Shown here: positions 1-64,000 of the stretch, piece by piece
Layout of the letters: the number at the start of each line of letters is the position of its first letter
Position numbering within the stretch: position 1 is the first letter of the stretch
DNA from: Agrobacterium fabrum str. C58
Lineage (GTDB): Bacteria; Pseudomonadota; Alphaproteobacteria; Rhizobiales; Rhizobiaceae
Assembly: GCF_000092025.1 (NCBI RefSeq)
Contig: NC_003064.2
Location: 248,001-312,000, forward strand
DNA length: 64,000 bases
Reading direction: 5' to 3'
Position numbers and translations under genes: made by a program
The notes under the pieces: generated by a model
Database searches by the model: none
Seen by the model: only the letters and a program-made list of their open reading frames with translations
What the model was told of the DNA's origin: nothing

Positions 1-286
1 TGAGTTCGCCGACCTGTCGGGCGATGGCCTCGACCACCCGTGGATGGCAGTGGCCGACCGACGGTACGTTGTTGTAGACGTCGAGATACTTGCGTCCGCC
101 GGCGTCATACAGATAGGCGCCCTGCGCGCTCACCATCTCGATCGGCTGCTCATAAAAGAGTACGGAGGAAGCTCCAAAAGTTGCCTGGCGCTTGGCAACG
201 CGCTCTGCAAGTTCAGCGGGAAATCCCTCGGTACGGCTCGCATCAAAACGGTTGAGGTCGAGAATTTCCTTAGTGGTGGCGCTCAT
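1..286 (-). CDS. Class-III PLP-dependent aminotransferase, N-terminal part (cut by window edge)
   Basis: The frame is open from an ATG at 286 to the window edge, giving about 95 residues. The N-terminal portion contains YLYDAGGRKYLDVYNNVPSV followed by GHCHPRVVEAI, the fold-type I start typical of class-III aminotransferases (ornithine, acetylornithine and related families). GGAGAG stands 5 nt before the ATG on the minus strand. The catalytic lysine lies outside the window, so substrate cannot be judged. The start is 10 nt after the stop of the kinase gene at 297-1286, so the two form an operon. A kinase of this type next to an aminotransferase resembles the hydroxylysine kinase and phospho-lyase pairing; that is inference. 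Confidence 0.85.
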   Translation of the reverse strand, partial: MSATTKEILDLNRFDASRTEGFPAELAERVAKRQATFGASSVLFYEQPIEMVSAQGAYLYDAGGRKYLDVYNNVPSVGHCHPRVVEAIARQVGEL

Positions 287-296
287 TGGGCTCTCC

Positions 297-1286
297 TCAA
301 CGGTGCTCGGCCAGATAGCACTCGGCGAGCGCCACAGTGCCATCGGTGTAGGCCGTACCCATGGACTGGGCCGTCGGCGTTTCTGCGTGGGAAGCGATCC
401 ATGCGGTGAGTTGCATGCGGCGAAGCATAATGAACATCGGCAGGGCAGCCTCGTGTTGCGCATCGAGAGGTGCGACGCGGCGATAGCCTTCGAGCCAGGC
501 CGCCATCAGGTCTGGAATGAAGGGCTCATGTTCCATGAAGCTGATCGCGGCGGCAAAATCGTAAGCGAACCAGGACAGACCGCAATCGTCGAAATCGATC
601 ACTCCAAGTCTGTCACCGTCGACCAGAAGGTTCGCGGCGCGCATGTCGCAGTGAACAAGGCCGAAGCGCTCCTCCCCATAGCCGTAGGCGGAGGTCTGTG
701 TTTCGAGCAGCGCGTGCGTTCTTTCTAAAACGGACTTCCCATCGGGCTTCAGCCCAAGGGCGTCACGCCAGTCGCCCCAATAGGCGCCGTTCCCAAGGAT
801 GCGGTTGAAGTTCCAGGTCTTTCGAATGAAATTCTCCGGACGCGTCCATCTGCGGCTATGCGCATGCAGTTTCGCGTTAATTTCGCCGAGCGTCCTGTAC
901 CAGTGGACGAGGTCGGATTCAGCATCTGGTTCCTTGCCGGCCATGTATTCGAAGGCGACGGCGTGGCGCATGGTTTCGCCGTCTGAGAAGATTTGAAGGA
1001 GGCTGCCATCGTTCGCTGAGATCGGCCGGGGCGTGACAACCACCCCATCCTGCCTCAGCGCATCGATCCAAGCGAGCTCAGAAAGGATCTCTGCTTCAGT
1101 ATGGTAGTCGGGCCGATGCACTCGCACGATCAGGTTGCGCCCGCTGTTTTCGTCGGCGATCCGAAAAGTCGCGTTCTCGGAGATCGTCAAGAGCGTCAGT
1201 TTGGCCTCGGACGAGAGGCCCCACGCTGACGAAAGGTATTTCACGCCTTGTGTCAGCCGCGAAAGAAAATCTGTATTGTACAACAT
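297..1286 (-). CDS. APH/homoserine-kinase-II-like phosphotransferase
   Basis: This is a 329-residue protein of the aminoglycoside phosphotransferase (APH) fold. Seen directly: the catalytic-loop motif HCDMRAANLLVD (HxDxxxxN type) and the metal-binding GVIDFDDCG. I chose the ATG at 1286 (MLYNTDFL) because the longer reading adds an atypical hydrophobic stretch, and AAGG lies a short distance upstream. The family phosphorylates small amines or amino alcohols (choline, homoserine, hydroxylysine). The partner aminotransferase begins 10 nt downstream, so the two probably act on the same metabolite, the kinase activating a hydroxyl for elimination or transamination. An antibiotic-resistance role is unlikely given this context. 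Substrate is unknown. Confidence 0.85.
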   Translation of the reverse strand: MLYNTDFLSRLTQGVKYLSSAWGLSSEAKLTLLTISENATFRIADENSGRNLIVRVHRPDYHTEAEILSELAWIDALRQDGVVVTPRPISANDGSLLQIFSDGETMRHAVAFEYMAGKEPDAESDLVHWYRTLGEINAKLHAHSRRWTRPENFIRKTWNFNRILGNGAYWGDWRDALGLKPDGKSVLERTHALLETQTSAYGYGEERFGLVHCDMRAANLLVDGDRLGVIDFDDCGLSWFAYDFAAAISFMEHEPFIPDLMAAWLEGYRRVAPLDAQHEAALPMFIMLRRMQLTAWIASHAETPTAQSMGTAYTDGTVALAECYLAEHR

Positions 1287-2091
1287 CTGTGCTGCCTTAT
1301 CTGGGCGAATGTTTGGTGAATACAACAATAAAAATGTTGGAAATGCAACATTAATCGCAAGCACTCAACTCCGTCCCGAGGCGCGGCCAGCTGGTTTGGG
1401 GATTCATGTCGCGCTTGGAACATGCCTCGGCTTTCATACTGCGACACGGAGATGGGGCGGAGGTTGATTTGGAATGAGCGGTTATGGCGGATACCACGAG
1501 ATAATTGCTGACACCAAGCCCCGACAGGTATCGCCAGTTGTCTAACTAAAAGTGCGTTGAGATTGTCGACACACGCCTTTACGGCTTCCCAGTCAGCGAT
1601 GGTCAGCAAGGAGTGAACATGGGCGGCGAGAGCAAAGCGCTTCGAGCAAGGTGTGTAAATCCCGTCCACATGAGTCCGTCTATATCCATGAAAGAGGACA
1701 TTATCGCGGGCAATTAACGTAATGAGCTCGGCAGGCATTAAGAGGTCGCGAGTTCGTTTCCGCTCAAGGCGGAGAACCTCTTAATCTGAACGACTGAACT
1801 GGAAGTCAGGCGGAAGCTTTTCACCCCAGCGTGGTGCTTACTTTCGTCAGATTTTCAAGGTTCGTGGGTTACCTCCTCGACATTCCATCATGTGCGCTCT
1901 TTCGTCGAGGAGTGATCCAGCATTTCTCGAACGATGGAAATTCGGGATGCAAGAGGAGCCATCCCAAAGTGCGTTATTCATGCCATGGATGAAGTAGGCA
2001 AAAAAACATTCATTTGTTAAATCTAAACTTCCGTTGGAGGATCAGAAGAAGCGAACTTGTGACATTTCCAGGTTCGAAAAAAGGGAACGAG
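1287..2091. other. Gene-poor interval with divergent promoters
   Basis: About 800 nt between the kinase (minus) and the binding protein (plus). An AT-rich stretch near 1310-1345 probably holds the kinase promoter. A 161-codon minus-strand frame at 1253-1738 is open, but it overlaps the kinase start, has cysteine- and histidine-rich unlikely composition and no recognisable domain, so I do not call it. The promoter of the peptide transporter should lie near 1950-2050. No repeat or RNA gene was recognised. Confidence 0.5.
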
Positions 2092-3651
2092 ATGATGAAA
2101 ACTGGTGTGCTTCTTCTGACCAGCCTGATCGGCCTGGTCGCCCAACCCGTGATGGCGAAAAATTTGACGATCGGTCTAAGCGGAACCGTGACCTCGATTG
2201 ATCCGCATTTTTACAATGCCTCGCCAAATAACGCGATTGCTATGCAGATTTTCGACCGATTGACGGAGCGCACCGCCGAAGGTCGGCTAGTGGAAGGTTT
2301 GGCCACGAAGTGGGACACTGTTTCAGAAACGAAGTGGCGCTTTGCTCTGCGTGATGGTGTGAAGTGGCACGATGGCAAGCCCTTCACTTCCGACGACGTG
2401 ATTTTCACGCTCGACCGCGCTGGAAGCGTGCCGAACAGCCCCGGCGGTTTTGGCGGTTTCATGCGCAATATTGCAAGCGTCGAAGCGGACGGCGACAATG
2501 CGGTCATCATCAGCACCAAGGCACCGGCACCGACGCTTCCAGGCGATCTCGCAAATATCGCTATCGTGTCGCGCCATGCGGGCGAGGGCGCCGATACCGC
2601 AGATTACAACTCCGGCAAGGCAGCAATCGGCACGGGTGCTTTTCGCCTTACGACATTCAAGCAGGGTATCGAGGTTGGTCTTGAGCGCAATCCCGATTGG
2701 TGGGGCAAGAAGGTCGCATGGGATCACGCAACCTACCGCATGATTTCCAGCGCAAGCGCTCGTACCACCGCAGCTCTCGCTGGTGATGTGGATGTCATCG
2801 ACGCCCCGGCTGCGACCGATATTGCCCGGTTCAAAACCACGGCTAACCTTTCTTTCGTCAGCACGCCTGGCCTGCGTGTCATCTATCTCGCGCCATCGAC
2901 ATCGGGTGATGCCTGGAAGGCCTTTGTGAAGGGCCCAAAGGGAGAGGCGTTGGATAACAATCCTCTGGCCGATCCCCGCGTTCGCAATGCACTTTCCGAA
3001 GCGATCAATCGCGAGGGCATTGTCGACAAGATCATGGAAGGTACCGCAACCGCCTCCGGTCAGTGGCTCCCCAAGGGTGCGTTTTCTTATACGCCTGACA
3101 TTCAGCCGCCCAAGCCTGATGCTGCGGGCGCCAAGAAGCTACTGGCCGACGCCGGATATCCCGACGGTTTTCAGCTGACAGTTCATGTGCCGAATGATCG
3201 CTACCCCAATGCGCCTGCGGTAGTTCAAGCCGTGGCGCAGATGTGGACGCGAATTGGCGTGAAGACGAATGTGGAGGCTCTCCCATGGACGACCTTCTCG
3301 TCGCGTAAGTCGGAATTCGCCATGAAGCTGCTCGGGCTCGGTAACGCGACCTATGACGCAAGTTCGATGCTGGTGAATGTATTGGGCACGGTCGATCCAA
3401 AGCGTGGTCTGGGTGCTGCCAATGACAGCGGCTATTCCAATCCAGCGCTTGATGACCTCGTTTCCAAGGCGATGATGATCTACGACGACAAGGCGCGTGA
3501 AGCGGCCCTCATAGAGGCTGTGAAGGTTGCCATCACTGATGGCGCCATCATCCCGCTCTACCAGCAGAGTAACGCCTGGGTGCTGCGCAAGGGGCTCAAT
3601 TACGCCCCGCGGATCGATGAGCGCACGCTTGCCAAGGATGTTTCCGAATAA
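2092..3651 (+). CDS. Peptide/opine-type ABC transporter substrate-binding protein (SBP_bac_5)
   Basis: A 519-residue periplasmic solute receptor of the DppA/OppA family. A signal peptide (MMKTGVLLLTSLIGLVAQ, cleavage near VMA-KN) is followed by the family signature region TSIDPHFYNASPNNAIAMQI and later WRFALRDGVKWHDGKPFT, which is diagnostic for SBP_bac_5. AAGGGA at 2081-2086 sets the start at the ATG pair 2092/2095; upstream in-frame sequence lacks a signal peptide. It heads a run of two permeases, two ATPases and a serine hydrolase, all on the plus strand. A 151-nt gap before the first permease is the largest in the operon, which is common when the binding protein is made in excess. Substrate is inferred only as an oligopeptide-like or amide compound. 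Confidence 0.95.
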   Translation: MMKTGVLLLTSLIGLVAQPVMAKNLTIGLSGTVTSIDPHFYNASPNNAIAMQIFDRLTERTAEGRLVEGLATKWDTVSETKWRFALRDGVKWHDGKPFTSDDVIFTLDRAGSVPNSPGGFGGFMRNIASVEADGDNAVIISTKAPAPTLPGDLANIAIVSRHAGEGADTADYNSGKAAIGTGAFRLTTFKQGIEVGLERNPDWWGKKVAWDHATYRMISSASARTTAALAGDVDVIDAPAATDIARFKTTANLSFVSTPGLRVIYLAPSTSGDAWKAFVKGPKGEALDNNPLADPRVRNALSEAINREGIVDKIMEGTATASGQWLPKGAFSYTPDIQPPKPDAAGAKKLLADAGYPDGFQLTVHVPNDRYPNAPAVVQAVAQMWTRIGVKTNVEALPWTTFSSRKSEFAMKLLGLGNATYDASSMLVNVLGTVDPKRGLGAANDSGYSNPALDDLVSKAMMIYDDKAREAALIEAVKVAITDGAIIPLYQQSNAWVLRKGLNYAPRIDERTLAKDVSE

Positions 3652-3802
3652 GGTGGAAATATGAGGCTGGTTCCACATCGCCAGCCTTACCATCCGGCAA
3701 TCGGTGGCGAAGCTGCCCGAGCAAATGTCGGCTATACTGTGCTCCCCAAGCCATCCCCTTGGAAGTGGATGGTCGGTATCTTATCAATAACAAGAGGGTA
3801 TC

Positions 3803-4774
3803 ATGACCCTATGGATTGTGCAGCGCCTGATGCAAGCGATACTGGTCGCTCTTGCAATGGCCCTGATCGTGTTCGTCGGTCTTCACCTGATCGGCAGCCC
3901 GATTGAAACTTTGCTTCCGCCGGAAGCCACCTATGATGACCGCCTGCGTTTGATTGCGGACCTCGGTCTCGACCGGCCTCTTTATGAGCAGTTCTTCCTG
4001 TTTCTGAAAGGGCTTCTGCAAGGCAATCTCGGTGTCAGCTATGTCTACAAGGAGCCAGCGGTCGAACTGATCCTGTCTCGCTTGCCCGCGACGCTAGAAC
4101 TGGCTTTCGCCGCTGTCTTGCTGTCGCTGATCGTTGGCGTACCGCTTGGACTTGCCGCAGGCTGGAAACCCGAAAGCCCCCTTGCACGCATCATCATGAT
4201 CGGTTCGATCTTCGGCTTCAGCCTTCCGATTTTCTGGATCGCGGTCCTTCTTATCATGATATTTAGCGTCCAGTTGGGCTGGCTCCCAAGCTCTGGACGC
4301 GGCGCAACCGAAATCCTGTTCGGCATACCCTGGTCTTTCGTAACACTGGATGGCCTGCGGCATATGCTTTTGCCGGCGATCAGTCTATCACTTTTCAATA
4401 TCTCGATGGTTACGCGGTTGACTGAGGCTGGCGTGCGCGAGGCGATGTCGAGTGAATATGTGCGATTTGCCCGGGCAAAAGGTCTTTCACCAAAGCGTAT
4501 CCTCAGCGTCCATGTGCTCAAGAACGTTATGATCCCGGTCGTCACTGTCGTCGGTCTGGATATTGGTCAGACGATTGCATTTTCGGTCGTGACCGAAACC
4601 ATCTTTGCCTGGCCGGGCGTCGGCAAGATCATTATCGACAGCATTGCCGCGCTCGACCGCCCCGTCATCGTCGCCTACCTCATGCTCGTGGTCGTCATGT
4701 TCGTCATCATCAACCTCGTTGTGGACGTCACTTACCGGCTGCTCGATCCACGCATCCGGCTTCAGGGAGAGTGA
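3803..4774 (+). CDS. DppB-type ABC transporter permease
   Basis: A 323-residue inner-membrane permease of the DppB/OppB family. It begins MTLWIVQRLMQAILVALAMA, the usual first helix, and has the cytoplasmic coupling loop in EYVRFARAKGLSPKRILSVH (EAA motif) that docks onto the ATPase. About six membrane segments are visible. AAGAGGG precedes the ATG. The stop overlaps the start region of the partner permease by a few bases, so translation is likely coupled. It forms a heterodimer channel with the next gene. Confidence 0.95.
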   Translation: MTLWIVQRLMQAILVALAMALIVFVGLHLIGSPIETLLPPEATYDDRLRLIADLGLDRPLYEQFFLFLKGLLQGNLGVSYVYKEPAVELILSRLPATLELAFAAVLLSLIVGVPLGLAAGWKPESPLARIIMIGSIFGFSLPIFWIAVLLIMIFSVQLGWLPSSGRGATEILFGIPWSFVTLDGLRHMLLPAISLSLFNISMVTRLTEAGVREAMSSEYVRFARAKGLSPKRILSVHVLKNVMIPVVTVVGLDIGQTIAFSVVTETIFAWPGVGKIIIDSIAALDRPVIVAYLMLVVVMFVIINLVVDVTYRLLDPRIRLQGE

Positions 4775-4775
4775 T

Positions 4776-5675
4776 GTGCAAGCAGTTATGAACTCCTCGA
4801 CACTTCGGACAGGCCTGCTATTCATGCGACAGTTCGCCCGTTCGCCCTTGGCGGTGATGGGATTGGCGCTGATTTTCCTGATCGTTCTCATGGCGGTGTT
4901 TGCGCCATATCTGTCGCCGCAAAACCCATATGATCTGATGCAGTTGGACATCATGGACGGGCGTATGGCTCCCGGCACGGAATCGTCCACGGGCTTTACC
5001 TTCCTGTTTGGGTCGGATGACCAAGGTCGAGATATGCTATCGGCTATTCTCTACGGTCTGCGGATAAGCCTTATCGTGGGGCTTGGCTCGGCGGCACTCG
5101 CCTTCATCATCGGTACAGCTTTTGGCCTGACAGCTGCCTATGTTGGCGGTAGGGTTGAAACCGCGATGATGCGGCTTGTCGATCTGCAGCTTTCCTTTCC
5201 GACGATCCTGTCCGCACTGTTGATCCTCGCTCTCCTTGGTAAGAGCGTCGGCAATGTCGTTTTTGCCATTGTCCTGGTGGAATGGGCGACCTATGCCCGC
5301 ACGGCACGCGGTGCTGCCTTGACGGAGCTTCGCCGTGAATATGTCGAGGCAGCGCGGTCTCTACGACTGCCGCATCGGAACATTCTGTTTCGCCAATTGC
5401 TGCCAAACTGTCTGTCGCCCCTCGTGGTTCTGCTGACCATGCAGGTGGCTCGTGCCATCACGCTGGAGGCAACACTCAGCTTCTTGGGTCTCGGTGTCCC
5501 GGTGACCGAACCGTCCCTCGGGCTTCTGATTTCCAGCGGATACGAATTCATACTGTCAGGGACCTACTGGATCGCCCTTTTCCCCGGCATCGCGCTTCTG
5601 GTCACGATCTTTGCAATCAATCTCGTTGGAGATCGGCTGCGCCAGTTAGTGGACCCAAAGGCTGCACGGAGATGA
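4776..5675 (+). CDS. DppC-type ABC transporter permease
   Basis: A 299-residue DppC/OppC-family permease. The sequence FARSPLAVMGLALIFLIVL is the typical first helix, LFGSDDQGRDMLSAILYG the conserved periplasmic motif, and REYVEAARSLRLPHRNILFR the EAA loop. I place the start at GTG 4776 because GGGAGAG lies 5 nt before it and it begins directly after the previous stop; ATG 4788 is the alternative, and the longer upstream frame is a serine-rich shadow of the previous gene. The stop overlaps the ATPase start as ATGA. Confidence 0.93.
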   Translation: MQAVMNSSTLRTGLLFMRQFARSPLAVMGLALIFLIVLMAVFAPYLSPQNPYDLMQLDIMDGRMAPGTESSTGFTFLFGSDDQGRDMLSAILYGLRISLIVGLGSAALAFIIGTAFGLTAAYVGGRVETAMMRLVDLQLSFPTILSALLILALLGKSVGNVVFAIVLVEWATYARTARGAALTELRREYVEAARSLRLPHRNILFRQLLPNCLSPLVVLLTMQVARAITLEATLSFLGLGVPVTEPSLGLLISSGYEFILSGTYWIALFPGIALLVTIFAINLVGDRLRQLVDPKAARR

Positions 5676-6646
5676 GTGCCATGCTTGAAATCAAAGGTTT
5701 GAAAACCGAGGTCGTGACCGATGAGGGCAACATTACACTTATCGACGACATCACCCTCAGCCTTGCTGCAGGCGAAGTCATGGGGCTCGTTGGGGAGTCC
5801 GGTTCCGGCAAATCCGTGACTGGTCTTTCCATCATGGGACTGCTCGACAAGCCTGTTCAGATGACAGGTGGGAAAATCCTGTTCAAAGGGCGGGACCTGC
5901 GAAGCGCATCGCAGAAAGAATTACGGTCGATCCGCGGCAACCGGATCGCGATGATCTTTCAGGATCCGATGTCGACACTCAATCCCGTGCTTCGCATCGA
6001 TACGCAAATGATGGAAGTTGTGCATGCGCACGAAAACGTCAGCAAACAGGTCGCGCGGGAGCGTGCACGCGACGCCTTGGGCATGGTCGGCATTCCAAGT
6101 CCGGAGGAGCGCCTGAGCGCCTATCCGCATCAGTTCTCCGGCGGTATGCGGCAGCGAGTGGCTATCGCCATCGCGCTTCTCATGTCACCAGACGTGATCA
6201 TTGCAGATGAGCCGACGACTGCGCTTGATGTGACGATACAGGCGCAAATCCTCTCCATCGTTCAGAAGCTTGCGCGGGAAAAGGGGACGGCTTTGATATG
6301 GGTCACCCATGACCTGTCCGTTGTTGCTGGCCTGGCCGAGAAACTGTCGGTCATGTATGCGGGGCGTATCGTCGAGCAAGGCTTAACCGCCGATCTACTG
6401 AGACGTCCTCTGCATCCTTATACCAATGGCCTGATCGCAAGCCTGCCCGCCCATAACAAGCGAGGTGAAAGGCTAAGGCAGATATCGGGGACCACGCCCT
6501 CCGTCGCCAATATGCCCAAAGGATGTGCGTTTCACCCGCGTTGCTCCTTTGCCACCGAAATTTGTCTCAATTCTCCGGCGCTTGAGCCGACAGAAGGGCG
6601 TCTTCTTCGCTGTTTTCACCCCGTCATGGAAGGAGCGCCATCGTGA
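5672..6646 (+). CDS. DppD-type ABC transporter ATP-binding protein
   Basis: A 324-residue ATPase of the oligopeptide importer family. Walker A is GESGSGKS, the Q-loop is [12 protein letters not shown], the signature is [12 protein letters not shown], Walker B is [12 protein letters not shown] and the H-loop is WVTHDLSVV. The C-terminal oligopeptide-binding extension with [12 protein letters not shown] is present (cysteines of the family's C-terminal module). The start ATG overlaps the preceding stop (ATGA) and the stop overlaps the GTG of the next ATPase. It energises uptake together with the second ATPase. Confidence 0.96.
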
Positions 6647-7632
6647 GCAATCGTTTGGAAGTGCGCAACGTTAGCAAGCGCTTCAGCCGTAAATCCGGCG
6701 TGGTTGAACGCGGTGCGGAACTGATGGGCCTGAAAGCTCCAAATCCTGTCGTCGGAGCACTGGATGATGTCAGCCTTACCGTTTCAGAACGCGAAGTCGT
6801 GGGCATCGTTGGTGAATCCGGCTGCGGAAAATCGACACTGGGTCGCGTAGTGGCCGGGTTGCTGCAAGCTTCCGAAGGTTCGGTTCTGTTTCGCGGCAAG
6901 CAATTGGCGGAGATGGACGGCAAGGCAGCAGAAGACGCGCGGCTGAAAGTCCAGATGATCTTTCAGGACCCATCGTCATCATTAAACCCGCGACAGCGCG
7001 TGCGCGAGATCATCGGGGCAGCGCCGCTTCACCACAAGATGACGAGCGCCCGTGAGCTGGATGATTATGTCAGCCAGCAGATGGAGCGGTCAGGGCTTGA
7101 TCCATCCATGGCCAGCTGGTTTCCGCATCAGTTCAGCGGCGGCCAGCGCCAGCGCATCGGCATTGCGCGCGCGTTGGCTGTTCAGCCCGATATGTTGATC
7201 TGCGACGAATCCGTTGCAGCGCTCGATGTCTCGATACAGGCGCAGATCCTGAACCTGTTCCTCGATTTAAGAGAGCAACTTGATCTCACCTATCTGTTCA
7301 TCAGCCACGATCTCTCCGTGGTCGAGCACATATCCGACCGCGTTGTCGTCATGTATCTCGGGCGTGTCGTGGAAGAGGCGCCAGTTGCAGAACTGTTTGC
7401 GCACCCCAACCACCCATACACGCGTGCGCTTCTTCAGGAAAGACCAAGCCTAGATCCCGTTCAACGGCGCTTTTCATCCATAGAGGGCGAAATCCCAAGC
7501 CCGCTTTCGCCGCCGTCAGGCTGCCATTTCCACCCGCGCTGTCCGTTTGCGATGGAGCGATGCCGTGTAGAGCGACCAGAACTTCGAACCATCGGCTCAG
7601 GGCACAAAGGTGCCTGCCATCTCAACGATTGA
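6643..7632 (+). CDS. DppF-type ABC transporter ATP-binding protein
   Basis: A 329-residue second ATPase. Walker A is GESGCGKST, the signature FSGGQRQRIGIARAL, Walker B MLICDESVAALDVS and the H-loop FISHDLSVVEHIS. The Walker B has CDES in place of the usual ADEP; the catalytic Glu is kept. The C-terminal extension carries CHFHPRCPFAMERC. It starts at GTG 6643, overlapping the previous TGA by two bases. The gene ends 35 nt before the serine hydrolase, so that enzyme probably shares the transcript. Confidence 0.96.
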   Translation: MSNRLEVRNVSKRFSRKSGVVERGAELMGLKAPNPVVGALDDVSLTVSEREVVGIVGESGCGKSTLGRVVAGLLQASEGSVLFRGKQLAEMDGKAAEDARLKVQMIFQDPSSSLNPRQRVREIIGAAPLHHKMTSARELDDYVSQQMERSGLDPSMASWFPHQFSGGQRQRIGIARALAVQPDMLICDESVAALDVSIQAQILNLFLDLREQLDLTYLFISHDLSVVEHISDRVVVMYLGRVVEEAPVAELFAHPNHPYTRALLQERPSLDPVQRRFSSIEGEIPSPLSPPSGCHFHPRCPFAMERCRVERPELRTIGSGHKGACHLND

Positions 7633-7667
7633 ACCTCCCACAATCGACAATGTCAAAAGGATCAAAC

Positions 7668-8747
7668 ATGTCTGTTTCAGCACCTCTGGAACATCAACAA
7701 CTGACCATAAGTCAGGAATTTCCCACTAAGGAATGGGCGAATGTGACCTCTCCAGAAAAATACGGGCTCTCTGCTGAGGTCAGAGAAAGAGTCGACGCCA
7801 TGCTCGATGGTCTGTCGACCACATCTTTCATGGCGGTCGCCGCTGGCAAAGCGCTATACACCTACGGCGACGTATCTGAAGTCAGCTATCTCGCATCGAC
7901 CAGAAAAAGTATTCTTTCGATGCTTTTCGGCAAGGCTGTTGCCGAAGGCAAGATCGATCTCGATCTGACCATGGCGGATTTGAACATCGATGAGGACCAT
8001 GGTCTTCTTCCGATCGAAAAGACCGCGACGCTGCGTAATCTGCTGATCAGCAGTTCTGGTGTCTATCATCAGCCCGGCAGCCCCGGCAGCAACACCAAGA
8101 ACATCCCAGAGCGCGGCTCGAAAAAGCCGGGTGACTATTTCCATTACAATAACTGGGATTTCAACGTTTTGGGCGCGGCCTTCGAACAGCTGACAGGTCG
8201 CAGCGTCTTCGAGGCCTTCGAAGAGGATTTCGCAGGTCCGATGGGCCTTCAGGATTTCGACCCTTCTCGCCAGCGCATGATGGGTTACGACGGCGCGTCG
8301 CGCTATCTTGCCTATCACTTCTTCCTGTCGGGCAGGGACATGGCGCGACTGGGTCTGTCGATGGTGCGCAACGGTCGCTGGGGTGACGAGCAAATCATAC
8401 CGGCAGACTGGGTTGCAGAAAGCACGCGCATTCGTGTTCCCGCCGGTAAGATGAATGAGAGCGAAAAATCCCGCATTGCCGGCTATAGCTACCTTTGGTG
8501 GATCCCTGTGGTGACCAAAGATACGCCGGAGTGGGACGGTGCCTTTGTCGCAGCTGGACATTTTGGGCAGTTCATTCTGGGCATGCCTGCACTCGATATG
8601 GTGTTAGTCAACCGACGCGCCATTCCAGACGATCTGGCCATTGCCCGCAACGACGGAAGCTTCAAGGAAGAACTGCCCGCTGTGACAATGGAGCAGTTCC
8701 TGAGCGTTGCCGACCAACTCATCACGGCGAAGCTCAGCGTCAGGTGA
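7668..8747 (+). CDS. Cytoplasmic serine hydrolase, class C beta-lactamase/NylB-like fold
   Basis: A 359-residue member of the beta-lactamase-related serine hydrolases. The SxxK nucleophile motif is S-T-R-K at residues 77-80, the YxN-like motif lies in YNNWDFNVLG, and a GHFGQF segment stands where KTG is found in true beta-lactamases, as in 6-aminohexanoate-dimer hydrolase (NylB) and EstB relatives. AAAAGGA 6 nt before ATG 7668 decides the start; no signal peptide follows, so it should act in the cytoplasm. It is the last gene of the ABC-importer operon and probably cleaves the imported amide or ester. It has a Tat-exported paralogue at 9898-11019. Confidence 0.88.
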   Translation: MSVSAPLEHQQLTISQEFPTKEWANVTSPEKYGLSAEVRERVDAMLDGLSTTSFMAVAAGKALYTYGDVSEVSYLASTRKSILSMLFGKAVAEGKIDLDLTMADLNIDEDHGLLPIEKTATLRNLLISSSGVYHQPGSPGSNTKNIPERGSKKPGDYFHYNNWDFNVLGAAFEQLTGRSVFEAFEEDFAGPMGLQDFDPSRQRMMGYDGASRYLAYHFFLSGRDMARLGLSMVRNGRWGDEQIIPADWVAESTRIRVPAGKMNESEKSRIAGYSYLWWIPVVTKDTPEWDGAFVAAGHFGQFILGMPALDMVLVNRRAIPDDLAIARNDGSFKEELPAVTMEQFLSVADQLITAKLSVR

Positions 8748-8757
8748 GGGAAGCTGA

Positions 8758-9708
8758 TCAGTGCAGGTCATCCGTAAAACATGCGGAGATCTGTTCACGT
8801 AGCCACAGGCTTGCCGGATCGCGTTCTTTTTCGGCGAGCCAGATCATGCTGGTGGATTGCTTTTCCTCCTCGAACGGCGACTCCAGCAGCAACAACTCGT
8901 GCGACCGCTCGAATAGCTTTGCCACGCTCTCCGGCATCATGGCGACGAGATCGCTGCGAGAAACGATGGCGACGGCTGCGGAAAAATGCGGTACGACCGC
9001 AACAACGCGCCGCTCCAGCCCCATCGCATCCAGTCGCTCATCGATCCAGCCGCGACGACTTGGGGACGACGTAACCTTCACATGCCCCAGTGACAGCAAT
9101 GCATCAAGCGTCAGCGGTTCTTTCGCTGCCGGATTGTTTGCCGACATGATGCAGACGCGTCTTTCGGTGAAGAGAGATGCGCAGCGATAGCGCGCAGGAA
9201 AATTCTCAGCGGTCATGACAGCCACATCGATGGTTCCTTCATTGAGATGCTCCTGAACCACGGGCATGAAATCCCTGTTATGGCTGATACCGGTGCGCGG
9301 CATGTGAATGACCTCCAGAACGCAATGCTCCGCCTCGGACCGAACCCGCTCCACGAGACGCGGCATGAGGACGACGGAAAAATAGTCGTTCATGCCAATC
9401 CTGAAAGCGCGATGCGAGGTCGCGGGATCGAATGCCAGCCGCTGCAACATAACGGTTTCTGTGTCTTCGATAATGCGTCGTACTGCGGGGAAAATCTCGG
9501 TGCAAAATCGCGTCATGACGAAGCCGCGGGAGGTTTTTTTGAAGAGTTCGTCGCCCGTTATAGCGCGCACCCGCTTCAAAGCATGGCTCATGGCGGGTTG
9601 GGAAAGGCCGATATATTCTCCGGCGGCCGTCATGTTGCCTTTGACGACCAGCGCATAAATGACTTTCAAAAGATTGAGATCGACTGACCCCAATTGAAAC
9701 CGCTGCAT
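8758..9708 (-). CDS. LysR-family transcriptional regulator
   Basis: A 316-residue LysR regulator. The winged helix-turn-helix is at residues about 8-65 (LNLLKVIYALVVKGNMTAAG, then LSQPAMSHALKRVRAI), followed by a substrate-binding effector domain. I place the start at ATG 9708 with AGGAGG and ACAGG upstream, rather than the longer reading that adds a hydrophobic leader. It converges with the serine hydrolase at 7668 and lies downstream of the exported paralogue in the same direction. It probably controls the surrounding hydrolases and the importer; that is inferred from position. Confidence 0.92.
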   Translation of the reverse strand: MQRFQLGSVDLNLLKVIYALVVKGNMTAAGEYIGLSQPAMSHALKRVRAITGDELFKKTSRGFVMTRFCTEIFPAVRRIIEDTETVMLQRLAFDPATSHRAFRIGMNDYFSVVLMPRLVERVRSEAEHCVLEVIHMPRTGISHNRDFMPVVQEHLNEGTIDVAVMTAENFPARYRCASLFTERRVCIMSANNPAAKEPLTLDALLSLGHVKVTSSPSRRGWIDERLDAMGLERRVVAVVPHFSAAVAIVSRSDLVAMMPESVAKLFERSHELLLLESPFEEEKQSTSMIWLAEKERDPASLWLREQISACFTDDLH

Positions 9709-9876
9709 GGCAAACCTGTCCCCCTCCTGAAATTCTACCGTGATTATAATGATATGCGGGATGACTAGATAAAATAAAAGCTTGCCGCTGGCGAGCAATC
9801 GTGCTGTCTCGCAAGAAAGATTGATCAGCACCCGGTCTGTTCCTGAAGAGCAGGACCTCCGAGAGAGATGCGGGCG

Positions 9877-9898
9877 AGCCCGGGTGCCGAACCGGGCT
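9877..9898 (-). terminator. Possible terminator hairpin after the exported serine hydrolase
   Basis: A 7-bp perfect stem (AGCCCGG / CCGGGCT) with an 8-nt loop abuts the stop codon of the minus-strand hydrolase gene. No T-run follows on the minus strand, so termination is uncertain. Confidence 0.3.
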
Positions 9899-11019
9899 TA
9901 TGTTCTGGCGGCGACCACCGATTCCGCAATCTTCATGAAATCACCGGCCGAGACCTTGGTCGGCTCGTAGGTGGTTTTTCCCTGATTTCTGGCGATGGCA
10001 AACTCATCGGTTACCGCACGGCGATGAACAATGACGGTGTCGATGGCCGGAAGGCACAGAACGAATTGTCCGAAATTGCCGTTCATCAAATAGGCGCCTT
10101 TGAACGCGGGGTCGCTGGATGTGGGTATCCACCATAGATAGGCATATCCTAGACCTTCCTTGCTCTTGGTCTGCTCTGGCGTGAACCGCATCTTGGTACT
10201 TTCTGCAATCCAGCTTTCAGGCACGATGGTTTTTCCCCCCCATTTTCCACCTTTCAACATCAATTGCCCAAGGCGCGCCATATCACGTGCCGACAGGAAA
10301 AGATGATAGGCTAGATAGCGGGACTGATTTTCGTACCCCATCATCCGCTGGCGATTAATGTCGAAATCTTCGAAACCCAATGGGTCCGCCAAATCCTCTT
10401 TCAGTGCCTGGAACACAGTTTTTCCGGTACGATTCTCGAAGATCGCACCAAGCACGTTGAAATCCCAGTTGTTGTAAAGAAAAACAGTACCGGTTTTCGT
10501 CTTGCCGCGTTCCGGCGTGTTTTCGCTACCGCCGGGGCTACCTGCTGCATGATAGACGCCGGAACTTGATGTCAGAAGGTCTTTGAGCTTAGCTGTTTTT
10601 TCCAGCGGCAGAAGCCCGTCGTCCTCTTCAATGCCGATCTCGCCAATCGTCATATCGAGATCGATTTTTCCTTCCGCGACATAGCGTCCGAACAGCATGG
10701 ACAATATGCTTTTTCGAGCCGAAGCCAGGTAACTCACATCGGACAGATTGCCGTAGCGATAAACGATCTCTCCGCCCTGTGCCACCATCATAGACGTGGT
10801 GGCCATTGGGTAAAGCTTTGCCTCCATTTCCGCGAGTTTTGCCGAAGACCAGCCTGCGGCAGCCACATCGCCTGCGGTCTTCCATGGTTTCCCGTTCGCG
10901 ACGTAAGGTGTCGTGTCTACCGCGGATACGGTTTTTCCGACAAGGCTGACAGCGGCGAATGTCGATGCAGCCGATGCTGCGAGAACGGCACGTCTTGATA
11001 AAGTGGGACCTGCTGTCAT
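9898..11019 (-). CDS. Tat-exported serine hydrolase, class C beta-lactamase/NylB-like fold
   Basis: A 373-residue paralogue of the enzyme at 7668-8747. The N-terminus MTAGPTLSRRAVLAASAAS is a twin-arginine signal, so it is probably exported folded to the periplasm. The nucleophile motif is S-A-R-K at residues 100-103, followed by the same downstream pattern as the cytoplasmic copy (LLPLEKTAKLKDLLTSSSGV and YNNWDFNVLGA), and GNFGQF replaces KTG. GGGAGGAAT precedes the ATG. The two copies flank a LysR gene, suggesting a duplicated activity with one enzyme outside and one inside the cell. Confidence 0.9.
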   Translation of the reverse strand: MTAGPTLSRRAVLAASAASTFAAVSLVGKTVSAVDTTPYVANGKPWKTAGDVAAAGWSSAKLAEMEAKLYPMATTSMMVAQGGEIVYRYGNLSDVSYLASARKSILSMLFGRYVAEGKIDLDMTIGEIGIEEDDGLLPLEKTAKLKDLLTSSSGVYHAAGSPGGSENTPERGKTKTGTVFLYNNWDFNVLGAIFENRTGKTVFQALKEDLADPLGFEDFDINRQRMMGYENQSRYLAYHLFLSARDMARLGQLMLKGGKWGGKTIVPESWIAESTKMRFTPEQTKSKEGLGYAYLWWIPTSSDPAFKGAYLMNGNFGQFVLCLPAIDTVIVHRRAVTDEFAIARNQGKTTYEPTKVSAGDFMKIAESVVAART

Positions 11020-11066
11020 TCTATTCCTCCCAAAAAATTTTTATTGGTGTGTTGAGCGCCTTTGGG

Positions 11067-12716
11067 TCAATCATCGGCGCAGCTGAAGCTTGAAGCGATT
11101 GCGACGTCGCCATCGCCTTTATATTTTGGCCAGCTTGGATATTCGCAAAGCGGTCTGCTACGGCCCTTGGTCGATGATTTTGTCGCGTCAACGACGACCG
11201 GATTGGATGGGGGCACATCGTGTTCAACCCAATTGTCGAGCGCAGCGAGGTTATCCCAAGTCGGCGAGAAACGACCGCCACCATGCGCCAGGCCGGGTAC
11301 AAGAAAGAAGCGCATGAAGCCCTTGACCTTATCAGCGCCCATCTTCGCGACGATGGATTCGAACAACTTGGCATTGCCCAGCGGACTTACACTTGGGTCG
11401 TCATTGCCCTGAAGCCAGATGATCTTGCCGCCCCGGTCGCTGAAGGTAGACCAATCCGTCCTCGTAGCACCGATTACATCAGAAAGCTCAACGATCCGAT
11501 CCTTGAGTTTTCCCGGCTCGCGGATATCGAATGAAAGCAGATTGAGAGGTTGATCGCGCTGGACGAAGTTTTGCAGGAATTCGAAAGAGCGGCTTGAGTG
11601 ATGCGCGTTAGGCCCCGAAACGGGAGGTGTGCGCATCTGAGGCTCCGACCCGAGCTGCATCATGATACCCTCAAGGCTGTTATAGCCGGGATAGGTGTTT
11701 ATGCCGTTTGCCAACTGATAAGGCAGTGAATATCCTTCATGGTAAATCTTCAGCGTTCGCTCGATCTGTGCTTGCGTCAAACAATCGTCAGGGTTTCCGG
11801 TCACGTCTGATTTGCAGGCCAGGCTTTGAACCAGCACCGCGGATTGAGCACGGCACTGCTGCATGTTGCCCACAAGGCCATCTTCGACGCCATCAAGGCC
11901 GTCACAAGATTTCAGGGCCTCTTTGGAAATTCTCTCCACGAGCTTCGGCGGAATCCAGCCTGCGGATTTGTCGTCATAAACGGCCCGCGCTAGACCGGCT
12001 CCCCAGAGCCGAAGTCCCACAAAGTTTGCCGTTGGGTAATTCGTCAAAATGCCGTCGTAGGATTCCGGCCAGCGCGAGGCTGCCGTCAACCCTTCGCGTC
12101 CACCTGTCGATCCGCCCTGAAAATAGACGCGGGTAACAGGCTTCTCATATCGCTCAGTAACGAGAACCTTCGCCACATCAAGCACTTTCTTGATGTGCAT
12201 ATAGCCGTAATTAAGCATCGCCTCATCGTTTTTGGCGAAAGAGGCGTCGTCCGCGTTCGGAGCTTGATGGCCGGAATCGCTGCCGAAGGTGACGTAGCCC
12301 TGCGTCAGCGGTGTCGGCACGACATCCAGTCCTAAAGTCGTTTTGTCCGTAGTGGGCGGAATGCTACCGTTGTAGCCACCGCCTCCATACTGCAGCATCT
12401 TGCCATTCCACACGCTTGGCAAGTTGACCTGCCAGATGATGTCCGGGGCCTTCGGATCGACAGGCTTTATTTGCCCGATAACCTTGCAATATTCGCCATT
12501 TTGATTGGCTGGATCAGACCCGCCGATCAGGGTTGCGGATTGTATCTTTGCGCCCGTGGTTGGCAGGCTTATCCTTGACGCGGGGATGGATGATGCAGCT
12601 ATCGCCGAACACAGGCCAGCCGCATTCTGTGGCGCGGCGAAAGCAGATTTTACTGGCACATAAGCGAGCGAGATCGTCACCACAACACGTGATGTTGCTA
12701 CAAGCAGAGATGTCAT
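11067..12716 (-). CDS. Tannase/feruloyl-esterase family hydrolase, exported
   Basis: A 549-residue alpha/beta hydrolase of the tannase/feruloyl esterase family. A Sec signal peptide ends near SAFA-AP. The nucleophile motif YFQGGSTGGREGL puts the catalytic Ser at about residue 203; CDGLDGVEDGLVGN is the family's calcium-binding loop with its disulfide cysteines, and PGLAHGGG supplies the catalytic His. GGAGG ACATC ATG on the minus strand fixes the start; the longer reading begins with TTG within the ribosome-binding site. The family cleaves aromatic esters or polyester-like substrates (MHETase is a relative). It lies 47 nt upstream of the exported serine hydrolase and is likely cotranscribed. 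Confidence 0.9.
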   Translation of the reverse strand: MTSLLVATSRVVVTISLAYVPVKSAFAAPQNAAGLCSAIAASSIPASRISLPTTGAKIQSATLIGGSDPANQNGEYCKVIGQIKPVDPKAPDIIWQVNLPSVWNGKMLQYGGGGYNGSIPPTTDKTTLGLDVVPTPLTQGYVTFGSDSGHQAPNADDASFAKNDEAMLNYGYMHIKKVLDVAKVLVTERYEKPVTRVYFQGGSTGGREGLTAASRWPESYDGILTNYPTANFVGLRLWGAGLARAVYDDKSAGWIPPKLVERISKEALKSCDGLDGVEDGLVGNMQQCRAQSAVLVQSLACKSDVTGNPDDCLTQAQIERTLKIYHEGYSLPYQLANGINTYPGYNSLEGIMMQLGSEPQMRTPPVSGPNAHHSSRSFEFLQNFVQRDQPLNLLSFDIREPGKLKDRIVELSDVIGATRTDWSTFSDRGGKIIWLQGNDDPSVSPLGNAKLFESIVAKMGADKVKGFMRFFLVPGLAHGGGRFSPTWDNLAALDNWVEHDVPPSNPVVVDATKSSTKGRSRPLCEYPSWPKYKGDGDVAIASSFSCADD

Positions 12717-13386
12717 GATGTCCTCCAAGCCGTCAGTTACTCCAATCGCTGACAGCGTTCCTCTTCCTTAGACTTAACTGAAAAATCTTTCGTCTGTGAA
12801 ATGCAAATAATAGGCCTATTGTTGCGTTCTACGCATGAACCTTACGGCTACCTGTGACGCTATTAAACCTGTGTCGTTTCAATTCTAATGCGGTAACCAT
12901 ATGGCCGCGACCGGCGGGAAGGGGAGTTCGTTCATCCGGTCCAGCAACTGTTCGACCCCTCAGGTGACCTCATCGGTCGGGCTGATCGCGATATGGAGTT
13001 CAGGCTCACGACCGGGTGCCGGTGGACCGGATTCACGCGATCGGCTGAAGCCCGTTATCCCACCAGACATGTCCACGCCGGACCTCGATATTGATACGGT
13101 GAAGGTGAAGAGCAAGAATGTTCAGTGATTTGCGGTTAGTGAACTACCAGTCTGGGGTCCGAATTGGTTCAAGACCCCCACCACTGGCATCCGCATTAGC
13201 GACGAAAAGCATGGTTGAAGACTGTCAGCCTCACGCCTCCGTCCCCATCGCTAAAACCGCCTTGTGCCGGTAACGATTGGAGTGCGTTCACATGCGATCT
13301 GGTTCAGGGTCCGGCCGGCAGTTTGAAATACCGGGCAAAAAAGGACTTGTGGAGATCGTGCCCGACATACTGTGCAGGCTTAGATG
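12717..13386. other. Intergenic interval without a recognised gene
   Basis: About 670 nt. The left edge should contain the promoter of the tannase-like gene, including an AT-rich stretch at 12780-12820. A 75-codon plus frame at 12901-13128 shows no recognisable motif. The interval may hold remnants of a lost gene, but I could not identify one on either strand. Confidence 0.45.
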
Positions 13387-14268
13387 CTATCCCTTTATCC
13401 CACTCGCCGCGATACTGGAGATGAACAGTCTCTGCAAGCACAGATAAAAGATCAGCACTGGCAGGGTGATGATGGTGAGATAGGCCATGACTTCACCCCA
13501 GGGCGTGTTGAGCTGGAAGAAATATTGCAGCCCCACCATTACGGGCCTGTATGCCTCGGACTGGGTAACGAGAAGCGGCCATAGGTATTGCTGGCTGTAC
13601 ATGACGAGAAACTTCAGGATCGCCGCCGTCGCGATGACCGGGCCGCTGAGCGGCATCACCACCTGGGTATAAATCCGCAGCCAGCTGGCGCCATCAATGC
13701 GCGCCGCCTCCAGCAATTCCTTCGGCAGATCCTTGAAATATTGCACGAAGAGGAAAATCGTCAGCCCGTCTGCGATCCACGGAATGATCTGCACATGCCA
13801 GGAGTTGAGCCACCCCCAGGTAAATCCACCGCTGCCAATCCATGGCAGATTGTTGACTTCCAGCAGGAGTGGCACAGCAATTGTTTCAAAGGGAATGATG
13901 AGAGTGGCGAGGATGATCGAGAATAAAACATCCTTTCCGCGCCAGTTCAAAAAGGTGAAGGCGAAGGCGGCAAGCGAGCCAAAAAGCAGGGCGAGAAACA
14001 CGGTAACGACCGTGACCAGAACCGAATTGAATATGAAGGTGGCAATCGGCGCCCGGACGAAAGCTGCCGTATAGTTTTCAAGCGAGAGATATCCCACCGG
14101 CAGGAAGGCTCGTATCGACGTCGCGTCACTCAGCAATTGGTCATTTGGTTTCAGTGACGAGAACCCCATGAACAATAGCGGCAAAATGAAGATCGCCGCG
14201 AAGGCGAGCATGAGCACATAGTTGCCGATGAGAAAAGCGAGGCTCTTGCGTTGTCCGGCCTGCATCAT
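13387..14268 (-). CDS. Carbohydrate ABC transporter permease, MalG/UgpE type
   Basis: A 293-residue permease with six predicted helices; the cytoplasmic coupling loop is ELLEAARIDGASWLRIYTQV (EAA motif with the conserved Gly). The start at ATG 14268 overlaps the stop of the preceding permease as ATGA and has AGGGAGAA upstream; the longer reading runs into that gene. It pairs with the MalF-type permease at 14265-15353. No ATP-binding gene follows, so the importer must borrow an ATPase from elsewhere. Confidence 0.95.
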   Translation of the reverse strand: MMQAGQRKSLAFLIGNYVLMLAFAAIFILPLLFMGFSSLKPNDQLLSDATSIRAFLPVGYLSLENYTAAFVRAPIATFIFNSVLVTVVTVFLALLFGSLAAFAFTFLNWRGKDVLFSIILATLIIPFETIAVPLLLEVNNLPWIGSGGFTWGWLNSWHVQIIPWIADGLTIFLFVQYFKDLPKELLEAARIDGASWLRIYTQVVMPLSGPVIATAAILKFLVMYSQQYLWPLLVTQSEAYRPVMVGLQYFFQLNTPWGEVMAYLTIITLPVLIFYLCLQRLFISSIAASGIKG

Positions 14269-15353
14269 TGCTTCTCCCTTGTCATGTATCGCTGAGTTAA
14301 GGAAATGCACAGAACAAGCAGAAACAGAACGACAGAGATTGCGGAGCCTGCTGCGATGTCCTGCTGTCGGTATCCTCGCTCAACGGCCTGGTAGACGATG
14401 CTTTGAGTGGAATCGCGAGGTCCCCCCTTGGTCATCACATCGATCTGCGCAAAAAGCGCAAAAGCCTGCATGGTGATGACGATGACAATCAGCACGGCTG
14501 TGTTGCGCAGCAGCGGCCAGGTTATCATGCTGAACCTCTGCCAGCGGCTCGCCCCTTCAATGTCGGCTGCCTCGTAAAGATCCGGAGAGATGGTTTGCAG
14601 GCCGGAGAGCCATATGACCATGTGGAATCCAACGCCCTGCCAGACCGACATCACCAGAATGGCCCATAAGGCGGTGTCAGTTCTGCCCAGCCAGTCGATG
14701 GGCTGGAAGAGCCCGAAGCTCATGTAACTCAAGAGGCTGTTCAGGAGCCCGTTATCAGCTGCGTATATGAACCGCCAGAGCAGCGCCACCACCACCACTG
14801 ACAGCACGACAGGCATGAAGTAGATCGCTCGGAAAATCGTGACGCCGGGGATCTTCTGGTTCACCAACAGGGCAAGAAATAGCGCCAGTGCAGCCTGAAC
14901 AGGCGCGACGACGACCACGAAGGAAAGCGTGTTGACAAGGGCGGTCAGGAATACGACGTCCCTGGCCAGAATGATGATCTGGTGCTCGCCCCAGTTGAAG
15001 CTCTTATATTCCCGCATCCCTTCCAGATGGGGATAGTCGGGATTGTTGCGGGTGAAATTGCGAATTCTCGGATAGGAGACGGAGCCATCCGCATCCCGGC
15101 TGATGCTGCCGTCCGCCTCCTTCTCCGGTTGGAGCGTCAGCACGCCAATACCCAGCAGCCGGGTGTAATTTTCAACGCCGACAAACTCGGTAGGATTGGG
15201 AGACGTCAGCCGCTGATTGGTGAAGGAAAAACCGAGTCCCAGCAGAAAGGGCGTGATCAGGAACAGCCCGATCAGCACCATGGCCGGTGCAGCCATGAGC
15301 CAGCCCGTGACGCCGTCCCGGGTGAGTTTCTCCTTTGAAGAAAAGAACGCCAT
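14265..15353 (-). CDS. Carbohydrate ABC transporter permease, MalF/UgpA type
   Basis: A 362-residue permease. After a short N-terminal region, a hydrophobic helix (MVLIGLFLITPFLLGLGFSF) precedes a roughly 90-residue periplasmic insertion (LGIGVLTLQPEKEADGS onward), then five more helices. The EAA loop is DLYEAADIEGASRWQRFSMI. The large loop after the first helix is characteristic of MalF-like subunits. It lies 12 nt downstream of the binding-protein gene and overlaps the MalG-type gene by four bases. Confidence 0.95.
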   Translation of the reverse strand: MAFFSSKEKLTRDGVTGWLMAAPAMVLIGLFLITPFLLGLGFSFTNQRLTSPNPTEFVGVENYTRLLGIGVLTLQPEKEADGSISRDADGSVSYPRIRNFTRNNPDYPHLEGMREYKSFNWGEHQIIILARDVVFLTALVNTLSFVVVVAPVQAALALFLALLVNQKIPGVTIFRAIYFMPVVLSVVVVALLWRFIYAADNGLLNSLLSYMSFGLFQPIDWLGRTDTALWAILVMSVWQGVGFHMVIWLSGLQTISPDLYEAADIEGASRWQRFSMITWPLLRNTAVLIVIVITMQAFALFAQIDVMTKGGPRDSTQSIVYQAVERGYRQQDIAAGSAISVVLFLLVLCISLTQRYMTREKQ

Positions 15354-15365
15354 CGATCACGACCC

Positions 15366-16634
15366 CTATTTGGGTTGGTAACCGGAATTGCGTTCAATGT
15401 TGTTGTTTATCTCATCCGTTGCATTGTCCAGCGTATCGGCAACATCCGCACCATTGGCAATGTCGGAAAGAGCCTTGGAAAAGACCGGCGAGATAAAGGC
15501 GTAAGCCGGCGTGACTGGACGCAACGTTCCCTGGCGCTTGGACAGTTCGAAGAAAACTTCGAGCGGGCCGCCCTGCCTGTAATTCTTCGTCATCTGGGCA
15601 GCAGAGGAGGTGGCGGGAATGAGGCCGACCGCATCGGAAAACTGCGCGAGATATTTGTCCTGTATGGCGAATTCGATAAAGGCGGACGCGCCTTGCGGAT
15701 GCTTGCTAGTGGCCGACACACCAAATTGCCACGATCCGGCACCGATCTTCGGTCCCTGCCCAAAATCCGGCGAAGGCAGGAACAGCAGGTCGTCGCCATA
15801 TTTCTCCAGCGCCTTCACCGCAACCCAGTTGCCCATCCATTGCAAGGCGTGGCGACCTTCCAGAAAACCGGTTTCATGATCGGCAGGCGATTGTGACGTT
15901 CCGGGTGCCAGCTTCTTCTCGAACAGAGATTGCCACCATTCTCCAAACTTGACGGCACTGTCGCCGTTGAGGAAGTTTTCGGCTGTTTGATAATCTTTCT
16001 TGTCGATCAGGCTGCCGCCGAAGCTCTCCAGAAACGGGCTGAAGGCATAGCTGTACCATTCGGTTTTGTCAGCCATGCCAAGGTCGATGGCATATTCGAA
16101 CTTGCCGCCGGCCGCGATTTTCTCGAGCGCCGCATTGAACTCCTCGCCGGTCCACGGCTGTTCCAGTGTAGGAATGCGAATGCCGTTTTCATCGAGAACC
16201 GATTTGCGGGCGAAGACCGCAACGGCTGCATCCCACAGCCCGACGGAATAGAGCTTGTCTCCCCACTTGCCCACCGCGCCGGGCAGGAAATTTTCAAGGT
16301 TTGCCTCATCGATCTGCAGTGGCTGCAAATAACCCGACCACGCCCAGTTCGGCATGTTCGGCCCATCGACATCCAGAATGTCGGGCAGCTTGTTGGAAAG
16401 TGCTGCGGCGGTGACGGATTCGTTATAGGCACTCTGCGGGAACTCCTGAAGCGAGACCCGCCAATCTGATTGAGATGAATTGAAGTCTTCGATGATGCCG
16501 GCCAAAATCTTGCGTTCTTCAACATTGCCCGCGCCGTGATACCACATCGTCAGGTCGGTCTGCGCCAGTGCCGCAGTGGAAAAAAACATCGACAGGGCGG
16601 TGAATGCGCCCGCAAAAATGGCTTTGTTAGTCAT
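15366..16634 (-). CDS. Extracellular sugar-binding protein of an ABC importer (SBP_bac_1)
   Basis: A 422-residue periplasmic receptor. The signal peptide MTNKAIFAGAFTALSMFFST is cleaved near ALA-QT. The mature start DLTMWYHGAGNVEERKILAG and later WMGNWVAVKALEKYGDDL are typical of family 1 sugar-binding proteins. AGGAGGAGGA precedes the ATG. It is first in a three-gene operon with two permeases. A divergent two-component system 420 nt away may regulate it. The sugar is not identifiable from sequence. Confidence 0.94.
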   Translation of the reverse strand: MTNKAIFAGAFTALSMFFSTAALAQTDLTMWYHGAGNVEERKILAGIIEDFNSSQSDWRVSLQEFPQSAYNESVTAAALSNKLPDILDVDGPNMPNWAWSGYLQPLQIDEANLENFLPGAVGKWGDKLYSVGLWDAAVAVFARKSVLDENGIRIPTLEQPWTGEEFNAALEKIAAGGKFEYAIDLGMADKTEWYSYAFSPFLESFGGSLIDKKDYQTAENFLNGDSAVKFGEWWQSLFEKKLAPGTSQSPADHETGFLEGRHALQWMGNWVAVKALEKYGDDLLFLPSPDFGQGPKIGAGSWQFGVSATSKHPQGASAFIEFAIQDKYLAQFSDAVGLIPATSSAAQMTKNYRQGGPLEVFFELSKRQGTLRPVTPAYAFISPVFSKALSDIANGADVADTLDNATDEINNNIERNSGYQPK

Positions 16635-17056
16635 GGATGGTCCTCCTCCTGAAGAAGGGTAACTTCACCATCCAGAGATTGTTCCGAAGAAAAGTTGCAG
16701 TCTGTCGCTGCACCTTCTCAAGAGCGCGAATAGGAGGCGGCGTGCCGAGCCGCCCACCGCAGACTCGATCCGGCGATATCATGTAAGCGATCACATATGG
16801 CCGTAGAGCTGACGAGGTGGGAACCTTGCGATGAACTGTCCCGCTGAGGGAGAATTGTTTTATCTCAGCGCGGTCGAGCCCAAGAAGCAGGTTAAATGCC
16901 GTGCGATTATTCGGAGTACGTCACGCTTTTCCTCACTTTACAGATTTCCGAACCTCCTTCTCTATTTCGCCTTACGATCATGTCCGACAGGCTCGACTCG
17001 CCGTATAAAGTATTGTCAATTGAGGGTAAGTAAGAGCTAATGTGACGGAGGGCCGC
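16635..17056. promoter_or_regulatory. Divergent promoter interval between sugar importer and two-component system
   Basis: A 422-nt non-coding interval between divergently read operons. Its right half is AT-rich (about 16900-17040) and should contain the kinase promoter. GGAGG at 17047-17051 is the kinase ribosome-binding site. I see no clear palindromic operator. Confidence 0.4.
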
Positions 17057-18454
17057 ATGAGACTCAGGAATCAGATCCTTGCATTGGCCATCGGCCCCCT
17101 CGTTCTTGCCATTATCATCATCACGGCGCTCATTACCTGGCAGTCAATGACGTTGGCGCGCACCAGCATCGACGCTTTCGAACGAAATATGCTTGCTGCC
17201 AAGGAGGCGGAGCTCCTCAACCTCACCAATCTTGCCCTTTCCGCGATTCGTTCGGTTTATGACAAGGCCGGGCCTGATGACGAAGCCGCGAAGAAAGAGG
17301 TCAAGCGTATTCTGATGGACCTTGATTATGGCACGGACGGTTATTTCTTCGTCTATGACTATGACGGGTTGAATGTCGTTCATCCGCGGCAAAATTTCCG
17401 TCCGGGTAATAATTGGCTGGATCTCTATGACCCCGATGGCAATCGGGTTATCTATGACCTGATCGTCAAGGCGAAGGAGGGGGGAGGCCTTGTCCAGTAC
17501 AAGTGGGAGAAACCTTCAACCCGGAAGATCGCCGACAAGCTTTCGTTTGCGGCCGGCCTCGACAAGTGGCGATGGATGATTGGCACGGGTGTCTATCTGG
17601 ATGACGTTTTTGCGGCGACGGCGGCAGCCAAAGAAGAATTGCGCCACTCGATCACATGGAATTTCCTGATCGTGGCGCTGTTTGCAGTTCCCGCTGTTCT
17701 CCTGGTGTTTGCCACCTGCATGCTGCTCAATCTGCGCCAGCAGAGGCTGGCGGACGGGCGGCTGAAGGAGCTGATGCAGAGGGTCATCGATACCCAGGAT
17801 GAGGAACGCCTGCGCATTGCCCGGGAACTGCATGACGGCATTTCTCAAAATCTCGTCGGCGTGCGTTTTGCAATTGATCTCGCGCGGCGCAAGGTGACCC
17901 CGGATAATGTCGGCGCGGTGGAGGCGATCGGCAAAGGCGCGTCGGCATTGACCGAGGCGATCAAGGAGGTCCGTCGTATCTCGCACGACCTGCGTCCCCG
18001 CGTTCTTGACGACCTGGGACTGACTGCAGCTTTGGAGGCCCTGATCTCAAGCTTTTCCGAACGCACCGGCATCGCTGCGACGCTGGAATCGGTGGCCTTC
18101 AAGCACATGCTCGTTCCGGAAGCCCGTGTCGCCCTTTATCGTGTCGCACAAGAGGCGCTCACCAATATCGAGCGTCATTCGGATGCAACGCGGGTCACCA
18201 TCAGGTTCTCCAGCCGGGATGAGCGGGTGCAGATGGTCGTCAGCGACAATGGCCGCGGATTTCCGGCCACGCGAACAGAGAACGAGATGCCGGCCGACAA
18301 GGGTCTTGGTCTCAGAAACATGCAGGAACGCATGACCCATTTCGGCGGCAGGCTCGATGTGGAAAGCTCCGCCAAGGGAACCGTCCTGCGGGCGGTCCTG
18401 CCCATGACGGCCATGAAGGATCATGGCCCTCGTTTGCAGGAGGCTGCGGAGTGA
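17057..18454 (+). CDS. Cache-domain sensor histidine kinase, NarL/UhpB class
   Basis: A 465-residue membrane sensor kinase. A first helix (residues about 8-30) is followed by a periplasmic single Cache (sCache_2) domain at about 35-195 with DGYFFVYDYDGLNVVHP and WMIGTGVYLDDV, both typical of that domain. A second helix is at about 201-225. The HisKA_3 box RIARELHDGISQNLVGV has the phospho-accepting His at residue 259, and the ATPase domain contains SDNGRGF and GLGLRNMQERM. GGAGG at 17047-17051 fixes the start at ATG 17057, not the upstream GTG. It is coupled to the response regulator that overlaps its stop. Cache_2 sensors commonly read carboxylates, and a TRAP carboxylate transporter lies just beyond the regulator. 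Confidence 0.93.
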   Translation: MRLRNQILALAIGPLVLAIIIITALITWQSMTLARTSIDAFERNMLAAKEAELLNLTNLALSAIRSVYDKAGPDDEAAKKEVKRILMDLDYGTDGYFFVYDYDGLNVVHPRQNFRPGNNWLDLYDPDGNRVIYDLIVKAKEGGGLVQYKWEKPSTRKIADKLSFAAGLDKWRWMIGTGVYLDDVFAATAAAKEELRHSITWNFLIVALFAVPAVLLVFATCMLLNLRQQRLADGRLKELMQRVIDTQDEERLRIARELHDGISQNLVGVRFAIDLARRKVTPDNVGAVEAIGKGASALTEAIKEVRRISHDLRPRVLDDLGLTAALEALISSFSERTGIAATLESVAFKHMLVPEARVALYRVAQEALTNIERHSDATRVTIRFSSRDERVQMVVSDNGRGFPATRTENEMPADKGLGLRNMQERMTHFGGRLDVESSAKGTVLRAVLPMTAMKDHGPRLQEAAE

Positions 18455-19083
18455 CCGGTCATCCGATCCGGGTTCTTCTTGTCGACAACCATCCTCTCGT
18501 CCTCGACGGGTTGAAGGCGGTGCTCGAGACTTACGAGCATATTGCCGTCGTCGGAACCGCGGTGTCCGCCATGGCGGGTATTGACGCGGCTGTCGCCACA
18601 AAACCCCATGTAGTGCTGATGGATATCAACATGCCCCAGATCAATGGCATCGATGCCCTGGAGCTGTTCAAGGAAAGACAGCTTTCCGCCCGGGTACTGA
18701 TGCTGTCGATGCATGACAGCCGGGAATATATCTCGACATCGGTGATGTATGGGGCGGCCGGTTATATTCTGAAGGATGTGGCTACGGAGGAAATAGTGGC
18801 GGCAATCGATACCGTTGCGGCCGGCGGCACCTATTTCTCCTCAGGCGTTCGGGACGTGCTGATGGAGAGTTCCACCGGCAGGCTGAAGGAACTGACCACC
18901 CGCGAGCAGGACGTTCTGCTTTTGATTGCCAGGGGAAAAAGCAACCGCGATGCTGCTCTGGCCCTCGATATCGCCGAGCGTACGATGGAAACCCACCGCA
19001 AGAACATCAAGCGGAAACTGGATATTGCGACGACCGCCGGCCTCATTCGTTATGCGATAGATCACGGGCTCATCAAGGCGTAG
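18451..19083 (+). CDS. NarL/LuxR-family response regulator
   Basis: A 210-residue regulator. The receiver domain has acidic D12, phospho-acceptor D58 in VLMDINMP, and the K in YILKDVATEEI. The C-terminal LuxR helix-turn-helix is LTTREQDVLLLIARGKSNRD then TMETHRKNIKRKL. It starts at GTG 18451 within the kinase stop, with AGGAGG 8 nt upstream. It probably controls the TRAP transporter or the sugar importer on either side. Confidence 0.95.
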   Translation: MTGHPIRVLLVDNHPLVLDGLKAVLETYEHIAVVGTAVSAMAGIDAAVATKPHVVLMDINMPQINGIDALELFKERQLSARVLMLSMHDSREYISTSVMYGAAGYILKDVATEEIVAAIDTVAAGGTYFSSGVRDVLMESSTGRLKELTTREQDVLLLIARGKSNRDAALALDIAERTMETHRKNIKRKLDIATTAGLIRYAIDHGLIKA

Positions 19084-19095
19084 CCAAATAAAAGA

Positions 19096-19133
19096 GCAAG
19101 GCCCCGCAAATGTTGCCATCCGCGGGGCCTTGC
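19096..19133. terminator. Bidirectional rho-independent terminator
   Basis: A perfect 12-bp GC-rich stem (GCAAGGCCCCGC / GCGGGGCCTTGC) with a 14-nt loop sits between the convergent response regulator and TRAP genes. On the minus strand the stem is followed by CTCTTTTATTT, a U-rich tail, so it best terminates the TRAP operon; it may also stop plus-strand reading. Confidence 0.85.
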
Positions 19134-19149
19134 TGTAGGTCACTCCGTC

Positions 19150-20262
19150 TTATTTGCCTGCGGTCTGCATCGCATAGCCATAGCTGTCGTAGGTATATTC
19201 GGCGACTCGGAACCATTCATAGCTCTCGTCGCGGAACGTCTTCCAGCCTGGATAAATCTTGGCCCAAGCGGGGTATTTCTGCGTGTACTCGTCGTAAAGC
19301 TCGAATGTTGCCTTGTAGGCGGCGTCGAGCACATCCCGGGGCAGCGGACGAAGCTGTGTGCCCTTGGAGACCAGCGAGCGGATCGCATCCTTGTTCTTGA
19401 CGTCGTAGAGCGCCTGCATGTTGATGTTGGCGGCCTTGCAGGCGGTATCAAGCGCTGCCTTGTATTCGTCAGGCAGGGCCGCATATTGATCTTTGTTGAC
19501 GAAGAAGTGGATCGTCAGACCACCCTCCCAGAAGGCCGGATAATAATAATAGGGCGCGATCTGGTAGAAACCGAGTTTTTCGTCGTCATAGGGGCCGACC
19601 CATTCTGCGGCGTCGATGGTGCCACGTTCCAGTGCCGGATAAATGTCGCCGCCGGGAAGCTGCTGTGGTACGGCGCCAAGCTTCGCAAGCACCTGCCCGG
19701 CGACCCCGGCAATACGCATCTTGAGGCCCTTGATATCCTCGATGCCCTTGATCTCCTTACGATACCAGCCGCCCATCTGGGCGCCCGTCGCACCACCGGG
19801 AATGCCGATGACGCCGTAGTCGGACAGGAATTCATTATAAGCCCCGTTGCCACCGCCATGGTAAAGCCATGCGTTCTGCTGACGGGCATTCAGACCGAAG
19901 GGGATCGTCGAGCCGATGGCGAATGTCGGATCCTTGCCTGTGAAATAATATCCGCAGGTATGAGAAATTTCGACCGTGTTGGCCTTCACGGCATCGATGG
20001 CTTGGGCGCCGGGAACAATCTCTCCGGCCTGAAAGACCTGGATGTCGAACTTGCCACCCGTCATGGCCCTCAGAGCATTTGCCATGACAACGGCACCGCC
20101 GTAAATCGTGTCGAGATTGTTCGGAAAACCTGACGTCAAACGCCAGCGAACGCTCGGCGATGACTGGGCTATGGCAGGTGTTGCAAGCGTCGACGCAGCC
20201 GCAGCCGCCCCCGCAAGCACACCGCCCGACAAGAATTGTCTGCGGCCTGGATTATCCTTCAT
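19150..20262 (-). CDS. TRAP transporter substrate-binding protein, TakP-like
   Basis: A 370-residue DctP-family receptor with a twin-arginine signal (NPGRRQFLSGGVLAGAAAAA). Motifs shared with the 2-oxoacid receptor TakP of Rhodobacter are visible: IPFGLNARQQNAWLYHGGG, TGAQMGGWYRKEI, LKMRIAGVAGQVLAKLG (ligand-binding Arg) and ALERGTIDAAEWVGPYDDEK (Glu-Trp of the ligand and metal site). AGGAGG precedes the ATG. It is first in a P-M-Q operon. A 2-oxoacid or similar carboxylate is the likely ligand; the exact compound is inferred. Confidence 0.93.
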   Translation of the reverse strand: MKDNPGRRQFLSGGVLAGAAAAASTLATPAIAQSSPSVRWRLTSGFPNNLDTIYGGAVVMANALRAMTGGKFDIQVFQAGEIVPGAQAIDAVKANTVEISHTCGYYFTGKDPTFAIGSTIPFGLNARQQNAWLYHGGGNGAYNEFLSDYGVIGIPGGATGAQMGGWYRKEIKGIEDIKGLKMRIAGVAGQVLAKLGAVPQQLPGGDIYPALERGTIDAAEWVGPYDDEKLGFYQIAPYYYYPAFWEGGLTIHFFVNKDQYAALPDEYKAALDTACKAANINMQALYDVKNKDAIRSLVSKGTQLRPLPRDVLDAAYKATFELYDEYTQKYPAWAKIYPGWKTFRDESYEWFRVAEYTYDSYGYAMQTAGK

Positions 20263-20324
20263 AATTTACCTCCTCCTGTTGAATACGGGCGACGTGCTCG
20301 GGCACTTGCGTGCCCGGTCAATTG

Positions 20325-21830
20325 TCACGGTGTGCTTGGCTTGCCGAAGCTCGGCGCGGTGTTGCCGGGCGCGAGGAACGGGTTGGCGAAAGGATCGGCG
20401 TCGGTTCCCGCACCGGGCATGGGTACGTTGATGTGAACGGCGGAAGGATCGGCCACCTTGGCGCCCGACTTGTAGTGCATCACGATGCCGGGGAACGCGA
20501 TGATGATGATGACCATTGCAAGCTGGATAAAGAGATAGGGAATGGCGCCGAGATAGATCTGGCTCGATGTGATCGGCTGGATCGTCTGTCCGGTGATGCG
20601 ATCCCTGTAGGCCCTTGTCGGCGCGACGGACCGTAAAAAGAACAGCGAAAAACCAAAGGGCGGGTGCATGAAAGAGGTCTGCATATTGACCGCCAGCATG
20701 ACGCCGAACCAGATCAGATCAATGCCAAGCGCATCGGCGACCGGCGCCAGAAGCGGGATGATAATGAAGGCCAACTCGAAGTAATCGAGAAAGAAGGCTA
20801 GGAAGAAGACCAGCAGATTGGCGACGATCAGGAAGCCGATTTCGCCGCCCGGAACCGAAGTCATCAGATGCTCGACCCAGACATGGCCGTTCACGCCATA
20901 GAAAGTCAGGGAGAAGACGCGCGCGCCGAGCAGAATGAGCAGGACGAAGGACGACAGTTTTGCCGTCGCGTAAAGCGACTGCTGAATGAGTCCTAAATTG
21001 AGCTTGCGATTGGCAAGCGCAAGGGCGAGGGCGCCCACCGCACCCATGGCGCCACCTTCCGTGGGTGTGGCGATGCCGAGGAAGATCGTACCGAGCACGA
21101 GGAATATCAGGACGAGCGGCGGCACCAGCGAAGTGATCACCTTCAAAAGTAATTTGCTGCCCCGCAGGGTCCGCGCCTCCGAAGGCAGGGCAGGTACTTT
21201 TGCCGGGCTGATGATCGAGGTCACGACGATGTAGAGCGTGTAGGCGCCAACGAGCATGAGGCCCGGAATGAGGGCGCCTTTGTACATGTCACCCACCGAG
21301 CGACCGAGCTGGTCCGCCAGCACGATCAAGACGAGGCTTGGCGGTATGATCTGCGCCAACGTGCCGGAAGCAGCGATTGTGCCGGCCGCGATTTTACGGT
21401 CGTAACCGTAACGCAACATGATCGGAAGCGAGATGAGGCCCATCGAAATGACCGAGGCGGCGACGACACCGGTGGTGGCCGCCAGAATAGCGCCAACGAA
21501 AATCACCGCAAAGGCAATTCCGCCACGGACTGGTCCAAACAACTGGCCGATCGTATCCAAAAGGTCTTCCGCCATGCCGCTCTTTTCAAGAATCAGGCCC
21601 ATGAAGGTGAAGAAGGGGATGGCGAGCAAGGTCTCGTTCGACATCTGGCCGAATATACGATCGGGAATGGCCTGAAACAGGGTTGCCGGTAGCAGGCCGA
21701 GTTCAATGCCGATGAAACCGAAGAAAAAGCCGACAAAAGCGAGTGCAAAGGCCACCGGATAACCCAGCAGCAGCACGATGATGAGCGCCGCGAACATGAT
21801 CGGGGCGAGATTTTCCGCAAGGAATGCCAT
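20325..21830 (-). CDS. TRAP transporter large permease (DctM)
   Basis: A 501-residue membrane protein with about 12 helices. It has the family's FFTFMGLILEKSGMAEDLLD, AATTGVVAASVISMGLISLP and GTLAQIIPPSLVLIVLADQL motifs. The C-terminal tail is long and proline-rich, beyond the last helix. GAAGGA lies upstream of the ATG. It lies between the receptor (62 nt downstream) and the small permease (17 nt upstream) in the same operon. Confidence 0.95.
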   Translation of the reverse strand: MAFLAENLAPIMFAALIIVLLLGYPVAFALAFVGFFFGFIGIELGLLPATLFQAIPDRIFGQMSNETLLAIPFFTFMGLILEKSGMAEDLLDTIGQLFGPVRGGIAFAVIFVGAILAATTGVVAASVISMGLISLPIMLRYGYDRKIAAGTIAASGTLAQIIPPSLVLIVLADQLGRSVGDMYKGALIPGLMLVGAYTLYIVVTSIISPAKVPALPSEARTLRGSKLLLKVITSLVPPLVLIFLVLGTIFLGIATPTEGGAMGAVGALALALANRKLNLGLIQQSLYATAKLSSFVLLILLGARVFSLTFYGVNGHVWVEHLMTSVPGGEIGFLIVANLLVFFLAFFLDYFELAFIIIPLLAPVADALGIDLIWFGVMLAVNMQTSFMHPPFGFSLFFLRSVAPTRAYRDRITGQTIQPITSSQIYLGAIPYLFIQLAMVIIIIAFPGIVMHYKSGAKVADPSAVHINVPMPGAGTDADPFANPFLAPGNTAPSFGKPSTP

Positions 21831-21847
21831 TATTGTTTTTCCTTCGA

Positions 21848-22396
21848 TCAGAGCATTGCCGCTTCGGCGTCCGCCGCTGCAACCGGATCAGGAATATCGC
21901 CCCGCAGGATGGCGACGCGCTTGATGAGTTCTGACACTCCCTGCAAGGAGAGCAGGGTGAAGCCGATCGGTATCAGTGCCCAGACCGGCCATTGAATGAG
22001 GCCGCCCGTATTATTCGATACTTCACCGGAGGCGAATTTCTGAAGAAACACCGGCCAGGAGAGGTAGACCGTGATGAGGCAGAAAGGCATGAGAAAAAAG
22101 ATCGTCCCTAGAATGTCGACCCACAATTGGCCTTTGCGCGGCAGGCCTCCGTAAATCAGATCGACCTTCACATGCTCATTATTGAGGAGTGTGTAAGCGG
22201 CGGCGATCAGAAACACGGCGGAGAACAAATACCACTGGGATTCAAGCCAGGCGTTTGAGCTCATGGAAAACGCCTTGCGCATGGCGGCATTGATGGCGCT
22301 GATGAAAATGGCAGCAAGAAGCAGCCAGGAAATACATTTGCCAATGGCTGAATTGGCTGCATCAATGGCGCGCGAAACGGCCAACAGAAACTTCAT
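21848..22396 (-). CDS. TRAP transporter small permease (DctQ)
   Basis: A 182-residue four-helix protein. NAWLESQWYLFSAVFLIAAAY followed by NNEHVKVDLIYG is the DctQ signature. I start it at ATG 22396 because GGGGAGGATATC lies directly upstream; the longer open frame adds 40 residues without membrane character. It is transcriptionally first in the operon and pairs with the large permease. Confidence 0.93.
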   Translation of the reverse strand: MKFLLAVSRAIDAANSAIGKCISWLLLAAIFISAINAAMRKAFSMSSNAWLESQWYLFSAVFLIAAAYTLLNNEHVKVDLIYGGLPRKGQLWVDILGTIFFLMPFCLITVYLSWPVFLQKFASGEVSNNTGGLIQWPVWALIPIGFTLLSLQGVSELIKRVAILRGDIPDPVAAADAEAAML

Positions 22397-22849
22397 GATA
22401 TCCTCCCCGGAAGCGGCCGCGTACTCCTCAATACACATGCTGCCGCTATAGTTCGGGCACGATATCAATGGCGGCTTCACGCTCAAGGGCCGGTGCCGGT
22501 GAAATTCCTCAGGCATACCGAGAACTGGGTACGTGGAGGTCGGCCCCTGGAGGACGACACAGCATAATGAAATGAAGAAGCCTGTTTAGGCACGTCATAA
22601 TCCGTCGCGCTAGACACCAACCCGGAGGTCAAGCGGTAAAACTTCAGCCAGCTGATCCAGTTGAAGGGTCCAGATCAACCTCCCTAAGCTGGAGCCAGCT
22701 TCCTTTTTCATTCCCCGGCATGTTTCGGCTTGCCTAGCGTTGGTTCACCTTCACGCTCGTTGCTTCGGCTTATCGAGAATCTCACGTGTTGCATGGGTTC
22801 ACTTTAATGTGGCCAGCTTTTTTGAGTGACGACGTATCTATCTAAAAAA
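22397..22849. other. Intergenic interval upstream of the TRAP operon
   Basis: About 450 nt that must contain the TRAP promoter. I recognise no gene; the antitoxin expected before the dead parE gene is not visible here in any frame I could read. Confidence 0.4.
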
Positions 22850-23134
22850 GTGAAGCTCACTTGGTCCGCCTTCGCGCCCTCTGATCGCGATGGTATATTC
22901 ACGCATATTGAGGCCGATAATCCGATCGCCGCCATCGCCGTCGATGACAATATCTTAGCTTCGGTCCGTTGATTTCAGAACTTTACCGAAAGCGGCTGTC
23001 CTGGCCGGATTGCGGGGACACGCGAACTGGTTCCGCCGTATGTCGCCGCCTACGCAATGACGGAGACGGCAGGGCGGATATTGCGTGTCCTCCACGGGGC
23101 GCAGCAATGGCCCGATGCTCTGCCTGAAAATTGA
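22850..23134 (+). pseudogene. parE: ParE/RelE-family toxin, inactivated by an in-frame stop
   Basis: Reading from GTG 22850, one frame encodes a full ParE-like toxin: KLTWSAFAPSDRDGIFTHIE, ADNPIAAIAVDDNI, then after a TGA at 22970-22972 (codon 41) ESGCPGRIAGTRELV, PPYVAAYAMTETAGRILRVL and HGAQQWPDALPEN before the final stop. The length of 95 codons is normal for the family (gyrase or ribosome-dependent toxins). The frame is kept after the stop, so a single substitution seems to have killed it. No antitoxin gene is recognisable upstream, which fits loss of the pair. Confidence 0.8.
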
Positions 23135-23307
23135 CGTCGCCAGCTTGGCAATCCCCCTGCCTTCTTCTGACCTTCAAGGCGAAGACGGGGACAAGGCATT
23201 CTCGCAATGACAGCATCGCACGTCAGTGCGGCCGTTCGGATCTGCTGCATCTTCGAACAGCAGTCCGACCGCGGTACGTGGTCACGCCGGCCGTATCGTC
23301 GTTTTGG

Positions 23308-24027
23308 TTACTGGCTGGCCAATATCATCTTTGATGTTTCGGGCGCACCGGCGTTCAGAATGGCAACGAAGTCCCTGAGCAACTGAACCCGGCGCGGTCG
23401 GAAGCTCTCCTCCGTCATATTGATGTCGGCGATGCGATCGACGCGGAACTTGCGGAAATCCTGGCGCAGGCAACACCAGGCAAGCAACACCAGCGTCCTC
23501 TCCAGATAGACGATCGCCAGCGGCAGAACTTGCCGGTCGGTCCGTCGCTGCTCCGCGTCCACATAGCTTATCACCACGGCGCGTTCTTGCCAGCAGGCCT
23601 CGCGCAGAAGGCCGACGTTGGCGAGCGGCGGGTCGCGGCGCTCGAATCGATAAACCTGGGAGGCGGCATGCAGTGTTTGGCGTTGTAGTCGGTCGGGCAG
23701 CGTTGCTGTGACCTTCGAAAGCACGGCGCCTGCGGCCGCAGCGAGAGCCGGTTCACCCATATGCCGCACCTCTGCAAGGCCCAGCACCAAGGCTTCGATT
23801 TCAAGCCGTGTGAACGTCTGCGGTGGCAAGGCGATGTCTTCCGTCAGCCTGTAGCCGAAGCCGCGCTCGCCATCGATGACGGCACCTGCGGCGCGCAAGC
23901 TCTCGATGTCCCTATAGAGCGAACGCAACGACACGTCGGTCTCCTCAGCAAGGCGCGCGGCCGTCACCGGGGAGGGGAGAGTGCGAAGCGCCTGGAGCAG
24001 GCGGAACAGACGATCACTACGAGCCAT
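23308..24027 (-). CDS. YafY-type HTH/WYL transcriptional regulator
   Basis: A 239-residue regulator. The N-terminal DeoR-like helix-turn-helix is RLFRLLQALRTLPSPVTAAR with LAEETDVSLRSLYRDIESLR; the C-terminal WYL domain contains AVVISYVDAEQRRTDRQVLP and FRKFRVDRI. It is divergent from a glutathione S-transferase gene 94 nt away, and in rhizobia such regulators often control the neighbouring enzyme. Confidence 0.93.
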   Translation of the reverse strand: MARSDRLFRLLQALRTLPSPVTAARLAEETDVSLRSLYRDIESLRAAGAVIDGERGFGYRLTEDIALPPQTFTRLEIEALVLGLAEVRHMGEPALAAAAGAVLSKVTATLPDRLQRQTLHAASQVYRFERRDPPLANVGLLREACWQERAVVISYVDAEQRRTDRQVLPLAIVYLERTLVLLAWCCLRQDFRKFRVDRIADINMTEESFRPRRVQLLRDFVAILNAGAPETSKMILASQ

Positions 24028-24121
24028 GACTTTGGAGGATAGATGAAGCCTACTGACGGAAACTGGCAGTTGGCGGACTGTACAAGATCCGCATTGCCAA
24101 ACGCAACCGAGGATCCAGACT

Positions 24122-24733
24122 ATGCTAACGCTCTTTCACGCCCCCCGCTCGCGCTCCACACGTATTGTCACCCTGCTTCGCGAACTAGACGCCATCGACA
24201 AGGTCGCGATAAAGATCGTCGACATCACCCGCGGCGACGGCAGCGGTCGCAAAGATCCAAAGAACCTGCATCCGGAAGGCAAGGTGCCGCTGCTCGACCA
24301 TGACGGCGTCGTCATCTGGGAGAGCATAGCGATCATTCAGTACCTGACGGATCTCTTCCCGGAAAAGAAGATGGCGCCTGTTGCCGGCGATCCGCAGCGC
24401 GGTAGGTATCTCAGCTGGCTGGCTTGGTATGCCGGCGTGGTCGAACCTGTGCTGATCATGCAGGCAGCCGGGATTTCGCATCCTTTTGTGGATTTCACCT
24501 TCCGCAGCCCGGCGGAGCTTGCAGCACGCCTCGAAACCGCGCTCAAGGATTGCCCCTACCTGATGGGAGAGCGATACACAGCCGTTGATCTGCTGCTGCA
24601 TTCGCCCTTTGCCTGGTGCCCTGCAGCGACGCCTGAGAGCGACGTGGTCAAGGCCTGGATTGAGCGCTGCGGCGAGCGACCATCGCTGCAATGGACCGCC
24701 AACTATGACGCCTGCACCGTGGTTGCGGCTTGA
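24122..24733 (+). CDS. Glutathione S-transferase family protein
   Basis: A 203-residue GST. The N-terminal thioredoxin-like domain starts MLTLFHAPRSRSTRIVTLLR, with the cis-proline in EGKVPLLDHDGVVIWESIAI (glutathione gamma-glutamyl binding). The C-terminal helical domain carries GERYTAVDLLLHS, the N-capping box. GAGG precedes the ATG by 9 nt. It detoxifies electrophiles or peroxides; substrate is unknown. It is divergent from the WYL regulator that likely controls it. Confidence 0.92.
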   Translation: MLTLFHAPRSRSTRIVTLLRELDAIDKVAIKIVDITRGDGSGRKDPKNLHPEGKVPLLDHDGVVIWESIAIIQYLTDLFPEKKMAPVAGDPQRGRYLSWLAWYAGVVEPVLIMQAAGISHPFVDFTFRSPAELAARLETALKDCPYLMGERYTAVDLLLHSPFAWCPAATPESDVVKAWIERCGERPSLQWTANYDACTVVAA

Positions 24734-24864
24734 TTATTGGCACTGGCCGCTCCGACCGTGCGGCCACTTTCGTGTGAGATGGCTCGCGCTCGTCACCCCT
24801 TATATAGCTGCTACGGAAGCATCGCGAGTGTCGGGTTCGACCGCTTCACTTGGCCACGCTGGCG

Positions 24865-25308
24865 CTACGTCTTGATTTTGTCCCGTATGGTGTCGAGTGA
24901 TTGCTTGATCGCTCGCAATGCCTCGGCATCCACTCCGACGGCTTCGTCGATACAGCGCATGATATCGGCGGCACGGGCTCTAAGCGCGCCGCCTTTCTCC
25001 GTCAGGTGAATGAGCACCTCCCGTTCGTCAATGCGGTTCCGGGTCCTGGTGATCAGCCCGGCCGCCTCCAGCCGCTTGAGGAGCGGTGTCAGGGTGCTTG
25101 AATCGAGGAACAGTGTCTTCCCCAGCTCCCTTACGGTCTGGCCATCGCGATGCCAGAGTGTCACCATGACCAGATACTGCGGACAAGTCAGGCCGACTTT
25201 GTCGAGCAGCGGCCTGTAGAGCTGTGTGAATGCGTGGCCGGCTGAGTAGAGAGAAAAGCACAGCATGCTTCCAAGGCAAAATCGTACTTGTCGTTGCCTG
25301 ACCCTCAA
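24865..25308 (-). CDS. MarR-family regulator, OhrR-like
   Basis: A winged-helix regulator of up to 147 residues. The segment SMLCFSLYSAGHAFTQLYRP followed by GLTCPQYLVMVTLW matches OhrR, whose peroxide-sensing Cys lies in the LCFALY motif (here LCFSLY). The HTH and wing are DSSTLTPLLKRLEAAGLITR and DEREVLIHLTEKG. The start is uncertain: the longest reading begins with TTG 25308, while ATG 25266 would place the sensing Cys at position 3. No ohr peroxidase gene is in the window. Confidence 0.85.
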   Translation of the reverse strand: MRVRQRQVRFCLGSMLCFSLYSAGHAFTQLYRPLLDKVGLTCPQYLVMVTLWHRDGQTVRELGKTLFLDSSTLTPLLKRLEAAGLITRTRNRIDEREVLIHLTEKGGALRARAADIMRCIDEAVGVDAEALRAIKQSLDTIRDKIKT

Positions 25309-25400
25309 AGGCGATCACCCACAGAGCAGGCACCAGCTAATAGCAAAAGGAGTTCACGATCTGCGGTTGAATTACAGCGCTTCCCTCACCGGCGCATCGG

Positions 25401-26300
25401 TCATCCATTGCTGGCTGCCCTTGAATAGGCACCGGGCGTCTGGCCGACGTGTCTGCTGAAGGCAACGCTGAATGCGCTGGCCGAGCCATAGCCAACCCGT
25501 TGTGCGATCTCGGCTGTTGCGACGTCCTTTCTAAGGAGCTCCTTCGCCAAGGCCATGCGCCAGCCTGTTGCGTATTCCATCGGGGCCACGCCGACCTCTC
25601 GTCGGAAGCGTTCAAAGAAGGTCGAGCGGGACATGGCGGCGAATTGCGCCAGGCCCTCCACCGTCATGTTTCGACCGGGGTCCTCGTGGATTCGCCGCAA
25701 CGTCGGTGCCAATTGTGGGTCGGCCATTCCGCGCAGAAGACCGGGTGGTGCTGAAGCTCCACCCGTCGAACGGAGCACCTCGATCAGTAGCACCTCCAGC
25801 AATCGGCCAAGCACCATTTCCCGAGCGGTCCGCTCGGCTCCTGTTTCATCGTTTATCATCTGGACAAGCAGAGCCAGTCGTTGCTCGCCGCGAACGTGGA
25901 TAATCTCCGGTAGCAACGAAACGAGAAGTGTCTTGTCATCCGACCCGAACAGGCAGTGTCCGACCATGGCCTTGATTTCGACCGGCGCGTCGGGGTCTCC
26001 CAGTCTGAACACGCCGGGACTGGTTTCGAGGCGCTGCAACAGCGCGCCCCGAGGCGGTGGTTCGATGCTGCTCATCGTGAATGAAAAGATTTCTGGAACC
26101 AGCACAAAATCACCGGTCGTCAAGACGATCGGTGCCTTTCCGGCAACTGTCAGCAGACATCGCCCTTCGACGACCGCGCAATAGAAGGGACTTCCAAGCT
26201 CGGTTCGCTCGACCCGCCACCGACCACCGCCCGTGACGAGCTTTGAAATGGACGGGCTCGGCTTGAGTAGCGAGACGACCTCTGCGATGGGATCAGTCAT
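25401..26300 (-). CDS. AraC-family transcriptional regulator with cupin domain
   Basis: A 299-residue regulator. The N-terminal half is a cupin-like domain (GRCLLTVAGKAPIVLTTGDF). The C-terminal double helix-turn-helix has the pattern MSRSTFFERFRREVGVAPME then VATAEIAQRVGYGSASAFSV, diagnostic for AraC/XylS. It is divergent from an alpha/beta hydrolase gene 122 nt away, its probable target. Confidence 0.94.
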   Translation of the reverse strand: MTDPIAEVVSLLKPSPSISKLVTGGGRWRVERTELGSPFYCAVVEGRCLLTVAGKAPIVLTTGDFVLVPEIFSFTMSSIEPPPRGALLQRLETSPGVFRLGDPDAPVEIKAMVGHCLFGSDDKTLLVSLLPEIIHVRGEQRLALLVQMINDETGAERTAREMVLGRLLEVLLIEVLRSTGGASAPPGLLRGMADPQLAPTLRRIHEDPGRNMTVEGLAQFAAMSRSTFFERFRREVGVAPMEYATGWRMALAKELLRKDVATAEIAQRVGYGSASAFSVAFSRHVGQTPGAYSRAASNG

Positions 26301-26422
26301 GATTCTGGACTTATGCTAAAGAATAATGGATATCGGAATATAGAGAGTCCGGCCGAGATCGTCCATCCTGGGGACAGCACTTTACTAGACCCGTATCCAG
26401 ACCAACCCAGAGGACACTGAGC

Positions 26423-27367
26423 ATGAACAATCTGATCGACTTGGCCCGTCACATCCCTGCGCCTGAACCCAGTCTCACGGTCGCCTATACCCCGATCAAG
26501 CTTCAAATGGATGGTCGCCAGCCACTGGAACTGAGGCTAACCGCGCCGTCAACAGGTGCTAAGTTACCCATCGTCCTGTTATCGCATGGGTACGGTCCAT
26601 CGAACTATATCCCTTCGAAAGACGGGTATGCCCACCTTGCGCAGTTCTGGGCTGAATGCGGCTTTGCGGTCATACAGCCGACGCACGCCAGTTCCCGTGT
26701 CGGCGGCCTTCCGGCGGACGCGGCGGGAGCACCATTCTTCTGGCGGGACCGGGTCGAGGAAATAAGGATCCTCATCGATCAGCTTGCCCAAATTGAAAGC
26801 CAGGCGCCCGCAATTGCCGGTCGATTGGATCACCAGAAGATTGCTACAGCCGGCCACTCTTTTGGAGGCCACACGGTGAGCCTGCTGTTGGGTGCACAGC
26901 TCCACGGAGAAGACTTCTCAGATGCTCGGATTTCAGCCGGTATTCTGATGGCTGCCCCCGGGCGCGGCGGTAAGGACATGACCGCCGAAAGCGCCGCCCG
27001 GTTCCCGTTCTTCGACCTCGATTTTTCAAAGATCGTGACACGCTGCCTGGTGGTTTGTGGCGATGCGGATAATCCCCATTTTACGACCCGCGGTTCCGAA
27101 TGGCATACCGATGCCTTCCACGACGCTCCCGGGGCGGAAGCGCTTTTGATGCTGCACGGCGCTGGCCACGGGCTGGGTGGCATCGCCGGGCTTGACGCAA
27201 AAGAAACCGAGACCGAGTTGCCTGACGTACTCGAAGCAACCAAACGTGTGACGCTAGCCTGGCTTCATACCGCGCTTGCAACTGAACCTCACGCGTGGAA
27301 CCGGGCCTGCAGTGCGCTCAAAGGACCGTCATTTTCCCTCGGGCATGTCACGCTCAAGACCTCCTGA
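26423..27367 (+). CDS. Alpha/beta hydrolase, dienelactone/chlorophyllase-like
   Basis: A 314-residue cytoplasmic hydrolase. LPIVLLSHGYGPSNYIPS gives the oxyanion-hole segment, and ATAGHSFGGHTVSLLLGA the nucleophile elbow with catalytic Ser. VVCGDADNPHFT supplies the likely acid Asp and LHGAGHGLGG the His. AGAGGACACTGAGC precedes the ATG. It is controlled presumably by the divergent AraC regulator. Substrate is not identifiable. Confidence 0.88.
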   Translation: MNNLIDLARHIPAPEPSLTVAYTPIKLQMDGRQPLELRLTAPSTGAKLPIVLLSHGYGPSNYIPSKDGYAHLAQFWAECGFAVIQPTHASSRVGGLPADAAGAPFFWRDRVEEIRILIDQLAQIESQAPAIAGRLDHQKIATAGHSFGGHTVSLLLGAQLHGEDFSDARISAGILMAAPGRGGKDMTAESAARFPFFDLDFSKIVTRCLVVCGDADNPHFTTRGSEWHTDAFHDAPGAEALLMLHGAGHGLGGIAGLDAKETETELPDVLEATKRVTLAWLHTALATEPHAWNRACSALKGPSFSLGHVTLKTS

Positions 27368-27486
27368 ACCAAGTGAAGACGGCGGCGATGGACAGCTTGC
27401 GCCATTCATCACCGCCGACCGTCGTTGGCCGCGCTTATCATGAAGTCGACGGTGGCCGGCGACCCAGGTCGGCGGCCGAGTGCGCA

Positions 27487-28350
27487 TCAGATCATGATCT
27501 CGCCGCCGGTCACGGGAATGACGGCTCCCGTCATGTAGCTTCCCAGATCCGAAGCAAGCAGGACGTAGGCTCCTGCGAGCTCTGCCGGCTGCCCGGCACG
27601 GCCAATGAGGGTATTCTCTCCAAACTTGGCAGCCTTTTCAGCGGGCATGGTCGAGGGAATGAGAGGGGTCCAGATCGGCCCCGGTGCGACCGCATTCACG
27701 CGAATACCTTTTTCCGCCAGCATTTCCGCCAGACCCGCAGTGAAGTTGGATATCGCGCCCTTTGTGGAAGCGTAGGCGAGAAGTTGAGGCGAGGGCTGCC
27801 GCGACTGAATTGAGGTCGTGTTGATGATCGAGCTACCCGGTTTCATGTGGGGAGCGGCCGCTTTCGACAGGAAGAAAGGTGCATAGATGTTGGTGCGAAA
27901 AGTTTCGTCCCACTCCTCGGCGGTGATGTCGGCTATATCGTCATAGGTTCGCTGGAACGCTGCGTTGTTCACGAGAATGTCGACAGCACCGAGCTCATTG
28001 ACGGCGCGATGTACGAGATTCTTGCAATGTTCCTCAGACTTGATGTCGCCGGGTACCAACAAAGCTCCTTGGCCGGCTTCCTTTACCCACTTTGCAGTGT
28101 CGCGGGCGTCATCGTCCTCGTTGAGGTAGGAAATGACGATGTCGGCGCCTTCTCGCGCAAAAGCAATGGCGACAGCCTTGCCAATTCCTGAATCGGCTCC
28201 GGTGATGAGGGCAACCCTGCCTTTCAGCTTACCGTCACCCACGTAGGACTGTTCACCATGATCCGGGATGGGTTTCATCTCGGCTGTCTTGCCCGGTGGC
28301 TCCTGCTGTTGTTCCGGATAGGGCGGGGTAGGGTGTCGGGTGTCTTCCAT
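27487..28350 (-). CDS. Short-chain dehydrogenase/reductase, YghA-like general-stress oxidoreductase
   Basis: A 287-residue SDR. The NAD(P)-binding TGADSGIGKAVAIAFAREG, the NNAAFQRTYDDI motif, the Ser of the active site and YASTKGAISNFTAGL (Tyr-Lys) are all present. The N-terminus is a 45-residue proline- and charge-rich extension (HPTPPYPEQQQEPPGKTAEM) typical of the YghA/YdaD type. AGGAGAGAAAAC lies before the ATG. A GGAAC-N17-GTT promoter ends 33 nt upstream, so it belongs to the general stress regulon of this region. Confidence 0.94.
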   Translation of the reverse strand: MEDTRHPTPPYPEQQQEPPGKTAEMKPIPDHGEQSYVGDGKLKGRVALITGADSGIGKAVAIAFAREGADIVISYLNEDDDARDTAKWVKEAGQGALLVPGDIKSEEHCKNLVHRAVNELGAVDILVNNAAFQRTYDDIADITAEEWDETFRTNIYAPFFLSKAAAPHMKPGSSIINTTSIQSRQPSPQLLAYASTKGAISNFTAGLAEMLAEKGIRVNAVAPGPIWTPLIPSTMPAEKAAKFGENTLIGRAGQPAELAGAYVLLASDLGSYMTGAVIPVTGGEIMI

Positions 28351-28382
28351 GTTTTCTCTCCTTTTTCAGGGGGAGCGCGATA

Positions 28383-28407
28383 AACCATCGCGGGCGCTCC
28401 GGGTTCC
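28383..28407 (-). promoter_or_regulatory. EcfG/RpoE2-type promoter for the SDR gene
   Basis: On the minus strand GGAAC (28407-28403), a 17-nt spacer, then GTT (28385-28383). This exactly matches the alphaproteobacterial EcfG consensus. It lies 33 nt before the SDR start codon. Confidence 0.8.
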
Positions 28408-28532
28408 ACAGGAATGATTTCTAGACAGGGCAGGTAACGTCAGTCGGCGGCTGTGCTCTCTCCCCCGAACATTTACGGTTATCGCCACCCGCATAATTGA
28501 AATTGGAAACTGCTCGCTTTCGCCTTACCGCT

Positions 28533-28557
28533 AACCTCGGAACCAACGCATAGTTCC
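28533..28557 (-). promoter_or_regulatory. Second minus-strand EcfG-type promoter, overlapping a plus-strand one
   Basis: GGAAC (28557-28553), 17 nt, GTT (28535-28533) on the minus strand. It is interleaved with the plus-strand site at 28539-28563 and would read towards the SDR about 180 nt away. Confidence 0.6.
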
Positions 28558-28563
28558 ATTGTT
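28539..28563 (+). promoter_or_regulatory. EcfG/RpoE2-type promoter for the iron permease gene
   Basis: GGAAC (28539-28543), 17 nt, GTT (28561-28563). The start codon of the iron permease follows 86 nt later. It overlaps an equally good site on the other strand. Confidence 0.75.
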
Positions 28564-28649
28564 GGAGGACCCAAGACGCGTCGTGCCCTGGCTAACTGTC
28601 CAGTCTTCTGGCGGTCAGGTCCCCGTTGTCAGCAGCGAGGTGCAGCACC

Positions 28650-29057
28650 GTGAACAAGTTCTTTACGCTTTTTGCGAGCCGTACTGCCTCTTTTGCCGGC
28701 TCATCGACTGCTTTTGTCGTCGCGTTCGGCACCGTCATCGCCTGGGGCATAAGCGGGCCTTTCTTCGGGTTTTCTGAAGTCTGGCAGCTGGTAATCAACA
28801 CTGGTACGACCATTGTGACATTTCTAATGATTTTCCTCGTACAGAACTCGCAGAACCGAGATTCTGCTGCAATGGAAGCAAAGCTGGACGAACTCTTGAG
28901 GGCTGTGGAGCAGGCGCGCGCGGATTTTATCGGAATCGAGCATCTCACGGCCCAAGAAATCGAGGATATCCGTGCTCGACTGGAAAAGGAGAACGGACAT
29001 GGAGGCGAGAAGCCGTCGCCACATCATGCCATGGCGCGATTGCTTTCCCGGCGTTAG
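28650..29057 (+). CDS. Low-affinity iron permease family protein
   Basis: A 135-residue membrane protein of the low-affinity iron permease family. Two helices are evident (FVVAFGTVIAWGISGPFFGF and VINTGTTIVTFLMIFLVQNS), the latter followed by the conserved QNRDSAAMEAKLDELLRAVE cytoplasmic segment, which is diagnostic. GAGG at 28637-28640 favours GTG 28650 as start; the longer reading begins with TTG. It is expressed from an EcfG-type promoter. The transported ion is uncertain, since bacterial members are poorly characterised. Confidence 0.85.
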   Translation: MNKFFTLFASRTASFAGSSTAFVVAFGTVIAWGISGPFFGFSEVWQLVINTGTTIVTFLMIFLVQNSQNRDSAAMEAKLDELLRAVEQARADFIGIEHLTAQEIEDIRARLEKENGHGGEKPSPHHAMARLLSRR

Positions 29058-29225
29058 GTCGGACAGTTTCCCGGATAGCGGCGGTGGCAGCCATCTGCCG
29101 CCACTCATAGCCGCAACGGACGGCGTATAAAAACGACAGATAGCCCGTTAGCCACGCCGCGCCGGGCGCGCGGGTACGGCAATAATCCGGCTGAGACGGC
29201 ATTTTCCCTTCCACTAATTATTTTC

Positions 29226-29250
29226 GGAACTCTCCGCATTTCGGTTTGTT
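29226..29250 (+). promoter_or_regulatory. EcfG/RpoE2-type promoter for the leader ORF and DUF892 gene
   Basis: GGAAC (29226-29230), 17-nt spacer, GTT (29248-29250). A 24-codon leader ORF and the ferritin-like gene follow at 29348 and 29424. Confidence 0.78.
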
Positions 29251-29347
29251 TGGAAAGCGCCCATGCCGTCCGAGACCGGTTTCAGCCTACTGGAGGAAAC
29301 TCCGTAAGGGAGGCTCGCAAGCATGTTTCTAGTGGAGGAAAAACCAG

Positions 29348-29422
29348 ATGAAGAAAACTGTTGCCTTGCTCCTCGGTGGGAGTGGGCTTTTGGCTTACCG
29401 CCACCAAGCAACAGGAGATTGA
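29348..29422 (+). CDS. 24-residue small ORF coupled to the DUF892 gene
   Basis: ATG 29348 to TGA 29420-29422 encodes 24 residues beginning MKKTVALLLGGSGLLAY and ending with a short polar tail. GGAGG at 29334-29338, 9 nt before the ATG, is a strong ribosome-binding site. The stop is one base before the ATG of the ferritin-like gene, whose own ribosome-binding site lies inside this ORF, so translation is probably coupled. It may be a leader peptide or a tiny membrane-associated protein. I do not recognise a family. Confidence 0.55.
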   Translation: MKKTVALLLGGSGLLAYRHQATGD

Positions 29423-29423
29423 A

Positions 29424-29924
29424 ATGGCTGAGAAGACATTGAAAGACCTTTTCCTCGATACGGTGAAGGACATTTATTTCGCCGAGCGGCAGATCCTGAA
29501 GGCGCTCCCAAAGATGGCGCGGGCTGCGCAGTCAGCGGATCTGAAGGCCGCCTTCGAAAAGCACAGGGACGAGACCGAGGTTCATGTGGAGCGTTTGCAG
29601 AATGTCTTTGAGTTTCTCGGCAAGCCGGCACGCGGCAGGACCTGTGAGGCGATCCAGGGCATTATCGCGGAAGGCGAGGAGATCATGGAGGAGTTCAAGG
29701 GGTCATCAGCGCTGGATGCTGGGCTGATTTCATCAGCCCAGGCGGTAGAGCACTACGAGATCACCCGTTACGGCACTTTGAAGACCTGGGCGGTCGAACT
29801 GGGCATGAAAGAAGCAGCCAAGCTGTTCGAACAGACGCTGGGCGAAGAGAGCGCGACGGATACGGCTCTCTCATCGCTTGCTCAGGCAAGGGCCAACATC
29901 AAGGGAAAATCCAAAGCAGCGTGA
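29424..29924 (+). CDS. Ferritin-like DUF892 protein (YciE/YciF family)
   Basis: A 166-residue four-helix protein. TLKDLFLDTVKDIYFAERQI followed by LPKMARAAQSADLKAAFEKH is the YciE/YciF signature; the Glu/His residues (E in YFAERQ, E-x-x-H in RDETEVHVERL, and E-x-x-x in AQAVEHYEI) are placed as in ferritin-like diiron sites. AGGAG lies 8 nt before ATG 29424. Members are general stress proteins. It is expressed from the EcfG-type promoter at 29226 and closed by a strong terminator at 29933. Confidence 0.93.
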   Translation: MAEKTLKDLFLDTVKDIYFAERQILKALPKMARAAQSADLKAAFEKHRDETEVHVERLQNVFEFLGKPARGRTCEAIQGIIAEGEEIMEEFKGSSALDAGLISSAQAVEHYEITRYGTLKTWAVELGMKEAAKLFEQTLGEESATDTALSSLAQARANIKGKSKAA

Positions 29925-29932
29925 CCCGTCAT

Positions 29933-29966
29933 ACGGACGTGCCGCTGAAACCGGCGGCACGTCCGT
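29933..29966 (+). terminator. Strong hairpin terminator after the DUF892 gene
   Basis: A perfect 12-bp stem (ACGGACGTGCCG / CGGCACGTCCGT) with a 10-nt loop, followed by TATGAAATATTTCTTT. The gene stop is 9 nt upstream. Confidence 0.75.
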
Positions 29967-29998
29967 TATGAAATATTTCTTTCATGCGAGGTTGAATC

Positions 29999-30658
29999 AT
30001 GAGGCTGGTACGCGACAATGGATTGACGATTGTCCTTGTCCTGACTTCCCTGTTAACGATCGGAGGCATGCTCGCGACCGGCTGGGCTGTTTACAATAAG
30101 GAGCTTGTGCAGCATCACGCGACGCCGCTCACACTATTCTCTTACGCAAGAAGCGGCCATTTCCTTTCCGCACTGTTCGAAAACTGGGAGAGCGAATTTT
30201 TGCAAATGTCGGCGTATGTCATGCTGACCGCTTTTCTGTTTCAACGAGGCTCGTCCGAATCCAAAAACCCCGACGAGCCATCTTCACAGGATGAAGACCC
30301 TGCGCAAAAAGCAGATGATACCGAGGCGCCCTGGGCAGTGAGAGCAGGGGGATTTATCCGCGCCATCTATTCCTACTCTTTGGGGCTTGCCCTGTTCTTC
30401 CTTTTTGTTGTCAGTTTTGTCCTGCATCTGAAATACAATGCCGACGCGGCTGCCCTGGAGACTGCCATGCACGGCAATCCCGAGACGACGCTGTTTTCGC
30501 ATCTGGGAAGTACAGAGTTCTGGTTTGAATCGTTTCAGAACTGGCAATCGGAGTTTCTTTCGACCGCAGTTCTTGTGGTTCTTTCGATCTTCCTGCGCTT
30601 CCGTGGGTCACCGGAATCGAAACCCGTCGCCGCGCCTCACAGCGAGACCGGCGGATAG
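29999..30658 (+). CDS. DUF6766-like integral membrane protein
   Basis: A 219-residue protein with four predicted helices in two similar halves. Each half carries a helix, a region with FENWESEFLQM or FQNWQSEFLST, and another hydrophobic helix (residues about 9-29 and 62-78, then 123-145 and 185-200). A polar, acidic linker (ESKNPDEPSSQDEDPAQKAD) separates the halves, suggesting internal duplication. GAGG lies before ATG 29999. It ends 12 nt before the hydrolase gene. Function is unknown; its place in a stress island is the only clue. Confidence 0.8.
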   Translation: MRLVRDNGLTIVLVLTSLLTIGGMLATGWAVYNKELVQHHATPLTLFSYARSGHFLSALFENWESEFLQMSAYVMLTAFLFQRGSSESKNPDEPSSQDEDPAQKADDTEAPWAVRAGGFIRAIYSYSLGLALFFLFVVSFVLHLKYNADAAALETAMHGNPETTLFSHLGSTEFWFESFQNWQSEFLSTAVLVVLSIFLRFRGSPESKPVAAPHSETGG

Positions 30659-30670
30659 AGGGGGAGGGAA

Positions 30671-31297
30671 TTGATCGAGTTTTCTGCGGAGGGGGACTGG
30701 CGGCACCTGTGCGTCGACATGCAGCGTGTCTTCGCTGAAGATACGCCGTGGCACGTCGAATGGATGGACCGCATCAGTGAAGAGGTTGAGGTTGTGGTTG
30801 CGAGCGACCCCGCGCGATGCATCTTCACCTGTTTTGTGCCGCCTAGGTCTGTAGGGGAGGCCCGTGGGGCATGGCGAGCCTATTATGAAAAATGGCCGAT
30901 GATGACACAGCAGGCCCTGGCTCCCGAACTCATCGAGGTCATCCCTTCGTTATCGCGCTACATCCCGCCCGCCCGCATCTTCCGCAAAAGCGTCTATTCA
31001 CCGTGGCAACATGGAGGCCTCGGCGAAATCCTGCGGCAGGAGCAGGTTTCGACCCTGGTGATTACCGGCGGGGAAACAGATGTCTGCGTGCTCGCTACTG
31101 TGCTTGGGGCGATCGACCAAGGATTTTACGTCATTCTGGTCGAGGATGCACTTTGCAGCGGAAGGGACGCAACACATGATGCAGCCATGAAGCTGCTCTC
31201 GGGTCGTTTTTCAACGCAACTGCAGGTATGCGATACGGCAACGCTCCTTCAGGCGCTTCCACCGAAGAAAGGAGCTAGATTGCCCGAGATAAGTTAG
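30671..31297 (+). CDS. Isochorismatase-family cysteine hydrolase
   Basis: A 208-residue cysteine hydrolase. The catalytic triad is visible as D16 (LCVDMQRVF), K106 ([10 protein letters not shown]) and C139 ([11 protein letters not shown]). The family includes nicotinamidases and N-carbamoyl amidases. It begins with TTG 30671 after GAGGGGGAGGG, and no ATG in frame is better placed. The same frame stays open for 60 codons beyond the TAG stop (see the next entry). Confidence 0.88.
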
Positions 31298-31480
31298 GCC
31301 ACCCGGGCCGCGACCCCAAAGGTAATCAAAATCATTGTGGGCAAGCGCACGGTACTTGAGGGTATCCTCAACACTGGCAGTGTTCTGACGGTCAAGACAC
31401 GAAAGCGCGCCGAACCTCAATCCATCGAGCTTACAATCGGCGACCTGGCGCCTAAGGTTAGGACTCCGGGACCGGGTTAA
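31298..31480 (+). pseudogene. 60-codon open frame directly after the isochorismatase stop
   Basis: The frame of the preceding hydrolase continues without interruption from 31298 to TAA 31478-31480. The reading contains PKVIKIIVGKRTVLEGILN followed by TGSVLTVKTRKRAEPQS, which looks protein-like (alternating hydrophobic strands, Lys/Arg). It has no ATG; an internal GTG near 31336 would give 48 residues. It could be a fragment of another gene or a read-through extension. I do not recognise a family. Confidence 0.35.
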
Positions 31481-31707
31481 CCCCTGAAATCGCCCTCGTC
31501 AGCGTCTCGCTCGTCGTAGTTCAAGTCCCAGTCTTTTTCGGGTTTTTTGGCTCCGGGTGGCAGCTTGTTGGCTGTTGCGTCGTCGGACCCGGTGATAACG
31601 CGCGGCTTTGCACTCACCACGCCGTTGTTATCAGAGGTTTTTTTGCCGCGCGCAAATTGCGGTTCGCTGTCCTTGTGAATCTGCTTCAGCTTTTCGTCCT
31701 TGTTCAT
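31477..31707 (-). CDS. Small hydrophilic stress protein
   Basis: A 76-residue highly charged protein (start MNKDEKLKQIHKDSEPQFAR, end DLNYDERDADEGDFRG) with no hydrophobic core and likely disordered. AAGGAGGACACG is directly before the ATG. An EcfG-type promoter at 31731-31755 ends 24 nt upstream. Family is unknown; small acidic hydrophilic proteins of this kind are common in alphaproteobacterial stress regulons. Confidence 0.7.
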   Translation of the reverse strand: MNKDEKLKQIHKDSEPQFARGKKTSDNNGVVSAKPRVITGSDDATANKLPPGAKKPEKDWDLNYDERDADEGDFRG

Positions 31708-31730
31708 CGTGTCCTCCTTGATCCTTTACT

Positions 31731-31755
31731 AACCGTTTTCCCGCGTCACTGTTCC
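31731..31755 (-). promoter_or_regulatory. EcfG/RpoE2-type promoter for the 76-residue protein
   Basis: GGAAC (31755-31751), 17-nt spacer, GTT (31733-31731) on the minus strand, 24 nt before the start codon. It is back-to-back with the plus-strand site at 31776. Confidence 0.78.
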
Positions 31756-31775
31756 CTCAAAGCCTTTATCGGGCT

Positions 31776-31800
31776 GGAACTGCCTTCAGATGCCGCAGTT
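31776..31800 (+). promoter_or_regulatory. EcfG/RpoE2-type promoter for a 58-residue protein
   Basis: GGAAC (31776-31780), 17-nt spacer, GTT (31798-31800). Divergent from the site at 31731-31755. Confidence 0.75.
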
Positions 31801-31852
31801 AGACCGCCGGATGAATCCATTTATTCCGCGATCCCCAAGCGGTGATGAAGCG

Positions 31853-32029
31853 ATGAATCAGCCAGACGAAGATATCAAGCCAGAACCCGGTACAGATGAT
31901 GCCTTCTACCGGAACGGCCACGAAAGCTGCCAAGACAGGGAACAAAGGAGAAAAAACGCCGAACTTATGATTGATCAGAGGCCGCAGCGGCTGTCAGCTG
32001 GCGGCGCGGAAAACGCCGATCAATTGTAG
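31853..32029 (+). CDS. Small hydrophilic protein in the stress island
   Basis: A 58-residue acidic and polar protein starting MNQPDEDIKPEPGTDDAFYR. The ATG at 31853 is preceded by a weak GGTGATG; an alternative ATG is at 31811. The strongest support is the exact EcfG-type promoter at 31776-31800, which has no other gene downstream. No family is recognised. Confidence 0.5.
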   Translation: MNQPDEDIKPEPGTDDAFYRNGHESCQDREQRRKNAELMIDQRPQRLSAGGAENADQL

Positions 32030-32159
32030 GAACTAACGCTTGGAGCGGTTCAACTGTTCGAACACCGACGCGGGAGAGTTACTGATTTTGCGATTGTACG
32101 TTGGCGTACGGCAGCCAAGCGTCTCGCGAGACATTTTTCCATCGTGAAAGGATAGAAAA

Positions 32160-32683
32160 ATGGCCAAGCACGCTGTGAGTGGAGTTTCCGGAAACACATT
32201 GAATGATACGCAGCTAGAGGTGTTGCGTATCGGTATTTCAGACCTGGCGCCGGCCCTGCGGTTTTTGCCCGCCGCTTCGTCAGAAATGAGGAGGATGTCG
32301 ATGATCTCGTTCGAGAGACGATGTTGCGAGGACTGAGGGCTCTACACGGTTTTACTCCCGGTACGGCATTAAAATCATGGCTCTTTACCATTTTGCGCAA
32401 CACGTTCTGCACCCGCTACAAGGTGTCTAAACGCGAATGTGTAGGCTTGCCCGTTGGTATCGAGCAAACCATGTCTACCCCTGCCAGCCGGGAATGGCAT
32501 GTGCAGCATCAGGAAGCCATGCGGGCGATACGGGATCTCGACAAGGATCAGAAAAAAGCTCTCCTGCTTGTCGCCGGAGGGACGAGTTACTCCGATGCTG
32601 CGGCGATTTGCGGCTGCCGGGTTGGCACCATCAAAAGCCGGGTCAACAGGGCAAGGGAATCGCTACGGCGCAATCTTGACTAA
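32160..32683 (+). pseudogene. EcfG-like ECF sigma factor with a one-base frameshift
   Basis: ATG 32160 (GAAAGGA upstream) opens a frame whose first 34 codons end SDLAPALR; at the T5 run 32262-32266 the continuation in the -1 frame gives FARRFVRNEEDVDDLV, the region 2.1-2.2 of ECF sigma factors, then KSWLFTILRNTFCTRYK and the region 4 helix-turn-helix AAAICGCRVGTIKSRVNRAR. The 174-residue fused reading is normal in length. Either one T has been lost (pseudogene or assembly error), or slippage on the T-run restores the frame. It resembles EcfG (ECF15) sigma factors, whose promoters fill this region. The plain zero-frame product would be truncated. Confidence 0.75.
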
Positions 32684-32767
32684 AGCATTTCCGGTGAAAA
32701 TCGGATCTGCGGAAATGACCTTTCTCTTTGTTTTTACGCAGTCCGAACCCAATTTGCTGGACATGCG

Positions 32768-34552
32768 TTAGCGGCCTGCATAGATCGCAAATTGCGCCGC
32801 ATAACCTTCGTATCGCGTGTTACCGACGCTGCCGTTCCGGTGAAGGATTTCTCCTTTCACCGCCGGCAGTTCGCACATGTTTTCCGAAAGGTTTGCCCGC
32901 ATTTCCAGCCGTCCCGCTTTGAAATGCCAGTCGATTGCAAGACACCGAGGCTCGCAATCAAGGGAAATGCCTTTCTCGAAGTGTGAGCAGAGGAGAGGCC
33001 AGATGTGCCCGCGGCGTTTTGCAAGCAACGCGGCCATGTCTGCTCTTGACTGTCTCCCCTCGGTTGTTTCTGCATGGGTCCACTTCAGTGTAGAGAGCTG
33101 CATGGTGTGCTGATCATTCGGGTCCATTACCATCTGGGAAGCATCTGGCGGGAGTTCTCCCTGAAAACTTTCCGCCTGTTTAAGCCGGTTCCTTATTTCC
33201 TGTTCCCGGTTGTGGTCGGGGTGGTCGGAAAAGAAGAAGAACGGGTTGGCCGAGCCGTGCTCGTCCCCCATGAAGACCAGCGGCGTCTGCGGGCAAAGCA
33301 AGAGGATCGCCTCGAGCGTGCCGAAAAGCGGCGGCGGTATGAGGGCACGCAGCCTCTCACCGCGCAAACGGTTGCCGGCCTGATCGTGATTATGGAGAAA
33401 GTTCACAAATCGATGGGGCGGGAGATGCCCGCTCGGCTCGCCGCTGGCGGCAAAATTCCGAGAGGGCCGCGGTTCTCCCTGATAGACGAAGCCGGTCGCC
33501 AGCGAGCGGCGAAGATTTTCATAGGGCCGACTGGCGAAATCTTCGTAGATACCGCCCTCTTCGTTCGTGGTCGCCACGTGGATGACGTGGTGAAAATCGT
33601 CGTTCCACTGCGCATCGACCAAGATCGCCCCATCGGCCATGGGTGTCATTGGCGAGGCCGCGTTTCTCGCATCCTCTATGACCAGATGCACATGCCTGTT
33701 TCTTATTGTGCGCTTCACCTCCCGCGCCATCTCAATAAGGAAATCAACCTCTCCGTCGCCGCCAGCGAGATGATCTGCGGCATCGATCCGCAATCCGTCA
33801 AAGCGATAGGTCTCGAGCCAGTAGAATGCATTCTGAAGAAAGAACGACCGAACTTCGGCACGGTTGAAGTCCGGCGCGGGTCCCCACGGTGTCTCATGCT
33901 TCTTGAAAAATGCCGGCGCGTAGGCCTGAAGGGTATTTCCTGCGGGGCCGAAGTGATTGTAGACGACATCCAACAGCACCATGATGCCATGGCCATGGGC
34001 TTGATCAATGAAAGCCTTGAGCTCGTCTGGAGTGCCATAATCCCGCTGCGGTGAAAATTGCAGGACGCCGTCGTAACCCCAGCCGCGACTTCCAGCAAAG
34101 GTCGCAAGCGGCATAAGTTCGATGGTGGTAATGCCCACGTCTGCAAGATATTCAAGTTTCTCTGCCGCGGCGGCAAAGGTGCCCTCGGGTGTAAAAGTCC
34201 CGATATGGAGCTCATAGACGACTGCTTCGTGCCAAGGCCGGCCCTTCCAGTTCGGGTTTTTCCAGGCGAAATCATGGTTGACGATCAGGGAGGGGCCACG
34301 CGGGCCTTCCTGCTGCCGGTTGGAAGCGGGATCTGCAACCCTCGTCCTGTCGGCCAGCACGAAGCCATAGCGATCGCCGGGGAGGGCGGGTTTTGTGATG
34401 TCGTGCCAGCCATCACCAGCCGTGTGCATGTCGAATTCCGCATCGTTCAGCCACAGTTTCACTGTTGCCGAGGCGGGTGCCCAGATGCTGAAATCCGTGT
34501 CGCCGGATTGATGGCGCTGCGCACCCCATTTGCGATAATTCGCTGCATTCAT
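32768..34552 (-). CDS. treZ: Malto-oligosyltrehalose trehalohydrolase
   Basis: A 594-residue family 13 glycoside hydrolase. An N-terminal beta domain (WGAQRHQSGDTDFSIWAPAS) precedes the barrel. FDGLRIDAADHL gives the nucleophile D257, HLVIEDARN the acid/base E293, and FLHNHDQAGNR the stabilising Asp, all as in TreZ. The enzyme releases trehalose from maltooligosyl-trehalose made by TreY. GGAGG 8 nt before ATG 34552 sets the start. It lies 26 nt after glgA in one operon. No treY is in the window. Confidence 0.94.
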   Translation of the reverse strand: MNAANYRKWGAQRHQSGDTDFSIWAPASATVKLWLNDAEFDMHTAGDGWHDITKPALPGDRYGFVLADRTRVADPASNRQQEGPRGPSLIVNHDFAWKNPNWKGRPWHEAVVYELHIGTFTPEGTFAAAAEKLEYLADVGITTIELMPLATFAGSRGWGYDGVLQFSPQRDYGTPDELKAFIDQAHGHGIMVLLDVVYNHFGPAGNTLQAYAPAFFKKHETPWGPAPDFNRAEVRSFFLQNAFYWLETYRFDGLRIDAADHLAGGDGEVDFLIEMAREVKRTIRNRHVHLVIEDARNAASPMTPMADGAILVDAQWNDDFHHVIHVATTNEEGGIYEDFASRPYENLRRSLATGFVYQGEPRPSRNFAASGEPSGHLPPHRFVNFLHNHDQAGNRLRGERLRALIPPPLFGTLEAILLLCPQTPLVFMGDEHGSANPFFFFSDHPDHNREQEIRNRLKQAESFQGELPPDASQMVMDPNDQHTMQLSTLKWTHAETTEGRQSRADMAALLAKRRGHIWPLLCSHFEKGISLDCEPRCLAIDWHFKAGRLEMRANLSENMCELPAVKGEILHRNGSVGNTRYEGYAAQFAIYAGR

Positions 34553-34578
34553 CACCAGAGCCTCCTGTTGCCGGTGGC

Positions 34579-36108
34579 CTAACCTGTTGGTGATCCTGGG
34601 GTTCCCGCCAGCCGCCTATCAGCTCTTATCTTTGCAAAAGTCTCGGTTCTGATGTCGGCGACGGCATCCGTTTCGCGCGTGCTGTTGCCGACAAGGCTCT
34701 CGAAAAGCGCCATATATTGTGCGGCACTCTTGTCCCAGGAAAAATTGGCCTGCATGGCCTGCGTCTGAAGCCGTCGGAAAAGTTCCCGGTCGTTATAGGC
34801 GCTAATGGCACGCTCCAGCGCGGCGCGCAGATCGTCTTCATTCGCCGGCTCGAATTGAAAGCCTGTTGCTACGCCCGCTTCAATGGCCGCGTCATTCGCG
34901 TCGATAATGGTTTCCGCCAGCCCGCCCGTGCGGCTGACGATGGGCAGCGCGCCGTATCGCAGCGCGTAAAGCTGCGTCAGCCCGCAGGGTTCGAACCGTG
35001 ACGGCTGGATGATGAAATCCGAGCCGGCCTGGATCATGTGCGCCAGCCGTTCGTCATAGCCGATATGGGCGCAGACTAGTTCCGGATAGCGCTTTGCCAG
35101 CGCCTGCAAGCTGTCTTCCAGTGCCGTATCTCCCTCTCCGTGAACGATCAGCCTGCCTTTCCTTTCTATTATAAGGGGTACGACGTGAGGGAGGAGATCG
35201 ATTCCCTTTTGCCAGGTCAGGCGACTGACCACGCCGAAGACAGGGCCCTGGGTAGGGGCTAGGCCAAGGGCCTGAAGCAAGGCATATTTGTTGAGGCTCC
35301 GTCTTGTCGCCGTGGCAGCCGTGAAATTTGCGAGAATGTACGGATCTGTTGCCGGATTCCAGACGTCGTGATCGACACCGTTGACGATGCCGCGCAGGTC
35401 CCCTCGCCGCCTGGCGAGCACGCCATGCATTCCCATCCCCATTTCCGGCGTAAGGATTTCTCTTGCATAAGTTGGACTAACCGTCGTTACCGCCGACGCG
35501 GTCGTCAGACCGCCCTTCAAAAATGACATGTCATCGTAATATTCAAGGCAATCGACAGTGCAGAGGTGCGAGGGTAGTCCAAGCATACCCGCCCTCTCCA
35601 GCGGATACTGACCCTGAAATGCGAGATTGTGAAGGGTTAGAACGGAGGCTACCGAGGGCGTCGAATCCGCGAGATAGACGCAGGTCAGAGCCGCGTGCCA
35701 ATCATGGACATGGACAACATCCGGCTGCCAGCCGTCAATCGCGCCGAGGGCTATTTCCGCCGCTACTTTGGACAGAACCGCAAAGCGAAGATCGTTGTCA
35801 GCAAAAGGCTCGCCTTTTACGCCATAGGGATGTCCGTCTCTGTCGAACAGGCTTGCCGCTTCAAGAAGCAGAAGCTTGTGACCATCGGAAACAACGTAAT
35901 AAACTGATACCGGCTGCTCCAGAATATTGGCAACCAGGACCGGCTTCCGGCCGCGGACAAGCGGCGTGAGCCCGCGGTAGAGGGGTAGCAATGTCCGAAC
36001 GTCAGCCCCTTTTCGTTCCAGCGCCTGCGGCAAAGCGCTCGTGGCATCGGCCAATCCGCCGGTTTTGACGAAGGGAAACATTTCGGCCGTAACGGCAAGA
36101 ATCCGCAT
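34579..36108 (-). CDS. glgA: Glycogen synthase (ADP-glucose type)
   Basis: A 509-residue GT5 glycosyltransferase, slightly longer than usual. The N-terminal MRILAVTAEMFPFVKTGGLA contains the K-T-G-G-L ADP-glucose motif, and the C-terminal half has TWQKGIDLLPHVVP, PSRFEPCGLTQLYALRYG and SRTGGLAETI. GGAGG lies before ATG 36108. It transfers glucose from ADP-glucose to alpha-1,4-glucan, the precursor for TreY/TreZ trehalose synthesis. A 58-residue gene with an EcfG-type promoter lies 94 nt upstream, so the operon is probably stress-induced. Confidence 0.95.
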   Translation of the reverse strand: MRILAVTAEMFPFVKTGGLADATSALPQALERKGADVRTLLPLYRGLTPLVRGRKPVLVANILEQPVSVYYVVSDGHKLLLLEAASLFDRDGHPYGVKGEPFADNDLRFAVLSKVAAEIALGAIDGWQPDVVHVHDWHAALTCVYLADSTPSVASVLTLHNLAFQGQYPLERAGMLGLPSHLCTVDCLEYYDDMSFLKGGLTTASAVTTVSPTYAREILTPEMGMGMHGVLARRRGDLRGIVNGVDHDVWNPATDPYILANFTAATATRRSLNKYALLQALGLAPTQGPVFGVVSRLTWQKGIDLLPHVVPLIIERKGRLIVHGEGDTALEDSLQALAKRYPELVCAHIGYDERLAHMIQAGSDFIIQPSRFEPCGLTQLYALRYGALPIVSRTGGLAETIIDANDAAIEAGVATGFQFEPANEDDLRAALERAISAYNDRELFRRLQTQAMQANFSWDKSAAQYMALFESLVGNSTRETDAVADIRTETFAKIRADRRLAGTPGSPTG

Positions 36109-36201
36109 TTGGCGCCTCCGGGAACGCAGTGATTTCAGATGGTGGGGAGCCCGGAAACAGGTTGGTGACAACCAAGCCGCCAGCCGGGAACAGGCGGGCG
36201 C

Positions 36202-36378
36202 TCACCTGTCCTGCTGGTGGCGGTGATGAGTCATATTTATGTTTGCCTGTCTGCCCGTCTGCGTCGAAGCCTCCTGTTCCTTCACAGGACAGGTATCTTC
36301 CGTGCTCAGACGGTCACTGACACCGAGACCTTGCTGGCTATGGTTTCTTTCAGGAATGGGGAGTGCTTTCCTGGTCAT
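36202..36378 (-). CDS. Small hydrophilic protein upstream of glgA
   Basis: A 58-residue polar protein starting MTRKALPIPERNHSQQGLGV and ending in a His/Gln-rich tail. GAGGTG precedes ATG 36378, and an exact EcfG-type promoter stands 40 nt before the start. It probably leads the glgA-treZ operon. No family is recognised. Confidence 0.6.
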   Translation of the reverse strand: MTRKALPIPERNHSQQGLGVSDRLSTEDTCPVKEQEASTQTGRQANINMTHHRHQQDR

Positions 36379-36417
36379 GTTACACCTCGTCGGGCATGAG
36401 TGCAGTAGAGCGAACCA

Positions 36418-36442
36418 AACCGTACTTTCCCCTGTTTGTTCC
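36418..36442 (-). promoter_or_regulatory. EcfG/RpoE2-type promoter upstream of the glgA-treZ operon
   Basis: GGAAC (36442-36438), 17-nt spacer, GTT (36420-36418) on the minus strand. Confidence 0.78.
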
Positions 36443-37105
36443 CCTTGTCCGCCAAGTTTTATGGCACGGACAAGTAATCCCGCGCGTGAACCAAGGGGCA
36501 GGAACGTTCCGCCTACAGGCATGGCGAGATACTGGATCATCCGAAAGTTGAGCAGCGCCCTTTTGGACGGAATCAAGACCGCAACCTGGGCACCATGCCA
36601 GGCGCAATTCATGGATGTCAGCCGATACGCAACTTTGTTCGAAAATAGAGAGCGGGCAATTGCTGAAGTTTTGACGGATCGACAACACCGCGATCGAACG
36701 TTCTCAGGACATAGCGGGCGAATGCGGCCAGCCTCGCCTGCTGCCGGCGCTTTGGGTTTGAGATTCTGCCCAAGTCGGATGTAAACGGCTTGCTCCTGTC
36801 GCGCGTGGCGGACCTACGGGTTGAGGGACGCGAGTTCATGCGGCTTCTAGGTCGAGGCTGCAAACAAGATATCGCTCGTTTTCTTCGACTAGATCGTAGT
36901 AAAAGCTGCGAGGTGGCTGATCGAGACCACTGGTCCCGAACAGGGTTTGACGCGAGCTCAGATATGCCGTGACGCTGACAAACAATCGTCTCCAGGCATG
37001 ACCACACGTAGCCGCGCCGGGGTTGGCGCACGCGTTAGGTCACATCGACTATCTCGGCGTGAGCTTCAAGGTGACAGAGCGCCGTGTGGCGCCCTGTCTA
37101 GTCGA
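36443..37105. other. Interval without a recognised gene
   Basis: About 660 nt. A 137-codon minus frame (36618-37031) ends with LRTFDRGVVDPSKLQQLP, which looks protein-like and may be the C-terminal remnant of a larger gene, but I cannot assign it. Its N-terminal part is Arg/Ser-rich and unconvincing. No repeat or RNA gene recognised. Confidence 0.35.
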
Positions 37106-37705
37106 TTACAGGCCCGCACGCCGATAGCGCAGGCGTTCCTGCTCGATCTGGGCTGCATCATAGGGGTCGAGCGCGTCGTCGAAACGCGTCCAACCCTGCT
37201 CTTCGTAGGCAACTCGGCGTGCGGCCGGATCCACCCAGTTCGAGCGCTTGAGGATCGCCTCGGCTTCCGAGACCAGTGCGTCGTCGACCTTGGCGGTGAC
37301 GAGGGTTCCGCCGCGGCGAACACCCTCCGCATATACGTGGGCATCATGTTCGGAGACACCGGAGCTCGTCATCGCTCCAATGATGCCGCCGGTCGCACCG
37401 CCCGCGACTGCCCCAGCCGCAGCACCCGCAGCTGTCGCAGCCAGCCAGCCAGCGGCAACAACGGGACCGACGCCCGGTATCGCCATCAGACCCAGGCCGG
37501 TCAATAGCCCGCCAGCACCACCAACGACCGCGCCGATGCCGGCGCCGGTTCCGGCGCCTTCGGCTGCATTGGAATCGCCATGACGCTTATCAGCGTTATT
37601 GGAGACGATGCTGATATCGTCGGAGCGCACGCCAGCGGATTCGAGCGCGCTAACCGCAGCACTCGCATCGCTGTAGTCGTCAAACAGTCCAGTCACAGTT
37701 CTCAT
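37106..37705 (-). CDS. Glycine-zipper general stress protein (YflT/GSP17M-like N-terminus)
   Basis: A 199-residue protein. Residues 1-40 resemble the small stress domain of Bacillus YflT/GSP17M (TVTGLFDDYSDASAAVSALE). The middle is a Gly/Ala-rich, glycine-zipper hydrophobic tract (GTGAGIGAVVGGAGGLLTGL and AAGAVAGGATGGIIGAM) likely to insert in or associate with membrane. The C-terminus has VSEHDAHVYAEGVRRGGTLV, typical of the family. AAGGAGATCAAA precedes the ATG. It follows the exported protein at 37721 by 15 nt in one operon. Confidence 0.88.
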   Translation of the reverse strand: MRTVTGLFDDYSDASAAVSALESAGVRSDDISIVSNNADKRHGDSNAAEGAGTGAGIGAVVGGAGGLLTGLGLMAIPGVGPVVAAGWLAATAAGAAAGAVAGGATGGIIGAMTSSGVSEHDAHVYAEGVRRGGTLVTAKVDDALVSEAEAILKRSNWVDPAARRVAYEEQGWTRFDDALDPYDAAQIEQERLRYRRAGL

Positions 37706-37720
37706 TTTGATCTCCTTGGG

Positions 37721-38038
37721 TTACTTGGCGACCACGTTGCCTTGGTAGTCGAGGGCGATCGAGACGGCTTTGCCGTCCTTCATACCCGCCGCGTTCCAAA
37801 TACCTTTGTCGTCCTTCTTCAGGTCCTTGACGTCGCTATAACCAGCCTTTTCGATGCGGTCCTTGGCCTGAGCTTCGGTAAAGCTATTGGCGCCTTCGAC
37901 CGGTGCGGTCGGGTTCTTCGTGTCAGGGGTAGCAACGGCCGGCGTATCGCCGTTGTTGTTGGCGGTCGGAGCGGTCTGGGCGAAGGCCGAAATGGACGTG
38001 GCGGAAAAGAGCGCGGCGGCAAAAATGGCGTTTTTCAT
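37721..38038 (-). CDS. Small exported protein with PepSY-like fold
   Basis: A 105-residue protein. A signal peptide (MKNAIFAAALFSATSISAFA) is cleaved before QTAPTANNN, then follows a Thr/Ala/Pro-rich linker and a 50-residue domain SFTEAQAKDRIEKAGYSDVK with KDDKGIWNAAGMKDGKAVSI and ALDYQGNV, resembling the PepSY-like domain of small periplasmic proteins. GAGGAAG precedes ATG 38038. An EcfG-type promoter ends 48 nt upstream and serves this gene and the following stress protein. Confidence 0.8.
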   Translation of the reverse strand: MKNAIFAAALFSATSISAFAQTAPTANNNGDTPAVATPDTKNPTAPVEGANSFTEAQAKDRIEKAGYSDVKDLKKDDKGIWNAAGMKDGKAVSIALDYQGNVVAK

Positions 38039-38085
38039 AGGGCTTCCTCTCGTGTTCGGAACTTCGTGAACGGATCCGGTGAGAT

Positions 38086-38110
38086 AACCCCGCTGCAAGC
38101 TGATGGTTCC
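38086..38110 (-). promoter_or_regulatory. EcfG/RpoE2-type promoter for the exported protein operon
   Basis: GGAAC (38110-38106), 17-nt spacer, GTT (38088-38086) on the minus strand, 48 nt before the start at 38038. Confidence 0.78.
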
Positions 38111-38360
38111 GGCGCGGTCTGCGCGATCTATCAGGACTATGTCTCGTTCTCAGGTATTTGTCGGCTTGATAGCTAACCGGTGCCAAGCGTTTGCGGCGCC
38201 GGGCGCATGCAACGCTGCACGCGTCGTCGGCTTCTCTGCGTCGCTCCAATCTCGAATAGGTTCGCCCCGCGCCTTTACTCGTGTGGGAGGAACTCACAGA
38301 TATACCTCGCAGAGCGCCTTCGGGCACGCTTATCGACAAGCCTTTGGAACATGCCTGCGA

Positions 38361-38984
38361 TCACACACGCGGATCACCTGACCGGACCTCCTGGATGAGA
38401 CTTCCGAATGCTTCTTCCAGCAGGTCGACCATTGGCCGCACGCCTTTCTCCTGACTGAAGATGTCACCGGCGATCCGCATCGCTCCGACTGAAAGCATCG
38501 CGACGACCCGCAAAGCCGTTGATCGCTCGGGCTCAGGCCACCGCTCGCTGAGAGCTTCGTAGATCTCACCTTCCTGTTGAACGTATGATACCTGCTTGCG
38601 CGCCTGAACGCTCGGGCTTGTCCGCATCAACCGATCCATCTCGATCATGTCATTTGTCGGAATTACCTTACAGACGCCTATAGCCGCATCGCGGACCACT
38701 TCAATCGGCGTCGAGCTTGAGGGAGCCCTTCGCACGGCGTCGGCGAGCATCTCGCCAATCCCGCTTTGAAGAGACAGCAAAATCTCGTCTTTCGACTTGA
38801 AGTAGTAGAAGAAAGTCCTGCGCGAGATGCCTGCCGCGGAGGCAATTTCGTCGAGTGTGGTGTTATCGAACCCCCTCTCAAGAAAGAGTGCGATGCCTTT
38901 CTCGGTAAGACGCTTTTTAGTCTCTCGTTTCTTCCGTTCCCGCAGACCGCCGTCTGCTTCACCGTGGCTCTCGGAATTCTTCAA
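38361..38984 (-). CDS. TetR-family regulator
   Basis: A 207-residue regulator. The helix-turn-helix is IALFLERGFDNTTLDEIASA followed by AGISRRTFFYYFKSKDEILL, and the C-terminal domain matches the MftR/AcrR-like type. It is divergent from an SDR gene; a perfect 15-bp palindrome in the 77-nt gap is probably its operator, so it likely represses both itself and the SDR. Confidence 0.93.
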   Translation of the reverse strand: MKNSESHGEADGGLRERKKRETKKRLTEKGIALFLERGFDNTTLDEIASAAGISRRTFFYYFKSKDEILLSLQSGIGEMLADAVRRAPSSSTPIEVVRDAAIGVCKVIPTNDMIEMDRLMRTSPSVQARKQVSYVQQEGEIYEALSERWPEPERSTALRVVAMLSVGAMRIAGDIFSQEKGVRPMVDLLEEAFGSLIQEVRSGDPRV

Positions 38985-39002
38985 CGCGGCTCTCTTGCAA
39001 AT

Positions 39003-39017
39003 TTACACTCAGTGTAA
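39003..39017. promoter_or_regulatory. TetR operator palindrome
   Basis: TTACACTCAGTGTAA is a perfect inverted repeat with one central base, 19 nt upstream of the TetR start. A weaker second copy (TTTACACCAAGTGCG) lies at 39025-39039. Confidence 0.7.
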
Positions 39018-39061
39018 TATTTATTTTACACCAAGTGCGAAAATTATGGAAGAGACCCGAG

Positions 39062-39967
39062 ATGACAAAGTGGACCGAAGCCAACATCCCAAATCAGCGC
39101 GGACGATCCGCCGTGGTGACGGGAACAGGTGGATTGGGTCTGGAAACGGCCCTGGCGCTAGCCCGCGCAGGATGCGACGTGACCATAGCCGGCCGCAATC
39201 CTGAAAAAGGTAGCGACGCCGTATCGCGCATTCAACGTGCCGCTCCCCATGTAACTGTAAGCTTCGAGAAGCTCGATCTTGCGGATCTCACCTCTATTGC
39301 CTTGTTCGCACAGCGGATGGAGAACGACAGGGAGAGTCTGGATCTGCTGGTGAACAATGCCGGCATCATGGTGCCACCGAAGCGGCAGGAAACTCGTGAC
39401 GGCTTCGAGTTGCAGTTCGGTACGAACTACCTTGGCCATTTCGCGTTGACCGCTCATCTGATGCCACTGCTAAAAAAAGGAACGGACGCGCGCGTCGTTA
39501 CCGTGTCTAGCGTCGCAGCTCGCGCTGGGAAGATCAATTTCGCCGACATCAATTCGGAAAAGAACTATCATCCAATGCGGGCCTACAGCCAGTCGAAACT
39601 CGCATGCTTGATGTTTGCGCTCGAGCTGCAAGATCGAAGCCGAGCAGCAGGGTGGGGTGTTTCAAGCATCGCGGCACATCCGGGAGTCTCTCGGACCGAT
39701 CTCCTGCACAATGCACCCGGCCGAAATAGCTTGCAGGGTTTGGCGCGAACTTTTCTCTGGTTTCTGTTTCAGCCCGTCGCACAAGGCGCGTTGCCGCAGC
39801 TATTCTCCGCCACGTCGAAGGAGGTGAAATCAGGCGGTTATTACGGTCCCGATCGCCTTGGTGAGACACGCGGACATCCGCAACCGGCACGCATCCCGCC
39901 AGAGGCTCTCGATCGCGTCGCCGGTAAGCAACTTTGGGAGATCTCCCAACGCATGACCGGACTCTAG
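39062..39967 (+). CDS. Short-chain dehydrogenase/reductase
   Basis: A 301-residue SDR of the retinol-dehydrogenase/protochlorophyllide-reductase-like group. TGTGGLGLETALALARAG is the nucleotide-binding motif, LVNNAGIMVPP and YSQSKLACLMFALEL give the active-site pattern. ATG 39062 is preferred over the upstream GTG because of its position after the operator region, with GAGACC upstream. It is likely controlled by the divergent TetR. Substrate unknown. Confidence 0.92.
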   Translation: MTKWTEANIPNQRGRSAVVTGTGGLGLETALALARAGCDVTIAGRNPEKGSDAVSRIQRAAPHVTVSFEKLDLADLTSIALFAQRMENDRESLDLLVNNAGIMVPPKRQETRDGFELQFGTNYLGHFALTAHLMPLLKKGTDARVVTVSSVAARAGKINFADINSEKNYHPMRAYSQSKLACLMFALELQDRSRAAGWGVSSIAAHPGVSRTDLLHNAPGRNSLQGLARTFLWFLFQPVAQGALPQLFSATSKEVKSGGYYGPDRLGETRGHPQPARIPPEALDRVAGKQLWEISQRMTGL

Positions 39968-40105
39968 GAATATCCTGATATTAAGCTCTTAAAACAGGCT
40001 CGACGCTTGAATGCCGGCACGCAAGTTTGTCTGGAAGCTGGCCAGGTCACGACTTTCTGACCGCTGGCGATCATATATCTCGTAGAGGCTCGGAGGAAAG
40101 TCACC

Positions 40106-40771
40106 TTGACAAAAGAACGACCGTTCGTACTATTGTCTATGAGCTCAATCAATACCAAAGCGAAAATTCTTCATATAGGCATCGATCAGCTCAGCGTATC
40201 CGGGTTGGCCGGGGTGACGGTAGGGCAGCTGGCGAATGCGTCGGCCCTGTCAAAGAGCGGTCTCTTCGCTCACTTCAAATCGAAGGAACAGCTACAGATC
40301 GAGTTGCTAAGCGAGGCAGCCCGTATCGCAAAGCTGACGATTGTCGAGCCGGCAATGAAAGCAGATCAGGGCCTTTCGAGACTGCGTGCGGTGGTCGAGC
40401 TTTGGTTTGGATGGTCCCGCCGGGCAGGCCTGCAGGGCGGGTGCCCCCTCGCGGCCGCCCTGTTTGAGTTGGATGATGACGTCGGTGACGTGCGCGATCA
40501 CGCGGCCCAGCTAACGGTACGCTGGAGAAATCTACTGACAATGCTGGTGGGCGAGTCAGTGACGGCCGGTCATTTGTCGGCTGCAACTGATGTGGCGCAG
40601 TTCATCTGGGAGCTGAACGGCATATACCTGAACCATCACGTGTCGACGCGGTTCTTCCGTGAGAAGGAAGCCGACGCACGGGCGACGTATGCCTTCGAAG
40701 CGCTGATTGCCAGGCATCGCCCTGAATCCGGCTCAGCTGTGACCGCCTGGAAGGAGTGCACCGATGGATGA
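40106..40771 (+). CDS. TetR-family regulator with C-terminal TetR_C domain
   Basis: A regulator of 210 to 221 residues. The helix-turn-helix is AGVTVGQLANASALSKSGLF with AHFKSKEQLQIELL. The start is ambiguous. TTG 40106 has a strong GGAGGAAAG 7 nt upstream, while ATG 40139 lies after a promoter-like TTGACA/TACTAT pair that overlaps the TTG. An inverted repeat (GAACG AC CGTTC, 40115-40126) between them suggests self-control. It overlaps the next gene by eight bases. Confidence 0.9.
   Translation: MTKERPFVLLSMSSINTKAKILHIGIDQLSVSGLAGVTVGQLANASALSKSGLFAHFKSKEQLQIELLSEAARIAKLTIVEPAMKADQGLSRLRAVVELWFGWSRRAGLQGGCPLAAALFELDDDVGDVRDHAAQLTVRWRNLLTMLVGESVTAGHLSAATDVAQFIWELNGIYLNHHVSTRFFREKEADARATYAFEALIARHRPESGSAVTAWKECTDG
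40115..40126. promoter_or_regulatory. Probable operator for the downstream TetR gene
   Basis: GAACG-AC-CGTTC inverted repeat between TTGACA (40106-40111) and TACTAT (40128-40133). It would fall in the spacer of a promoter, or inside the first codons if translation begins at TTG 40106. Confidence 0.45.
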
Positions 40772-41126
40772 AGGCGCAGAGGCGGACGCCGAGAGCGCTC
40801 TGGTCGAACTCCAACAACTGAGACGTCTTGAAATGGCATCGATCGCGGAAGCGACAACCCTCGTGCTTCTGGTGGGACTCGCTGTTCCGGCCAAGCATAT
40901 CTTCAACTGGCCCGAAGGATCAAAATATCTGGGCCCCATCCACGGCATCGCTTTTCTCACGTACATGTGGATCACCCTCCAGACTTTAGCCGGAGGCGGC
41001 TGGCGGCGGCGGGATGCAGCACGGTTATTCGCCGCAGCGTTCATACCATTTGCGGGATACTTCAACATTCAGTGGCTGCGCCGTCGCACGATTTTGATGG
41101 CCACCAATATAGGTGACGGGACGTGA
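40764..41126 (+). CDS. DUF3817 integral membrane protein
   Basis: A 120-residue protein with three predicted helices. RRLEMASIAEATTLVLLVGL, then GPIHGIAFLTYMWITLQTLA with the conserved His, and FAAAFIPFAGYFN match DUF3817. AAGGAG precedes the ATG, which overlaps the TetR stop, and its own stop overlaps the next GTG. It is therefore part of a tightly coupled three-gene operon. Confidence 0.85.
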   Translation: MDEGAEADAESALVELQQLRRLEMASIAEATTLVLLVGLAVPAKHIFNWPEGSKYLGPIHGIAFLTYMWITLQTLAGGGWRRRDAARLFAAAFIPFAGYFNIQWLRRRTILMATNIGDGT

Positions 41127-41542
41127 ACGAACTGTATCCGTACATCGTGGCAGCGCATGTCACGTCCGTCGTATTCCTGGTTGGCGGCATGCTCATGCAT
41201 GAGCGCCTTGTGAGGGAGATCGCTCTGCTTCCGGCCTCGAATCAATCGCGGATGCTGGGCGCTGTTCTCCGGCTCGACCGTCAAGTGATCTCTCCTGCCT
41301 TGTTATCGACCTGGACCTTCGGCTTGATCCTGGCGTTTTGGTTGGGGTGGTTTTCCTCTCCCTGGCTACAGGTCAAGCTCGTTGTGGTGACTGCCCTGTC
41401 CGCGTTACACGGGATCCAGTCCGGCCGCCTTCGGCGATGGGTCCGCGACGGTAGCGCCGCAAGAAGCACAAGGGGTGCAGGCGCTGGTATTGTCATTGCA
41501 ATGGCCGCAATCGCATTGCTTGCGATCGTAAAGCCATTCTGA
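41123..41542 (+). CDS. CopD/HemJ-like integral membrane protein
   Basis: A 139-residue protein with four predicted helices, starting at GTG 41123 within the preceding stop. The first helix contains AAHVTSVVFLVGGMLMHERL, resembling the HemJ/CopD fold with its conserved His, and SPALLSTWTFGLILAFWLGW follows. HemJ proteins oxidise protoporphyrinogen and CopD proteins move copper; which applies here cannot be told, and the length is at the short end for either. Confidence 0.7.
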   Translation: MNELYPYIVAAHVTSVVFLVGGMLMHERLVREIALLPASNQSRMLGAVLRLDRQVISPALLSTWTFGLILAFWLGWFSSPWLQVKLVVVTALSALHGIQSGRLRRWVRDGSAARSTRGAGAGIVIAMAAIALLAIVKPF

Positions 41543-42043
41543 TCGAGATATCTTTGCTACGCGGATCAGTGATCCCAGCTCGAGTCGACCCTGACCTTAG
41601 GAACAAGATCAGCCGACTTCTGCTGCTCAGCGCGGTTCTTGAAAGGCAACTCGGCGGCCGTATTGTCCGCGAATGGGGCAGGGAGGGCTTGTGTCTCCTT
41701 GTCGGATTGCCATCCCTCGACCGCGTGGGGCAAGGCCTCAAGTCAAATCCATAAGGCCAAGGTCAGCCTTGGTCTAGCGGCTCACCCGGCGTGCATGGCA
41801 GCGGAAACCACCGTGCGAAATTGCGGGAACTCATGAAGCCTAAACCACAAGTTTGCGAGTCTTGCCGACACTATGGGCGGCCAAGAAGGGATGACGCGCT
41901 GAAAATGGTCAATACTCCCTGGGTCAGGCGCGGTGGGTGAGCGGCGATTGACCCTTCAGATGGCAATGTCTGCTTCGGTGCAGGGGGGCGTAGTACTCGC
42001 TCGCAATTTCAAGCGGTACGATCGCGGCGCGTGCGGCGCTCGA
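41543..42043. other. Interval without a recognised gene
   Basis: About 500 nt. A 66-codon plus frame at 41554-41754 has Leu/Arg-rich content without a recognisable motif. I see no repeat, RNA gene or clear promoter. Confidence 0.4.
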
Positions 42044-42630
42044 TTAACCGGTTCGCTGGATCCGCAATGCTTCTTGAATCACCTCTTCCAGTTCGCTACG
42101 CGTGGCGCCATCTCGAGCCTGAACGGACATGCCCTGAAGTACAACGGCGAGAAATCGGGCGAAGGATTTCGAACGTTCCGGATCGAGCCACCGACCCAAT
42201 GCTTCAGCAATCGCATCCCGCATCGCGTCTCGGCGCTTCGACACGGTTAGAGCGAGGGGGCGTGTTCTTCCGCGCATTGGAGCATGCCGCTTGAGACCAT
42301 GCACCCTCTTTCACCCCCAGGATCGGTCACGGCATCAGCGCCTTGACGCAAAATAGTCGCCACAACTTCATCCAGTGTCGATGCTGCATCCAGGTTGAGA
42401 AGCGCGCCGGGAATTCCGCCATATCGGTCCAGAGCCTCGCGATATAACTGCGCTTTGCTCCCGAACGCAGCATAGAGACTTGGCGGCGCAATCCCGATCG
42501 CCGTCGTCAGGTCATTGAGCGACACGCCTTCATAGCCGTGCCGCCAGAACAGCCGCATAGCAATGTCGATCGCCTCTTCTCGGTTGAATGTACGCGGCCC
42601 GCCGCGCCGCCTTTTGACCTGCTTATCCAT
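42044..42630 (-). pseudogene. TetR-family regulator with a one-base frameshift
   Basis: From ATG 42630 the frame gives an intact helix-turn-helix (RTFNREEAIDIAMRLFWRHG with SLNDLTTAIGIAPPSLYAAF) up to ERGCMVSSGMLQCAEEHAP, then stops. The C-terminal half (LALTVSKRRDAMRDAIAEAL through QEALRIQRTG) continues in another frame. The break falls in a run of five Cs (minus strand, 42256-42260); adding one base restores a 195-residue protein. It may be a real pseudogene or a sequencing error. Two inverted operator copies lie upstream. Confidence 0.8.
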
Positions 42631-42641
42631 AGCGATCACTA
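42630..42641. promoter_or_regulatory. TetR operator copy 1
   Basis: TAGCGATCACTA, near-palindromic, overlaps the start codon of the TetR gene. Its reverse complement recurs at 42679-42690. Confidence 0.6.
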
Positions 42642-42678
42642 AAGACTGCTTGACGGAAGAAATCAAGTGGATAGTTTG

Positions 42679-42690
42679 TAGTGATCGCTA
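42679..42690. promoter_or_regulatory. TetR operator copy 2
   Basis: TAGTGATCGCTA, the exact reverse complement of copy 1, 25 nt before the hydrolase start. The pair would allow repression of both divergent genes. Confidence 0.6.
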
Positions 42691-42715
42691 AACGTAGCAA
42701 ATCAGGAGAAGCTTT

Positions 42716-43624
42716 GTGGTTGAGTATCGTTTCGTAAGGACAGCAAGGCACGTGTTTGCCGCCGTCGTACTGCTGGCGGCGTCGGCTGCCGCGGCTGCCG
42801 ACAAGGAATACACCGTCCAATCGTCCGATGGTGTGGTGATCGCCGTTGAGGAAACCGGAAATCCGACCGGCCAGCCCATCGTGTTCGTCCACGGCCTGCT
42901 CGGCAGCCGCATCAATTGGGACAAGCAAACGACCGACCCTGATCTGCAAAAGTTTCGGTTGATCACCTATGATCTCAGGGGGCACGGGCTTTCAGGAAAG
43001 CCGGATGACGCAGAGGCCTATAAGGACGGTCATCGGTGGGTGGACGATCTCGCTGCGGTTCTGAAAGAGAGCAAAGCCAAGAACCCCGTTCTGGTCGGCT
43101 GGTCTCTGGGGGGCGTGGTACTCTCGAATTACCTTGCCGCTCATGGCGACGCCGGGATCGGCGGTCTCATCTATGTCGATGGTGTCATCGAGATCAAGCC
43201 CGACCTCATCACGCCACACCCGGAGGTTTATGCTGGGCTGGCGTCAAAGGACCTGCGGACGCATCTTGACGCTGTGCGGACCTTCCTCGCGCTCTGCTTC
43301 CAGACGCAGCCGGACCGGTCAACATTCGAACGGCTGCTTTCAAACGCAGCCACGGCGTCATGGGTGATGACGCGCACAGTTCCCTCGATGACAGTCCAGG
43401 CAGCAGAGGGCCTGCCCAAGGCAAAAGTGCCGGTTCTGTTGATCTATGGCGGTAAGGACGATCTGGTGCGGCCAGCGCCGAGCATTGCCCGCGCGAAATC
43501 CTTCAACGGACAGATCAAGTCTAAGATCTACGACGACTCCGGTCACGCGCCTTTCCTCGAGGAGGCGGCCCGGTTCAATAAGGATCTCATCGATTTCACG
43601 ACATCGACGCAAGGCGGCAAGTGA
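42716..43624 (+). CDS. Exported alpha/beta hydrolase
   Basis: A 302-residue hydrolase. The N-terminus ARHVFAAVVLLAASAAAAA is a signal peptide. IVFVHGLLGSR is the oxyanion-hole segment, VGWSLGGVVLSNYLA the nucleophile elbow, GGKDDLV the acid and SGHAPFLEE the His. AGGAG lies before GTG 42716. It probably is repressed by the divergent TetR (now frameshifted). Esterase or lactonase activity is possible; substrate unknown. Confidence 0.88.
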   Translation: MVEYRFVRTARHVFAAVVLLAASAAAAADKEYTVQSSDGVVIAVEETGNPTGQPIVFVHGLLGSRINWDKQTTDPDLQKFRLITYDLRGHGLSGKPDDAEAYKDGHRWVDDLAAVLKESKAKNPVLVGWSLGGVVLSNYLAAHGDAGIGGLIYVDGVIEIKPDLITPHPEVYAGLASKDLRTHLDAVRTFLALCFQTQPDRSTFERLLSNAATASWVMTRTVPSMTVQAAEGLPKAKVPVLLIYGGKDDLVRPAPSIARAKSFNGQIKSKIYDDSGHAPFLEEAARFNKDLIDFTTSTQGGK

Positions 43625-43724
43625 CACAGGGAGCCGGCATGAAAGAGCGCCCAGCTTTTACGTCATATCGCAAGGCGTTGATGACTTAGAATCGCCGAAC
43701 TACCCGTCGGAGAAAGATGATGAG

Positions 43725-44648
43725 ATGAGAGATTCAGACAACGTCGGAGATAGCATCTTCTACCCAGGTTGGCGGCCATTCGAGATGGAGGCGGATGGCG
43801 TCCAGTTCAGTGGCGTGATTGGCGGATCCGGGCCGCCGCTCCTTCTTCTGCACGGGTTCCCCGAAACGCATATTGCCTGGCGTCGCATGGCGCCCGCTCT
43901 CTCTCGCGAATACAGCCTCGTCATTCCGGACCTGCCGGGCTATGGCAGGAGCTTAATTTTAGATCACTCTGAACGGTTCACCAAACGCCGGGCGGCAAGG
44001 GCTGTGTCGTCACTTATGACCGCCTTCGGTCACAAGACATTCGGCGTGATCGGTCACGACCGCGGCGCCCGCGTCGGTTATCGTCTGGCCCTCGATCATC
44101 CAGACCGGGTCAGGGGATTCGCATCACTGACCGTTATTCCCACTCTTGATGCCTTGGCGTCTGTCGATCACGAATTCGCTCTAAAAAACTTTCACTGGTT
44201 TCTGTTCGCGCAGCCGGATGACCTTGCTGAGCATCTGCTTGATTTGGACCCGCGCGGCTATCTTGAACGGGTTCTGGCCAGGATGACGGAAGGACGTGAT
44301 TTCCTGAAGCGCGAGGCCACTGAAGCCTATCACGAGGCATTCAGCCGACCGAGCGTGCGGGAAGCCATCATCGAAGACTATCGATCTGCGCTACGCGAGG
44401 ACCTGGAACATGATCGGGCTGATCGCAGGGATGGACGTAAACTTCGATGCCCTGTTTTCGTCTCCTGGCCCGAAAGAGGAAGTCGATCCGACCGCGGAAG
44501 CCCGATCGAAGTTTGGAGGCGGTGGGCGGACGAGGTCACAGGCGGAGCAACATCTGGTGGTCATCTACAGCCGGAAGATGCGCCTGATGAGGTTCTGGCG
44601 ATGCTGATACCTTTTCTGAGCAAAAGCTTTCTGCCTGGTCGCGCTTAA
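43725..44648 (+). CDS. Haloacetate-dehalogenase-family alpha/beta hydrolase
   Basis: A 307-residue enzyme. The nucleophile is an Asp (D112) in IGHDRGARVGYR, with the two Arg that hold a carboxylate in fluoroacetate dehalogenase. LLLHGFPETH is the oxyanion segment; NFHWFLFAQP matches the His-Trp halide pocket of that family; GGHLQPEDAP supplies the catalytic His. ATG 43725 is the first plausible start (GGAGAAAG upstream); the longer reading overlaps the previous gene. Defluorination or related epoxide hydrolysis is possible, and substrate is inferred only. Confidence 0.82.
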   Translation: MRDSDNVGDSIFYPGWRPFEMEADGVQFSGVIGGSGPPLLLLHGFPETHIAWRRMAPALSREYSLVIPDLPGYGRSLILDHSERFTKRRAARAVSSLMTAFGHKTFGVIGHDRGARVGYRLALDHPDRVRGFASLTVIPTLDALASVDHEFALKNFHWFLFAQPDDLAEHLLDLDPRGYLERVLARMTEGRDFLKREATEAYHEAFSRPSVREAIIEDYRSALREDLEHDRADRRDGRKLRCPVFVSWPERGSRSDRGSPIEVWRRWADEVTGGATSGGHLQPEDAPDEVLAMLIPFLSKSFLPGRA

Positions 44649-44742
44649 CCGCAAGTTATGGGACTGACGCGTGGTACAGCCCCGTAGAGTTGGCCAGCGT
44701 AATAAATTCAATCACTTTAACGGATTTATGGCGATGAGTGCA

Positions 44743-44769
44743 GGTTCGATTCCTATCAAGCCGATAAAG
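44743..44769 (+). repeat. tRNA T-arm-like repeat, copy 1
   Basis: Begins GGTTCGATTCCTATCAAG. One of four similar 27-nt sequences in the same orientation (with 46000, 46868 and 50411). It resembles a tRNA 3' part left by integration; no complete tRNA is present. Confidence 0.5.
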
Positions 44770-44802
44770 CCGCGTTCCTCATTGCGAGCTATCCCCGCAA
44801 GC

Positions 44803-44831
44803 GTTATACTGTTTTTGAAAAACAGTATAAC
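44803..44831. promoter_or_regulatory. 29-bp perfect palindrome upstream of the nucleotidyltransferase gene
   Basis: GTTATACTGTTTTT, one central G, then its exact 14-base reverse complement. It ends 15 nt before the start codon at 44847. It may be an operator for a self-regulating protein or a structured 5' leader. Confidence 0.7.
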
Positions 44832-44846
44832 ATCGGAATCGAGCTT

Positions 44847-45941
44847 ATGAAATCCGTTGATCTGATGTACCAAACTATGCTCGCCGAGCTAGGTCAGCGC
44901 TCGCTCGACGCTGCTTGGACGGCCGATTTCCCGCCGGAGGGTCGATTCACCCCGGCGAACATCAAGGGACGGAAGTATTGGTATTTCGACATCCCGGATG
45001 GACACGGTGGTACGAAACGTCGTTATGTTGGTCCTGCTGATGATCCGGATATAGCTCAGCGCGTATCTGATCATAAGCGGGACAAGGACGATCTACGCGC
45101 TCGCAGGCGGTTGGTAAATACCCTGACCCGCGAAGGCGGGATGATTTCCCCCGACGCGATGTCGGGCGATATCGTCGAAGCTCTAGCCAATGGTGGTCTC
45201 TTTCGACGTCGTGGCGTTCTCATCGGCACGGTGGCCTTTCAATGCTACTCAGGGCTGCTGGGCGTGCGCCTTCCCATGGCTGCCATACTGACCGGCGATG
45301 CGGACATCGCTCAGGATTATGCCATCAGTCGAGAAGTTGAAGATTGTCTGCCTCCGATCGTGGAGTTGCTGCAAGAGGTCGACGCCAGTTTCCGGCCCGT
45401 CCCACATAGATCGGGAGCAGCGGCTTCGTCGGCATTTCAAAATGCCGACGGCTACAGGGTGGAATTCTTGACATCGAACCGAGGCTCGGACGACTACATC
45501 GATCAGCCGGCGAAGATGCCCGCCCTTGGCGGCGCCAGCGCGGATCCACTACGCTTTCTCGATTTTCTCATCAGGGAACCCGTAAGGACAATACTGCTCC
45601 ACCGAAGCGGCATCCCAGTCGTTGTCCCCGATCCAACTCGATATGCGGTCCACAAGCTCATAGTCGCCAGCCGCCGCCACATTGACGGGCAGGGGTCAGC
45701 GAAGCGCGAGAAGGACATTCGCCAAGCCGCGCTACTTTTTGAGGCACTGCAGCAGACAAGGCGATCTGCCGACTTGGCCCTCGTCTACAACGAAGCGTGG
45801 GAGCGTGGGCCAGCGTGGCAAGAAGCTATCCGAGTCGGGGCGGGGATGCTGCCGGCACCAGATGCGGACCGGTTCAAAACGGTCCTAATCGGCGGTGCAA
45901 AGAAAAACCGAGAAGATATTGAACTTCCGTTTAGCGAATAG
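44847..45941 (+). CDS. GSU2403-family nucleotidyltransferase-fold protein
   Basis: A 364-residue protein. The N-terminal part includes FTPANIKGRKYWYFDIPDGH and GTKRRYVGP; the central segment GVLIGTVAFQCYSGLLGVRL followed by AAILTGDADIAQDYAIS is the nucleotidyltransferase-fold signature of the GSU2403 family, with an acidic D-x-D. The C-terminus has RYAVHKLIVASRRHI, KREKDIRQAALLFEALQ and is typical of the family. The family fold resembles AbiEii-type toxins, but activity is unproven. It lies behind a 29-bp palindrome in a decayed mobile region. Confidence 0.75.
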   Translation: MKSVDLMYQTMLAELGQRSLDAAWTADFPPEGRFTPANIKGRKYWYFDIPDGHGGTKRRYVGPADDPDIAQRVSDHKRDKDDLRARRRLVNTLTREGGMISPDAMSGDIVEALANGGLFRRRGVLIGTVAFQCYSGLLGVRLPMAAILTGDADIAQDYAISREVEDCLPPIVELLQEVDASFRPVPHRSGAAASSAFQNADGYRVEFLTSNRGSDDYIDQPAKMPALGGASADPLRFLDFLIREPVRTILLHRSGIPVVVPDPTRYAVHKLIVASRRHIDGQGSAKREKDIRQAALLFEALQQTRRSADLALVYNEAWERGPAWQEAIRVGAGMLPAPDADRFKTVLIGGAKKNREDIELPFSE

Positions 45942-45999
45942 ACCGCCCTCGCATTGAACGCCAGGCTGCCGAGTTCATTCGAATCGCGCAGAATAATAA

Positions 46000-46026
46000 G
46001 GTCCAATTCCGCTCAAGAGCGAGACG
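46000..46026 (+). repeat. tRNA T-arm-like repeat, copy 2
   Basis: Begins GGTCCAATTCCGCTCAAG. Positions 46008-46027 match 50419-50438 at 19 of 20 bases. It lies 72 nt from the stop of the recombinase fragment, the position expected for an attachment site. Confidence 0.55.
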
Positions 46027-46098
46027 ACGGCAGTGCGGACGACGGACGCGTACATTTTGCACGCATGCCTGCAATGGGCTGACGACGCAGCCATCACA

Positions 46099-46226
46099 CT
46101 ATGCGGCCTCCCACACCTGATTGAGGATCCGCGCCACCAATGCTGCTTTGTCCTGCGGCAAAAAGCGCCCGTAGTGCTGCTGCACGACGTCTGGCGTGTC
46201 CTGGATGGCATAACTTGCCTGCCGCA
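46099..46226 (-). pseudogene. C-terminal fragment of a tyrosine recombinase
   Basis: A minus frame ending at TAG 46099-46101 reads QASYAIQDTPDVVQQHYGRF then LPQDKAALVARILNQVWEAA, matching the C-terminus of phage-type integrases with the catalytic Tyr in the HYGRF segment. Nothing upstream of about 46226 matches, because the sequence passes into a PIN-domain gene in another frame. It is a relic of an element that once integrated near the repeat at 46000. Confidence 0.6.
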
Positions 46227-46229
46227 TGG

Positions 46230-46644
46230 AGATCGGTAAGGAAATCATCTGGCGACTTGCTGGTCACACCATGGGCGAGAAGGTCTCTCGCGGGAAAGTC
46301 CTTCAGGTTCCAGGTTACGATCACGGAGGCCCTCGCTGAAATGGCGGCTGCCAGAACATGTCGATCGTCGGGATCCGGTAGCGTGAGATCCGCAATCAAC
46401 GGGTGATAGTCCGCCACAACAGCCTCTGGAGGGCCCCCGTTCATCCGGTCGCGCGTGGCTTCCAGACGGTCGATGGACAAACCTGGTGTGTTAGCGGCGA
46501 GATTGCGCATCCACTCATTATGTATCTCGTCGGTCCAGCGTGCCTAGACGAGACCGGCGAAGGCGCATTGGATCAGAATGTTGCGCAGGTGGAAGGGTAG
46601 AGGACGCAGGCATCGTGGACAGCGACTGGCGGATTAGAGGCCAT
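46230..46644 (-). pseudogene. PIN-domain toxin, disrupted
   Basis: ATG 46644 begins MASNPPVAVHDACVLYP (first catalytic Asp), then a one-base frameshift near 46590 leads to LRNILIQCAFAGLV, a TAG at 46544-46546, and ARWTDEIHNEWMRNLAANTP. The later part GPPEAVVADYHPLIADLTLP with DPDDRHVLAAAIS and TWNLKDFP is intact PIN sequence. The C-terminus is replaced by recombinase sequence in another frame. Its start overlaps the end of the antitoxin fragment, as in functional pairs. Confidence 0.7.
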
Positions 46645-46782
46645 AGGTCTCGATCAGGTCCTCTGTATCTTCGGCTAGCGCTTCAATCGCCGTCTGTCGT
46701 TTGTCGAGCTTCGACTTCAACGCGAGCACCTCCTTAAGGAGGGCGCGGCGGTGTTTGCCGACGTAGCGGAATGGCAATCTAG
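46634..46782 (-). pseudogene. Excisionase-like antitoxin, C-terminal fragment
   Basis: A minus frame ending at TAA 46634-46636 reads LPFRYVGKHRRALLKEVLAL then KSKLDKRQTAIEALAEDTED, matching the C-terminal half of the excisionase-type HTH antitoxins that precede PIN toxins. The DNA-binding N-terminus is gone; a stop precedes the fragment. It overlaps the PIN start by 11 bases. Confidence 0.55.
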
Positions 46783-46867
46783 CTATTCAATCCCGGGCAA
46801 CATTGCATAAACATGGGACGAAGAAAGATAAGTGATGTGGCGATTGAGGCACGCGCTTGGTAGATCT

Positions 46868-46894
46868 GGCTTGATTCCGTTCAAGGCGAAGTCG
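46868..46894 (+). repeat. tRNA T-arm-like repeat, copy 3
   Basis: Begins GGCTTGATTCCGTTCAAG; fourteen or more positions agree with the other copies. It lies between the antitoxin fragment and the dgdA region. Confidence 0.4.
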
Positions 46895-47016
46895 TGTTGG
46901 AATTGCTGGGTCCCAGGTTCGACTATCAAAAGCAGACAGGCATGTACTCGCCGGGTCACTCTATGATCCCGGTGCCCAGAACGCCTATTTTAGTGCGAGC
47001 ATGCGACCGCCACCAC

Positions 47017-48712
<1,696 letters not shown>

Positions 48713-48810
48713 TCAATTCCTTCAGTTGGCGCTGAAGAAAACTACGCAGTGTTTTCTTTATGGGCAAATTGATATTATTCTATTCCGATATCAACAAAAT
48801 CGATGGCCAT

Positions 48811-49656
48811 ATGACCCTTGACCTATCAGTCCTCAGAAACTTCGCAGTGGTTGCCAGGGCTGGTTCCATAAGCGTGGCATCTCAGCAAGTTGGACGCACG
48901 CAATCGACATTGAGCATGCAGATGCAGCGCCTTGAAGAGATGATCGGGCAGATCCTGCTCCATAGGAGCGGATCCGGTGTCCGCCTGACATCCGCAGGCG
49001 AAAAGCTGCTTATGCATGCGGAAGCGCTTCTTGCTCAGCATGACGAGTTGCTGGCTGATATGAACGGGGCTACTCTACAGGGCTCAGTCAGTCTCGGCTG
49101 CCCGGAAGATTACTCCATCGCTTTCCTTCCTTCCATCCTGAAGGGCTTTTTCGAACGGCACCCGGACGTCGAACTACGAATGGTCTGCGCGCCTACCACC
49201 GAGCTACGGCCGATGCTAAGAAGAAGGCAGATCGATCTCGGGATCGTCTCGCTTTCGGAATTGGCCAGTCCGGAGATCATCAGGCGAGAGGATTTCGTAT
49301 GGGTGGCAAATTCGTCCAGGCCAGCTATTCTCGATCGGCCCGTCCTGCCGCTTGCCCTTTCCGCTCCTGCCACGCTTGACTACCGAGCGGCCTGCGACGT
49401 CATGGGGGCGTCAAACCGCCGGTACCGCGTCGCCTTTGCAAGCAACAGTCTCGCGGGCCTGACGGCAATCGCTCGTTCAGGTCACGCCATTAGCGTCTTC
49501 ACGAGGACGGCTGTTCCGCCGGATCTCTTCGTCATAACGGACGGACTGCCGACCCTTCCCACAATAGGGCTGGCTGTGGAGCTCGGAGAGAGCCGGCCTT
49601 CGCTAATTGCGAAGGCTCTTGCCAAACATGTCCGCTCGACCCTCCCTCGCCTTTAG
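48811..49656 (+). CDS. dgdR: LysR-family regulator, DgdR-like
   Basis: A 281-residue LysR regulator. The HTH is LSVLRNFAVVARAGSISVAS followed by GRTQSTLSMQMQRLEEMIGQ. I take ATG 48811 because LysR proteins begin just before this helix; ATG 48760 would add 17 residues. Divergent from dgdA, which it probably represses or activates in response to dialkylglycines. Confidence 0.85.
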   Translation: MTLDLSVLRNFAVVARAGSISVASQQVGRTQSTLSMQMQRLEEMIGQILLHRSGSGVRLTSAGEKLLMHAEALLAQHDELLADMNGATLQGSVSLGCPEDYSIAFLPSILKGFFERHPDVELRMVCAPTTELRPMLRRRQIDLGIVSLSELASPEIIRREDFVWVANSSRPAILDRPVLPLALSAPATLDYRAACDVMGASNRRYRVAFASNSLAGLTAIARSGHAISVFTRTAVPPDLFVITDGLPTLPTIGLAVELGESRPSLIAKALAKHVRSTLPRL

Positions 49657-50515
49657 GGTTTGAAACCTGCATAGGACAGCCTGGACAGGCCTGGCTCTTC
49701 ATTCGCTGAGACGATCAACGCGGCCGCGGTGTAATCGGATCGCAGAACGGTAAGGTGCTGGCACGGCGGATCGCCTGCGCGAGCCGGTCGTTGGTTTCCT
49801 CGACGGTTGGGATTTGTCCATATTTCACCGCCGCCCTACTGATGGTCTCGTCGATGATCCGCATGCCAGCTGTAACGGTTGCGGCACATAGGGCGTACCT
49901 CGAAGTCGGTCGGCGACATATCCGGCCTGTAAGCAATCACACGCACCATGGCGATTTCGGTCATGCGTCTTGCCATGAAGTAAGGCTCCAGCAGTGCGGG
50001 CTCGCCAAGGCACGCGGCGATGGGTATGTTCTCGAAGCTCTCTTGCCATTCAAGAACAGGGCCGCCGCCGCATTGGCAGTCGCCGAGAGAATGGATGCAA
50101 GCCTCGCTAGCGCAGTTATGGGGAAGCTTCAGTACAGAGAAGGATATGCTGATATTTCGAAAACTGCTCAAGCGACGACAATCTCGCTTTTGAAATCGGT
50201 GTGCGATCCCAAGCCAGCGGTAACCGCAGCACCTTGCTCTCCGTCTCCGCGCTGATTTCTCAGCAACTTGGTGGCCTTGGCTGTGCCGCCGTTAGGTCGA
50301 CTTCCCTTTAGATGGGCGTTATTCCTATTGGCCAGCAAAACCTGTTTACGGCGGCGTCTGTGAATGAATTGTGTTGCAAGTGTTTAGCCAATCTCAGGGG
50401 CGGGGTTGACGGTTCGAATCCGCTCAAGAGCGAAACGAAGAGGTCATAGGTTTAGCTGGCATTTTAAACGCTCCGGAATGTATATTCGGTCGATCTGCAT
50501 CCAACGGATCCACAT
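49657..50515 (-). pseudogene. Decayed coding region, family not recognised
   Basis: Three minus frames carry protein-like segments in succession: ECIPIAACLGEPALLEPYF-like and MTEIAMVRVIAYRPDMSP (49836-50171), then GMRIIDETISRAAVKYGQIP with TVEETNDRLAQAIRRAS (49715-49936). The switches of frame suggest one gene broken by indels. I cannot name the family. The right part (50260-50515) holds the fourth T-arm-like repeat and otherwise nothing I recognise. Confidence 0.35.
50411..50437 (+). repeat. tRNA T-arm-like repeat, copy 4
   Basis: Begins GGTTCGAATCCGCTCAAG, the most tRNA-like copy. It shares a 15-base exact core and 19 of 20 bases with copy 2, 4.4 kb away in the same orientation. Confidence 0.55.
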
Positions 50516-50956
50516 CTAGTGAATGTGGGGAAGAACTGGCTTTTCAAAAAAGCAATGTTGGAAGGCCTTTGCGGCCGCCATAGCGAGCCCAAATCCAGAT
50601 ATCATTTTTGCTAGTAACAGGTCAGGCAGCGAATGGGACACTAACCAGTAAAAAGTTCCAAATGCCAAGAACGATAACGCAACGAGACTGAGGTGACTGG
50701 CGGCAACGGGGCGACGAAGGGCTACAAAGTGAAAGCCAGCGACACCTCCTACCAAACACGGGACGAGCTGCCCAAAAGTAGTCGTTGGCTTCGCGGTAAT
50801 GGCGTCCAATAGACAAAATAGAACTACCAAGAATGCGGTGCTGAGCAATTGCAGAACGACGCCCCCTAAGAGGCGAGTACGCCAGGAATATCTAGGTTTG
50901 GAATGTCGAAAATACGTGACCAAGACGTTCTCCTCCGGAGTGTGTCGCCTCGACAT
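50516..50956 (-). CDS. Hypothetical membrane protein
   Basis: A 146-residue protein with about four predicted helices (LLGGVVLQLLSTAFLVVLFC, LVPCLVGGVAGFHFVAL, SLVALSFLAFGTFYWLV, MISGFGLAMAAAKAFQ). ATG 50956 is preferred to the upstream TTG. No family is recognised, and both sides are intergenic, so its job is unclear. Confidence 0.5.
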   Translation of the reverse strand: MSRRHTPEENVLVTYFRHSKPRYSWRTRLLGGVVLQLLSTAFLVVLFCLLDAITAKPTTTFGQLVPCLVGGVAGFHFVALRRPVAASHLSLVALSFLAFGTFYWLVSHSLPDLLLAKMISGFGLAMAAAKAFQHCFFEKPVLPHIH

Positions 50957-51007
50957 GAGCCGCGACCGTCTTGCAATTCCTACAAACTCAACCAAAGCTG
51001 AGGTCAA

Positions 51008-51435
51008 TAGGGGCTAAGGCTGGAATTTCTACTGTCTAAAACGGGGCGCTCCGCCCATAACTGCCGATTCTCTGATCGGCGGGGTAAGGTCGAGCTCTTT
51101 CGAGTTTTCCTGAGCCGGACGTTTGGATGTCAGTTCTCGCTTTACGGTACCCAACATCGGAAAGTCCTCTTACGGCGTCATATCGGCCGTTCGGCGGAAG
51201 ACACGGCACGTCCGCCGCTGACCAATCTCAACGTGTTAGCTTATGAAAAATAACAGGGTCGATGGTTCTGATCCTTCAACTGCAAAGTGGTCTTGAGGCC
51301 GGCAGTTGGGCTAAAGCGGCCGCCGACCATCGCTGCAATTGCGTTGCTTATTATTTAGGGCTTATGAGATGTAATCTCTTTCCCGATCAAAAGTAGGCAG
51401 GTGGTATTTTCTGTTCTCCACTGCTGCGCGAAATC
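51008..51435. other. Intergenic interval
   Basis: About 430 nt with no recognisable gene, repeat or RNA. It separates the decayed island from the citrate-synthase pair. Confidence 0.4.
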
Positions 51436-52536
51436 TCACCTTGGATGTGGACCGATATAGTGGGATTGTGGGCGAATGAGGCGGCCTGTCCGCTCCTGTT
51501 CCAAGACATGGGCTGTCCAGCCCGCCATACGCCCGGCCGCAAAGACATTGGTGAAGCTATCGCGCGGAAAACCCACCGCTTCCAGCACGAGTGCGGTATA
51601 GAATTCGACATTGGTCTGCAGAGGGCGCAGAGGCTTCTTTTCCTTGAGAAGTGCTAGTGCCGCTTCCTCCACTTTACCCGCAAAGGCAATGCGGTCGGAG
51701 CCCTCTTTCAGGGTGGAAACCGCGTGTTTCAGCACGTCGGCGCGCGGGTCACGAACGCGGTAGATCCGGTGGCCGAATCCCATAAGACGTTCTCCGCGCC
51801 CAAGCGCATCCAGCAGCCAAGGCTCGATTTCCGCCTCGGCGCCAATGGCGTCCAGCATATCCAGTACCGGGCCCGGTGCGCCACCATGAAGTGGTCCCTT
51901 CAAGGCGCAAAGCGCACCGACGACCGATGAAAACAGCCCGGCCCCGGTCGAAGCGATTACCCGGGCAGTGAAGGTGGAAGCGTTCAGCCCGTGATCGGCA
52001 ACGGTGGTCAGATATGTATCAAGGGCGCGCACTTTCTCCGTAGAAGGCAATGTGCCGGACAGCATTCGCAGGAAATCCGCAGAATGGGTAAGTGACGCAT
52101 CGGGTGCTATCGGTGCAAACCCCTGCCTGTTGCGGATGATGGCCGTGGCAAAGACCGGCACGGCTGCGACAGCCACTAAGTGATGCGGCGTGGTTTCATC
52201 ATCCGGCAACCATGACAGCAGAAGGCGCAAGGCCTCGACGGAGGTGAGGGCGGCCAGGCCCGGAAATAGAAGCTGCATGAGTTCGAATGCGCGCAGCCGC
52301 GCCTTCCCCAGTTGCGAACGAATGTCTTCGGCTGTGATCTTCGTCGCCGTCTGCCCGGACCACAGAAGTTCAAGCACCTGTTCGAAAGACCAGTCAGCCA
52401 GCTCCGCCAGATGATGGCCTCGAACGACAAGCTCGCCCGCCTGGCCGTCTACATGACTGAGCATAGTTTCGGCGGCAACGACATCATCAAGGCCGGGAGC
52501 CGGGTTCTTGCCGACAAGAGCGGGGGTGGCAGACAT
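51436..52536 (-). CDS. Citrate/methylcitrate synthase-family protein
   Basis: A 366-residue citrate synthase fold. The catalytic His residues are H217 ([11 protein letters not shown]) and H256 ([15 protein letters not shown]). The third catalytic residue, normally Asp in NVDFYSG, is Glu here (E311, [11 protein letters not shown]), as in some other family members. GAGGAGATTGACC before ATG 52536 sets the start. It is divergent from a related citrate synthase fused to a DNA-binding domain. Whether it is citrate, methylcitrate or another 2-acyl condensation cannot be told. Confidence 0.9.
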
Positions 52537-52601
52537 GGTCAATCTCCTCATTCAACGTGAAACATGCTTGAGGATGCTGTGGTACACATATATGGTCAAT
52601 C

Positions 52602-52618
52602 TTGATTTATATAATCAA
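52602..52618. promoter_or_regulatory. Palindrome between the divergent citrate synthases
   Basis: TTGATT-TATAT-AATCAA, a 17-bp inverted repeat overlapping an AT-rich promoter-like stretch. It is a plausible binding site for the HTH-fused paralogue. Confidence 0.5.
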
Positions 52619-52630
52619 TACGAGATCATC

Positions 52631-53812
52631 ATGCGGCATTCCGACAAGTTCATGACCGCCGATCGCGCTGCGGCCGAGTTGGGCATCAGCCGTGCAACGC
52701 TTTATGCCTATGTAAGCCGTGGAATGATCCACACGAGCGACGCAGCCGATGATCCGCGCCGCAGGCTGTACAGCGCACATGACATCGAAGCGCTGAAGAA
52801 GAGAAAAAACGTTGGACGGCGTCCTCGGCAGGTGGCTGCGGCTGCGCTTGACTGGGGGTTGCCCGTGCTCGAGTCCGCCATTACCGAAATTGCGGAGGGC
52901 CAGTTACGTTATCGCGGTCAGGACGCTCTTGCTCTTTCGCAGGCGGCGAGCCTTGAGGACGTTGCCCGGCTGCTATGGGACTGCGGCGAAGTTGATCCAT
53001 TCGATGATCTAAAAGCTGCCCCAACGCCGTGGCCACAGCCGGTACTCGACTATGTCAGAGATCTGCCACTGACAGAGCGGTGCCAGGCGCTTCTCCCTCT
53101 TTTGGAAGCGGGCCGGGTGACCACCTGGCGGCGTGACAACCGGCGTCTTTGGCCTGGTGCCGCAGCCTTGTTGCGGGGCATCGCCGGTGCCTGCATCTCA
53201 AGCCAACCGAAGACGCAAGCAGTTCACCTGTCCCTCGCGGACGCATGGCAGACGGACGCGGCAGGTGCGGATCTCATTCGCCGGGCCCTGGTTCTACAGG
53301 CCGATCACGAACTCAATACCTCGGCATTTGCGGTGCGCGTCGTAGCTTCGACGGGCGCATCGCTGGGGGCGTGCCTGAATGCGGGGCTTTCCGCGCTGAG
53401 CGGCCCCCTGCATGGCGGCATGACAAGCCTTGTCGAAATTTTATTCGACGAGCTGGATCGATATGGGGATGTCGAGCGGGTCATCGACGAACGCTTGCGT
53501 CGGGGTGAAGCCATTCCCGGCTTTCGTCATCCGCTCTATCCAGACGGCGACCCTCGAGCGACTGGCCTGTTGCTCTATCTCCCGCCGGATGCTCAACGCG
53601 ACGAGCTTCTGCAAATGATGAACGATACTACCGGGCAACTGCCCACCTGCGATGTGGCGCTCGTCAGCCTCCGGCGAAGCCTGAAGCTGCCTCGCGGTGC
53701 GGCGCTTGCACTTTTTGCCGTAGCACGAACTGTCGGCTGGGTCGCCCATGCACTGGAACAGAAGCTGGATGACAAACTCATTCGACCCCGGGCCCGTTAC
53801 ATCGGGCGATAG
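52631..53812 (+). CDS. Citrate-synthase-like protein with N-terminal helix-turn-helix
   Basis: A 393-residue protein. Residues 1-70 are a MerR-like DNA-binding domain ([20 protein letters not shown] with [16 protein letters not shown]). The rest is a citrate synthase domain with [11 protein letters not shown] and [16 protein letters not shown] (both catalytic His) and [11 protein letters not shown], where the Asp is kept. Start at ATG 52631, with ATG 52652 possible. It probably senses a citrate-synthase-type ligand and regulates the divergent enzyme, though catalysis is not excluded. Confidence 0.85.
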
Positions 53813-54139
53813 GCGCTCACTACAAAAACGCTGGAGCGAGGTCAAAACTTGGAAGCATCGGCGGCTATTTGAACCGCGTGAGGATTTGATCGTGATGGTT
53901 ACGGTGCACACCCACTACGGCAGTTCATGCTAGCGACCGGTTTGGCGAGCCGCGCCAACCTAATGAAATTCGCAAAGTTGATGAGGCAGTTGCGGAGGGC
54001 GATGCCGTTGCAGATCGACATCCGTGCCGGCGGCGAGGTCCATTATCTCAGATCTGGAATATGATCGAACCCGGCCCAAGGAGGATTTTCTTTTTCCAAA
54101 AAGGTCGTCAGGTTAGTGATCGATAGGAATGAGAGCCTG
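53813..54139. other. Intergenic interval
   Basis: About 330 nt after the HTH-citrate synthase. The frames carry no recognisable gene; a short reading near 54020-54060 may be a remnant. Confidence 0.35.
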
Positions 54140-54525
54140 ATGGAATACGACGCAGTAACTTTCGATACGCAGAAGGTACGAACCAACGGCTTCAACTTTA
54201 ACACCGGTCTTCTGAACGAGCTGAAGAAGCTAAGGCATGACAGGTTTCAGGTAATTGTTTCAGACATAATTCGATCAGATATACTGAAGCAGCTCTCCGA
54301 ATACACACAGCAAGTAACGATTCAGCTGAATACAGCTATCAAAAAGGCGAACGAGCTCGGCATAGCGTCGATTAACAACCAGCAAAAGGTCGACCCGCGG
54401 CATGTCGCCACATCGCAACTCCGCAAGTACTTTGTTTCGCTAGGTGCACTCGTCGTATTGGTCCCTCCAATCTTATGAAGCATTACTTCGCCGGTCTTCC
54501 GCCATTCGCGTCTAAATTGGTGGTT
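54140..54525 (+). pseudogene. Truncated DUF4935-type PIN-domain gene
   Basis: From ATG 54140 (GAGAGCCTG upstream) MEYDAVTFDTQKVRTNGFNF with LLNELKKLRHDRFQVIVSDI matches the N-terminus of DUF4935 PIN proteins. The frame stops at 54478 after 112 residues; directly after it, another frame has HYFAGLPPFAS, which resembles a later part of the same family. The middle and end of the usual protein are missing, so it is probably a deletion relic. Confidence 0.55.
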
Positions 54526-54719
54526 ACGCTGCGAAGGTGGCGCGGCTGTGGGACACTAACGTTTCCACAAGCCTGAAAAGGCACCCTCCGATCGACAAGA
54601 CAAAAATCTTCTCTGTGTTCGGAACAGGCATAACATGAGTTTTCTTCTCTACTATTGCCAGCTGTTGTGCGAACCGGTATTGCGTCGAAAACAAATTCGG
54701 GCGAGCAAGGAGCGAAGGG

Positions 54720-55229
54720 ATGGCAAGTTACGACGACGAGCTTGTGGCAGCTTTTTCGCGCAATGAACGCCGGATCAAACGTTACCTCATCAGCAGAACC
54801 CGTTCGCAGGCAGACAGCGATGATCTCGCTCAGGAAGCTTGGATCAAACTTGCCCGCAATGGCGCGGCGGCGTTAGCCGCGCCCGTTCCCTATCTAATGC
54901 GGATCGCGCGTAGCCTTGCGGTCGATCACGACCGCGGGCAGAAACGCAAACTCACCTCCAACGACATTGATGTTCTCATGTCTGTCGCCGACGAACAGCC
55001 GGGACCGGAGAAGCAGTTCGAAGACCGGGATCAGGTGCGCTGCCTGATAGAGATCATCGATGAACTTCCAGAACGCCAGCGCAAAATGCTGGTTGCTTGC
55101 CGGCTCGACCAGCGCCGCCATGCCGATATTGCCGCAGAATTTGGGGTCTCGATCCGCACGGTCGAGCTGGAAGTCCGCAAGGCAGTCGACTATTGCAGGG
55201 AGCGGCTCGAAACAATAAATCGAGCCTGA
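54720..55229 (+). CDS. FecI-family ECF sigma factor
   Basis: A 169-residue sigma factor. Region 2 is NERRIKRYLISRTRSQADSD followed by LAQEAWIKLA, and region 4 the HTH LPERQRKMLVACRLDQRRHA with DIAAEFGVSIRTVELEVRKA. AAGGAG precedes the ATG. It is followed by a FecR gene and a signalling-type TonB receptor, so it should direct transcription of the receptor operon when ferric siderophore binds. Iron control by Fur or Irr is expected but I see no certain box. Confidence 0.93.
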   Translation: MASYDDELVAAFSRNERRIKRYLISRTRSQADSDDLAQEAWIKLARNGAAALAAPVPYLMRIARSLAVDHDRGQKRKLTSNDIDVLMSVADEQPGPEKQFEDRDQVRCLIEIIDELPERQRKMLVACRLDQRRHADIAAEFGVSIRTVELEVRKAVDYCRERLETINRA

Positions 55230-55315
55230 AGCTTCGGCTTCTCATTTTTCAATCGTTGATAGTTTTAGAAACAGGTATAGGCAGCATCCTGTAACGAACA
55301 CGTATAAGGGAGCGG

Positions 55316-56251
55316 ATGTTGGACGAGAATTTCGAAGCTCTCAGGCGCGAAGCGACAGCCTGGATCGTCCGCATCACGTCCGGTACGGCAACCACCGAAG
55401 ATGCCGAGGCGCTTCTACGCTGGCGCTCCCGCAGCGACGCTCACGAGCAAGCCTTCCAGCAGTCGGCACGGCTTTGGAAAAATCTCGGATCAGCGCTTGG
55501 TGAGACCAGAAAGACATCTGCCTCGACTGTCACGCGGCGATCCTTTATCGCCGCTGGAAGTGTTGCAGCCGGTGCAGCGGGCGTAGGGGTCGTCCTGTCG
55601 GAGCTCGGATTTCTGCCGTCGGTAGACGCCATGCTCGCTGATTACGCCACCGGCGTCGGCGAACAGCGAACGGTCGAACTCGTTGATGGATCGACGGCCA
55701 TTCTCGACGGTGGCACGACCCTTTCCCTTGACTACTCCCCATCAAGCCGGCACCTCGTGCTAACATCAGGAGCGGCGGTCTTCGATGTGGTCCACGATGC
55801 CGCGCGACCCTTTGTGGTGACCGCCGCCAATGGTGATACGACGGCAACTGGAACGTCGTTTTCGGTTAAGCATGGCGAGGAGGATGTCTCGATTGAGTGT
55901 CTCGAGGGACATATCACCGTGCAATGTCTGGGCGATAGCCAGCTAAATGGCGGCGAAGGCATCAGCTATTCCCGGGCTGGGCTTGGTAAGAAAGTCGCTG
56001 CCGATATCGAGACGGCGGCGGCGTGGCGGCGTGGCCTGCTGATTTTCGAGGACCGCCCGCTTGCAGACGTTGTCTCGGACCTCAATCGCCATCGGCGCGG
56101 CAGGGTGGTGATTGCAAGCAGCGATCTCCGCTCACGCCGGATGTCCGGGGTGTTTCACCTTAATCGTCCGGACGAAATCCTCGCGCATTTGGAAGAGACG
56201 TTGCAGGTTCGCCCCGTCAGTCTCGTTGGTGGAATCGTGCTGCTGCGATAG
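55316..56251 (+). CDS. FecR-family anti-sigma/regulator protein
   Basis: A 311-residue protein. Residues 1-70 form the cytoplasmic FecR N-terminal domain (EATAWIVRITSGTATTEDAE with WRSRSDAHEQAFQQSARLW). One helix follows (RRSFIAAGSVAAGAAGVGVV), preceded by twin Arg. The periplasmic FecR domain begins TGVGEQRTVELVDGSTAILD. The C-terminus is the STN-contact part. AAGGGA precedes the ATG. It relays the receptor signal to FecI. Confidence 0.93.
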   Translation: MLDENFEALRREATAWIVRITSGTATTEDAEALLRWRSRSDAHEQAFQQSARLWKNLGSALGETRKTSASTVTRRSFIAAGSVAAGAAGVGVVLSELGFLPSVDAMLADYATGVGEQRTVELVDGSTAILDGGTTLSLDYSPSSRHLVLTSGAAVFDVVHDAARPFVVTAANGDTTATGTSFSVKHGEEDVSIECLEGHITVQCLGDSQLNGGEGISYSRAGLGKKVAADIETAAAWRRGLLIFEDRPLADVVSDLNRHRRGRVVIASSDLRSRRMSGVFHLNRPDEILAHLEETLQVRPVSLVGGIVLLR

Positions 56252-56292
56252 CCGGAAATTTTCTTCAAAAAAATCGAAGAAAAAATTTCGGG
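56252..56292 (+). promoter_or_regulatory. Hairpin and possible FecI-type promoter before the receptor gene
   Basis: CCGGAAATTTTCTTC pairs with GAAGAAAAAATTTCGGG across a 9-nt loop (one bulge and one mismatch). GGAAAT at 56254-56259 resembles the -35 element of E. coli fecA. The element separates fecI-fecR from the receptor operon. Confidence 0.4.
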
Positions 56293-56371
56293 TTTTCAAA
56301 TTCGGATCGTTCTTCCTGGTAGAGGCCGCGTCAAGGGATGGCGCGGCGACGACTGGCATGGGGACATCGGA

Positions 56372-58831
56372 ATGGGGCAGTTCAACGTCGGCAAGCAAGG
56401 CCGTGAGGGCAAGGCAATAAACAAATGGCGAATTGCCCATCTGTCTGCGTCCATCGCATTTTCGGCGCTCGCCATGACCTCGTCCACGGTCTTCGCACAG
56501 CAAAGCGTCAGCTACTCTATTCCTGCCGGTTCTCTTGAGCGCGGCCTGATACGGTTCGGCGCTGCAAGCGGCATCCAGGTTCTCTACAACAGTGCTGTCG
56601 CTAACGGACGGGACACTGCCGGCATCAGCGGTCCGCTTTCTCCGGAGGCGGCATTGCAGGGGCTCCTCGCCAATACGGGTCTGACATACCGTTTTACCGG
56701 TCCGAAGAGTGTAACAGTCGCCGACCCGGCACCGGCACCGGGTGCTGTCACGGATGAAAGCGCGACAATACTACAGACAATTACGGTACAGGGCGCTGAG
56801 AGCGCCTATGGTCATGTCGATGGCATTGTTGCCAGCCGGTCCGCAACGGGAACGAAAACCGACACGCCGTTGATTGAAGTTCCGCAATCGATTTCCGTCA
56901 TCACCGCCGATGAAGTGAAAGCCCGAGGCGCTGAAACGATCAAGGAAGCGGTAAATTATACGGCGGGCGTCCATGTCGGCGGCAGCAGTGCCTCGACCCG
57001 CGCGTTTGACAACATCGAGATACGTGGATTCGCGCCAACGCCTCTCTATCTCGACGGCACTTATCTGCCCTATATCGGCGATCTCGGTGGCTCACCACAG
57101 ATCGACCCTTACCTGCTCGAGCGGATCGAAGTCCTGAAGGGACCATCTTCCGTCCTCTACGGCCAGAACTATCCCGGCGGCATGATCAACATGGTCAGCA
57201 AACGGCCAACGGACAAGCCATTCAATGAGGTTGTTGCAGGAACCGGCACGGACGGCCGAGCCTACGGTGCATTCGATTTTTCCGGCCCCGTGGCCGGTAA
57301 CGATGCTTTCCTCTACCGGCTGACAGGCGTTGCAACCCGCACCGGGACGAATATCGACTACACCAAGGACGAGCGATTCATGCTGGCGCCCTCATTCGCG
57401 CTGAAGCCGGACGAGGACACCACCTTCACGTTCCTATCGCATTATCAAAAGGACAATGGCGTCCCGGACTACCAGCCCTTGCCATACATCGGAACGGTGA
57501 AGGCTGGGCCTTATGGAGCAATCAACCGTGATTTCTTCACCGGCGAGCCCGCCTACAACGGCTATGACAGGGGCCAGGCCGTCCTTGGCTATGAATTCAA
57601 GCATCAGTTCGACGACGTCTGGTCGATCCGACACAACGCGAAATATATCTCCGTCGATGATTCCTACCGGACATTCTTTAGCGGTGGTTATGTCGAGACG
57701 GGCGGCGTGACCGACTATACGAAGATGCGACGCAACGCGATCGACTATTCGTCGAACAACCAGGTTTTTGCCACCGATACCAATCTCCAGGCCGAGTTCT
57801 CGACCGGTGAGGTTGGGCACACAGTCATCGTCGGCACCGACTACAAATGGTTCCGCAATGATTATACGGGCCGTTATGGCTTTGGCAACACGCCGCTGGA
57901 TGTGTTCAATCCTCGCTACGGATCTTACAGGGAGCCAACGGTCGGCGCCCGTTGGGACAACAGGATCAGCCAGCTGGGCCTTTATGCCCAGGATCAGATC
58001 AAATGGGACAATTGGATTTTGACGCTTGGCGGCCGTTATGATTGGGCGTTGCAGACCGACAACGACATCCTCTCATCGACAATTGGCAAAAAGACCGACA
58101 CCGCATTCACCGGCCGCGCGGGGCTCATTTACCTCTTTGACAATGGCTTTGCGCCTTACGTCAGCTATTCCACTTCCTTCATGCCCTATTCGGGGTTTGA
58201 CGGGCAGAACAACCCATTCAAGCCCACGACCGGTGAGCAGTGGGAGGTCGGACTCAAGTATGAGCCGGTTGGTTACGATGCTCTGATCACGGTCTCCGCG
58301 TTCGATTTGAAGCAAAAGAATGTGCCTACCTATGATGAATTTACCTATCTTCCGGCGCAGACAGGCGAAATTCACGTCCAGGGTATCGAGATCGAAGGCA
58401 AGGCAACGGTGTTTGATAGCCTTGATCTGATTGCAGCCGCCTCCTACACGGATTCGGTCTATTCTAAGGCGGATGACGGAACACAGGGGAACAAGGTTCG
58501 TTTCATGCCTCCGGTCAACGTATCCCTTTGGGGCAAATACCGGATCGAAGATGGTCCGCTCGAAGGGCTCGGGTTTGGCGCCGGGGTGCGTCACTCAAGC
58601 AGCGGATATGGCGATGCAGCCAACAGCTTCAAGTATCCCGCCTACACGGTCGTGGATGCAGCATTGTCCTATGACTTTGGCAAGCAGAATCCCAAGCTGG
58701 AAGGCCTGGAACTGAACGTGACGGCCCAGAACCTGTTCGACAAAACCTATGTGAGCGGGTGTAGCAATATAAACTCCTGCTTCTATGGAAAATCGCGGGC
58801 GGTCTATGCCAACCTGAGCTACAAATGGTAA
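56372..58831 (+). CDS. TonB-dependent siderophore receptor with signalling domain
   Basis: An 819-residue outer-membrane receptor. A signal peptide (SASIAFSALAMTSSTVFAQQ) is followed by an STN domain at about 45-110 (SLERGLIRFGAASGIQVLYN), then a plug with TPLIEVPQSISVITADEV and a 22-strand barrel. The C-terminus TYVSGCSNINSCFYGKSRAV with a final YKW is typical of the FhuA/FoxA hydroxamate group. ATG 56372 has GGGGACATC upstream. The STN domain, with FecR and FecI, makes it a transducer. Ferrichrome or ferrioxamine is likely. Confidence 0.93.
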   Translation: MGQFNVGKQGREGKAINKWRIAHLSASIAFSALAMTSSTVFAQQSVSYSIPAGSLERGLIRFGAASGIQVLYNSAVANGRDTAGISGPLSPEAALQGLLANTGLTYRFTGPKSVTVADPAPAPGAVTDESATILQTITVQGAESAYGHVDGIVASRSATGTKTDTPLIEVPQSISVITADEVKARGAETIKEAVNYTAGVHVGGSSASTRAFDNIEIRGFAPTPLYLDGTYLPYIGDLGGSPQIDPYLLERIEVLKGPSSVLYGQNYPGGMINMVSKRPTDKPFNEVVAGTGTDGRAYGAFDFSGPVAGNDAFLYRLTGVATRTGTNIDYTKDERFMLAPSFALKPDEDTTFTFLSHYQKDNGVPDYQPLPYIGTVKAGPYGAINRDFFTGEPAYNGYDRGQAVLGYEFKHQFDDVWSIRHNAKYISVDDSYRTFFSGGYVETGGVTDYTKMRRNAIDYSSNNQVFATDTNLQAEFSTGEVGHTVIVGTDYKWFRNDYTGRYGFGNTPLDVFNPRYGSYREPTVGARWDNRISQLGLYAQDQIKWDNWILTLGGRYDWALQTDNDILSSTIGKKTDTAFTGRAGLIYLFDNGFAPYVSYSTSFMPYSGFDGQNNPFKPTTGEQWEVGLKYEPVGYDALITVSAFDLKQKNVPTYDEFTYLPAQTGEIHVQGIEIEGKATVFDSLDLIAAASYTDSVYSKADDGTQGNKVRFMPPVNVSLWGKYRIEDGPLEGLGFGAGVRHSSSGYGDAANSFKYPAYTVVDAALSYDFGKQNPKLEGLELNVTAQNLFDKTYVSGCSNINSCFYGKSRAVYANLSYKW

Positions 58832-59812
58832 GTGAGCACGCTATTGTTCTCACCTCTTAAAATAGCAATCTTGCTGTCGGCGGTGCTGTTGCTCATCGGC
58901 GGGCCAGTCCGGTCCGAGGACGGGTTTCCGCGAACCGTTCAGCATGCCCTTGGGAAAACGGCGATACCGAGCGATCCGGAGCGGATCGTGACGTTGGGCT
59001 GGAGCGGCGAAGATGCGGTTCTTGCGCTTGGAAAGACGCCGGTGGGTATGCCGCGTTATCGCTTTTTCGAGAGCGGAATCTTTCCTTGGAACGAGCAACG
59101 GCTGGACGCTATCCGGCCATATCTCTTCGAAGGCGATATTGATTATGAGGCGATCGCAGCGTTGCGGCCAGACCTCATCCTCGGCATCTATTCGGGCGTG
59201 GATGATCTCGCCTACAAGCGGCTTTCCTCCATCGCACCGACTGTTGTCTATCGCTCTGCGCCGTGGTCGGCCGACTGGAAGGAACAGACGGAAATGGTCG
59301 GGCAGGCACTCGGCAGAAGCGACGAGGCCAAAGCACTCATCGAAAAGACGGCATCCACTCTCAAGGCAATGGGCGACAGCTGGCCTGTCCTGCGTGGCAA
59401 GACATTTACCTTCGGGACCTATTTTCCCGGCGGGTCTGGCCTTGTCGTCTATCTGCCGGAGGATCCACGCGTTGCCGCCCTGCTTGAACTGGGGCTTAAA
59501 CCATCGGCGGGCGTACTATCGCTATCGGCTGCCAAGCCCGGCCAGGGCTCCGTCACTGTTGGCATGGAACAGGTCGATAGCCTGGACGCCGACATCCTTA
59601 TCATGTGGTACGGCGAAGGTGCACGCATTGCGGCCGAGGCGCAGCCGCTGTTCATGCGGCTTCCGGCGATCAAGCACAGTCGCTATGTGGCCCTGGAAGA
59701 TCCTGTTTCCGTCTGGTCGACATCAGCCTTGAGCGTGTTGTCAATTCCCTATGGTTTCCCGAGGTTTTTGCCTCGTCTTGCCGCAGTGGCCGAGCGGGCG
59801 GGCAAGGAGTAA
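58832..59812 (+). CDS. Iron-siderophore ABC transporter binding protein (FhuD/FecB-like)
   Basis: A 326-residue periplasmic protein. The signal peptide ends near VRS-ED. PERIVTLGWSGEDAVLALGK and AIAALRPDLILGIYSG, followed by LSSIAPTVVY, match the siderophore-binding family, with the central long helix. It starts at GTG 58832 directly after the receptor stop, so translation is coupled. It passes ferric siderophore to the FecCD permeases. Confidence 0.92.
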   Translation: MSTLLFSPLKIAILLSAVLLLIGGPVRSEDGFPRTVQHALGKTAIPSDPERIVTLGWSGEDAVLALGKTPVGMPRYRFFESGIFPWNEQRLDAIRPYLFEGDIDYEAIAALRPDLILGIYSGVDDLAYKRLSSIAPTVVYRSAPWSADWKEQTEMVGQALGRSDEAKALIEKTASTLKAMGDSWPVLRGKTFTFGTYFPGGSGLVVYLPEDPRVAALLELGLKPSAGVLSLSAAKPGQGSVTVGMEQVDSLDADILIMWYGEGARIAAEAQPLFMRLPAIKHSRYVALEDPVSVWSTSALSVLSIPYGFPRFLPRLAAVAERAGKE

Positions 59813-59814
59813 TG

Positions 59815-60618
59815 ATGTCCCACGATAATGTTCACGAACCCTATGTGGAAGATTATTTCCTCTGCGAGGTTACTACTGTTACACAATTGACGCCATCGAT
59901 GACCCGGGTCGCCTTGCAAGTCGAGGGCGGTGAACGGTTGATATCGACCGGTCACCCCGACGAATGGGTGCGGCTTGCGTTGCGGCCTGATCCCCATACA
60001 CCGGTGACGTTGCCGGTCTTGATGGGCAATGGGGAATGGGGTCGGCCGGATGGTTCGCAGCATTGCCCCAACCGGCCCTATACCGTCCGTCGCTGGGATG
60101 CGGAGCGCAGGGAGATGCTGATCGATCTTGTCGCCCACGCGGGTGGCGTTGCCGCCAGCTGGGCGATGGGCGCCAGGGTGGGCGACGTCGTCGGCATCTG
60201 TAATCCGGAAGGCCGTTTCGAGCCACCTGAGGATACGGACTGGATGTTGCTCGTCACCGACATCACGGGGCTTCCGGCAGTCGGTCGGATTTTGGAAGAA
60301 CTGGGCAAGACTGAGCGCGCCATCGTGCATGTCGAGATCCCATCGCCTGCCGACCGCCAGGTGATCAACAGTGACGGCGACGTTTCGATCAACTGGTACG
60401 AGACCTATGGCCCGAGTACTGGTCGTGACGGCTATACCCAGCTGCCGCAAATCGCCGGCGCGATCGACATCTTACCCGAAGGACCGGGCTATATATACAT
60501 CGCCGGGGAAGCACGAGCAGCCTCTGAATGCCGCAAGCATTTTCGCGATCGGCTCGGCTTCGACAAGACGCGGATCGATGCGATCGGCTACTGGATTGAG
60601 GGGCAGGCGCGCGTATGA
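59815..60618 (+). CDS. Siderophore-interacting protein (FAD-binding ferric reductase)
   Basis: A 267-residue flavoprotein of the ViuB/YqjH SIP family. TPSMTRVALQVEGGERL, then RPYTVRRWDAERREMLIDLV (FAD binding) and HAGGVAASWAMGARVGDVVG, then the C-terminal ITGLPAVGRILEEL and AGEARAASECRKHFRDR. AAGGAG is 5 nt from ATG 59815 (59812 is an alternative, overlapping the previous stop). It releases iron from the imported siderophore by reduction. The stop overlaps the first permease start. Confidence 0.92.
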   Translation: MSHDNVHEPYVEDYFLCEVTTVTQLTPSMTRVALQVEGGERLISTGHPDEWVRLALRPDPHTPVTLPVLMGNGEWGRPDGSQHCPNRPYTVRRWDAERREMLIDLVAHAGGVAASWAMGARVGDVVGICNPEGRFEPPEDTDWMLLVTDITGLPAVGRILEELGKTERAIVHVEIPSPADRQVINSDGDVSINWYETYGPSTGRDGYTQLPQIAGAIDILPEGPGYIYIAGEARAASECRKHFRDRLGFDKTRIDAIGYWIEGQARV

Positions 60619-61700
60619 CCGCGCAAGTCGTGGATCAGACATGTGCCGATCCCAACGGCCGACCGCCGGCTGTAAACGGGCCATGCGGGCGCGCCTGGCA
60701 ATTGCGGGCGCGGCTGCTGGTACTGGTTGCTCTGTCCGCAACCGTCCTGATGCTACTGTTTATCGCGAGCCTCCTGACAGGTGCACGCGCCATTGCACCC
60801 TCCACCGGCTTCTATGCACTGTTCGCCTATGATCCGGCATCTGCCGAACACATCATTATCCGCGATTACCGCCTGCCGCGAACGTTGCTTGGCCTCTTGT
60901 GTGGTGCGGCGTTCGGCGTCTCCGGTGCGTTGATCCAGGCTATTACCCGCAATCCGCTCGCCGATCCCGGTATCCTCGGTGTAAATGCGGGCGCTGCCTT
61001 CTTCGTGACACTGGCGGTTGGGCTTTTAGGCTTTCACGCGATTTCCAGCTATCTCTGGTTTGCGTTTCTCGGCGCAGTTGCCGTAACGCTTATCGTCTAT
61101 TCAGTTGGATCGCGCGGGCGCGATGGGGCAAGCCCGGCGCGGCTTGTTCTGTCCGGCGTGGCGCTCTCAGCCGTGCTCGGGGGCATCGGTTCCGCGATCA
61201 CGCTGCTTGATCCCCGCACCTTCGACGGTCTGCGGGTCTGGTCGATCGGCTCGCTTTCCGGACGAAATATGGATGTCGTGTTGACAGTGGCACCATTCAT
61301 CATATTCGGACTTGTCCTCTCGCTCTGCGTGGCGCCATCCCTCAATGCCGTCGCCCTGGGTGACGATCCCTCCCGCGCGCTCGGGGTCAATCTGGTGCGC
61401 ACCCGCATCCTCGTGGTAATCGCCGTGACTCTCCTGGCGGGCGCGGCGACGGCAGCCGCAGGCCCGATCGGTTTTATCGGGCTGATGGTTCCGCATGTGG
61501 TACGCTGGCTCAGCGGACCCGATCAGCGAAGGATCATCGCCTTCACCATCCTCTGTTCGCCAATCCTTCTTTTGACCGCCGATATCGCCGGGCGGCTGGT
61601 GCTGTTTTCCGGCGAACTGGAAGCCGGGATCGTCACAGCTTTCATCGGGGCGCCGGTACTGATCGTCTTGGCACTGCGCCGGCGAGCGAGCGGCCTATGA
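60615..61700 (+). CDS. FecCD-family iron-siderophore ABC permease (first)
   Basis: A 361-residue permease with about nine helices. DYRLPRTLLGLLCGAAFGVS with GALIQAITRNPLADPGILGV is the family signature; GPIGFIGLMVPHVVRW near the C-terminus contacts the ATPase. ATG 60615 overlaps the SIP stop. It forms a heterodimer with the next gene. Confidence 0.95.
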   Translation: MTAQVVDQTCADPNGRPPAVNGPCGRAWQLRARLLVLVALSATVLMLLFIASLLTGARAIAPSTGFYALFAYDPASAEHIIIRDYRLPRTLLGLLCGAAFGVSGALIQAITRNPLADPGILGVNAGAAFFVTLAVGLLGFHAISSYLWFAFLGAVAVTLIVYSVGSRGRDGASPARLVLSGVALSAVLGGIGSAITLLDPRTFDGLRVWSIGSLSGRNMDVVLTVAPFIIFGLVLSLCVAPSLNAVALGDDPSRALGVNLVRTRILVVIAVTLLAGAATAAAGPIGFIGLMVPHVVRWLSGPDQRRIIAFTILCSPILLLTADIAGRLVLFSGELEAGIVTAFIGAPVLIVLALRRRASGL

Positions 61701-62803
61701 GCGGACATCACCCTGATCCTTCCAAGGCCGGTGCTCGTCGACTTGCTGTCTCAAGCTCCAGTCAAATCGACTTCGGTCGCAGAGCTGCCTTGATCAGGCT
61801 GTTTGGCGGGCGGCTGTCGATGCGGTTCGATCCGCGCAGCCTTTTTGTCGGTGTGATCCTTCTGTCGCTAACAGTGATGATCGGGGCCGCATCGCTGGCA
61901 AGCGGAAAGTTTCCGGTCCCATCTGCAGATGTTTTTAAGGCGCTGCTGGGTGCCGCCGACAGCACGATGAATATGGTCGTGATGGAATGGCGGCTGCCGC
62001 GCCTGTTTCTTGCCTTTTTACTTGGCGGCGCCCTTGGTTTGAGCGGAGCGATCTTCCAGTCGTTGACGCACAATCCGCTGGGATCGCCGGATATTATCGG
62101 GTTTTCCGCCGGCTCCTATACCGGCGCGCTTGTTGTTATTTTCGTCTGTTCCGGCGGGTATTACGAGACTGCAGCTGGTGCCCTCGCCGGTGGCGTCGTC
62201 ACGGCAGCCGCCATCTATCTCCTGGCCTATCGGGGCGGCTTGCAGAGTTTCCGGCTGATCGTCGTCGGTATCGGGATATCGGCTATGCTTAATGCGCTGA
62301 ATGCATGGATGATTCGCCAGGCCGATCTTAAGGTTGCCATGTCGGCAGCGATCTGGGGAGCAGGTTCGCTGAATGGTCTCGGTTTCGAACAGGTCTGGCA
62401 GGTCTTGCTGATGCTGGCGACGATCATACCGTGTGTTCTGGCGCTCGCGCGGCCAATGCGGCAACTGGAACTGGGCGATGATATGGCAACAGCGTCCGGC
62501 ATCCATGTAAACCGTCTCCGCCTGATTCTGATGATCTGCGGTGTTGCGCTGACGGCGATTGTCACGGCAGCGGCTGGGCCGATCGCCTTCGTTTCTCTGG
62601 CCGCACCCCAGATTGCGCGGCGCCTCTCGGGCTCTGGTGGCGTCACCCTGCTTCCGTCGGCGCTCACAGGTGGGTTGCTACTCATCGCCGCAGACTGGGC
62701 GGCTCAGCATGCCTTCGGTGCGCAATTGCCGGTTGGCATCATGACCGTCAGCGTCGGCGGGTTCTATTTTCTCTGGTTGCTGATCCGTGAGGCAAGACAA
62801 TGA
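61697..62803 (+). CDS. FecCD-family iron-siderophore ABC permease (second)
   Basis: A 368-residue permease. The N-terminal 45 residues are polar. WRLPRLFLAFLLGGALGLSG with IFQSLTHNPLGSPDIIGF and GPIAFVSLAAPQIARRLSG are the family motifs. It starts ATG 61697 overlapping the previous stop and ends overlapping the ATPase start. Confidence 0.95.
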   Translation: MSGHHPDPSKAGARRLAVSSSSQIDFGRRAALIRLFGGRLSMRFDPRSLFVGVILLSLTVMIGAASLASGKFPVPSADVFKALLGAADSTMNMVVMEWRLPRLFLAFLLGGALGLSGAIFQSLTHNPLGSPDIIGFSAGSYTGALVVIFVCSGGYYETAAGALAGGVVTAAAIYLLAYRGGLQSFRLIVVGIGISAMLNALNAWMIRQADLKVAMSAAIWGAGSLNGLGFEQVWQVLLMLATIIPCVLALARPMRQLELGDDMATASGIHVNRLRLILMICGVALTAIVTAAAGPIAFVSLAAPQIARRLSGSGGVTLLPSALTGGLLLIAADWAAQHAFGAQLPVGIMTVSVGGFYFLWLLIREARQ

Positions 62804-63645
62804 CAGACCGGCCGGATACCCGAATCGAAAGGCTTGAGGTTCAAAATGCGACGTTGCGCTATAACCAGCGGATCATCGCTGAGGATTTGTCTGTGAAGAT
62901 TCCAGACGGTTCCTTTACCGTTATCGTTGGACCCAATGCCTGCGGTAAGTCCACATTGCTGCGTGCCCTGTCGCGGCTGCTGACGCCTTCAGCAGGAGAG
63001 GTTATTCTCGACGGCAAGGCGATCGCCGGCTATCCCGCCAAACAGCTTGCCCGCGCGATTGGCCTTTTGCCACAGAGCTCGATCGCCCCCGACGGCATCA
63101 CCGTCGCTGAGCTCGTCGCTCGCGGCCGCTATCCCCATCAATCCCTCTTCCGGCAATGGTCGAGCGAAGACGAAGCGGCAGTCGCATTGGCAATGGCTGC
63201 GACGCAGACGACGCAGCTTTCCACTCGTCTTGTCGACGAGCTTTCCGGCGGCCAGCGGCAGAGAGTGTGGGTTGCCATGGTGCTGGCACAGGAAACACCG
63301 ATCCTGCTCCTTGATGAGCCAACCACTTTCTTGGATATCGCCCATCAGATTGACCTGCTTGATCTTTGTCAGGAGCTTAACGCTGCAGGCCGCACGATCG
63401 TCGCGGTGCTGCACGATCTCAACCATGCTTGCCGCTATGCCACCAATATCATCGCCATGAGGGATGGCGCCATCATCGCACACGGCTCTCCACCCACCAC
63501 CGTAACCGAACGGCTGGTCGAAGACGTCTTTGGCCTCCCCTGCATGATCATTCCCGATCCGGTCTCAGGCACACCGTTGATCGTCCCAAAAGTTAAGGTA
63601 AGAGCCGCCTGCATCCCAATAACGCCGGACATTCCTGAGCATTAA
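62800..63645 (+). CDS. Iron-siderophore ABC transporter ATPase (FepC/FhuC-like)
   Basis: A 281-residue ATPase. Walker A GPNACGKST, signature LSGGQRQRVWVAMVLAQ, Walker B ILLLDEPTTFLD and the H-loop VLHDLNHACRYA are complete. ATG 62800 overlaps the permease stop. It energises the two FecCD permeases. It is the last gene of the operon. Confidence 0.96.
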   Translation: MTDRPDTRIERLEVQNATLRYNQRIIAEDLSVKIPDGSFTVIVGPNACGKSTLLRALSRLLTPSAGEVILDGKAIAGYPAKQLARAIGLLPQSSIAPDGITVAELVARGRYPHQSLFRQWSSEDEAAVALAMAATQTTQLSTRLVDELSGGQRQRVWVAMVLAQETPILLLDEPTTFLDIAHQIDLLDLCQELNAAGRTIVAVLHDLNHACRYATNIIAMRDGAIIAHGSPPTTVTERLVEDVFGLPCMIIPDPVSGTPLIVPKVKVRAACIPITPDIPEH

Positions 63646-64000
63646 GGTCCGTTACAGAACGGCTCCGGCAAGAGCTGGGGATTTGGCATGGTGAGTGTGA
63701 GGGGTCATTGAATGCTCGATGTATCGAAGAAGCCATCCAGCAGATCCTCGAAGATTATATGTCGGGTCGTCTCCTATTCCCAAAAGTAAATCCCCCAACG
63801 CCAGCCGCGTGGACGAAATCGAGCAACATGTTTAAAGACGCCGGTAAATCAAGAGGGGAACTAAAATTCTGCCGCGCGTTCCCCTTCTCCTGCCTTTCTA
63901 AGCTCGTGAGCTTGATAAGCTGCTGCCTGAACCTCCTGTGTTTTGTTGGAACAACCTGTACCGACGGTTGACCCAATCGACCGCCCAGATGCTCCCCAAT
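63646..64000. other. Window end without a recognised gene
   Basis: 355 nt after the ATPase. A small inverted repeat (CCGTT / AACGG) lies at 63650-63663. An 87-codon plus frame (63708) and a 73-codon minus frame overlap but neither shows a family motif. The sequence may be part of a gene beyond the window. Confidence 0.35.

Follow-up and report, generated by a model that had tools for sequence, protein, structure and literature searches.

A cluster of EcfG-like promoter sites on an Agrobacterium fabrum C58 plasmid as a candidate stress module of an orphan EcfG2-type sigma factor

Nine GGAAC-N17-GTT sites were found within 9.7 kb of a plasmid (pAt) of Agrobacterium fabrum C58, most of them in front of genes with predicted stress functions. 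This island is a local hot spot of the motif, and its signals deviate in a few letters from the main stress signal of the cell. The canonical EcfG (ECF15) promoter is GGAAC-N16/17-CGTT. The sequences lead us to suggest that a second stress sigma factor has a promoter code of its own, GGAAC-N16-[G/T]GTT-N-G, and the island is likely to be a plasmid stress module built around an orphan EcfG2-type sigma that would read such promoters.

All positions refer to the window, the 64,000-nt stretch of DNA that was analysed. All eight sites listed by the original prediction were present with the spacer it gave. It had missed three further matches, namely 34581(-), which is the ninth island site, and 16661(-) and 58478(+), which lie outside the island. 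The sites were as follows.

28383..28407, minus strand: GGTT without G at +2, 33 nt upstream of the SDR gene; weak member
28533..28557, minus strand: GGTTAG, 183 nt upstream of the SDR gene
28539..28563, plus strand: TGTTGG, 87 nt upstream of the start of the iron permease gene
29226..29250, plus strand: TGTTTG, 174 nt upstream of the DUF892 gene
31731..31755, minus strand: GGTTAG, 24 nt upstream of the 76-aa hydrophilic protein gene
31776..31800, plus strand: AGTTAG, upstream of a small ORF and the sigma gene
34581..34605, minus strand: GGTTAGG, within the glgA 3' end, 29 nt upstream of treZ as annotated
36418..36442, minus strand: GGTTTG, 40 nt upstream of the start of a 58-aa ORF followed by glgA
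38086..38110, minus strand: GGTT without G at +2, 48 nt upstream of the start of the PepSY-YflT pair; weak member
16661..16685, minus strand: AGTT without G at +2, 27 nt upstream of the ATG of a sugar-binding-protein-like ORF (named by eye from the sequence); outlying candidate

The genes of the island were as follows.

27487..28350, minus strand: SDR oxidoreductase
28650..29057, plus strand: low-affinity iron permease
29424..29924, plus strand: DUF892 ferritin-like protein
29999..30658, plus strand: DUF6766 protein
30671..31297, plus strand: isochorismatase-like hydrolase
31477..31707, minus strand: 76-aa hydrophilic protein, no family in the ncbifam library
31853..32029, plus strand: 58-aa hydrophilic ORF ahead of the sigma gene, proposed start at 31853 in place of the annotated 31790, no family in the ncbifam library
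32160..32683, plus strand: EcfG2-type ECF sigma gene, frameshifted, in two ORFs (32160-32336 and 32321-32683)
32768..34552, minus strand: treZ
34579..36108, minus strand: glgA
36202..36378, minus strand: 58-aa ORF before glgA, no family in the ncbifam library
37106..37705, minus strand: YflT-domain general stress protein
37721..38038, minus strand: PepSY-domain protein

The expectation that sites of a single spacer length precede stress genes was borne out. A distance of 24-100 nt to the gene start had also been claimed, and it held for 28383, 28539, 31731, 36418 and 38086 but not for 29226 or 31776. Site 29226 is homologous to the promoter of PepSY-YflT-catE-DUF892 in relatives, and here DUF892 comes directly after it; the nearer ATG is part of a short remnant ORF. 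The annotated start at 31790 is overlapped by site 31776 and so is probably incorrect, with 31853 the likelier one. Site 28533(-), which the original prediction had treated as the exception, shares an inverted repeat with the divergent, overlapping site 28539(+); it fits the extended motif and has a counterpart in L191. The weakest listed sites are 28383 and 38086, which have no G after GTT. Sites resembling 16661 were found in L192 and L195, and 58478(+), with no nameable start within 300 nt, is probably a chance match.

The window contained 11 GGAAC-N17-GTT matches, compared with a mean of 1.58 (maximum 6) in 100 shuffles. No enrichment was seen in the window with the spacer one base shorter or longer: GGAAC-N16-GTT gave two matches, both strands of a single palindrome at 63.86 kb, and GGAAC-N18-GTT gave none. 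The whole plasmid contig (542,800 of 542,868 bases scanned) carried 29 matches, nine of them in the 9.7-kb island, where 0.36 would be expected from the remainder (Poisson P 2e-10, uncorrected for the choice of interval). The cluster described by the original prediction is confirmed. Counts of the bare motif over the whole genome showed no enrichment (181 matches versus 176 in the reversed control) and were dropped as an island test since they were too noisy.

In relatives, loci were selected by gene orthology, independently of the motif. A site was present in 12/12 loci bearing an ortholog of the 76-aa gene, which supports this small gene as the original prediction had argued. The same was true of 7/7 loci for treZ, 6/6 for glgA (within 700 nt) and 5/5 for the iron permease, and a fifth ortholog set had the motif in 7/9. 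Two operon-internal controls gave 0/6 and 0/9. The isochorismatase, intended as a control, had the motif in 4/11 loci, DUF892 itself in only 2/11 and SDR in 1/4. Small controls carry little weight (AraC 0/2, dienelactone hydrolase 0/1, SDR2 0/1), and no ortholog was found for the controls TetR1 and TetR2. At four annotated loci, 29/31 sites were intergenic, where the intergenic share of sequence is 25%, compared with 9/19 decoy-spacer matches.

The base before GTT sets the island apart. Among the nine island sites it was G in six, T in two, A in one and never C, and seven had G as the second base after GTT; the GGAAC of the -35 box was present by construction of the search pattern. The sites had been called EcfG/RpoE2 promoters, and EcfG-like promoters they are by appearance, but the ordinary type is not supported, as none has CGTT at -10. 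The 20 orphan EcfG2-type loci of the same genus, including L191, which has lost most of its sigma gene, contained 131 N17 matches with G84 T18 A18 C11 before GTT and G as the second base after it in 118. The form [G/T]GTT-N-G (KGTTnG) occurred 97 times at these loci versus 2.1 per decoy spacer. In contrast, 15 canonical ecfG-nepR-phyR loci of the genus, hand-picked from a longer list, had C36 T4 G1 (41 sites), and KGTTnG was found in 0/47 canonical sites when the chromosomal cluster L099 was included. With each site family counted once, C was the commonest base in 8/62 orphan versus 14/16 canonical families (P 3e-8). The spacers differed as well, with 26 N18 versus 41 N17 matches at canonical loci and 7 versus 131 at orphan loci. 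Four R. etli-type ecfG2 plasmid loci shared the non-C base (C in 0/23 matches, two of which are the two strands of one palindrome, versus 0-3 matches at other spacers). The contrast was less clean at Bradyrhizobium-type canonical loci (C75 G23 A9 T6 in 113 sites; C28 G16 A5 T3 in 52 families), and 17 orphan loci from neither Agrobacterium nor R. etli were mixed (G30 C14 T10 A7). We scanned all 80 loci chosen from 209 confirmed places, plus 6 further orphan and 14 canonical loci; further sequence came from 8 of 42 listed records (H7, H8, H9, H11, H12, H16, H20, H37) and from 5 of 308 in a second listing (H68, H73, H77, H79, H86).

KGTTnG was densest near the sigma gene, with 4.6 sites per 10 kb within 2.5 kb and then 1.8, 1.9 and 1.4 with increasing distance. 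Per genome of the genus, the mean was 31.3 in 13 genomes with the orphan sigma versus 22.3 in 24 without it (P 0.0007; P 0.019 after subtraction of the reversed controls, which alone gave P 0.64); these are the genomes of the genus among 61, the other 24 being from other genera. This genome comparison partly restates the islands that supplied the motif. Bare GGTT counts separated the two groups weakly (48.8 versus 43.6, hand tally), and GGTT versus CGTT counts over the 61 genomes were dropped as a test for the same weakness.

The original prediction took the uniform spacing to indicate a single sigma factor. This was a good inference, and the likely sigma is of the orphan EcfG2 type, with its gene inside the island but broken here. 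This plasmid-borne copy is frameshifted and does not qualify as a gene for a functional sigma protein; an open paralogue lies on the same plasmid (G000:C3:479445-479966). Three near relatives of the island (L191, L216, L217) have instead lost 315 bp at the lesion (window 32256-32570), which favours decay of the gene. Programmed frameshifting was set aside despite a T run at this position. In a tree from a quick search, which gave a long-branch warning and contained open copies, including the second plasmid copy but not the broken window copy, 40 orphan sigmas fell on one branch, apart from canonical EcfG, with R. etli-type EcfG2 proteins among them (SH-aLRT 100). They differ from canonical sigmas in sigma region 2. 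Among the 25 of 70 ncbifam families listed, the general ECF cut-off was the only one passed by the orphan sigma. The nearest PDB chain was 5uxx_A ('RNA polymerase sigma factor'), which does not settle the residues that read the base before GTT. No nepR or phyR match was found near the gene in 19/19 open Agrobacterium orphan loci (short loci over their available length) or in 16/17 other orphan loci, L128 having a weak phyR-like match; L212-L215 were judged from annotation. The 20 loci comprised seven on plasmid records or plasmid-matching contigs (L040, L041, L042, L190, L191, L193 and the second copy on C3), four on contigs of 1.5-2.9 Mb (L192, L194, L195, L196) and nine on unplaced draft contigs.

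In the mechanism we favour, the orphan, non-canonical EcfG sigma would direct RNA polymerase to GGAAC-N16-[G/T]GTT-N-G in front of a small, compact group of stress genes. Three traits may distinguish these promoters from chromosomal EcfG promoters: the rarity of C before GTT, a G as the second base after GTT, and a near-fixed spacer. The same promoter type would also precede the sigma's own gene in some relatives: within 600 nt of the sigma gene, an exact site pointing towards it was present in 6/19 open Agrobacterium orphan loci, each time with GGTT, and absent from the other 13/19. Because the island sigma is frameshifted, the open paralogue probably serves the island promoters here, possibly aided by chromosomal EcfG. 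More broadly, and with somewhat less assurance, we lean towards two general stress responses in Rhizobiaceae, in which the chromosomal sigma would read CGTT and the orphan EcfG2 clade [G/T]GTT-N-G. The second response could travel on plasmids as a self-contained unit in which the sigma comes with its targets, and the CGTT that precedes the orphan sigma gene in L118-L123 (6/6 loci) would write a hierarchy into the DNA.

An arrangement in which chromosomal EcfG and the orphan sigma share promoters, with the base before GTT tuning their ratio, is possible though less probable, and is compatible with our main explanation. The R. etli regulons overlap in part (11 genes), -10 boxes are flexible in sphingomonads, and the L118-L123 sites suggest a cascade. 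However, each R. etli sigma, the plasmid-borne copy included, prefers its own promoter according to PMC3892343, and in Agrobacterium the two populations of sites stand clearly apart. It is unlikely that the island sites are ordinary promoters of PhyR-NepR-controlled chromosomal EcfG in which the base before GTT merely drifts. Their -35 box and spacer would fit, the sigma gene within the island is broken, and a GGTT promoter was transcribed in vitro by both Sphingopyxis EcfG paralogues (PMC7083833). Against this stand the non-random base at orphan loci, mostly G and joined by G at +2, the prevalence of C and lack of KGTTnG at canonical loci of the same genus, and the near absence of the longer canonical spacer from orphan loci. 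Base composition or coding constraint is a very improbable source of the matches. The absence of genome-wide enrichment and the treZ site within coding sequence are consistent with it, but the shuffles, decoy spacers, intergenic placement and ortholog conservation with changed spacers already contradict chance for the island taken together. Sites 58478, 28383 and 38086 may nevertheless be explained in this way.

The island shares the -35 box, spacer class and similar kinds of target genes with the canonical EcfG regulon, but differs in its -10 form, its near-fixed spacer and a sigma without adjacent nepR/phyR. Open sigmas of the island's type fall on one branch with R. etli EcfG2 (PF00052; Jans et al. 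2013, PMC3892343) and likewise have no nearby nepR/phyR match. That study describes its EcfG2 subgroup as plasmid-borne throughout, whereas 4/20 loci here lie on the 1.5-2.9 Mb contigs, and it reports that a motif search among EcfG2 targets found nothing. R. etli katG was reported to need EcfG2; no site was found upstream of katG in R. etli CIAT 652, so EcfG2 may act on katG indirectly, and katG was dropped as an independent check. Sinorhizobium meliloti RpoE5 is also a second ECF15 sigma off the main chromosome, but in PMC6180224 its overexpression gave a single putative target and the printed rpoE5 promoter does not match GGAAC-N17-GTT. Sphingopyxis has two EcfG paralogues and flexible -10 boxes including GGTT, but both paralogues use the same promoters (PMC7083833). 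EcfG targets of Sphingomonas melonis include GGTT boxes as well (PMC6599016), and the proposed code therefore need not be exclusive.

PMC3892343 reported that two or more EcfG-like copies occur in half of the completed alphaproteobacterial genomes, and that a satisfactory explanation for the additional copies was lacking. The island offers a concrete candidate motif for an EcfG2-type sigma, testable with a handful of point mutations, and would allow genes to be assigned from sequence to either stress response. The arrangement further suggests that a module with its own sigma factor can be the unit in which stress tolerance moves. The promoter motif was not found in print in the open-access literature, and the island locus tags, guessed from position, had no literature match. 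Start-site data for A. fabrum C58 have been published (PMC10469942). A tRNA scan of 20-45 kb of the window found none. In L217, a similar ORF is annotated at the position of the 36202-36378 ORF.

All eight GGAAC-N17-GTT sites of the original prediction were present exactly as written when the window, positions 248001–312000 of plasmid contig G000:C3, was scanned for the pattern, and three further matches were found at 34581, 16661 and 58478. The eight and these three compare with a mean of 1.58 matches in shuffled sequence, and the neighbouring spacers N16 and N18 gave 2 and 0 matches, respectively. On the whole plasmid contig, N17 had 29 matches versus 11 to 24 at the other spacers in the range 13 to 22. 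Nine of these N17 matches fell within 276.4–286.1 kb (contig coordinates). The bare motif occurred genome-wide at control level (181 versus 176), so the finding is the cluster and not the motif as such. Of the predicted EcfG/RpoE2 stress-promoter cluster, the clustering was real, but the base before GTT was mostly G and not the canonical C. The cluster is most likely part of a second general-stress branch, plasmid-borne in this case and with its own promoter variant, GGAAC-N16-[G/T]GTT-N-G (KGTTnG), as opposed to GGAAC-N16/17-CGTT; this function is predicted from sequence.

The base preference was compared between orphan loci, which surround an EcfG2-type sigma gene without adjoining nepR or phyR, and canonical ecfG-nepR-phyR loci. 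N17 had 92 matches in 14 orphan loci of the genus and 39 in 6 more, while other spacers in the same loci gave 4 to 17 and 0 to 8, respectively. At the 131 sites of these 20 loci, the base before GTT was G in 84, T in 18, A in 18 and C in 11; G stood at the second base after GTT (+2) in 118, and KGTTnG was found at 97, versus 2.1 per decoy spacer. The 15 canonical loci of the same genus had C36, T4 and G1, and the N18 spacer was common there (26 matches). Since sites are inherited, they were collapsed by sequence into 62 orphan families (including the window) and 16 canonical families (including chromosomal cluster L099); C was most frequent in 8 of the 62 orphan and 14 of the 16 canonical families. 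Canonical loci of Bradyrhizobium type were less clean, with C at 75 of 113 sites and, by family (52), C28, G16, A5 and T3. Four R. etli-type EcfG2 loci had 23 matches (G14, T5, A4, C0), and a 34-kb segment from the same R. etli plasmid, overlapping the locus by its last 2 kb, contained one N17 match. Seventeen other Rhizobiaceae orphan loci were mixed (G30, C14, T10, A7).

Jans et al. 2013 (PMC3892343) give GGAAC-N16-CGTT as the EcfG1 promoter and describe EcfG2 as plasmid-borne and preferring its own promoter; their work yielded no EcfG2 motif. Vercruysse et al. 2011 (PMC3188799) report two EcfG representatives in A. tumefaciens C58, one of them lying elsewhere than in the conserved context. 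S. meliloti RpoE5 has hardly any targets (PMC6180224), and a paper on the R. etli and S. meliloti network (PMC11387232) mentions EcfG2, with no motif in the part seen. Canonical regulons also contain GGTT boxes, in Sphingopyxis (PMC7083833) and in the Sphingomonas melonis tables (PMC6599016), so the base difference is a strong preference and not proof of exclusivity.

A tree was built from 54 selected proteins. Of these, 40 were orphan (19 from Agrobacterium and 21 others) and the rest canonical, taken from 8 of 15 Agrobacterium loci and 6 of 55 loci of Bradyrhizobium type. All 40 orphan proteins formed one branch (SH-aLRT 100), and the R. etli-type proteins grouped beside the Agrobacterium orphan proteins (support 92), both in a quick search that carried a long-branch warning. 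Orphan proteins carried RN[TS]FC[TS] with R or N as the next residue, apart from that of L123 (RNSFFTN); some from other genera, such as L125 and its kin (RNTFCTRYG), diverged further along. The canonical proteins shown had RNEFYSQ or RNLFRSD at the same stretch. Judging from the position of region 2.4 along the sigma protein, our guess is that these residues recognize the base preceding GTT. Seven of the 20 orphan loci were on plasmids, 9 were unplaced and 4 (L192, L194, L195 and L196) were on contigs of 1.5–2.9 Mb, indicating that plasmids are not the module's only location.

The island encodes an SDR, iron permease, DUF892, DUF6766, isochorismatase, treZ, glgA, YflT, PepSY, small hydrophilic ORFs and an ECF sigma factor. 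Its sequence was identical to the pAt plasmid in seven Agrobacterium fabrum records. The island is accessory, since the DUF6766 protein was matched in 5 of 41 genomes, all within the genus. In this island a frameshift splits the sigma gene (32160–32683). The gene is annotated as a single CDS, and was matched without a break, in 12D13, LMG 292, CGMCC 11546 pA and DG3-1. Three islands closely related to this one (L191, L216 and L217) have lost 315 bp of it. An open copy lies on the same plasmid (C3:479445–479966) and is 87% identical to the 12D13 protein. In strain BG5, a second copy type is interrupted, tblastn matching it in two pieces (L218).

Sites 28533, 28539, 29226, 31731, 34581 and 36418 fully fit the extended motif, and 31776 keeps G at +2 with A ahead of GTT. 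Membership of 28383 and 38086, without G at +2, appears doubtful; 16661 (AGTT, no G at +2) is an outlying candidate resembling sites in L192 and L195. KGTTnG occurred ten times on the contig: six in the window, two beside the second sigma copy (477034 and 483595) and two elsewhere. A common inverted repeat, GGAAC-N9-GTTCC, underlies the two divergent sites that overlap at 28533–28563. The start given for the ORF annotated at 31790–32029 falls on the −10 box of a putative promoter, and a start at 31853 is likelier. A GGAAC-N16-GTT palindrome at 63857–63882, matching on both strands, is probably due to chance.

Sites were sought before orthologs in the 20 orphan loci of the genus, up to 220 nt from the start, or up to 700 nt in the case of glgA. 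Among loci having the gene, a site preceded the 76-aa gene in 12/12, treZ in 7/7, glgA in 6/6, iron permease in 5/5 and PepSY in 7/9; the operon-internal controls DUF6766 and YflT had none (0/6 and 0/9). Isochorismatase, entered as a control, had a site in 4/11, all four being distant relatives (52–57% identical). SDR had one in 1/4, three of the SDRs being distant, and DUF892 in 2/11. The DUF892 misses are at least partly due to operon organization: the gene stands behind PepSY-YflT-catE in relatives such as L040 and L190, and site 29226 aligns with that operon's promoter (window 29215–29362 versus L040 2686–2836), beyond which the window skips about 3.2 kb and resumes at the DUF892 leader. 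The promoter of a relative's operon lies directly before DUF892 here (29215–29424), with a short remnant ORF left. In four annotated loci, in which 25% of the sequence is intergenic, 29 of 31 sites were intergenic, versus 9 of 19 at decoy spacers.

Thirteen genomes of the genus with an orphan sigma at ≥58% identity had on average 31.3 KGTTNG sites, compared with 22.3 in 24 genomes without (P 0.0007; per Mb, P 0.0013; reversed control subtracted, P 0.019). Some of the 24 have orphan-like sigmas of lower identity (up to 48%). Reversed controls did not differ between the two groups. Because the excess roughly equals one island in size, this test partly repeats the local result. The plain GGTT count, tallied by hand, differed little (48.8 versus 43.6).

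In six of the seventeen mixed loci, L118–L123, every exact site pointing to the sigma gene from up to 600 nt away was CGTT (7 sites), which suggests that the canonical EcfG may switch on the second sigma. In Agrobacterium, such sites were found in 6 of 19 orphan loci, all GGTT. A second hot spot on the chromosome (G000:C1:1213579–1223060), close to a gene judged by eye to be photolyase-like, has six sites, five of them CGTT, and looks like a canonical stress cluster.
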